From positions 1-25,310 of IMG/VR virus record IMGVR_UViG_3300037247_000291: a DNA stretch of 25,310 nucleotides, one strand, 5' to 3'. This document shows positions 1 through 25,310 of this stretch, piece by piece. This DNA is from a virus. The position numbers and the translations under genes are program-made. The first letter of the stretch is position 1, and the number at the start of each line of letters is the position of its first letter. The notes below the pieces were generated by a model. The model did no database searches. It was not told the DNA's origin and saw only the letters and a list, made by a program, of their open reading frames with translations.

Positions 1-1347
1 CCACCGCTTGATGAGGAAGTTGAGGAAGCCGATCATCATGTTCACGCCGCCCTTGACGATCTTCGTGGTCGACGTGATCACTCGGTCCGTGATCTTCTCG
101 ATCGACTCCCACACGGCGCGCCAATTGTCCTTGATGAACAGGATCGCCTTGATGAGCGGCCCCCCGGGGAGAAGCCAAGCCCACTTCGACCGGAAGAGCC
201 CCAGGACGAAGTCGCTCACCCGCCCGAACACTTCCTTGATGGTCTCCCAATTCTTCCAGACGAGAATTCCCACCGCGACCAATGCGGCGACGGCAATGAC
301 GGCGAGTCCCACCGGTCCCGTTATCGCCAGCCATGCCGCCCTCGCTGCCACGCCGGCGGCCGTGAACGCGCCGGCCGCGACTCCTGATGCTGTCGACATG
401 AGACCGAAGGCTCCGCTCGCGATGCCGGCAGCCGGCCCGGCGGCGATCAGGATCGGAGCGAGGCCCGCGGCCTTTTGGATCAGGTCCGCATGGCCGAACA
501 CCAGCTCCCCGATCTGGTGTTGGAACTTCTGCAGCGGGGTGAACGACTCGGCCAGGATCGCCGCGTTGTCCTCGATCACCGTGCTCGAGCCGGCGATCTC
601 TGCCTTGTACTTGCCGAGCTGCTCGGTCGTGAGGCCGAGGATTTTGAGGGTCTCCTCGAGGGAGCCGCCCGACGAGACAACGGCCGCCTGGAACTCGCTC
701 TTGGCGGTCCGGCCGGCGAGGCCGAGCTCCCCCTCCATCGCCGCGATGAGGGCGGCCGTATCGTTGACGGAGAGCCCGAGCGCCTTGATATCAGGGGCGG
801 CCTTCTCGATGAAGCTCAGGAAGTCGCTCACGCTCATCGACGTCTGATCGGTGATGAAGCCGAACGCGGCGAGCGCCTCGCTCTCGTTGCCGACCTCGAT
901 CCCCACGGCCTTCAGCGCCACGCCGCTCTTCGCGAGAGCGGGACCTGCGGCTCCGGTCGCGTCGCCGACCATGTCCCAGAAATTCGCGTACTCCGTGAGG
1001 GCTTCCTTGCTCTCGATCCCGAGCTCGTTCCCCTGTTGCATGAGGGCGAGGACGTCCTCGAGGGGGAAGGTGACGTTCGACATCCCCTTGGCGAGATCCC
1101 GGACCTCGCTCTCCTGGATGCCCATCTGCCGAGAGAGGCGGCCGACCGCCTGGCTGTTCTCTTGCTGGCTTCGGCTGAGGGCCTCGATGCCGGCGGCGGC
1201 GGCACCGAGGGCGACGGTCGCTCCCTTCCAGTTGTCGCGGATGGCCTTGCCAGCCCTCGCGCCGGCGCCGCCGACACCCGACATCACCTTCGATGCTTCG
1301 TCTCGGGCCTTCAGAACGACTTGTAGGTCTACCAGTCCGGCCGGCAT
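1..1347 (-). CDS. Tape measure protein, N-terminal part (runs off window)
   Basis: The frame is open from an ATG at 1347 to the window edge, giving 449 residues without a stop. Its position directly after the tail chaperone pair, its Ala/Gly-rich helical composition and a long hydrophobic stretch at about residues 290-355 (AVIAVIAALVAVGILVW and preceding) are typical of siphovirus tape measure proteins. These set tail length and line the tail tube before DNA ejection. The start is 1 nt past the upstream frameshift-frame stop (TAG 1349-1351), so translation is probably coupled. The N-terminal segment PAGLVDLQVVLKARDEAS recurs almost unchanged at the C-terminus of the protein at 21815-22315, which is unexpected. 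The 3' end is not in the window, so full length is unknown. Confidence 0.88.
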   Translation of the reverse strand, partial: MPAGLVDLQVVLKARDEASKVMSGVGGAGARAGKAIRDNWKGATVALGAAAAGIEALSRSQQENSQAVGRLSRQMGIQESEVRDLAKGMSNVTFPLEDVLALMQQGNELGIESKEALTEYANFWDMVGDATGAAGPALAKSGVALKAVGIEVGNESEALAAFGFITDQTSMSVSDFLSFIEKAAPDIKALGLSVNDTAALIAAMEGELGLAGRTAKSEFQAAVVSSGGSLEETLKILGLTTEQLGKYKAEIAGSSTVIEDNAAILAESFTPLQKFQHQIGELVFGHADLIQKAAGLAPILIAAGPAAGIASGAFGLMSTASGVAAGAFTAAGVAARAAWLAITGPVGLAVIAVAALVAVGILVWKNWETIKEVFGRVSDFVLGLFRSKWAWLLPGGPLIKAILFIKDNWRAVWESIEKITDRVITSTTKIVKGGVNMMIGFLNFLIKRW

Positions 1348-1348
1348 G

Positions 1349-1558
1349 CTACCTCGTGGCCCATCGGGTCGTAGTCTTTGCGCTCGCGGATTCGGCGTTG
1401 ATGTCCATGACCGCGTCCTGGTAGACGATCGCGGGCTGATCGACGAGCTCGTTGTACGTACATCTCAGGCGTTTCATGAGCGCCAGGTCGGTGAGCTCCT
1501 CGGGATATGTCCCGGTCCCGAGGTAGTAAGCCCTCAGCCTGGCGTCGAGGCTTCCCCC
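1349..1558 (-). CDS. Tail assembly chaperone, frameshift extension (gpT-like)
   Basis: A second frame opens in the -1 register relative to the upstream chaperone gene and runs to TAG at 1349-1351. It lacks a convincing start of its own at the 5' end. It would be made by -1 slippage near the G5 run at 1554-1558, giving Gly-Ser-Leu-Asp-Ala-Arg-Leu and about 65 further residues before the tape measure start. This matches the lambda gpG/gpGT arrangement found in most long-tailed phages, where the extended product recruits tail tube subunits to the tape measure protein. The exact slip codon is inferred, not shown. Confidence 0.7.
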   Translation of the reverse strand, partial: GGSLDARLRAYYLGTGTYPEELTDLALMKRLRCTYNELVDQPAIVYQDAVMDINAESASAKTTTRWATR

Positions 1559-1938
1559 TCGGACTTGCTCCGGGTGTTCAACGCGACCGCCCGCTTGTAG
1601 ACGACCTTGGCTGTCACGTCGTCCAGGTCATCGATGTTGGCCTCGGTCACCGGCTGATCGTAGGACCATGCGATGACGGATTTCCGGAGGAGCGTCTCGC
1701 GATCGTATTCCTCAGGGTGCTCGTCCTCCGGCATATCCCCGTTTCGACTCTGTCCCTGCCCCTGGAGAGCCGCAATACCTTCAGGCCCCAGGGAAACGAA
1801 CGGGGCGATCGCACGGCTCACCCTCGCCTCTTTGGCATCCCTGAGCACCATCCAGGAGACGGGTTTGATCTCGATCCATTCGCCGGGCTCGTGCTCGAGC
1901 TCGATCCGGTCGGGCGTGAGCTTCGATGTCAGCGCCAT
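1534..1938 (-). CDS. Tail assembly chaperone (gpG-like)
   Basis: This is a 134-residue acidic protein starting MALTSKLTPDRIELEHEPGE. I chose the ATG at 1938 because a GGGGAG site lies about 9 nt upstream; a longer frame starting at 1971 has no such site. It contains a conserved-looking EWIEIKPVSWMVLRDAKEAR stretch, as in tail chaperone N-terminal parts. It lies between the tail tube gene and the tape measure gene, the normal chaperone position. The zero-frame product ends at TGA 1534-1536, shortly after the run of five G at which a -1 shift would give the longer product. Confidence 0.78.
   Translation of the reverse strand: MALTSKLTPDRIELEHEPGEWIEIKPVSWMVLRDAKEARVSRAIAPFVSLGPEGIAALQGQGQSRNGDMPEDEHPEEYDRETLLRKSVIAWSYDQPVTEANIDDLDDVTAKVVYKRAVALNTRSKSEGEASTPG
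1551..1560 (-). promoter_or_regulatory. Probable -1 ribosomal frameshift site
   Basis: The minus strand reads GAGGGGGAAG. In the zero frame the codons are GAG GGG GAA; a one-base slip at GGG gives GGG/GGA and enters the downstream open frame. A canonical X XXY YYZ heptamer is not perfect because the A-site Glu codon would re-pair poorly, so P-site slippage on the G run is most likely. The site falls where tail chaperone frameshifts normally occur. Confidence 0.55.
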
Positions 1939-1960
1939 GTCGTCATCTCCCCTCGAGTTT

Positions 1961-2032
1961 ATTGGTCGCAAACGTGCCGATGGCCACCGGCACCTTTGGT
2001 ACTAATCCGGCGATCGCCGTTTTGTTACTAAT
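1961..2032. repeat. Three copies of an ATTGGTACTAAT-type motif in the tail gene gap
   Basis: The 191-bp gap between the tail tube gene and the chaperone holds ATTGGTCGCAAA (1961-1972), TTTGGTACTAAT (1995-2006) and TTTGTTACTAAT (2021-2032). The last two are 26 bp apart and are separated by the 12-bp palindrome CGGCGATCGCCG. Two related copies, also 26 bp apart, lie in the gap at 3979-4016. They may be operator or promoter elements; no clear sigma70 promoter is visible. The rest of this gap shows no supported gene. Confidence 0.5.
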
Positions 2033-2129
2033 CGTCCGCGGCCGCTGGAGCTCGGAGCCTGAGCCAATACGCACAACTGGGACGGATGGCTCACGTCGGA
2101 AGGCAGTAAATCACTCAGGCCCCGACCTC

Positions 2130-3182
2130 TTATGGGAATGCCGTAAGGACGTTCTGAACAGCGACCGTGATGTCGTCCCCCTGGGTCGCGTCGTAGAAAT
2201 TCTGGAGGTGGAGCCGTGTGATCGCGGCGCCGTCGCGCTCTCCGCCTCTCTCCTGGATGGAGTCGGGAGCGTGGGTATAGCAACCGTCGAGCTGCACGAA
2301 TCGATTGAGGCCATCGTCCGGAGAGTCGAAGGCGTCTCCGGTGATCTCGATCCTGATGAACCGCTTCGTGCCCGCGCGCTTATCCGTCGGCTCGTTCGCC
2401 TCGATGAGTATGCCGGCGTTCGGCTCGATCGCGATGTCCATGGCCAGGTCGACGAGCTTCGGCTTGTACTCGTACCCCGAGAAGTCGTCCCCCGCATTGC
2501 CGTCAAGGTAATACTGCGGGAATAGGAGCTCGCTCAGCGCCCAGGTGAAGCCGTAGATCTGCCCGCTGACTTGACTCCCCCCCAGACCGGCCCAGGTGTC
2601 GTCGATGTACACCTTCCACCGGAGGTTGCCGGCGTAGCTCGTCGCGGGGAGCGCAAGCGAGGCCGTGGGCGTAGACGTGACGACCTTCCGGCCGACCATG
2701 CTCGCCGATATCTCGGGCATGCCCTCGATGGCGCCGGTGATCGTGAGCGCCGTCGTGAAACAGTACGGCGCCTCGAGGCCGATCTCGTTCGGCGTGCCGG
2801 CCAGATCTCGATCGGCGAACTCCACCGTGTAGGTGTCCGGCACCGGGTCCGCGTTGACCGGCGTGAACGTCCAGAGACGCGCGTCTCCGGTCCCTGGAGT
2901 CGTGGGCGAAACGCCGCCCTTCAGGCCGCTGAGGAGATGGAGGAGGATCTGCTCGAAGTCGAGGTTATTCGTGATCTCGAACTCGACGCCGTTCCGCACG
3001 ATGACCGGCGGCGTCACCGCCCTTGACAGAACGCCATGCATCTGCTCGGCGAACTCCTCCGCGTCTTCCTGGATGCGGTACGTCGCATCGTTCAGGAGCA
3101 ACCGGCGCGTCGCGGCGACGGCGTTCCCCCGCGTGCCTTCCTTCCCTACCTGGACGAGTCTAGCCCTGGCGATCGCTACCAT
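2130..3182 (-). CDS. Major tail tube protein
   Basis: The protein has 350 residues and starts MVAIARARLVQVGKEGTRGN, preceded by a GAGAGGAG ribosome site. Phage tail tube proteins often begin with a short statement of this kind followed by beta-rich sequence, and this one continues with repeated beta-strand-like segments and a central Gly/Thr-rich part. It is followed by the chaperone pair and tape measure gene and preceded by tail completion genes, which is the standard tail tube position. It is longer than the lambda-type tube protein, so it may carry an extra Ig-like domain. Identification rests mainly on order and general character, not on a hallmark motif. Confidence 0.72.
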   Translation of the reverse strand: MVAIARARLVQVGKEGTRGNAVAATRRLLLNDATYRIQEDAEEFAEQMHGVLSRAVTPPVIVRNGVEFEITNNLDFEQILLHLLSGLKGGVSPTTPGTGDARLWTFTPVNADPVPDTYTVEFADRDLAGTPNEIGLEAPYCFTTALTITGAIEGMPEISASMVGRKVVTSTPTASLALPATSYAGNLRWKVYIDDTWAGLGGSQVSGQIYGFTWALSELLFPQYYLDGNAGDDFSGYEYKPKLVDLAMDIAIEPNAGILIEANEPTDKRAGTKRFIRIEITGDAFDSPDDGLNRFVQLDGCYTHAPDSIQERGGERDGAAITRLHLQNFYDATQGDDITVAVQNVLTAFP

Positions 3183-3351
3183 CGGTCCGCTCCTCTCCGC
3201 TTGCCGCCCGCCGCTTTATCGCGGCCGGCGTGACTCTTTCGTACAGAGCATGGTCCGTGACCCCATACTCTTCGGCTTCGTCGTCCGTGAGGTCACGCGC
3301 CGGCACCCCTGGGATGCCGATCACGTCCTTGCCGCCCTTGTAGATGTACAT
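3160..3351 (-). CDS. Small tail-region protein with GVPARDLT motif
   Basis: This is a 63-residue protein with the segment IGIPGVPARDLTDDEAEEYG near the N-terminus. Small proteins with a 'V/IPGVPARDLT' segment are common next to connector and tail genes of long-tailed phages; their role is unknown. The ATG at 3351 is preceded by GGAGCTGGAGC. Its 3' end overlaps the tail tube start by 23 bp, and it begins 10 nt after the end of the upstream gene, so it is firmly inside the tail operon. The C-terminus is charged and probably disordered. Confidence 0.7.
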   Translation of the reverse strand: MYIYKGGKDVIGIPGVPARDLTDDEAEEYGVTDHALYERVTPAAIKRRAASGEERTDGSDRQG

Positions 3352-3361
3352 GCTCCAGCTC

Positions 3362-3829
3362 CTACGAGACCGTGACTCCCTGAATCATTCTCAGATCGAT
3401 GAAGAGATCGAGTCCGGTGAACGCGCGGTTCGCTCGACTGAGACTCACTAGCGTCGGATTGCCGCCTCGGATCGTGTGGTCGGTCACGGTGGCCGCGCCG
3501 GCAGGATCGTTGAGCGATGACTTCAGATTCATCGCCGTGATGAAGGCCGTCAGATAGCTCGCGGCCATGTCGGCAAGGACGTCCTGATCCCCTTCTCCGA
3601 CGTAGAGCTGAGCATGGACCGTGTAGACGAGCGTCTGCTGCCCGCTCACGCCCAGCACATGGCTCGTGAGCGTCATGTCGTTCGTCCAGGCGGGAAGGTT
3701 CGCGGCGATCGAGACCCCCTGAGGCGGGAACCATTTGCAAACCTTCGAGATCTTCGACGTCAAAGGCTCCGTGATCGAGAGTCCCTCCTCGACCTTTACC
3801 AGCTCCGTCATGGCTGAGCGGATATCCAT
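3362..3829 (-). CDS. Putative tail terminator / tail completion protein
   Basis: The protein has 155 residues: MDIRSAMTELVKVEEGLSIT, a middle segment with AWTNDMTLTSHVLG, and a C-terminus with RANRAFTGLDLFIDLRM. A helical N-terminus followed by alternating beta strands and a size near 150 residues suits the gpU / tail terminator group, and the gene lies directly before the tail tube region as expected. The start overlaps the stop of a tiny upstream gene (TGATG). No hallmark residues are visible, so the call depends on position. Confidence 0.5.
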   Translation of the reverse strand: MDIRSAMTELVKVEEGLSITEPLTSKISKVCKWFPPQGVSIAANLPAWTNDMTLTSHVLGVSGQQTLVYTVHAQLYVGEGDQDVLADMAASYLTAFITAMNLKSSLNDPAGAATVTDHTIRGGNPTLVSLSRANRAFTGLDLFIDLRMIQGVTVS

Positions 3830-3963
3830 CAGTCGAAATCGACCCCCTGGCCCCTAAGGTGCCGTATCTCTTCCGGGGAGAGCCTGCGAGTCGTCCCACA
3901 CCGGCAACACATCGCGAGCCGCCCTCGTGCGTGCCAACGATGGGCGAGCGTTAGGTGCTCCAT
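3829..3963 (-). CDS. Small Cys-containing protein (44 aa)
   Basis: An ATG at 3963, with GGAG seven bases upstream, opens 44 codons ending in TGA at 3829-3831, which overlaps the start of the next gene as TGATG. The product contains CCRCGTTRRLSPEEIRHLRG, so three Cys lie close together and could bind a metal. It fills a gap that would otherwise be empty and is coupled to the downstream gene, which supports it being real. I do not recognise the family. Confidence 0.5.
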   Translation of the reverse strand: MEHLTLAHRWHARGRLAMCCRCGTTRRLSPEEIRHLRGQGVDFD

Positions 3964-3978
3964 TTCTCAGCTCCGTCT

Positions 3979-4016
3979 ATTGGTAGCAATCAGGAGATCC
4001 CGCGATTGGTACTAAA
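3979..4016. repeat. Paired ATTGGTA motifs, 26 bp apart
   Basis: ATTGGTAGCAAT (3979-3990) and ATTGGTACTAAA (4005-4016) lie in the short gap before the 44-aa gene. They match the motifs at 1995-2006 and 2021-2032 in sequence and in their 26-bp offset. The second copy includes the stop codon of the gene at 4012-4239. A regulatory or recombination role is possible. Confidence 0.45.
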
Positions 4017-4239
4017 TGCCCGTCGGTGTGCGGTGATCTCCATAAAGCCAGAAATTCCTGGCCTGTTGAAACGTATTTGCATCCTCACCTGTCCTCGAGA
4101 CCGAAGCCACGGCTGATGCCCATGTATCGACGTCCCACTCAGTAGACTTGACAAGGCGCTCGCCGTCGTACCAGCGGATACGGACTCCCTCGGGCGTCCG
4201 TTGCACCGTCAGTCCACCGCTCCCATGGAACCCTTCCAT
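4012..4239 (-). CDS. Unknown small tail-region protein (75 aa)
   Basis: The ATG at 4239 has a strong AAGGGGG site six bases upstream. The 75-residue product starts MEGFHGSGGLTVQRTPEGV and has a beta-rich middle (VRIRWYDGERLVKSTEWDVD) followed by a helical part. It could be a small virion or assembly protein, but I do not recognise it. Its composition (codons such as AAT, ATA, TTT) is slightly less GC-rich than its neighbours. Confidence 0.6.
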   Translation of the reverse strand: MEGFHGSGGLTVQRTPEGVRIRWYDGERLVKSTEWDVDTWASAVASVSRTGEDANTFQQARNFWLYGDHRTPTGI

Positions 4240-4268
4240 TTGCTACCCCCTTCGTTGTCGCAATCCGG

Positions 4269-4448
4269 TCATAGCCGGCCAAACTTCCGCCGCATGTACC
4301 CGCCGGCCTTCCTCACGAGCCCTGGGAGACGATTCTTGCTTCCTTCGAGAAACATTCGATAGTCCATCAGCGCCGCGGCGTAAACCCGCTCGCGGTCGGG
4401 ATGGTCCTCCGGCGGAGGGAGCGGTGGATTCGGTGGAATGAAGCCCAT
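4269..4448 (-). CDS. Small protein with duplicated C-terminus (59 aa)
   Basis: The start ATG (4446-4448) shares a base with the stop of the upstream gene (TGATG), so 59 codons follow. The N-terminal half, MGFIPPNPPLPPPEDHPDRE, is Pro-rich. The last 19 residues, LPGLVRKAGGYMRRKFGRL, nearly repeat the last 19 of the upstream protein (LPGLVRKAGEEMRRKFGRL). At DNA level 4270-4328 and 4449-4507 are similar throughout. This suggests that a piece of the upstream gene's 3' end was copied and joined to a new N-terminus, or that a longer duplicate decayed. Function is unknown. Confidence 0.55.
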   Translation of the reverse strand: MGFIPPNPPLPPPEDHPDRERVYAAALMDYRMFLEGSKNRLPGLVRKAGGYMRRKFGRL

Positions 4449-4903
4449 CAGAGCCTGCCAAACTTCCGGCGCATCTCCTCGCCGGCCTTCCGCACGAGAC
4501 CAGGGAGTAGCGTCAGCGTCGAGCGGTGAGACTCCCGCATAAAGAACCGGCCCTTGACGCCGCGGCGCTGGATCGCCCTCGCCAGGGCGAAGATGCTCTC
4601 TCCGAATCCGACTCGCTGGACCCAACGCCGGAGCGCGTCGGTATGGAGCAATGGACCGCCCGCCTGGCGCCCCTGCTCGATGCTCATGGTCCGGGCTGGG
4701 CTCATGAGGCTGAACACTCTCGCCGAGGTGTCGGAGCTCTCCGAACTGATCGCTCGAGCGGCTGTCCCGCCAACGCCCTCAGCGGCGACCGTTTTGGCGT
4801 GCTGCGAGGCCGCGCGGAGGATGCCCGGGAACGCTTCCTTGGGGAGCTTCCCGAGGCCCTTCAGCTTGTCGAGGCCGATGATCTGGACGCTTACCTCCGG
4901 CAC
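4448..4903 (-). CDS. HK97 gp10-like head-tail / minor tail component
   Basis: The protein has 151 residues, starts with GTG and is preceded by a G-rich site (GGTGGGGG). The N-terminus VSVQIIGLDKLKGLGKLPKE resembles HK97 gp10-type proteins, which open with a short strand, an 'L..L' helix and a long Ala-rich helix (FPGILRAASQHAKTVAAEGV here). The basic C-terminus (RRGVKGRFFMRESHRSTLT, then VRKAGEEMRRKF) also fits. The gene follows the connector gene by one base, which is where the gp10/tail-completion protein is normally found. Confidence 0.6.
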   Translation of the reverse strand: MPEVSVQIIGLDKLKGLGKLPKEAFPGILRAASQHAKTVAAEGVGGTAARAISSESSDTSARVFSLMSPARTMSIEQGRQAGGPLLHTDALRRWVQRVGFGESIFALARAIQRRGVKGRFFMRESHRSTLTLLPGLVRKAGEEMRRKFGRL

Positions 4904-4904
4904 G

Positions 4905-5543
4905 CTAGAACCCCCACCTAAAATAGCTCTTCGACAAACCCTTCACGAGAGCCCGAGACTGCGGGCTCGCCTCGATCGCGCCGACCAGGTCGTCGACGAT
5001 CCGGTTCGTTGCGAGGTCCGTATCTCGCCGGAGGATGCCGGTGATATCGATCGTGCCTTGCTTGATGGCCTCGGGGACCGCCGGCCATCCAAACTTGCCG
5101 ACCACTTCGACCCACACGCCCTCGAGCCATGTGGCCTGATCGCCCCAGGGCGTGAGCTCGATCGCCTGATACGGCTCGGCCTCAGGACCGAGCGGAGCAT
5201 TGCGGGGTATGAGGATGTAGTCCGTCGACGCGAGCGCCGTCTCGTCGGTGAACAGGCCGTCGTTGTCCTTGTCGATCTTGATCGACGTCGGGTCTGCGGA
5301 GAGGTCGTCGACGGTGAGCACCTTGCGGCCGCCTGGAGGGACTCCGCCTCGATCGCCGACACGGTACACGCGGGTCGCATCAGAAGCGTCGACGGTGAAA
5401 AAGCGGCCGGCGAGGGCTCTCTCGATATAGTGTGAGACGGCGGTGAGCTGGAGGAGTATCGTCGCCTCGTCTTCGTCGTGACCCTGCTTTTTGACCCGGT
5501 CACGGTACTCGGCGACGGTTGCGTATGCGTCCGTGATCGCCAT
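4905..5543 (-). CDS. Head-tail connector protein (gp6-like)
   Basis: The protein has 212 residues. MAITDAYATVAEYRDRVKK followed by a helix containing LLQLTAVSHYIERALAGRFF is the usual start of HK97 gp6 / gp15-type connectors, which form a ring below the portal. The middle carries a beta domain (TVDDLSADPTSIKIDKDNDG; the DKDNDG part looks like a calcium-binding-type loop). A C-terminal helical part follows. ATG at 5543 has GGGAG about 9 nt upstream. The gene precedes the gp10-like gene as expected. Confidence 0.72.
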   Translation of the reverse strand: MAITDAYATVAEYRDRVKKQGHDEDEATILLQLTAVSHYIERALAGRFFTVDASDATRVYRVGDRGGVPPGGRKVLTVDDLSADPTSIKIDKDNDGLFTDETALASTDYILIPRNAPLGPEAEPYQAIELTPWGDQATWLEGVWVEVVGKFGWPAVPEAIKQGTIDITGILRRDTDLATNRIVDDLVGAIEASPQSRALVKGLSKSYFRWGF

Positions 5544-5602
5544 CGAAGTCTACTCCCGCAAAGGCGTTAGAGCTCGAGCTCGTTGGCCTGAGGTTATGTG
5601 CT

Positions 5603-5679
5603 TGGTAGCGGAGGCGGGACTCGAACCCGCGACCTCGGGATTATGAATCCCGCGCGCTGACCTACTGCGCCACTCCGCG
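5603..5679 (-). tRNA. tRNA with anticodon CAT (Met type)
   Basis: A 77-nt cloverleaf folds on the minus strand. Acceptor CGCGGAG pairs with CTCCGC, the D stem is GCGC/GCGC, the anticodon stem CGGGA/TCCCG encloses TTCATAA (anticodon at 5643-5645), and the T arm is GCGGG-TTCGAGT-CCCGC. The 3' CCA is encoded. The first pair is C1 with T72, a mismatch, which is unusual for an elongator and resembles the unpaired 1-72 position of bacterial initiator tRNA. The anticodon stem lacks the three G-C pairs of initiators. Elongator Met, or Ile2 after lysidine modification, are the options. It sits inside the head operon. Confidence 0.9.
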
Positions 5680-5691
5680 TCGTTAGCCTGT

Positions 5692-6228
5692 CTAACCCTC
5701 CGCACGGCGCCGCCGCCGAGGCTTTGGAGCCTCGGTCCTGGCAGCGGTCTCGCCGCCGGCCAGGGCGGCGGTCTCCGACGTCTGAGGGACGCTCACGCCT
5801 GCGGCCCTGAGGGCAGCGACGAGCTGAGCCTTGTTCGGCTTCCGTGGCAGTCCGGTAACGCCGTGTTCCATGATGAGCTCTCCGAGCTTTGCGTTTGTAA
5901 GCCCCATCAGAGCGACCGCCGCGAGGTCGTCTGCGGCCACAGATGGCTCCGGCGCACGGCGCCGTTGTCGAGGCTTTGGAGCCTCGGTCCTGGCAGCGGT
6001 CTCGCCGCCGGCCAGGGCGGCGGTCTCCGACGTCTGAGGGACGCTCACGCCTGCGGCCTCGGGTGGAGCGGCCTCGGGTGGAGCGTCTTCAGACGGAGGG
6101 TCGACCACGGTCCCGTATCCGCCGGCCGTGAGTTGTGCCGCCAGCTCATCCGAGACCTCGACCTCGTCCCCAGGCCGCCAGGTTCCCGCGGGGCCGGCTC
6201 CGATTGTGGCCATTCTGACCTTGGGCAT
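5692..6228 (-). CDS. Head-region protein with HeH/SAP-like motif and internal duplication
   Basis: I chose the ATG at 6228 because GGAGG lies seven bases upstream; an in-frame ATG at 6327 has no such support. The 178-residue product starts MPKVRMATIGAGPAGTWRPG, a small beta domain common in short phage head proteins. It continues with a Pro/Ala-rich linker with two PPEAA-type repeats. The next part, ALMGLTNAKLGELIMEHGV then KPNKAQLVAALRAAG, resembles a HeH/SAP helix-extended-helix motif. A segment GVSVPQTSETAALAGGETAA occurs before and after that motif, because of a 105-bp DNA duplication, and each copy ends in a basic Arg-rich tail. It may bind DNA or the capsid; function is unproven. Confidence 0.7.
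   Translation of the reverse strand: MPKVRMATIGAGPAGTWRPGDEVEVSDELAAQLTAGGYGTVVDPPSEDAPPEAAPPEAAGVSVPQTSETAALAGGETAARTEAPKPRQRRRAPEPSVAADDLAAVALMGLTNAKLGELIMEHGVTGLPRKPNKAQLVAALRAAGVSVPQTSETAALAGGETAARTEAPKPRRRRRAEG
5702..6058. repeat. 105-bp direct repeat pair (5702-5806 and 5954-6058)
   Basis: The two copies are 252 bp apart (84 codons, so the frame is kept). The last 90 bases are identical as far as I can read (5717-5806 and 5969-6058), and differences are confined to a few bases at 5713-5716. Each copy contains the palindrome GAGGCTTTGGAGCCTC. Near-perfect identity implies a recent duplication or gene conversion. A 15-bp tandem repeat (GCGGCCTCGGGTGGA twice, 6054-6083) adjoins the second copy. 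Confidence 0.9.
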
Positions 6229-6241
6229 GTCGTGCCTCCGT

Positions 6242-6637
6242 CTAAGATGATGTCGAGTCCCTACCCTGGGCCGACCCATCGATGAGGATGTGGAACACCC
6301 CGACCTTCGTGTCGCCCCCCGCGGCAATCACGATCTTGATTCGCTCCTGGGCGATCGCGATCGGGCGCTCGACAGGCTCGCCGGAGCCCGCATAGAGCGA
6401 GGCGACTCCGATCTCGTCATGGGTGGGGATCGAAGGACCAACCGTCTTAGCCACGTTGACGTTCGCCTCGACCCATATCTGCTGCCCGGTCGTCTCGCCC
6501 GTGATCGTGAAGTCGACCCCGTCGGCGTAGTCGGTCTTCACGTACTGGATCGAGTGAATCTTCCCGGCCACGATGCATGTGTAAGCCGTGGCGGCTCCGC
6601 TGGCGTTGGTCGGGAGGGTGACTGCTATGCGTTCCAA
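6242..6637 (-). CDS. Putative head/virion structural protein (131 aa)
   Basis: The frame starts with TTG at 6637, with AGAAGGA about 10 nt upstream; no better ATG is near. The product opens with MERIAVTLPTNASGAATAYT and is beta-rich with several TITGETTGQQIWVEA-like strands, consistent with a small virion or decoration protein. It lies between two other head-type genes. A very similar general pattern (residual strand 'YADGVDFTITGE') appears in the next gene upstream ('YADGVDITAAIEAGG'), hinting that the two proteins may be distantly related. Confidence 0.55.
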   Translation of the reverse strand: MERIAVTLPTNASGAATAYTCIVAGKIHSIQYVKTDYADGVDFTITGETTGQQIWVEANVNVAKTVGPSIPTHDEIGVASLYAGSGEPVERPIAIAQERIKIVIAAGGDTKVGVFHILIDGSAQGRDSTSS

Positions 6638-6652
6638 AGGGTTTCCGTCCTT

Positions 6653-7228
6653 CTAACTGAAGGCCACGGTGTCAACGACGCTGTACCAGATGCGGAATGA
6701 CATCGTGTTGGCGGCATTTCCACCGCCCCACTCGCCATCGCCCGTGTTTAAGATCTGAACGGCGGCGTTCACGTCCGGTATGAGCACCGTATCCAGGACG
6801 CCCTGGGTGATGAACTTGACCGCTCCGCCCACGAGCCCTCCGGCCTCGATCGCCGCTGTTATGTCCACCCCATCGGCATATTGGATGACAAGGTTGTCCG
6901 TCGATTCTGTCCACGCGCCGGCGCTGTCGTCCGAGACGACATACACCTTGTGAACGATGTTCGCCTTGTTAGCTCCAGGGGCAGCCACCAAGGTGATAGG
7001 AGTAGCTCTGAACGCCAACACCTCCGCGTTCGTGAGCTGTTTGTCTACATATTGGAGCAGGCCCTTCTCAATCTCCGCGCTCGAGATCTCTTCGTTCGCG
7101 AGGACAACCCCGCCCGTCGCGGCCGAAGCATCGACGACCCCGCCGCTCTCGACGGTGATCTGGCCACCGTTGGCGACGACCGTCTCGTCTCCACCTTGCT
7201 TGTGATAGACCTTTGGCTGATAGGTCAT
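6653..7228 (-). CDS. Putative capsid decoration / head fibre-like protein (191 aa)
   Basis: The start MTYQPKVYHKQGGDETVVA followed by NGGQITVESGGVVD is a short beta repeat often found at the N-terminus of proteins encoded just after major capsid genes. The remainder alternates strand-forming segments (VLAFRATPITLVAAPGANK, VYVVSDDSAGAWTE). No catalytic motif is present. ATG at 7228 follows GAGGGAG. Location in the block right after the capsid gene suggests a virion surface protein; the exact family is not certain. Confidence 0.6.
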   Translation of the reverse strand: MTYQPKVYHKQGGDETVVANGGQITVESGGVVDASAATGGVVLANEEISSAEIEKGLLQYVDKQLTNAEVLAFRATPITLVAAPGANKANIVHKVYVVSDDSAGAWTESTDNLVIQYADGVDITAAIEAGGLVGGAVKFITQGVLDTVLIPDVNAAVQILNTGDGEWGGGNAANTMSFRIWYSVVDTVAFS

Positions 7229-7314
7229 GAGCCTGTACTCCCTCGCCGGCAGACCGAAGGGCGGGCAGTGAGCACACCCTCCGGTCCCCGACGTCGCGCT
7301 ATGAAGGGTCTAGG

Positions 7315-7755
7315 CTAGGCGGTGCCCTCCGCCGGGCTCACGTGGGTCTCGCCGGAGACGTTGGTCCCGTGCGAAACCGGAGCCTTCCGGCCGTTGTACT
7401 GGAGGTATGTCGCCGAGGCGACAACGGCGTTCTGCGTGGCCCGAACGACCACGAGTCGAACGTACCGCTCCCGCGGCTTGACGAGGTCGATATAGAACGT
7501 CTTCTCGTCGTCGTCGTCGGCGATCGTCTGACCGGTTCCGAGCAAGTCTTGGGCCGTGCCCATCGCGGAGGCGGTGTCCTGCTGCGCCTTGATCGACGTC
7601 ACCGCGGACCCGGTGATCACGCCGAACGTGACGCCGATCAGAAGGTTTTCGAAGCCGCTCATGTCGACGATATTGCCTTCGATATCCGTCGTCCCGGCGA
7701 CGCCGTCCGCGCTCGTGATTGCTATGCTGATCTTCGCGTCTTTCCCGAGCTCCAT
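7315..7755 (-). CDS. Virion structural protein following capsid (146 aa)
   Basis: This 146-residue protein (MELGKDAKISIAITSADGVA) has an excellent AGGAGAGGTGA site before the ATG at 7755. The sequence is beta-rich with a segment ERYVRLVVVRATQNAVVASA and a short C-terminal tail. This pattern, a small protein encoded 45 nt after the capsid gene, is typical of decoration or head-completion proteins. The strong ribosome site fits a highly made virion protein. No hallmark motif allows a firmer call. Confidence 0.6.
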   Translation of the reverse strand: MELGKDAKISIAITSADGVAGTTDIEGNIVDMSGFENLLIGVTFGVITGSAVTSIKAQQDTASAMGTAQDLLGTGQTIADDDDEKTFYIDLVKPRERYVRLVVVRATQNAVVASATYLQYNGRKAPVSHGTNVSGETHVSPAEGTA

Positions 7756-7800
7756 GGGTTCACCTCTCCTGATTCAATGCCGGCGTGCCGCCTGGAAGGT

Positions 7801-9078
7801 CTACGCCAGTTTCACTCGCACGAACGCCTCCTCGAGGACGGGCATCCCGTCGGTCTCGAGGAGGCCGATGAAGCCGATCTGATTGGTCTCGGCGTAGAGC
7901 TCAGCGAGCCGCTGGAGCTGGAACGAGAGCGCGTCCGCGATCCAGTAGCGCGACCAGTCGCCCAAGATTCCAACGTAGAGCCCTGTCGTGAAGGTGTTCG
8001 GAGCGAACTCCGACATCATGATCGGAAGGTTCAGGACACGGTCGGGCTCTCCGGCACGGACGGACTCGCGCCAGATGTACTGGCCCTCGCCGTCCTTGAG
8101 GAGGGCGATCTGCTTCATCCCGTCGCGGTGGAACATCCAGCGAGCTCGTGGCCAATACGCGCCCTTGAGGGTGTACTTTGCCTCGATCAGGCCGTCGAAC
8201 TGGATGCCGGTCGTGGTGTTCCCCGTCGAGACGTCACGGCCGGTCGAGATGCCCAAAGCCGAGGCCGTGAATACCCCGAGCGGCTGCCCCGACCCGTTTC
8301 CGGTGAGGAAGCCTTTCTCCTGGGGGACCGCGAACTTGTAGGCGAGGCGTTCGCGGACGAGCTGCTCGACATTGATCCCGCCCGCTCTGATGAGCTTGTT
8401 GCTCACCTTCAGGAGCTTCGCCAGCGGGTGAGGATAGAGTTCACGCTTGCCGAAGTCCATCGTCGAGTCCTCGGAGCCCGTGAGGATTTCCTGAGTCCAG
8501 TCGGCATCCGCGGGGTCCGCGTCGAGGGACGGGAAGCCGAGCGACTGAGCATTTGCCACGGTCTGTTTGGTCGCCAGGCCACGAATGAATATCTGATCAT
8601 CGACGGCCTGGATGAGCATCATCAGCCAGCGGGTGGGTGTGACGACATACCCGCCGGCCTCTTGGCTATCCACCTGGAGAGCGCGGATTTCGGGATCGTC
8701 CGACTGCTCGCCCGCCAGAGACAGGTTGAAGGCTCTGAGCGCCTTGACATCTTGGATTGCCGCATCGCGTTGCTCGGGGGTGCTCCCATCCAGCGAACCC
8801 CGAATCTCACCCTCGCCCCCGCCGTCCGCCTGGCCGGCGACGGTCCCGGTGCTCTCAGCGTCCCGGTCCTCGGCGTCGGCCTGGCGCTCGAGGAGCCCAG
8901 CCTCCGCGATCATGGTGTCGGCACGGTCCAAGATGCGGGTTTGCTCCTGGCGCTCCTCGGCCGTCGGCTCTCGATTCTCCGCCAGGTACTTGTCGATGAT
9001 CACCCTCGCTTCCCGGAGGATGGTCGACCGCTCGCCCTTGATCGTGGTCACCCGTTCTCGAAGCTGTGTAGCGGACAT
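7801..9078 (-). CDS. Major capsid protein, HK97 fold
   Basis: The protein has 425 residues. The first ~110 are charged and helical (ERVTTIKGERSTILREARVI and on), the expected delta/scaffolding domain removed by the prohead protease. The shell domain follows, with EAGGYVVTPTRWLMMLIQAV, the strand region GKRELYPHPLAKLLKVSNKL and the helix-loop AYKFAVPQEKGFLTGNGSGQ followed by PLGVF, which is characteristic of HK97-type capsids (PF05065). The ATG at 9078 is preceded by AAGAAGGGGG. It has its own promoter at 9258-9287, and a terminator-like hairpin lies in its leader, so it is probably regulated separately from the upstream head genes. Confidence 0.95.
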   Translation of the reverse strand: MSATQLRERVTTIKGERSTILREARVIIDKYLAENREPTAEERQEQTRILDRADTMIAEAGLLERQADAEDRDAESTGTVAGQADGGGEGEIRGSLDGSTPEQRDAAIQDVKALRAFNLSLAGEQSDDPEIRALQVDSQEAGGYVVTPTRWLMMLIQAVDDQIFIRGLATKQTVANAQSLGFPSLDADPADADWTQEILTGSEDSTMDFGKRELYPHPLAKLLKVSNKLIRAGGINVEQLVRERLAYKFAVPQEKGFLTGNGSGQPLGVFTASALGISTGRDVSTGNTTTGIQFDGLIEAKYTLKGAYWPRARWMFHRDGMKQIALLKDGEGQYIWRESVRAGEPDRVLNLPIMMSEFAPNTFTTGLYVGILGDWSRYWIADALSFQLQRLAELYAETNQIGFIGLLETDGMPVLEEAFVRVKLA

Positions 9079-9135
9079 CTGAGCCCCCTTCTTTACCGTG
9101 GTGGTTCCCCTTCAGCTCAGGCCGCCAAACAACAA

Positions 9136-9166
9136 AGAGACGGCCCCCCGAAGGTGAGCCGTCTCT
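9136..9166 (-). terminator. Terminator-like hairpin in the capsid leader
   Basis: On the minus strand AGAGACGGC and GCCGTCTCT form a perfect 9-bp stem around a 13-nt loop, followed by the T-rich run TTTGTTGTTT. This is a plausible Rho-independent terminator. It lies after the promoter at 9258-9287 and before the capsid start at 9078, so it would act on capsid transcripts as an attenuator, or stop read-through from the LuxR-type gene. Confidence 0.65.
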
Positions 9167-9257
9167 AAACGCTACGGTTCCGGTTCGGTGTCTCCGAGCT
9201 CCCGCCCCAACCTAAACGGAGGGAGCGCTCGCGCCGGCGACGTGTTCAACGCCTTCG

Positions 9258-9287
9258 ACTATAAGCAGAGCTCCTCGAATCTGTCAA
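9258..9287 (-). promoter_or_regulatory. Sigma70-type promoter for the capsid gene
   Basis: The minus strand has TTGACA (9282-9287), an 18-bp spacer and TATAGT (9258-9263). The -35 matches the consensus exactly and the -10 differs at one base. The predicted transcript starts near 9251 and has a leader of about 170 nt before the capsid ATG. The palindrome at 9291-9302 lies immediately upstream of the -35 box, an activator position. Confidence 0.75.
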
Positions 9288-9290
9288 GAT

Positions 9291-9302
9291 TATGCATGCA
9301 TC
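9291..9302. promoter_or_regulatory. Palindromic ATGCATGCAT site next to capsid promoter
   Basis: TATGCATGCATC contains the 10-bp palindrome ATGCATGCAT (9292-9301), four bases upstream of the -35 box. The same core occurs three times in the gap at 16231-16300. The LuxR-type HTH gene begins its 3' end 11 bp away, so it is a candidate binding protein. Confidence 0.5.
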
Positions 9303-9312
9303 CCGCTCGAGC

Positions 9313-9615
9313 TCATCCTTCCGCAGAAGGATCAACCCGCCTGATCCAGCCGGCCTCCAGCGCCACCATGACGGCCCCCAGCCGACTCCGAGCCCCGATC
9401 TTGTCTCGAATGTGGGTCATATGGCTCCTGATCGTACGCCACTCAAGGCCCAGCGCGGCCGCCACCTCCTTGTCTTGGTAGTCCGACGCCACGAGGGCCA
9501 GAACCTCAAGCTCGCGGTCGGAGACCGTCGTGTCCCGAGCCCGCCCGCACGACTCGCAGGCAGACCGCGGGACCGCTACGAACGCTGGCGAGGACTGCTC
9601 AACCACGATGTTCAT
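9313..9615 (-). CDS. LuxR-type HTH transcription regulator (100 aa)
   Basis: After an N-terminal part with CESCG (two Cys), residues from about 31 read VSDRELEVLALVASDYQDKE, VAAALGLEWRTIRSHMTHIR and DKIGARSRLGAVMVALEAGW. This is the four-helix GerE/LuxR HTH fold, with the usual 'S.RE.EVL.L' start and 'T+..H...I..K.G...R..A' recognition helix region. There is no receiver or autoinducer domain, so activity is not controlled by a fused sensor. It sits inside the structural operon, 12 nt after the BppU-like gene and just ahead of the capsid promoter. A role in late-gene timing is inferred. Binding sites may be the ATGCATGCAT palindromes. Confidence 0.85.
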   Translation of the reverse strand: MNIVVEQSSPAFVAVPRSACESCGRARDTTVSDRELEVLALVASDYQDKEVAAALGLEWRTIRSHMTHIRDKIGARSRLGAVMVALEAGWIRRVDPSAEG

Positions 9616-9627
9616 CCCAACTAGCGA

Positions 9628-9957
9628 CTAGGCCACCTCGTCCACGACGTCGACGAGGATGTGTCTGTTGTTGGGGAAAGTCTCGATCAGCCCGCCGCCG
9701 AACGTCACCTCGAACTCCGCCTCGTACTGTCCGGCCGTGTCCGTATCGGCCGCCGCCCATTGATACTCCACAGTGCCGCTTGCCGCCACCACGACAGTCG
9801 CGGCCTGATTGTCGACCTTCACGGCCCCGGTCGCTCTCAGACGCATGCTGAACACGACGGTGGCGCCGGTGAGGTTGACGGCATTGTCGTCGACGTCCTT
9901 CAGCGTGGCCTCGATCTTCTTGCTCGTGTCGCCCTTTTTGATCGTGTAGTCGGCCAT
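9628..9957 (-). CDS. BppU N-terminal-like virion protein (109 aa)
   Basis: The protein opens [20 protein letters not shown] and continues with [20 protein letters not shown], followed by [18 protein letters not shown] and [12 protein letters not shown]. The order 'GDT...ATL.D.......LTGATV.F.MR...DT.G.Y..EF.VT' is the small Ig-like domain seen at the N-terminus of baseplate upper proteins and in stand-alone virion proteins. It probably lies on the head or tail surface. It is directly downstream of the repeat protein gene (3 bp), and these two may act together. Confidence 0.75.
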
Positions 9958-9960
9958 CGG

Positions 9961-11838
9961 TCACCCCGGATTCGTGATCGAAGCGGTGTTGATTCCGTCG
10001 TCGCTCAGCTCCGCGGTGTTGATGCCGTCGTCCCCCAGGACCGCGCTGTTGATACCATCGTCGGCCAGGACGGCTTGCGTCGGGCCTGCCACCGGACCCG
10101 GCAACGCCGCTATCGAAGGCGCCACAGCGGCGATCAGGATCGCGAGAGCTGCCGGCGAGATCGTCGCCACACCGGACCCGCTCACGCTCGGAGATACGCC
10201 GGTCAGCACGATCGCCAGCGCTGCCGGAGAGATCGTCTGAGGCCCGCCCGCGTTCGCGATGCTCGGCGCCACGACTGCCAGCGCCATGCTCACCGGCCCA
10301 GGAGAGATCGTCGCCGCGCCGGACCCCGCGATCGCAGGTGCGATGGCCGATACGGGGATAGCTACGGCCCCAGGCGTGACAGGGGCCGCGCCGGAGCCGG
10401 TGATCGACGGCGCCACGGCCGACACTGGGATGGCTACCGCGCCAGGCGTGATCGGAGCCGCGCCAGAGCCGGCGATTGAAGGTGCCACGGTCCCCACGGG
10501 GATCGCCACCGGGCCGGGCGTCACCGTGGCCGCGCCCGAACCCGCGATTGAGGGGGCGATAGCCGACATGACGATGGCGACAGGGCTGGGGGTGATCGTC
10601 TGAGGCCCTGCCGCCGCATCCGCTGCCTGCCAATCGTCAAGTAGAACATCATCGTCGCTGACGCGACCAACGATTCGCAGCCCGCATCTTAGGTTACCGG
10701 CACCTACAGGCGAGGCAGCGTCATCGAAACTCTGCTCCTCAGCCCCATTTATGTATTGCCTGAGAACATCGCTACTATCGATATCCCCCTTGCCAGTGAA
10801 GGCGGAGGTTCCTATGGCAGTCGTCGTCTTAGTTGCAAGTGTCGTGCTGGTACCGGCCACCACTTGGTCAATGCGTTGACGGTCACCGGAAGGCCTCCAC
10901 TCCATGGCATAGTTGGTCTCCGTCCCTGTGCCGTCTTTCCGTAAGAGCACCTGCGCTTTCGAGGTGCCCTCGCTCGCAAACTTAATCTCCATCTGGCACC
11001 GGTGTTCGTCGGACGACAGGTCAGAGTCAGCACGATACCGACCGTCAGCATCACTAGCGTTATTCCCTGCCTTATCAGACGCCGCTCGCACAGTCGCAAC
11101 AGCGCTGCCTTCGTAGTGGGTCCAGCCAAAACCCGTGGTCGGGTCGCCCGTAGCGGTATGGGACTCCAACACCGTGTCTGAAGATGCTTCCACCATCGTG
11201 TCATTGAGGGTTGTGCGCGGAGGTCGCGAGCCATCGCTGACATGCTCCGGAGGCAGTAGCGCCTCGGCAACCACGCGGTACTTCCGCATTTCGTGCCCTG
11301 TCCAACGCTGCAAAGCCTCCAGTGGCAACAATCCGGCATCGACGTGGGCGCGGTTACGCCGGTACGCGGCCCTGAAGATGTCGCGGGTATGACTCCATGC
11401 CGGATGCGATTCATCAAACGGTTCGTCGAGAACAACAACCCCACCGATCCGCAGTTGGAGCCTGCGACCACTGGCACGAATGCCTCGCCAGCGTGCCTGA
11501 CTAGTCGGATCGCCCATACGGATGAGTAGGCCGGCGATGACATCCTTCAGGGTATCGCCAAGTAAACGCTCACCCAAATCTAACGCGCTGACGATAGAGG
11601 CCCTTCGCCCTGGCTGCACAAGAGCTCCTAGGTCGTCTCCAAGGTCTACACTTCCAGGCGGAACAACGCCCGTGGGAAACTGTGCGAATATCCACCCGTG
11701 CGGGGTCGGGCCTGGTATGCCTTGATTGGGTAAGGAGCGCCAGTCTTGCCATCGCAGAGCGTCTCGACGATGCCAATGCGGGCTGTCCCCCGCATCGACT
11801 TGGTCTTCCCAGAGCAGTCGGGTCAAGACGTGTTGCAT
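9961..11838 (-). CDS. Large virion protein with 24-residue repeats
   Basis: The protein has 625 residues. Residues 1 to ~215 carry a cargo-like N-terminal domain (SPHWHRRDALRWQDWRSLPN) that I do not recognise. A middle part from about 215 to 405 has strand patterns and ends in VSDDDVLLDDWQAADA, as in LamG/concanavalin-like domains of phage fibres. About seven repeats of 24 residues follow, such as SGAAPITPGAVAIPVSAVAP. The C-terminus has three DDGIN 10-residue repeats. It is probably a fibre, spike or head surface protein. The first two thirds are visibly less GC-rich than the repeat part, suggesting a mosaic origin. The ribosome site is weak and lies 14 nt upstream. Confidence 0.7.
   Translation of the reverse strand: MQHVLTRLLWEDQVDAGDSPHWHRRDALRWQDWRSLPNQGIPGPTPHGWIFAQFPTGVVPPGSVDLGDDLGALVQPGRRASIVSALDLGERLLGDTLKDVIAGLLIRMGDPTSQARWRGIRASGRRLQLRIGGVVVLDEPFDESHPAWSHTRDIFRAAYRRNRAHVDAGLLPLEALQRWTGHEMRKYRVVAEALLPPEHVSDGSRPPRTTLNDTMVEASSDTVLESHTATGDPTTGFGWTHYEGSAVATVRAASDKAGNNASDADGRYRADSDLSSDEHRCQMEIKFASEGTSKAQVLLRKDGTGTETNYAMEWRPSGDRQRIDQVVAGTSTTLATKTTTAIGTSAFTGKGDIDSSDVLRQYINGAEEQSFDDAASPVGAGNLRCGLRIVGRVSDDDVLLDDWQAADAAAGPQTITPSPVAIVMSAIAPSIAGSGAATVTPGPVAIPVGTVAPSIAGSGAAPITPGAVAIPVSAVAPSITGSGAAPVTPGAVAIPVSAIAPAIAGSGAATISPGPVSMALAVVAPSIANAGGPQTISPAALAIVLTGVSPSVSGSGVATISPAALAILIAAVAPSIAALPGPVAGPTQAVLADDGINSAVLGDDGINTAELSDDGINTASITNPG
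9986..10075. repeat. Three 30-bp tandem repeats (DDGIN repeats)
   Basis: Period 30 bp, starting at 9986, 10016 and 10046. They encode LADDGINSAV, LGDDGINTAE and LSDDGINTA at the C-terminus of the large virion protein. Confidence 0.85.
10105..10606. repeat. Diverged 72-bp tandem repeats
   Basis: About seven units of 72 bp encode the 24-residue repeat with core TPGAVAIPVSAVAPSI. Units are diverged at DNA level but keep the frame. One unit near 10240 is 25 residues long. This is a protein repeat and not a CRISPR array. Confidence 0.8.
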
Positions 11839-11848
11839 CGTATCGGCT

Positions 11849-12331
11849 CTAGCTCCACTGAAGGATGCCCTGGGCGTCCCACGTGACCGTGATGTCCGAG
11901 CCGTTCGGCGTCAGCGGGAGCCCCGTCGCCGTGTCGATCTTGTGAATCAGCGGCGACGCCGCATCGTTCGTGATCTCCTTGACCATCGCCAGCGCGACCC
12001 AGGTCTCGGACCCCGCCTGGGAGATGCCCGTCCAGGTGATGTCGGCCGCGTCGAACTCGGCTCGGTCGTTCGCTTGGTCGACGGCCAGCGTCTTTGAGGC
12101 GAGCGCCTTCCGGCCGGCGCCGCCGAAACCGCCCGTGTAGCCCGTGCTCGTCACCTCGTCAGCATCGCCGGCGCCTAGCAGATCGCCAACGAATTCGATA
12201 TCTGGATCGTCCGGCTCGTCGTCGACCTCCAGGGCCATCAGCTTGACCGCGCCATCGGCCAGTAGGTCGATCGCCCCTGTCGCTCCCTGAATGAGCCTCA
12301 GCTTCCCCGTGTTGAATACCAGATTACCCAT
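11849..12331 (-). CDS. Virion structural protein (160 aa)
   Basis: The start ATG at 12331 overlaps the upstream stop and follows a G-rich site about 10 nt away; a longer frame to 12370 is less likely. The product starts MGNLVFNTGKLRLIQGATGA and ends SPLIHKIDTATGLPLTPNGS plus ITVTWDAQGILQW. This 'DTATG.P.TPNG..ITVTWD..G' ending recurs in phage structural proteins of unknown exact role. It sits between an unknown protein and the large repeat protein in the head block. Confidence 0.7.
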   Translation of the reverse strand: MGNLVFNTGKLRLIQGATGAIDLLADGAVKLMALEVDDEPDDPDIEFVGDLLGAGDADEVTSTGYTGGFGGAGRKALASKTLAVDQANDRAEFDAADITWTGISQAGSETWVALAMVKEITNDAASPLIHKIDTATGLPLTPNGSDITVTWDAQGILQWS

Positions 12332-12905
12332 TCGAGAACACCCCCTCGCACCAGCAGTGGAAAGCTCCATTGAGCTCCACCGGGTGCATGATGTGACGAT
12401 ACGGCTTCAGGTGGACGGCCTCGTCCGGCAGCGCCGCGGCGAGTGGATCGTCCGACCGGTCCGACTGCCGGAAGATCAGCTCCTCATGCCCGAGTCCCCC
12501 TTTGCAACGCCCGCACTGCGCATCATGCACGCCCTCGTACGGCTGACCGTCGATGACGAACGCTCCGCCGATCTTGGGGGCGAGCCGCTTGCGGTAGACC
12601 TGGCCCGTCCCCTCGTTCACGAAACAGCGGTCATCGTGCTGGCGCTCGCATACCACTCGGCCGAAGTCCGGGTGATGCACCGGCCAGCCCAGGGTCGCCA
12701 GATGCACCATCACGGCCGGATTCTCCACCTCGACGTCGCCGAACTCGTCGGCTCGCAGCTCGACCTTGAGGAGCTTCCTCCCGTCCTTGACCGCGAACAT
12801 GAGCATCCGCTTCGGCGTGAGCTCCCGCCACTTCATGCCCACCGGCCGGGCCTCGTACGTCGCGGCAATCCGCGACTGCCCGTGATGCAAGTTGAACGTC
12901 ACCAT
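12324..12905 (-). CDS. Unknown phage protein with CxxC (193 aa)
   Basis: ATG at 12905 follows AAGGGGG. The product contains DAQCGRCKGGLGH (a possible zinc knuckle half-site), CERQHDDRCF and, near the end, GAFHCWCEGVFSNG. Together these give several Cys/His residues that could bind metal. It is located between the prohead protease and the virion protein genes, so an assembly role is possible, but I do not recognise the family. Its stop overlaps the next start by 8 bp. Confidence 0.6.
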   Translation of the reverse strand: MVTFNLHHGQSRIAATYEARPVGMKWRELTPKRMLMFAVKDGRKLLKVELRADEFGDVEVENPAVMVHLATLGWPVHHPDFGRVVCERQHDDRCFVNEGTGQVYRKRLAPKIGGAFVIDGQPYEGVHDAQCGRCKGGLGHEELIFRQSDRSDDPLAAALPDEAVHLKPYRHIMHPVELNGAFHCWCEGVFSNG

Positions 12906-12908
12906 AAG

Positions 12909-13535
12909 TCACCCCCTTGATTCGGCTTCGGCCTGGCGCTGCCTGAGATGGAGAGTCTCGGCCGTCGGCACGTACTCCGCCGACTCCCTCCAGCTCTCCA
13001 TCGACCGCTTGGCGACCGTGAGGTCCGTCCCCTCGTAGGCGGGGAACGTCACTGGACTGATGTCGAAGAGGCGCACGTCGACGAGGGTCCGTATATCGAG
13101 CTCCCCCTCGGCCTGGGCATGCTCCCATTCTTCCTTGCGAGCCTCGAATTGAAAGCTCATGTCAGTGATATCCCCGCGGGTCACGCTCTCCAGGAGATCG
13201 TTGCCGACTTGGGTCTCCGCGACGTCGATCTCGAACACGAGGCCGTCGCGGTCCTCCGAGAGCTTCAGCGTGCCGGCGGTGTTGCGTCCCAGGACGGCCG
13301 CGGGGTTGTGATTGAAAAGCGCGCGGATGTCGTCTTCCTTGATCGTTTTCGCGAACGCCCCTGGATCGATCTTCTCGCGGAATCCCCACAGCGGATTGCT
13401 CAGGGTGTCGAACACCGCGGCATGTCCCTCGAGCTTCCGGCTGGCCGGCCCCTCGTCGCCCTCAGCTCGCCGCTCGACCCTCAGATGGCCGGCAAATTGC
13501 CTCTTCTCCGCCCCTTCGATCGTTCTAGTTACCAT
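12909..13535 (-). CDS. HK97-type prohead maturation protease
   Basis: I chose the ATG at 13535, with GGAG before it, giving 208 residues; an upstream frame start at 13673 would add 46 residues of unlike composition. The protein shows LEGHAAVFDTLSN, then GFREKIDPGAFAKTI, LFNHNPAAVLGR (His76), a strand-rich part and DITDMSFQFEAR (Ser128). LFDISPVTFPAYEGT follows. These are the hallmark blocks of the U35/HK97 prohead protease family (PF04586), which cuts the capsid delta domain and then itself. It precedes the capsid gene by about 3.8 kb, rather than directly as usual. Confidence 0.95.
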   Translation of the reverse strand: MVTRTIEGAEKRQFAGHLRVERRAEGDEGPASRKLEGHAAVFDTLSNPLWGFREKIDPGAFAKTIKEDDIRALFNHNPAAVLGRNTAGTLKLSEDRDGLVFEIDVAETQVGNDLLESVTRGDITDMSFQFEARKEEWEHAQAEGELDIRTLVDVRLFDISPVTFPAYEGTDLTVAKRSMESWRESAEYVPTAETLHLRQRQAEAESRG

Positions 13536-13971
13536 GTCTCCGTCTCCTCTCAGCGTAGGTTTCCCCGACGAGGCCGATGATGCGGCTCTCCCGAACGATG
13601 ATCTCCCTCCGATCGCCGGCGTGATCGAGACCGGCATCGAACGCCAGCTCAGCCACCTCACGGAGACACTCATCCGGCCAGCCGGCCATCTTCAGCTCGT
13701 GCAGAAAGACCCACGGCCGCAGCTCAGAGAACGCCCCCGAGTGGTGAGCTCTCCCAAACGCCAGCAGCACCTTGCCGCGTTGAACCCACAGATCCGCCGA
13801 CATCGCCGACTCCTCGAGCATCTCGCTGAATCCGAGGCACTCTCCACAGTCGGTCACGTAAAACCACGGTTGGTCATCCGCCTCCGGTCCGCGGTGAACG
13901 ACGAGCCACGTCCCCTCGTTGGTGATCAGGGGCGGGCCGAGCGGGTCTATTCGATCGCGGAGCGTCATCAT
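13525..13971 (-). CDS. Unknown protein between portal and protease (148 aa)
   Basis: ATG at 13971 overlaps the portal-MuF stop (ATGA), so 13971 is preferred over the frame start at 13995. The product opens MMTLRDRIDPLGPPLITNEG and contains a segment WFYVTDCGECLGFSEMLEES with two Cys. The C-terminus is basic (GETYAERRRRHGN) and overlaps the protease start by 11 bp. It is coupled to both neighbours and so likely has an assembly-related job, but the family is not recognised. Confidence 0.6.
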   Translation of the reverse strand: MMTLRDRIDPLGPPLITNEGTWLVVHRGPEADDQPWFYVTDCGECLGFSEMLEESAMSADLWVQRGKVLLAFGRAHHSGAFSELRPWVFLHELKMAGWPDECLREVAELAFDAGLDHAGDRREIIVRESRIIGLVGETYAERRRRHGN

Positions 13972-15986
13972 CCGGGGCCTATCGTGCAATCGCATCCCTC
14001 GTGGAGTGGCGGATGCCCGAAGCTCTGAGTTACCTCCAGCGGAGCGGTCCCCTCGACGCCTGGGTCGACCCGGTCGCCGGCCGCGAGAAACGACTTCGTG
14101 ATCTCCACCGACCGGCCGTCAATCTCCTCGCAGAGCGGACAGTTATCTCCCACCGTCACCCATATGACGCGTCGGATGCCATTGAAAGCCCAGGCCGACT
14201 TTGCGACCGCGCTCCCCATCTGGACGACCTCGCGGCTCGCCAGCTTGCCCGGGCGCTTCTCTTCCCACTCCCCGAGCCGGGTCTCGAGCACGTCGGCGAG
14301 ATCCGCCTCCTCCGTCGCCGCGATCAGCCGGCGGAGCTGGCCGATCGAGCTCTGCGTCATCCGTATCGCAAGAGAATCGACGTAGCTCCGCACGAAGTCC
14401 TCGCCCTCGTCGCCGAGCTCGCCGTCCGCATCGATCTCGTTGGCCGCCTCGGCGTAAATCGCGGTGGCCATCGCCATCATCACCGGCATGAATCGTTTGA
14501 CGATCGCCGCGCTATGGTCGGGATAGAACTCGTCGATCCAGACCTGGAGATCGAATGCCCCTCGAGCGCCGAGCGCGCCCTTGATCGCTTTCCTCGCGGC
14601 CTGGACCTCTTTCCCGATCACCGTGTTCGCCGCGGTCCTCACGAGCGGCTCGTGAGCCTTTTGCAACCGCCGCCGCGTCCGCTGTGACCGCGTTTCCCGC
14701 CTCGTAGGGGCAGGCCCCCGCGCCTGCCCTGCCCCTACGTCCTGGAACAGGCCACCGCTGAAGGCCCCGTCGTCGCCCGATTCGTCGGCGGCGCCGCCGA
14801 GCTGGTCGAGAGGCGTCATATTCAGCGGTGCCAGGTAGAGGTCGCCGCCTTCCTGCTCGATCGGATTCATGTTCTCGAGCTCTCGGATGTCGTTCGATGA
14901 GAGCCACCCGCCCATCCTGGCGGTGTTGTACGCGGTGTACCTGGCGGACAGGTCGCCCCGGGCAAGCCCGTCGACGAGGTACTCCGCGAAGATGTTCGGC
15001 TCCCTGGCCGTGATGAGCCGAGACTTGATCGCTTGCTCCCAACGCACTAGCCATGGGCGGAGCGTGTAGATGATGAACTCGAGGCCCTGATGCTCGATGT
15101 TGGTGAAGGTCGCGTTATCCAGATCGGCGATCAGGTGAGGCGGCACCCTGAAAATCCGAGCGATTTCCCGAATCTGGAACTTGCGAGTCTCGAGGAATTG
15201 AGCGTCGTTCGGCGGGATCGAGGTCGACTTCCACTTCAACCCATCTTCGAGGATGAGGAGCCGCTGAGCGTTGGAGAGCCCTTTGTAAGCCTCGTTGAAC
15301 ACCCGCCGGAATTCGGTCCTCGCCTCGTCGTTCTCGAATTTCCCAGGGTACTCGAGTACACCGCCTGGCTTCATCCCATCCCCAAAGAACCGCCCGCCGA
15401 GCTCCTCCGCCGCCAGGCCGAGCCCGATCGCCTCTCTGAAGAGCGTGATCGGGGAGTACCCGGCGAGTCCGTCCCACCCCAGGCCAGGGACATGGAGCAC
15501 CTGATCGGCCCGGAGCCCGACCTCGCCCGATCCGATGATCGTTCGATAGCTCAGCACCTTGTTGCGTCGGACCGGCCAGGTGCGGTCCGGCAGTAGTGGC
15601 CACAGGCCGATCACCCGACCCGCACGGTCCCGCTCGATCTCCGCGTACCCGTTGCCCCACGAGACGGCGTGCGCCGTGATCGTTTCGCGGAAGATCATCG
15701 AGGTCATCTCGGAGTTTGCCTGATCGTGGAGGACACGGAAGAGGGGATGCGATGCCGCCCGTTCTTTCCCTCGAGGCTCGAGCCGGCGGTACGTGATCAG
15801 CGGGAGCGAGGCCAACGTCTCCGAGATCACCCGTATGCAAGCGAACACCGCGGAGTAGTTGAGCGCCGTCGCCTGCGATACATTCCGACCGGCCTTCGTC
15901 GCCTGGCCACCGACACTCGTGACGAGCCAATCGTCGTCAACCCGAGGATGAACGCGCCTCTCCAGGAGCGTGGAGATCGCACCCAT
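13968..15986 (-). CDS. Portal protein fused to MuF-like head morphogenesis domain
   Basis: The protein has 672 residues. Residues 1 to ~400 show HK97 portal blocks: SAVFACIRVISETLASLPLI, GNGYAEIERDRAGRVIGLWP, EIARIFRVPPHLIADLDNAT, and EQAIKSRL. Between ~400 and ~445 is a low-complexity linker. From ~440 on is a helical domain ending in DNCPLCEEIDGRSVEI and HPPLHEGCDCTIGPG, the Cys/His signature of SPP1 gp7/Mu F-type domains (PF04233). Portal and MuF are separate genes in most phages; here one continuous frame links them. A palindromic DNA repeat at 14703-14739 lies inside the linker. AAAGGGG precedes the ATG. Confidence 0.92.
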   Translation of the reverse strand: MGAISTLLERRVHPRVDDDWLVTSVGGQATKAGRNVSQATALNYSAVFACIRVISETLASLPLITYRRLEPRGKERAASHPLFRVLHDQANSEMTSMIFRETITAHAVSWGNGYAEIERDRAGRVIGLWPLLPDRTWPVRRNKVLSYRTIIGSGEVGLRADQVLHVPGLGWDGLAGYSPITLFREAIGLGLAAEELGGRFFGDGMKPGGVLEYPGKFENDEARTEFRRVFNEAYKGLSNAQRLLILEDGLKWKSTSIPPNDAQFLETRKFQIREIARIFRVPPHLIADLDNATFTNIEHQGLEFIIYTLRPWLVRWEQAIKSRLITAREPNIFAEYLVDGLARGDLSARYTAYNTARMGGWLSSNDIRELENMNPIEQEGGDLYLAPLNMTPLDQLGGAADESGDDGAFSGGLFQDVGAGQARGPAPTRRETRSQRTRRRLQKAHEPLVRTAANTVIGKEVQAARKAIKGALGARGAFDLQVWIDEFYPDHSAAIVKRFMPVMMAMATAIYAEAANEIDADGELGDEGEDFVRSYVDSLAIRMTQSSIGQLRRLIAATEEADLADVLETRLGEWEEKRPGKLASREVVQMGSAVAKSAWAFNGIRRVIWVTVGDNCPLCEEIDGRSVEITKSFLAAGDRVDPGVEGTAPLEVTQSFGHPPLHEGCDCTIGPG
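14703..14739. repeat. Palindromic repeat inserted in the portal-MuF linker
   Basis: CGTAGGGGCAGG and CCTGCCCCTACG form perfect 12-bp arms around a 13-nt loop. An alternative inner stem GGCAGGC/GCCTGCC is also perfect. It resembles short REP-like genomic palindromes with a GTAGGGGC core seen in various GC-rich bacterial genomes (from memory). It is read through in frame as DVGAGQARGPAPTR. Confidence 0.7.
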
Positions 15987-15990
15987 TCGT

Positions 15991-16176
15991 TTACCCCTTT
16001 CGCCCGCTGTCCTGCCGGGGCCGCGTAATCCCCATCCACACCGCCAATCCCATCAGCACCAGCCCCAGGAACACTAGCATCCACTCCAGCCCGACGATGT
16101 ACAGCCCCGCCGCCGCCAGCCCGACCCCCACCGCCCCGATCACATCCTCGACGTCGATCTCCGTATTCCAACTCAT
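15991..16176 (-). CDS. Small membrane protein (61 aa)
   Basis: After MSWNTEIDVEDV come two hydrophobic segments, IGAVGVGLAAAGLYIVG and MLVFLGLVLMGLAVWMGI, joined by a very short turn, and a basic tail RPRQDSGRKG. This is a two-helix membrane hairpin. The gene starts after the palindrome-containing gap and ends 4 bp before the portal start. It could be a holin-like or host-directed protein, but two-helix phage proteins have many roles and no lysis genes adjoin it. Confidence 0.65.
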   Translation of the reverse strand: MSWNTEIDVEDVIGAVGVGLAAAGLYIVGLEWMLVFLGLVLMGLAVWMGITRPRQDSGRKG

Positions 16177-16230
16177 GCTACCACACCCTCACAAGTTGAT
16201 TTCGTCGCGAGAATCGTGCTCGCGGACACT

Positions 16231-16300
16231 AATGCATGCATCCACCTGGGATCTCCCGACGATGCATGCATCTTCTCGGATCGCCAATGATGCATTCATC
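16231..16300. promoter_or_regulatory. Three GATGCATGCATC-type palindromes ahead of the portal operon
   Basis: The 125-bp gap 16177-16301 contains AATGCATGCATC (16231-16242), GATGCATGCATC (16261-16272, a perfect 12-bp palindrome) and GATGCATTCATC (16289-16300). Centres are 30 and 28 bp apart, close to three helical turns. The same motif lies beside the capsid promoter. No strong -35/-10 pair is visible downstream, consistent with an activator-dependent start. Confidence 0.55.
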
Positions 16301-16301
16301 A

Positions 16302-17111
16302 TCAGGTCATGCACACACCGCTATCGCACGGGTGCTCCAGGTCCACCTCCAGCGCAAGCTGCCTCGCCCCCTCGTCCTCCGGGATCGAGATGGCCTGCGC
16401 CAGCGGCCTCCGGTATGGATGCACGAACAGCTCGGCCTTTGGGCGCTTGTTCCGGATCGTCGCGTCGACAGCGACGGCCTCTTCCCAGTCGGGGCCGCCC
16501 TCGCGCTTCAGGCCGCGCCAGGACTCGATACCGCGGAACGGGCAGAACGTACACGACGACTTCGGCGGGACCTCCAGCCGTTGTTTCTGTAGCCACGCCA
16601 CGCAGCCGGCCCGCGAAATCCGCCGGTCCACCAGCGGGTACACGTTGGTAATGTAAGCCACATCGCTCTCGTTCATCCGACGCCACTCATCAAGACTAAT
16701 GCCCTGCCACGACTCGACAATCCCTGGGCTCAGCGCGAGCCCACGGCGCTCCAGCTCCGCTCGAACGAAACGCCGGATCGGCCCGATCTTCCAATCGCTC
16801 GTGCATTGGCGCTTGATCTGCCCCCGCTTCGCCGTCCGTCTGTCCTGGGTGAATGCCGGGATCATCACAGACGGCACCCTTGCATACTTGACGGCATCCG
16901 TCCGGCCCCCGCTGACCGTTATCACCGTCAGCCCGTTCTCGCCGAGCCAGGGCGTCCAGCGTTCGGCGAAGTCGTATGTGGCAGAGCGCTCGTGTTGCGT
17001 ATCCGCGTGAATAAGGAAATCCACCCGGGGCAGCTCGTCCCGCGCCATCATCGCCGCCAGCGTGAACGACTGCACTCCCCACCCAAGACTCAGAACCCGA
17101 AGCTCACTCAT
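16302..17111 (-). CDS. PP-loop / PAPS-reductase-like protein
   Basis: ATG at 17111 overlaps the radical SAM stop (ATGA); 269 residues. SLGWGVQSFTLAAMM (residues 8-22) sits where a PP-loop (SGGxDS) is found in adenine nucleotide alpha-hydrolases, followed by DFLIHADTQHERSATYDFA, QIKRQCTSDWKIGPIRRF, a block SWQGISLDEWRRM, and KSSCTFCPFRG. The C-terminus is HPCDSGVCMT. The family is common in phages and actinobacteria and is usually labelled PAPS-reductase-like; its substrate is not known. Cys 103, 187, 190, 262 and 267 could hold a metal or Fe-S cluster. The classic SGG..S motif is altered to GWGVQS. Coupling to a radical SAM gene suggests a joint modification step. Confidence 0.8.
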   Translation of the reverse strand: MSELRVLSLGWGVQSFTLAAMMARDELPRVDFLIHADTQHERSATYDFAERWTPWLGENGLTVITVSGGRTDAVKYARVPSVMIPAFTQDRRTAKRGQIKRQCTSDWKIGPIRRFVRAELERRGLALSPGIVESWQGISLDEWRRMNESDVAYITNVYPLVDRRISRAGCVAWLQKQRLEVPPKSSCTFCPFRGIESWRGLKREGGPDWEEAVAVDATIRNKRPKAELFVHPYRRPLAQAISIPEDEGARQLALEVDLEHPCDSGVCMT

Positions 17112-18076
17112 CCCCCCGTCCTCAGGCTGCGTAGAGGTGCTTGCTCGTCCTTGCGATTGGAGTAGTCCCAAATGGGCACGTACTTCCAGAGGTAGCGGTT
17201 GTAGTAGCGCGCGAAGTCTCTGAGCGTTTGCACGCTCCAGTCGAATCGCGCCTTGGGCACGCCATTCAAAGAGTTGAGCGGGATGAACGGCTGGCAAAAG
17301 GGCTCGCCGCCCCACTCCAGCACCTTCAGGGCGCGCTCATAGCAAGCCTCCATGGGCTCGTTTCCGATCAGCACGTAGACGCGCTTCCGCTTGCGGGCAA
17401 CATCACACAAGACCTCCATCATCCGATGCACTTGTTCCAGCTCGGTCATGTCGTCCAGGGCGAACCTCCACGGCCCCCGCAGTATCGACCTCCACCGTTC
17501 GTAAGTGTCTCCATCGAATGTCAGCGGCTCGAACCCGCTGTTAGCGTCCCGTAGCACCATTTCCGCCTGCTCATATCGAGCGATGACGTGATCCTGGAAG
17601 TCGACCGGCAGGGCCGACAGGTTGTTGTCGCACAGGATCGGCGCCGGCTGAAACCACCAATTGAGCGTGAAAGTCGTTCCCTCGAGCTTGGGAACGATGC
17701 AAAACCAGCAATCGACAGGGCAGCCCCGACTCGCGAACGTCATTAAGTAATCGCCGCGCTGATACTCAAACCGGTGGTCTAGCCCAATATGCGGCTCGAA
17801 TCCGGTCTCTCGTTTCCACCACGACTTCAGCGCGAACAACCCAGGACCGCCCGCCCAAACCTCGGCCCGATCTCGTACCCGAACGGCGATATCGCGCGCC
17901 ATGGGCGCATTCCATGAGAACATCACCGACAGCGCCACCAGGTCGTATCCCAGTGTGAACATACCCGGGTCACCCCTGGCGCGGTCGACTTGCCAACCCT
18001 CGCCCTCAAGCCAGTTGGCCAGCTTCGCCGCTCCGAGGTTGAATTGAGTCGAGCAGTTGACAACGAGCGCCTTCAC
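17108..18076 (-). CDS. Radical SAM protein with N-terminal B12-binding-like region
   Basis: The GTG start at 18076 lies one base after the large terminase stop. Residues 1-100 start MKALVVNCSTQFNLGAAKLA and continue DLVALSVMFSWN and VWAGGPG, resembling the Rossmann-type domain that precedes many radical SAM cores. FASRGCPVDCWFCIVPKLEG carries the CxxxCxxC cluster motif (Cys 119, 123, 126). The C-terminal half (RFALDDMTELEQVHRMM, YVLIGNEPMEACYERALKVL) is consistent with the rest of the barrel. It would use a 4Fe-4S cluster and SAM; the substrate is unknown. Its place between terminase and portal is that of an accessory (moron-like) gene pair with the downstream PP-loop protein. Confidence 0.85.
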   Translation of the reverse strand: MKALVVNCSTQFNLGAAKLANWLEGEGWQVDRARGDPGMFTLGYDLVALSVMFSWNAPMARDIAVRVRDRAEVWAGGPGLFALKSWWKRETGFEPHIGLDHRFEYQRGDYLMTFASRGCPVDCWFCIVPKLEGTTFTLNWWFQPAPILCDNNLSALPVDFQDHVIARYEQAEMVLRDANSGFEPLTFDGDTYERWRSILRGPWRFALDDMTELEQVHRMMEVLCDVARKRKRVYVLIGNEPMEACYERALKVLEWGGEPFCQPFIPLNSLNGVPKARFDWSVQTLRDFARYYNRYLWKYVPIWDYSNRKDEQAPLRSLRTGG

Positions 18077-18077
18077 G

Positions 18078-19685
18078 TCATCCCACCACCAGCGCCGGCC
18101 CCGGGTACACCCGGTCGTCGTCCTCGTGACGCATCGCCCGCTCGATCGCGATCACCAGCGCCACGATCCCGTCGATCCGCTCCGTGCTCTTGTCCTTCGC
18201 CGGTTTGATATTCCCCGCGGCGTCCGTCGAAATCGCCGTATTCGCCGCCATCCACTTCAGGATCGGATTCCCCCGGTGGGCGAGCTTGCGCTGAAGCACG
18301 AGCCGCTCGACTTCCTTCGTCGGCGCGCTCAGCGTCGCGAACCCCTGCCGCACATTCACCAGCGTGAGACCGTCCTCCGTGAGCTGCTGCCCGAGCTGCG
18401 TCGCGTTCCACGGGTCGATCCCGATCTCCTTGATCGCGTGCCGCTCCGCCAGCTCATTTACCTCCCGCCGGATCACCGCGTAGTCAATCACATTTCCCTC
18501 GGTGGCGGTGATCAACCCCATCCGCACCCAGGCGTCATACGGCACCCGGTCCCGCCGTGACCGCTCCACAATCCGTTCCGCCGGCACCCAAAAGCGGGAG
18601 AGGACGTCGTACGACCCGTCGACGTCGGGAAACACCAGCAGGAACGCCGCGATATCCGTCGTCGACGCCAGATCCAGGCCGCCGAAACACCGCTGGCCAT
18701 GGAGAGTCTCGATCGGAGTCTCCATCGAGCAGGCGTTCCAGTCCTCCAGCGACAGCCACCGCGTCACCTGGGACGTCCAGATGTCGAGATGGAGCCGGAG
18801 GAACGTGTTCAGGAACCCGGCCGAGCGCCGCGCGTGCTCCGCTTCGTTCTGGAGGTACTCCAGCTTGACCGTCGCCCCGAGATTCGGATTCGCCTTCGCC
18901 CACACCCGAGGGTCCGTCCAGTCGTCGTCCGGCTCCGCGGCCGCGATGTACGCGAAGGTCGAGTCATCCTCGAGCGCCCCCTCTAGCACCGCCACCGCGT
19001 GATTGTGCTCCTCCAGGCCGATACTCTCCTGGCGCGCGACGCCCGCCGTCGTGATCGCGATCGTCATCGGCTGACGCCGGGCCCCCATCGACGTTTGCAT
19101 CACGTCCCACAGGCGCCGGTCCCGGTGCGCGTGGAGCTCGTCGACGATGTTGGCATGCGCGTTCAACCCGTCCAGCGTGTCCGAGTCCGCCCCCAACGGC
19201 TCGAACTTCGACCACGTCCGAGGATTGTTGATATTGTTCCGCAGCACCCGCACGTGCGACCGGAGCCTCGAGAGCTTCACCATCTCCGCCGCGTCCCCCC
19301 ACACGATCTTCGCCTGATCCTTTTTCGTGGCGGTGGAATAAACCTCGGCGCCCATCTCCCCGTCCGCGATCGTGAGATACAGACCGACTGCCGCGGCGAG
19401 AGTCGACTTCCCGTTCTTGCGCGGCAGCTCCACGTACGCGTGGCGATATCTTCGAGTCCCATCGGCTCGCCTCCACGCAAACAACGGCATGATGATATCG
19501 TCGAGCTGCCAGGGCGCCAGTCGGAACGGAGCGCCGGCCCACTCGCCCTTGTAGTGCCTCAGGAGCCCGATGAAATTCGCCACCCGCTCGCCCTCCGCCC
19601 GATCGTAATACAGCCCCCGCTCCTCGCCCCCCTCTTGATCCCGCCGCTCCCTCTCCCTCGCGAGCTCCACGTACCTCGAGGTCAT
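18078..19685 (-). CDS. terL: Terminase large subunit
   Basis: The ATG at 19685 overlaps the upstream methyltransferase stop (ATGA) and has AAAGGA eight bases upstream; 535 residues. The ATPase domain shows APWQLDDIIMPLF, Walker A ELPRKNGKST (about 86-95), YSTATKKDQAKIVWG, and Walker B ANIVDELHAH (Asp-Glu about 182-183). The nuclease domain shows CFGGLDLASTTDIAAF (Asp about 337), EIGIDPWNATQLGQQL (Asp about 423) and ERIDGIVALV (Asp about 504), the three acidic positions of TerL nucleases. It packages DNA into the prohead with the small subunit and portal. Length and motifs look intact. Confidence 0.95.
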   Translation of the reverse strand: MTSRYVELARERERRDQEGGEERGLYYDRAEGERVANFIGLLRHYKGEWAGAPFRLAPWQLDDIIMPLFAWRRADGTRRYRHAYVELPRKNGKSTLAAAVGLYLTIADGEMGAEVYSTATKKDQAKIVWGDAAEMVKLSRLRSHVRVLRNNINNPRTWSKFEPLGADSDTLDGLNAHANIVDELHAHRDRRLWDVMQTSMGARRQPMTIAITTAGVARQESIGLEEHNHAVAVLEGALEDDSTFAYIAAAEPDDDWTDPRVWAKANPNLGATVKLEYLQNEAEHARRSAGFLNTFLRLHLDIWTSQVTRWLSLEDWNACSMETPIETLHGQRCFGGLDLASTTDIAAFLLVFPDVDGSYDVLSRFWVPAERIVERSRRDRVPYDAWVRMGLITATEGNVIDYAVIRREVNELAERHAIKEIGIDPWNATQLGQQLTEDGLTLVNVRQGFATLSAPTKEVERLVLQRKLAHRGNPILKWMAANTAISTDAAGNIKPAKDKSTERIDGIVALVIAIERAMRHEDDDRVYPGPALVVG

Positions 19686-20725
19686 GCCGTCATCCTTTGC
19701 CAAAGCGTGCGGAAGGCGTAGGCTCCCTGCGCGGGCACGACCGCGTTGCCGAGCGCTCTAAGGCGGTGTCTCCTATCGGGAACCCCATTAGCCACTCGAC
19801 AAACAGCGGGTTCAAGCGCCGGCACATCGGCGAGCACTCGTGCCCAGGCTGCTCGATCGTCGGGGCCTGGCGGGAAGCCGTTGTTGGCAAGTCTGGACTC
19901 CTTCTCCTGGCCTCGGCCTCCGTGTAAGGGAAGATATCGCTCGCGGTTGGCGTCGGCCACTGTCGCGCCTGAGCGTCCAGGTAGGGCCTGCCCTGCCCGT
20001 CCCGCTGATTCGGCCCGCCCTTGTCGCTGCTCGCCTTCGGCGTGTCCCAGAGGGCCGCTTCGACATGCAACGGTGTCGCGAACGGCAACTCCCCGCGCTC
20101 CGTCCGTTCCTTCTGGCGTTGCTCCCAAACCTCCGGCGACGTCTGACCCCGCTCGAACCAACTCGCCGCTGGCGTAGGCCACTCGGACGCCTTCTCCCGC
20201 AGGTTCACGAAGCCGCCGTGGTGGTTGCTGTACGTGCTCGTGTTGCTGTCTGGCGTAGGCCAGGATGAAGAGGCGTTCGCGGCGGTGCGGTGCTCCGACT
20301 TCCGCAGCCGTAAAAGTGTCCCAGACCGCATCGTACCCGCCTTCGGCCAGGTCTCCGAGTATTCGGCCAAAGTACCCGTGAGCAAGGAGGCCTGGGACGT
20401 TTTCCAAGAAGACGTAGCAGGGTCCCAGCTCGCGAATGGCACGGTAGGTCTCGGGCCACATGTTTCGCTCGTCGTCCTCTCCTCAGTTCTGCCCGGCGAC
20501 GCTGAAGGGCTGACAGGGGAACCCGGAGCAGATGAGACCGACGCGCTCAACGCTCCGCCAGTCAATCTCTCGGATGTCCCCGTACCGTCTGACATCAGGC
20601 CAGTGCCGCTCCAGAACCTTCCTGCAAAACTCATCGTTCTCGACTTGCCACGCTGGGCTCAATCCACGGGCTTCGACGGCGCGATCAAGACCGCCTATGC
20701 CCGAGAAGAGGGAGCCGAATCGCAA
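19682..20725 (-). pseudogene. C5-cytosine DNA methyltransferase interrupted by in-frame TGA
   Basis: A TTG start at 20725 leads into MRFGSLFSGIGGLDRAVEAR (motif I) and ICSGFPCQPFSVAGQN (motif IV, catalytic Cys). A TGA then occurs at 20483-20485. The same frame goes on as GEDDERNMWPETYRAIREL, with FLENVPGLL (motif VI), GAPHRRERLFILA (motif VIII) and RLRALGNAVVP (motif X) to TGA at 19682. No frameshift is needed: 347 codons with one stop. The codon could come from CGA (Arg) by one C-to-T change. The family methylates cytosine at carbon 5. It may be a dead gene, a read-through gene, a sequence error or two fragments that reassemble. Its last codons overlap the TerL start. Confidence 0.85.
19690..20634 (-). 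other. Long overlapping reading frame with WPTP repeats (314 codons)
   Basis: A frame shifted against the methyltransferase frame is open for 314 codons from ATG 20634 to 19690, across the methyltransferase TGA. It has four W(P/D)TP-type segments (SSWPTPDSN, SEWPTPAAS, ALWDTPKAS, RQWPTPTAS), a block SWKTSQASLLTG with EYSETWPKAGTMRSG, and LNPLFVEWLMGFPIGDTALE near the end. I recall similar WPTP-containing phage proteins with an 'LNP..VEWLMGFP.G' ending, so this may be a real gene. It may also be the shadow of the methyltransferase's own repeated Val/Leu-Ala-Asp/Tyr-Ala segments. No clear ribosome site decides. Confidence 0.45.
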
Positions 20726-20727
20726 CG

Positions 20728-20961
20728 TTACCCTGCCGCCTCGGCCGGCACCTCGACCGGTAGGCTCGTCTGTAGCTTCTCGAGGCTCATCCTCGACGGA
20801 CTCTCATACAGCTCGTGCGCCAGGCCGTTCACGTCCACCTCGTCGATCAGCGGGATCTCCACCACCATCCGAAGATACCGCCCGTGCTTGTGGCTCTTCA
20901 CCGCCAGCCCCACCACCTCCACCCGCTCGAACACCGCCCGATACGTCCGTCCCTGGGTCAT
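20728..20961 (-). CDS. Unknown small protein (77 aa)
   Basis: ATG at 20961 follows a GGGAGGG site. The product opens MTQGRTYRAVFERVEVVGLA and carries a beta pattern GRYLRMVVEIPLIDEVDVNG, followed by a helical ALE-type tail. It lies between a protein of unknown family and the C5 methyltransferase, with its stop 2 bp before the methyltransferase TTG start. It is in the same operon as those genes; I do not recognise it. Confidence 0.6.
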   Translation of the reverse strand: MTQGRTYRAVFERVEVVGLAVKSHKHGRYLRMVVEIPLIDEVDVNGLAHELYESPSRMSLEKLQTSLPVEVPAEAAG

Positions 20962-20981
20962 CGCTTGTCACCCTCCCTTTC

Positions 20982-21818
20982 TCACCGCGTGACGGCCATC
21001 AGATCGATAGATTTACGCCTGAGCGGCTTGTTGTCGGGGCCTTTCACGTACAAGGGCACTAAGACCGGCCGGTGCGTTTGCTCCTTCGGATACCATTGGT
21101 TCCTCCAATGTGGCCGCACCAGCCACCGACAGGACCAATCGACCGCCTGCTCTCCTCGCGCATCATCTTTCGGCTTCTCGCGGGCACGGAGTCTCACAAC
21201 CCGCACAAGCGGGTCGGATGCGACCGGCGCCCTTGCCATCCGCCGCTGCGAAGCGCGAGGCAGTCGCACTGGCGCCAACGCCGGTATCTTCTGTCGAATG
21301 AAGGCAAAGAAAGCGAACATGAGCCGGGTTGCATCGCGGTCGTCAAAGACGGCCTCTCTGTCTGACACACACTCATCAAACATCCAGAAAGTTGACCACC
21401 GAATGTCCAGGGGGTTGCCACCGAACCCCTCAAGCTCCAGCGCCGGGTCTCCAGTATCAGAAAAGCGCACCTCAGACCACAACAATGCGCGCATTTCCAG
21501 CGGTCCGAACGGCTCCTCCAGGTACATCAGCCCGCTCGTATCAACCGGGCGGATGTCCTCTAATGGAATCTCCCTCGGCACCGTCTCCGCCGCATCCCGC
21601 AGAACCCTGCATACGTCCCGACTTACGAAATAAGGCACAGCATGCGTCAACCCGTCGATGATATCGAGACGCCACTCCGATGGCTTTTGAAAAGGTGCCT
21701 CTTTCCTACCGTGGAGGTGGCGTCTCGCAATCCCTTCGAGGGTTCCCACCGATCGTGACGCGCTCCAATCTTCAAGCGCATGCATCTGCCACTCTAGTGC
21801 TTGGTACTCCGCAGTCAC
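20982..21818 (-). CDS. Unknown protein with C-terminal W-HWR-QWYP motif (278 aa)
   Basis: A GTG start overlaps the upstream stop (GTGA). The first ~180 residues contain EMRALLWSEVRFSDTGDPAL and FDDRDATRLMFAFFAFIRQK. The C-terminal ~60 residues contain VDWSCRWLVRPHWRNQWYPK, THRPVLVPLYVKGPDNKPL and a final basic strand. A similar 'W.VR.HWR.QW.P...H......VKGP...PL' block occurs, from memory, in phage and plasmid proteins of actinobacteria, function unknown. Base composition is less GC-rich than the terminase genes around it, which suggests a separate acquisition. Confidence 0.7.
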   Translation of the reverse strand: MTAEYQALEWQMHALEDWSASRSVGTLEGIARRHLHGRKEAPFQKPSEWRLDIIDGLTHAVPYFVSRDVCRVLRDAAETVPREIPLEDIRPVDTSGLMYLEEPFGPLEMRALLWSEVRFSDTGDPALELEGFGGNPLDIRWSTFWMFDECVSDREAVFDDRDATRLMFAFFAFIRQKIPALAPVRLPRASQRRMARAPVASDPLVRVVRLRAREKPKDDARGEQAVDWSCRWLVRPHWRNQWYPKEQTHRPVLVPLYVKGPDNKPLRRKSIDLMAVTR

Positions 21819-22315
21819 GGCACGTCTCCCAAATCTTCATCCTCTGCCATTTCTACCAGGCGCGATGCTTCATCCTTCGCGTTGAGGACGATCTGTAGAT
21901 CAACGAGCCCAGCCGGCTTGCCACTTGACCTCGCCCGCGACGCCGCAGTCATCCCGAACCGCGCCAGCGATTTGCGTAGCAAGCACAGGGCGCGATTGGC
22001 CATCGAGACGTAAGGGCTCGGCAAGACCATTCCGTTCGGCGTCGCGATCAGCGGATTTTTCTTGGCCTCCCGTGAATAGAGGACCCACCGCTCGTAGGTG
22101 GCGCAGTACATATGAAACGCCGTGAGGTCCGTGTTCGTCAGGAGCCCGCGCCTCCTCAACGCCGGCCCCAGCCGGCGCCACTCCTTCGCGCCGACTTCCC
22201 CCAGGTCATCCGGCGGCGACGGGATGCGCTGCCCGCACAGCTTGTAGACCAAGTCCTTGCCCAGTCGATACCACTCCGCAAACTTCTTCACCGTCAACCA
22301 CTCTCGTTCAGCCAT
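21815..22315 (-). CDS. Chimeric HTH / P27-terminase-like protein (166 aa)
   Basis: ATG at 22315 is preceded by GGAGGAG four bases away, so it is well translated. Residues 6-28 (LTVKKFAEWYRLGKDLVYKL) resemble an excisionase/AlpA-type helix-turn-helix. Residues ~29-130 (RIPSPPDDLGEVGAKEWRRL, TAFHMYCATYERWV, FGMTAASRAR) match the P27 small terminase encoded just upstream at roughly 60 per cent identity by eye. Residues 134-151 (PAGLVDLQIVLNAKDEAS) match the N-terminus of the tape measure protein at 15 of 18 positions. It looks assembled from three sources. It might act as an alternative DNA-recognition small terminase or be inactive. Confidence 0.75.
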   Translation of the reverse strand: MAEREWLTVKKFAEWYRLGKDLVYKLCGQRIPSPPDDLGEVGAKEWRRLGPALRRRGLLTNTDLTAFHMYCATYERWVLYSREAKKNPLIATPNGMVLPSPYVSMANRALCLLRKSLARFGMTAASRARSSGKPAGLVDLQIVLNAKDEASRLVEMAEDEDLGDVP

Positions 22316-22335
22316 TCAACTCCTCCTTTTTGCCT

Positions 22336-22812
22336 TCATTTCGCCCTGGTCCGGTATAGAAATTCGCTCAGCTCATCGTCCTGCCGATCACTTGGATCGA
22401 CCGCGACCCTCGACCGCGACGACGGGGTCATCCCGAAGTCCGAAAGCGATTGCTTCACCATGTAGTACAGCCGGTTTGCCAATGACGTGTACGGGCTATG
22501 CTGGAAATAGCCGCTCGGAGTCTGAATTATTGGATTCTCCCTCGCCTGCCGCTCAGCATCGACCCACCGCTCGTACGTGGCGCAGTACATATGGAACGCC
22601 GTCGTGTCCATCTCCGTGAGGAGCCCCAGCCGCACCAGCACCGGTCCCATTTTCCGCCACTCCGCCTTGCCGATCTCCCCCAGGTCATCCGGCGGCGAGG
22701 GGATGCGCTGTCGTCGCCGTGGCCGCGGCTCATTCTCGTTGATCGGCCGCCGGCCAGGATTACCCTCCAGGAGCCTCAGCCTCGTCGGCTTCGGCGGTCG
22801 CCCCATCGTCAT
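22336..22812 (-). CDS. terS: Terminase small subunit, P27 family
   Basis: The product starts MTMGRPPKPTRLRLLEGNPG and continues RRPINENEPRP, the N-terminal signature of P27-type small terminases (PF05119). The helical body contains RIPSPPDDLGEIGKAEWRKM, AFHMYCATYERWVDAERQAR and SDFGMTPSSRSRV. It recognises phage DNA and activates TerL for packaging. ATG at 22812 overlaps the methyltransferase stop (ATGA). The length (158) is normal for the family. TerL is ~3 kb downstream, separated by the chimeric paralogue, two unknown genes and the C5 methyltransferase, instead of adjacent. Confidence 0.92.
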   Translation of the reverse strand: MTMGRPPKPTRLRLLEGNPGRRPINENEPRPRRRQRIPSPPDDLGEIGKAEWRKMGPVLVRLGLLTEMDTTAFHMYCATYERWVDAERQARENPIIQTPSGYFQHSPYTSLANRLYYMVKQSLSDFGMTPSSRSRVAVDPSDRQDDELSEFLYRTRAK

Positions 22813-24605
22813 GGCACCAGCCCCATCGGAAGCGCCAACCCCTCGAGTCGCTTGGCCGCCAGCTCGAGATATTCCGCGCTCAGGTCGATGCCGATGCTGC
22901 GCCGTCCGAGCCGCTGTGCGACGTAGGCCACCGTGCCGGAGCCCGCGAACGGGTCCAGCACCGTAGCAGGTGTCGTCTCCTCATGGCCGCAGTCGCAGGT
23001 GGGGCGCCAGCCGGTTGTATCTTGTTTCTGAGGGGCAACCGCTGAGTTCGTTTTCCCCATGCGGAAAGCCGAGCCTTTCCCACCTTCACCATAGAACCGT
23101 TGAGTCTTGGCCCACTCGGTATATTCCTCTCGAACCTCCACCACGCGCTCCCACGGCCCGCCGCATTCGGGGCAGACGCCGCGCTCCGACGTCCCCGCCA
23201 GGATGCACGGCTCGACGAACTTCTCCGGGAACGTCGCGAAGTGGGCCTCCGGATAGGGCTCCGCCGCTATCTCCCACACCGAGCGCTTGTTGCGGCCACC
23301 GGAGCTTGTCCCTGCGCTCGTATTGTGGCCGAATGACTCCCATGTCGCGTGACCGTTAGGACGCCCCCGTTCTCTTACACTTTCATTCGGCTCCCGTATC
23401 GCGTCGGTGTCGTAGAAGTAGTTGCAAGTAGTGGGCCAGACTGATATGATTTGGCCATGCTGAAAGTCGAACTTGCATACCTCGCCGGAGTCTTGGACAG
23501 CGATGGTTCCTTCACCATCGGCGTAGATTCCTGGCGTGTTCGCAAGCTGAATCGAAGTCCGACCTACTATGAGCACGTTGCCTTGGCCCAGACGCAACCC
23601 GAAGCGTTGGAGCTTCTGCAAAAACTCTTTGGCGGAAAGATTGGAACTCAGAAGGCGCGAGGCGGCATTAGCCAACGCCCGATGCTCAGATGGCAGGCTA
23701 ACAATCGTATCGCTATCACTGTTGTCCGCGCTGTTCGCCCCTACCTCCGCATCAAGAAGCGGCAAGCGGATGTACTCTTGAAGTTGAGGGCAATCCGTGA
23801 GCGCGGACGCGAGGCGAATACAAAGCTCGTCCGCCCCAAGGTGCGCGTTTTGTCTGATGAGACTTTGGCTGAGATGAGCGGGTTGGTCAGAGAGATTCGC
23901 CAACTTAACGGTACGGCTCGACCTCTGTCCCTTAGCTAGCAGGAACACGTACTCGTGCGCCCTCGTGGGCCGGTCAGTGACGCTCTCCGGCATCGGGTTC
24001 GGCTTGCTCCACACGATGTCCGAGCGCAGCCACCAGCCGTCCGTCTGAAGCGCCAGCGCGACCCGGGCCGGCATCATGCACAGATCCTTGGGCTTCAGGC
24101 CACGAGGAATAGGGTGCTGCACATTGACGGCCGCCCTGTCTCTGCGGAAGGACGCCGCGCAGTGGGTTCCGGCCGCATAGGTGTCCCCCATGTTCAACCA
24201 GAGCGTCCCGTCCTTGCGCAGTGCCCGCCGGACCTCGCGGAACAGCTCGACGACGTGAGCGACGTAGAGGTCGATGGTCGGCTCCAGGCCGAGCGACCCG
24301 CGCCAGGCCCCGCAAACGCAGACAGCGTGGAGGATAGGCTCGTCGCGCCCATTCGCACCGGCGTTGGACGCCTGCTTCGGAGACTTGCCGCCATCGTTTG
24401 ACCGTCGTTGGTAGGACTCCTCGTCCCATTCATGCTCGTGGCCGTCGTCGCCGCCCCACACCAGCGGCTCCAAGCCGTAATCGCGAAGGCCCCAGTACGG
24501 CGGGCTCGTCACGACACAGTGGACGCTCTCCGCCGGCAGCCCCGCAAGCACCCGCCGAGCATCGCCCTCGAGGAGCTGGACCACGCCGTTCGTCCAGTCG
24601 CTCAT
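22809..24605 (-). CDS. Beta-class N4/N6 DNA methyltransferase with a ~169-codon insertion
   Basis: ATG at 24605 overlaps the upstream stop (ATGA); 598 residues. Motif IV TSPPYW is at 33-38, followed by WRGSLGLEPTIDLYVAHVV and LWLNMGDTYA; DPFAGSGTVAYVAQ (motif I) is at ~551. The N-terminal IV, C-terminal I order is the beta class. CPECGGPW and CDCGHEET look like zinc-binding pairs common in phage versions. HEYVFLLAK (ending ~225) should be followed shortly by YFYDTDAIRE (~396), but about 169 codons intervene, all open. That insert is a homing endonuclease gene on the other strand. Whether the long protein is active is unknown. Confidence 0.88.
   Translation of the reverse strand: MSDWTNGVVQLLEGDARRVLAGLPAESVHCVVTSPPYWGLRDYGLEPLVWGGDDGHEHEWDEESYQRRSNDGGKSPKQASNAGANGRDEPILHAVCVCGAWRGSLGLEPTIDLYVAHVVELFREVRRALRKDGTLWLNMGDTYAAGTHCAASFRRDRAAVNVQHPIPRGLKPKDLCMMPARVALALQTDGWWLRSDIVWSKPNPMPESVTDRPTRAHEYVFLLAKGQRSSRTVKLANLSDQPAHLSQSLIRQNAHLGADELCIRLASALTDCPQLQEYIRLPLLDAEVGANSADNSDSDTIVSLPSEHRALANAASRLLSSNLSAKEFLQKLQRFGLRLGQGNVLIVGRTSIQLANTPGIYADGEGTIAVQDSGEVCKFDFQHGQIISVWPTTCNYFYDTDAIREPNESVRERGRPNGHATWESFGHNTSAGTSSGGRNKRSVWEIAAEPYPEAHFATFPEKFVEPCILAGTSERGVCPECGGPWERVVEVREEYTEWAKTQRFYGEGGKGSAFRMGKTNSAVAPQKQDTTGWRPTCDCGHEETTPATVLDPFAGSGTVAYVAQRLGRRSIGIDLSAEYLELAAKRLEGLALPMGLVP
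23422..23450 (+). promoter_or_regulatory. Promoter of the homing endonuclease gene (leaderless)
   Basis: TTGCAA (23422-23427), 17-bp spacer, TATGAT (23445-23450) with TGA before it (extended -10). The expected start of RNA is about 23457, the A of the ATG start codon. No ribosome site is visible, which suits a leaderless message. The -35 overlaps the methyltransferase-derived sequence near the insertion junction. Confidence 0.55.
23424..23930. mobile_element. Homing endonuclease insertion inside the methyltransferase gene
   Basis: The segment lies between conserved methyltransferase blocks LLAK and NYFYD and is about 507 bp long, a multiple of three. It consists of the LAGLIDADG gene and ~30 bp ahead of it, leaving no room for a group I intron core. 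No intein splice-site residues (Cys/Ser start with His-Asn end) are seen in the sense frame. It is clearly less GC-rich than both flanks. The exact junctions cannot be set without an uninterrupted homologue. Confidence 0.7.
23457..23939 (+). CDS. LAGLIDADG homing endonuclease (160 aa)
   Basis: This is the only convincing plus-strand gene. From ATG 23457: MLKVELAYLAGVLDSDGSFT, with the LAGLIDADG motif at residues 9-17 (LAGVLDSDG; the second Asp is the metal ligand). RSPTYYEHVALAQTQPEALE, LLQKLFGGKIGTQKA and RPYLRIKKRQADVLLKLRAI follow the usual single-motif pattern, so the enzyme should work as a homodimer. The start TTG at 23451 adds two residues. Codons align exactly with those of the methyltransferase on the other strand, and TTA, CTA and TCA are never used, so the antisense frame stays open. 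Its TAG stop lies within the codon for Leu of LLAK on the other strand. Confidence 0.9.
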   Translation: MLKVELAYLAGVLDSDGSFTIGVDSWRVRKLNRSPTYYEHVALAQTQPEALELLQKLFGGKIGTQKARGGISQRPMLRWQANNRIAITVVRAVRPYLRIKKRQADVLLKLRAIRERGREANTKLVRPKVRVLSDETLAEMSGLVREIRQLNGTARPLSLS

Positions 24606-25021
24606 ATCGCGAGCCTCTCCTGCCGGCCGGCAGGGACAAGCGGCTCGTCGACCTCGACCGTCTCGAACCTCACGACCCAGAGCTTGCCGCCCGTCCGTTT
24701 CCACGTGAGCCACGTGTCCCACGAAATCGAGCGCCACGGCGCACCGGCCGACAAGAGCTCCGGGTGCTCCTCGTAGAACCGGAACCCTTCGGCGTCGTAA
24801 TCAGAGTCCGGAGCGACCGCCATCTCCTGGAGGTAAGGCCGACCCGTCAGCACGATAAGCCCGATCCACTTCCCGTGGACACGCGGCGAGCGGTCGAACA
24901 CCTGAAGCCTCTGGCCCTCGCGAAGCCGGAGCGCGTACTCCACCGCCCAGGCCCGTCGGGTCACACTCTTCGCCCGAGCTCGGAACGCGGCCGTCGTCCA
25001 GGCCATCGAGATGATTTGCAT
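24602..25021 (-). CDS. ASCH-like protein (139 aa)
   Basis: The product starts MQIISMAWTTAAFRARAKSV and continues TRRAWAVEYALRLREGQRLQ, then VFDRSPRVHG and GLIVLTGRPYLQEMAV. The pattern 'S....A..AR.K+VTRR.W....A.....G......DRSPR' is found in phage proteins of the ASCH/PUA-like fold group, which may bind modified nucleotides or RNA. Identification is from memory of the pattern. The start shares a base with the upstream stop (TGATG) and the stop overlaps the methyltransferase start (ATGA), so it is coupled to the DNA-modification gene. A link with DNA modification is possible but inferred. Confidence 0.65.
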   Translation of the reverse strand: MQIISMAWTTAAFRARAKSVTRRAWAVEYALRLREGQRLQVFDRSPRVHGKWIGLIVLTGRPYLQEMAVAPDSDYDAEGFRFYEEHPELLSAGAPWRSISWDTWLTWKRTGGKLWVVRFETVEVDEPLVPAGRQERLAI

Positions 25022-25266
25022 CAGCCGGCCGCCTCGACCACCTGGGCCGTCGCGCCCGGCGTTTTGCCAATCTCAGGAACCGGGCACCGACAGCCGACCC
25101 GAGGGCCGCACTTGTGGAGCCGGCAATCGTAGGCCCGCGCCGCGCAGCAACATTGCTGATCGACGAAGCTCCCGCACCCGCACGCCGGCGGATGAAACCC
25201 GAGCGTGCATTTGCGTTCGCGGTTCCGATCGACGATGTCCCACGGATTCTCGACGATGGTCGCCAT
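25021..25266 (-). CDS. Cys-rich small protein (81 aa)
   Basis: ATG at 25266 has GAGAGGGGGG upstream. The product MATIVENPWDIVDRNRERKC then has PACGCGSFVDQQCCCAAR, YDCRLHKCGPRVGCRCPVP, twelve Cys in all, in pairs and runs. It must bind metal or form disulfides; several CxC/CC pairs suggest zinc. The C-terminal 20 residues lack Cys. It is the first gene of the window's operon; the upstream 44 bp hold no other feature. The family is not recognised. Confidence 0.65.
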   Translation of the reverse strand: MATIVENPWDIVDRNRERKCTLGFHPPACGCGSFVDQQCCCAARAYDCRLHKCGPRVGCRCPVPEIGKTPGATAQVVEAAG

Positions 25267-25310
25267 CGGTTGACCCCCCCTCTCGACTTTCGCGATTGTG
25301 TCGCTGATGC

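Follow-up and report, generated by a model that had tools for sequence, protein, structure and literature searches.

A radical SAM and PP-loop gene cassette between the terminase and portal genes of a phage contig

Why would a packaging operon carry genes for a radical SAM enzyme and a PP-loop protein, and do the two enzymes work as one pathway? The question is raised by a stretch of viral DNA of 25,310 nucleotides (IMG/VR virus record IMGVR_UViG_3300037247_000291, positions 1 to 25,310), here called the window. A preliminary description, made from the sequence alone, had proposed that the two genes form a coupled pair that could serve DNA hypermodification.

The cassette and its insertion point

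Both genes lie on the minus strand between the genes for TerL and the portal protein, where the preliminary description had placed them. The features of this part of the window are as follows:

13968-15986, minus strand: portal protein, downstream boundary of the insert
15991-16176, minus strand: small ORF of 61 aa between the PP-loop gene and the portal gene
16302-17111, minus strand: PP-loop protein, 269 aa, ATG start; profile match to phrog_424 (E=4.5e-33)
17108-17111, minus strand: stop/start overlap of the radical SAM and PP-loop genes, reading ATGA
17108-18076, minus strand: radical SAM protein, 322 aa, GTG start; profile match to phrog_9298 (E=2.7e-12)
18078-19703, minus strand: TerL (terminase large subunit), upstream boundary of the insert

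The scores of the two genes against phrog_9298 and phrog_424 were far beyond chance level, and both enzymes belong to phage families that are already known but whose function is uncharacterised. The radical SAM gene begins at 18076, next to the end of the TerL gene at 18078. Its overlap with the PP-loop gene, also claimed earlier, reads ATGA on the minus strand, and GGACGGGGGG precedes the ATG start of the PP-loop gene; the overlap is likely to reflect translational coupling.

We compared this arrangement with 80 fetched relatives of the window TerL, of which 62 had a recognisable portal gene. None of the 62 carried a radical SAM or PP-loop gene between TerL and portal, and the gap between these two genes was mostly less than 350 nt. 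In one relative (L200), the order is TerL, a 59-aa ORF and portal, with a gap of only 185 nt. This 59-aa ORF is a homologue of the 61-aa ORF of the window and marks the insertion point of the pair. Because neither gene occurs at this position in the 62 relatives, and given the gene order in L200, we conclude that the pair is inserted cargo, an insert of approximately 1.8 kb between TerL and the 61-aa ORF. Foreign base composition was considered as a further mark of the insert and rejected, as its GC content (0.61–0.63 versus mostly 0.63–0.67 around it) is not distinctive.

Other features of the window were noted in passing. Repeated ATGCAT/ATGCATGC motifs occur in the 125 nt (16177-16301) that separate the PP-loop gene from the 61-aa ORF, a tRNA-Met (CAT) lies amid the structural genes at 5603-5679 (minus strand), and two tandem small-terminase-like proteins, each matching Terminase_4, are encoded at 21815-22315 and 22336-22812 (minus strand). 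A TerL gene directly adjoined by a radical SAM gene was also seen in four other loci (L012, L052, L076 and L085).

Co-occurrence of the two genes and the methyltransferase context

A gene-neighbourhood survey showed that carriers of one gene rarely carry the other. A radical SAM gene was present in 1 of 50 PP-loop records and in 2 of 21 records of the clade of the window PP-loop gene, which is marked by the loop GWGVQS. In the other direction, 8 of 50 radical SAM records contained phrog_424, against 5 of 50 records of the TerL control (Fisher p=0.55). When PP-loop genes of any type were counted in the flanks, they occurred at 10 radical SAM loci (a count that includes redundant contigs) versus 4 TerL loci (Fisher p=0.10 with denominators of 74 and 76), and comparison of the GWGVQS sub-clade with other PP-loop/TerL loci gave p=0.054; in these controls the TerL flanks are structural regions and the relatives are not independent. 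As co-occurrence is rare, the data do not support a dedicated DNA-hypermodification pair, and the association between the two families is loose at most.

Several near-neighbour arrangements recur. The radical SAM gene overlaps an SGGKDS-type PP-loop gene by ATGA in L035-037, and the two genes are 64 nt apart in L061. In L052, the order is TerL, radical SAM, portal and a PP-loop gene of the same GWGVQS clade as in the window, cut by the contig end, and in L027 a 62-aa GWGVQS remnant lies 0.6 kb upstream. These four cases hint that a description of the genes as separable cargo understates a real functional link. One gene separates the two in L137. A radical SAM module and PAPS-reductase homologues have been described in Thermus phages as possible, unproven DNA-modification genes (PMC11437467); our literature search found no paper that pairs the phrog_9298-type radical SAM family with the phrog_424-type family.

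Two further observations concern the surroundings of radical SAM genes. At L019:3634-4626, the first part of the radical SAM ORF is a PP-loop-like peptide (MREINYCGISGGKDSTAVA), which may be the trace of a PP-loop gene that was fused or replaced. The flanks of 6 of 74 radical SAM loci, versus 0 of 83 PP-loop loci, contain a member of the protein cluster around L042:5506-6309; it has a radical-SAM-like cysteine motif of its own and is probably DUF5131, a family matched once among the neighbours of radical SAM genes.

The preliminary description had also pointed to two DNA methyltransferases and an ASCH-like protein in the window. The methyltransferase regions and an ORF overprinted on one of them are:

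19682-20725, minus strand: C5-methyltransferase region with an in-frame TGA at 20483-20485
19690-20634, minus strand: overprinted ORF of 314 aa in the +1 frame of the C5-methyltransferase, matching phrog_1008
22809-24737, minus strand: N6/N4 methyltransferase, 642 aa, with a PF01555 match in three separate stretches

The N6/N4 enzyme is a single long ORF, whereas the C5 frame is broken by the TGA; the ASCH-like protein was not confirmed among the window ORFs scanned. The split PF01555 match suggests that the N6/N4 enzyme holds a large internal insertion. We considered adjacency to methyltransferases as support for DNA modification and rejected it, because neither family was enriched at a distance of one gene (PP-loop p=0.78, radical SAM p=0.30). 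PP-loop genes were weakly enriched at two to three genes from methyltransferases (p=0.03 and 0.01, among relatives that are not independent); radical SAM genes showed no significant enrichment beside DNA methyltransferases. In a small set of methyltransferase loci (n=15), two had a PP-loop gene and none had a radical SAM gene.

The overprinted ORF remains open across the TGA of the C5-methyltransferase. Of 32 C5-methyltransferase genes from phages, 21 have a +1 frame that stays open for 193–370 codons, compared with 56–194 expected from synonymous shuffling (p<=0.01), and 1 has a +2 frame that is open in this way. Between pairs with the overprint, third-position substitutions in the methyltransferase amounted to 0.41 inside the overlap and 0.54 outside it, versus 0.58 in genes that lack the overprint. 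An open +1 frame with lowered third-position change is a signature of dual coding, which suggests a conserved overlapping gene. In Mycobacterium phage Sassafras, gp71 and gp72 are both annotated 'DNA methylase' and have coordinates offset by one frame; phrog_1008 thus appears to be the +1 overprint frame of the C5-methyltransferase.

The two protein families

The call of a radical SAM enzyme was borne out by the phrog_9298 match and by the cluster motif CxxxCxxC (C119/C123/C126), which is accompanied by a DNN motif at residues 150-152. The window protein as a query retrieved no phage record at E<=1e-5, and relatives were reached through family alignments alone. The alignment search yielded 80 viral loci and 15 genomic ones, and 67 sequences were aligned, all of which match phrog_9298. 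S50, G118, C119, C123, C126, V128, G133, D150, G181 and D208 are invariant in these 67 sequences, and E132 is invariant or nearly so. Sequence searches of the PDB with each single protein of the pair returned no match, NCBIfam gave only sub-threshold B12/radical SAM matches to the window protein, and its profile weakly matched RimO and MiaB.

An AlphaFold2 model of the radical SAM protein (pLDDT 95.6) had its best PDB fold matches in MgmA (9ccb, E=8e-9) and CysS (9n1c, E=4e-7), and the next matches include isolated cobalamin-binding domains. The B12-binding-like front part that had been described holds at the level of the fold. It fared less well at the level of sequence: PF02310 scored 24.2 bits, under its cut-off of 32.1, and matched only 5 of the 67 family members, and the first part of the B12-like domain is absent in 47 of the 67. 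The clade of the window protein (8 of 67) has a complete N-terminal Rossmann half and is nested within truncated relatives. The idea that small upstream ORFs encode the missing part of the truncated genes was rejected, as these ORFs are unrelated. The protein appears to descend from the group of radical SAM enzymes with a cobalamin domain; its use of cobalamin is doubtful, given the weak PF02310 matches and the many relatives lacking the first part.

The PP-loop protein has the loop SLGWGVQS and six cysteines (103, 170, 187, 190, 262 and 267), each conserved in >=90% of relatives, rather than the five counted in the preliminary description. Nor is GWGVQS an alteration peculiar to this gene, as S-x-G-x-G-V-Q-S is typical of the family. 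PHROGs names phrog_424 'phosphoadenosine phosphosulfate reductase', and a fold search placed CysH on top, followed by LarE with a 4Fe-4S cluster, TtuA and NcsA, all with modest TM scores of ~0.4. By profile, the protein lies closer to SspD. The PADLOC SspD model matched the window protein with 53 bits (E=9.4e-15). When the phage family (n=67) was compared by hhalign with a set of the best SspD-model matches from genomes (346–445 bits), the probability was 99.6 (E=1.8e-23, 212 columns), versus 98.2 for a canonical phage PP-loop group and 36 for CysH/APR. A tree joined the phage family and SspD with support of 98/93, with long branches elsewhere. The initial PP-loop/PAPS-reductase-like assignment holds for the fold and is not borne out for PAPS reductase itself. 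The sulfur role that had been suggested gains support from the likeness to SspD. A PDB entry named 'PptA' (21fy_C) weakly matched the PP-loop family profile (E=0.001), and a literature search for it did not identify its system.

Proposed role and comparison with known systems

Taken together, these data are best explained by a two-gene accessory (moron) cassette in the packaging operon that encodes separable modifiers of nucleic acids or nucleotides rather than one obligate pathway, an account to which we give an even chance. The cassette would have entered the operon at the junction of TerL with the small ORF/portal. In the radical SAM enzyme, C119/C123/C126 would bind a 4Fe-4S cluster that, together with SAM, starts radical chemistry. 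The PP-loop protein may be an SspD-like sulfur-carrier enzyme, with a putative cluster held by C103 and C187xxC190 and a flexible C-terminal pair, C262/C267, that could deliver sulfur as a persulfide to a target nucleotide or nucleic acid. Having lost the K-D of SGGKDS, it is unlikely to perform ordinary ATP pyrophosphatase chemistry. Both enzymes probably modify nucleic acids or nucleotides, for anti-restriction or host takeover, with homology pointing to a nucleic-acid substrate, and most likely act separately or in loose partnership. The enzyme folds and the sulfur role of the preliminary description are thereby retained, and its dedicated coupling is given up on account of the rare co-occurrence.

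Other readings were weighed against this account. The two enzymes might still be dedicated to DNA or nucleotide hypermodification, the PP-loop protein supplying sulfur and the radical SAM enzyme inserting either this sulfur or a carbon group into a base. The ATGA overlap in the window, its independent counterpart in L035-037, the arrangements in L061 and L052 and the DNA methyltransferases that adjoin some GWGVQS-clade genes argue for this; however, most carriers lack the partner, co-occurrence does not exceed the TerL control, no significant enrichment of radical SAM genes was seen next to methyltransferases, and the window ORFs that were scanned included no recognisable hypermodification gene such as a thymidylate-synthase homologue, so that we regard it as unlikely. 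Chemistry of the MiaB/TtcA kind, split over two proteins and directed at tRNA or other RNA of host or phage, would be in line with the RimO and MiaB matches of one protein and the TtuA and NcsA folds of the other. These matches are at superfamily level only, no RNA-binding domain was identified and co-occurrence is weak, which makes this reading rather improbable. An improbable variant of similar standing is a swappable module of a phrog_9298 radical SAM enzyme and a PP-loop partner of GWGVQS, SGGKDS or SFGKDS type, sometimes sited at the TerL/portal junction, that would use an as yet undescribed chemistry to add sulfur or a carbon group to phage nucleic acid.

Two readings concern the PP-loop protein alone. 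It seems quite improbable that it fills the SspD role in a phage phosphorothioation system: the profile similarity in PADLOC, hhalign and the tree is strong, and SspD, described as an ATP pyrophosphatase, binds the desulfurase SspA (PMC7188994), but the phage protein has GWGVQS in place of SGGKDS, and SspA, SspB, SspC and Dnd had no match among the window ORFs scanned. As the contig is a 25-kb fragment, genes for a cysteine desulfurase and SspB/C partners could lie beyond it. Virome papers commonly read phage 'PAPS reductase' (cysH) genes as auxiliary metabolic genes for sulfate assimilation (for example, PMC9301287). The PHROG name, the G-x-Q loop and the top fold match to CysH favour a true PAPS reductase; against this stand the lack of a PF01507 match in the window protein (15 of 67 relatives match), the low CysH/APR probability, the absent ECGLH tail and the SspD-like cysteines, and we consider it very unlikely here. 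One large branch of phrog_424 lies nearer to SspD than to real PAPS/APS reductases, which makes the metabolic reading doubtful and points to a role in nucleic acids as the thing to test. The radical SAM partner stands for a phage family of considerable size that is still uncharacterised and whose cobalamin-type domain is degenerate.

Among known systems, the phage PP-loop family and SspD have in common the cysteine pattern RxCT...CxFC...C-terminal CxxC and differ in the loop (SGGKDS in SspD). In DndC, three cysteines hold a 4Fe-4S centre and a cysteine dyad is thought to receive sulfur (PMC10853773), and by analogy the phage cysteines may be arranged in a similar way. The loop of Escherichia coli CysH, SSSFGIQA, is likewise of the G-x-Q type and lacks the K-D, whereas the tail of the phage protein contains CDSGVC instead of ECGLH. 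CysH uses PAPS and not ATP, so that the phage protein, too, may be able to bind a nucleotide while having no ATP pyrophosphatase activity. Within phrog_424, members from Thermus phage P23-77, Geobacillus phage PK5.1 and Pelagibacter phage HTVC034P are ~32–61% identical to the window protein and share its loop and cysteine pattern; its sub-clade is set apart by GWGVQSFT, and the window protein itself has the tail CDSGVCMT in place of ECxGxCGV. The phrog_9298 members of Bacteroides phage BKO1-TP3 and Methanomassiliicoccales virus vir215 resemble the window radical SAM protein in CxxxCxxC, DNN and a length of ~300 aa, but the window protein belongs to a small clade that keeps the full N-terminal Rossmann half. 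MgmA and CysS, the cobalamin-dependent radical SAM methylases that provide its best fold matches, are longer than the phage protein, in whose family the cobalamin domain is degenerate or partly absent.

Follow-up and report, generated by a model that had tools for sequence, protein, structure and literature searches.

The minus strand of the window, a 25.3-kb linear virus record, encodes head proteins that include terminase and portal. A DNA methyltransferase (MTase) gene on the same strand harbors a homing endonuclease gene (HEG) of the LAGLIDADG type, encoded antisense to it. Coordinates and frames confirmed what an initial, sequence-only reading had noticed, namely that the endonuclease gene lies inside the MTase gene and that the codon boundaries of the two coincide. 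The locus consists of the following features:

22809..24605, minus strand: phage N4/N6 DNA MTase gene, 598 codons, frame unbroken across the insert (PF01555, E = 2.3e-40)
23922..24605, minus strand: N-terminal part of the MTase, residues 1–228, with the catalytic TSPPY motif (homologue alignments)
22809..23420, minus strand: C-terminal part of the MTase, residues 396–598, with the DPFAGSGT SAM-binding motif (homologue alignments)
23421..23921, no strand assigned: insert of 501 bp, 167 MTase codons, residues 229–395, a unit missing from homologues (BLAST pieces and the empty-site DNA of L005)
23422..23450, plus strand: promoter-like site TTGCAA-17-TATGAT with TG before the -10 box (1 found vs. 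0.2 expected in shuffles)
23457..23939, plus strand: LAGLIDADG HEG of the I-MsoI/I-CreI type, 160 aa, codon-aligned with the antisense MTase frame
23481..23507, plus strand: LAGLIDADG motif, LAGVLDSDG in the translation
23922..23939, plus strand: last five HEG codons and TAG stop, opposite MTase codons 223–228 (LAKGQR), which are conserved MTase sequence

The ends of the insert were fixed by comparison with insert-free MTases, as the sequence-only reading had proposed. BLAST pieces of the closest homologues stop at window residue 228 and restart at residue 396 while being contiguous in the homologue, and the insertion point is the conserved MTase loop AKGQR|YFYD. In L005, for example, HEYVFLLAKSAR|YFYDADAIREP corresponds to HEYVFLLAKGQR-insert-YFYDTDAIREP in the window. 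On one flank of the insert, the window hardly differs from the insert-free DNA of L005; on the other, the two have diverged over ∼15 nt, a stretch that doubles as coding sequence for the endonuclease tail PLSLS and its stop. The interval of 23424–23939 originally given to the insert was thus revised to 23421–23921, position 23939 standing as the end of the HEG, and its length, put at about 169 residues, became 167 codons, still a multiple of three (expected by chance in about one third of cases). Only the MTase frame is stop-free among the six frames of the insert, the other five having 1 to 10 stops. None of the 80 viral MTase homologue loci fetched had an endonuclease insert at this loop, and a peptide-pattern search of IMG/VR for relatives of the window gene gave no close copy of the insertion, leaving one known copy. 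Four other MTases carry unrelated extra segments at the same loop (102 residues in L016 and in L017, 67 in L007, and 46 in L027); the loop therefore tolerates extra sequence, and judged from these sequences it is plausible that it also tolerates the insert. No homologues of the MTase-frame peptide of the insert were found in phage records, and with the same-site segments being unrelated, MTases naturally carrying this extra domain, which would have spoken against an invasion, did not turn up.

The HEG starts with an ATG at 23457 and ends with a TAG at 23937–23939, the latter being the complement of a CTA codon for Leu in the MTase. As its tail and stop are encoded opposite MTase codons, the endonuclease ends inside the host gene. 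The promoter-like site occupies the first 36 bp of the insert, and because the ATG starts 7 bases past the -10 box, the endonuclease mRNA from this site is likely leaderless. The Pfam match of the HEG is weak on its own (E = 0.0034), and its family profile matches I-MsoI with an E value of 7.6e-26. The AlphaFold model of the 160-aa protein has a pLDDT of 91.6, and its nearest solved folds are I-MsoI and I-CreI (TM about 0.7). The protein has the features of this type: a single LAGLIDADG motif (within LAYLAGVLDSDG) with its acidic residue, a conserved Lys (K100), and, in the predicted model, the alpha-beta-beta-alpha-beta-beta-alpha fold. I-MsoI and I-CreI differ from the window gene in being encoded in group I introns of organelle rRNA genes. 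Relatives of the HEG occur in Caulobacter, Stenotrophomonas, and Mycobacterium phages.

The MTase appears complete around the insert. Every column invariant across 17 aligned homologues is retained on both flanks, and the TSPPY catalytic motif, the FxGxG SAM motif, and an intact frame place the protein in PF01555. In the AlphaFold model of the whole 598-aa protein, proposed earlier as a way to see whether the insert forms a loop, the core is confident and the insert is of low confidence, with no fold predicted for it. The suggestion that the invaded gene is essential found no support, as phage MTases are usually dispensable.

The HEG contains 22 Leu codons (about 20 by the earlier estimate) and 9 Ser codons, and none of its 160 codons is TTA, CTA, or TCA, the three that would place a stop in the MTase frame. 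How unexpected this is depends on the null model. With the codon usage of the other genes of the phage, 2.2 such codons are expected and the probability of observing none is 0.10–0.13; with the gene's own third-position composition, 5.4–6.4 are expected and the probability falls to 0.0005–0.0025. Taken alone, the locus is suggestive of openness beyond chance but not decisive, and the general question of antisense stop avoidance was decided by the relatives of the gene.

We collected 177 distinct HEG relatives by alignment-based scans of viral and bacterial contigs and compared their TTA, CTA, and TCA counts with those expected under a codon-composition model. By this measure the relatives split into two sharply distinct classes. 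Of 84 AT-rich relatives encoded opposite an interrupted phage major capsid gene, 65 are free of in-frame antisense stops, compared with 0.03 expected, although these counts are of related sequences and not of independent events, the number of independent origins being uncertain. All 84 together have 120 of the three codons vs. 650 expected, whereas the 12 sense-oriented relatives have 81 vs. 95 expected and include no stop-free gene. When the antisense genes with at most one such codon were pooled, the counts were 3/237 for TTA, 0/713 for CTA, and 1/303 for TCA, in total 4 vs. 520 expected. Other A-ending codons occur at near-normal frequency in the same genes, and neighboring genes are near-normal for the three codons, which rules out their genome-wide avoidance. 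With a gap this large, chance is an unlikely explanation, and the rarity of antisense stops that the sequence-only reading proposed to look for in related endonucleases is seen in this class.

Antisense orientation is not the sole cause of the pattern, as stops are present in normal numbers in 14 genes that are likewise antisense at this capsid gene. Open and closed states alternate on the tree with about seven changes, and L264, with no antisense stop, is the sister of L265, with 11, indicating that openness is gained or lost quickly. Within the open class, which includes L147, L108, L148, L104, L264, and about 60 other loci, the pN/pS of the endonuclease is 0.27 (0.31 in the closed class; synonymous sites are near saturation), compared with 1.14 for the antisense peptide. 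This rules out that the antisense frame of the capsid class encodes a functional protein; the constrained protein is therefore the endonuclease, and the other strand need only be open. A Pfam search of the other long antisense ORFs matched only the capsid exon in L147, and weakly. In two further AT-rich phages we noted longer LAGLIDADG ORFs of ∼310–370 codons (L131, 692–1966, minus strand; L164, 1405–2322, minus strand), opposite which the antisense frame is open for 425 and 306 codons, respectively.

The open frames of the capsid class extend a median of 51 codons beyond the endonuclease start, vs. 3–5 codons for the other two frames. Near their upstream end, 46 of the 65 open genes have a Shine–Dalgarno sequence (a match of four or more bases) and an ATG; the same combination was found in 5/65 genes for each of the other frames, in 0/14 closed antisense genes, and in 3/50 other closed genes. 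Selection for a stop-free opposite strand thus exists in this family where that strand carries a translation start. The purpose proposed for the open frame by the sequence-only reading, read-through of the host protein, does not hold in the capsid class: The phase of the open frame relative to capsid exon 1 and exon 2 is close to random, ruling out capsid-exon read-through as its cause, and the frame has a Shine–Dalgarno sequence and start codon of its own. Capsid gene homologues without the interruption exist and the inserts look intron-like, but Rfam does not recognize them (no intron match at the gathering threshold in 40 loci and none at E ≤ 2 in four loci), and we claim no class for them.

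On the tree, the window HEG clusters with GC-rich relatives, and the open capsid class forms a different, AT-rich branch. The closest relative, L089, lies between terminase genes in antisense orientation and contains two antisense stops. Among the nearest relatives the number ranges from 0 to 2, with one each in L079 and L096, and a sense-oriented Brucella gene (L169) has four. In L079, L090, and L096, the endonuclease gene is likewise antisense to an MTase of this family and located at its catalytic TSPPY motif, and the insertion adjoins a duplicated MTase N terminus and a frame-breaking 4-bp TGAC insertion. Together with the window, these loci indicate that MTase genes are repeatedly targeted by this branch, and their broken frames that an invasion of an MTase needs no open frame. 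The 4-bp insertion is found at TSPPY|WGL in four MTases (L079, 3079–3095, plus strand; L090, minus strand; L096, minus strand; L035, 2931–2950, plus strand), yields TAY-TGA-C and a +1 shift, and in three of the four is accompanied by the antisense LAGLIDADG gene and a second MTase N terminus immediately upstream. Possible readings of it are a scar left by a staggered cut of 4 nt, an allele resistant to cutting, or a site of frameshifting.

The anatomy, the junctions, the open frame, the promoter-like site, and the endonuclease fold were all obtained by computation, and from these we infer the history and the products of the locus. In the explanation that we favor, by a slight measure, a self-contained 501-bp cassette consisting of a promoter and a LAGLIDADG gene homed into the conserved MTase loop, oriented antisense with its codons in register, and has stayed unspliced. 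As the insert lacks TTA, CTA, and TCA and is a multiple of three, the MTase would be translated across it into a 598-residue protein that probably retains some activity and in which the 167 residues of the insert form an unstructured loop. The endonuclease would be made from its own promoter and cut insert-free alleles. The exact in-frame insertion where close homologues are contiguous, the intact 598-codon frame with all invariant residues, the intact endonuclease with a confident fold and its own promoter-like site, and the lack of an intron or intein all agree with this explanation. So do the 46–102 extra residues at the same loop in other MTases, the confident core and low-confidence insert of the MTase model, the invasion of related MTases by related antisense genes, and the family-wide avoidance of opposite-strand stops (65/84; 4 vs. 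520; pN/pS 1.14 vs. 0.27). Against it count the probability of 0.10–0.13 by phage codon usage, the nearest relatives not being strictly stop-free, the broken MTase frames of L079, L090, and L096, and the single copy found. Openness of the opposite frame far beyond chance is supported by the antisense capsid-class relatives and not by the window locus itself; the pressure seen in the relatives may act on the window copy too, or its frame may be open by luck.

A tentative alternative, to which we give clearly less weight, is that the HEG inactivated a dispensable phage MTase and that the open frame is luck, aided by GC-rich codon usage. A stop-free gene is not exceptional under phage codon usage, related insertions at the TSPPY motif do break the MTase frame, and the insert has no predicted fold. 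The retention of the frame and of all invariant residues on both sides argues against this, although a recent insertion would account for it; inactivation also fits poorly with the result of the own-composition null and with a loop that naturally takes extra sequence in homologues. It is improbable that the HEG derives from, or resembles, antisense endonucleases opposite a translated frame and arrived stop-free, the MTase being merely lucky. The family does contain a large stop-free class, but that class is the AT-rich branch, strict openness is not the rule among the nearest relatives of the window gene or in the Brucella gene, and openness changes quickly, as between L264 and L265.

Removal of the insert by a small intron or an unusual intein is slightly less probable still. 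The locus resembles introns and inteins in its conserved insertion site and its mobile endonuclease, but 465 of the 501 bp are endonuclease codons and the remaining ∼36 bp are taken by the promoter-like site, leaving no space for a group I or II ribozyme core, and an Rfam search of the insert gave no intron family up to E = 5. Like inteins, the insert is an in-frame homing endonuclease insertion at a conserved protein site. Unlike them, it has its endonuclease on the other strand, and no Hint or intein domain was found in the insert or in its MTase-frame peptide, which begins with S and ends with Cys-Asn followed by Tyr, not the Cys/Ser start and His-Asn end followed by Cys/Ser/Thr of an intein. 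The Rfam and domain searches thus agree with the sequence-only reading, which had seen no intron core or intein splice residues. An assembly chimera, conceivable for a single metagenomic record, is highly improbable, as the insert joins a conserved site in frame at both of its ends and the HEG has its last codons and stop in common with the MTase.

HEGs are thought to avoid harm to the host through splicing or an intergenic location, and free-standing phage HEGs usually have the latter. The window HEG resembles the free-standing ones in lacking a splicing element and in its predicted own expression, but differs in lying inside a coding frame and in sharing its last codons with the host gene. 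A hidden endonuclease insertion with an open phage methylase frame is already published: The ShiLan domain comprises hidden out-of-frame HNH endonuclease insertions in mycobacteriophage DNA methylases (Arsenault et al. 2025, PMC11855218). In both systems an HEG occupies a conserved site of a phage methylase, neither an intron nor an intein is detectable, the methylase frame is stop-free, the insert is predicted to form a loop away from the core, and leaderless expression is proposed. The ShiLan endonuclease is an HNH enzyme on the same strand in a shifted frame, with a GTG start and many copies of patchy distribution; the window has a LAGLIDADG gene on the opposite strand in codon register, its own promoter-like site, a different MTase, and one copy. 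The window thus shares with ShiLan the endonuclease ORF within a methylase and the stop-free host frame, but not the same-strand HNH gene. We consider it somewhat better supported than not that the window insert is an antisense LAGLIDADG variant of such hidden endonuclease insertions, probably translated through by the MTase.

Antisense HEGs are known from eukaryotic nuclear rDNA group I introns, such as Dsq.L2066 of Didymium (PMC9548176). The system is like the window in having the endonuclease opposite the host transcript under its own promoter (a promoter-like site in the window), but it has a eukaryotic His-Cys box enzyme in a self-splicing intron of an rRNA gene, with no host reading frame to preserve. 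In the literature searched, subscription papers being outside the search, we found no report, those two precedents included, of an antisense codon-register HEG in a protein-coding frame or of opposite-strand stop avoidance, and the family-wide avoidance is likely, though not proven, to be novel.

The window locus suggests another way to spare the host, in which the gene is antisense and its codons introduce no stop into the host frame. The evidence from the family outweighs that from this one site: Many dozens of related genes avoid the three stop-complement codons and otherwise evolve as ordinary endonucleases. With evenly balanced confidence, we propose that antisense HEGs represent a distinct mode of parasitism in phages, in which selection keeps the codon-aligned opposite frame translatable, so that ribosomes can pass, and the resulting peptide is unconstrained. 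The mode would have two forms, one using the coding frame of the host, as in the MTase, and the other consisting of capsid-gene inserts with their own Shine–Dalgarno sequence and start. One may conjecture that the capsid form benefits from ribosomes covering the transcript, which could for instance protect it from Rho-dependent termination. Why the opposite strand of a selfish gene must be translatable, and whether the pass-through peptide is made, can now be tested.

Other genes of the window show irregularities of their own. The minus strand has two adjacent genes for small terminase subunits (21815–22315 and 22336–22812; both PF05119), and the C terminus of the first (PAGLVDLQIVLNAKDEASRL) resembles the N terminus of a tape-measure-like protein (1–1347, minus strand; MPAGLVDLQVVLKARDEASKV), as though one of these two genes had received a copied segment of the other. 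A C5-cytosine methyltransferase (19682–20725, minus strand) is split into two frames, 20483–20725 and 19682–20461, and a 314-codon ORF (19690–20634, minus strand) overlaps both pieces in another frame.
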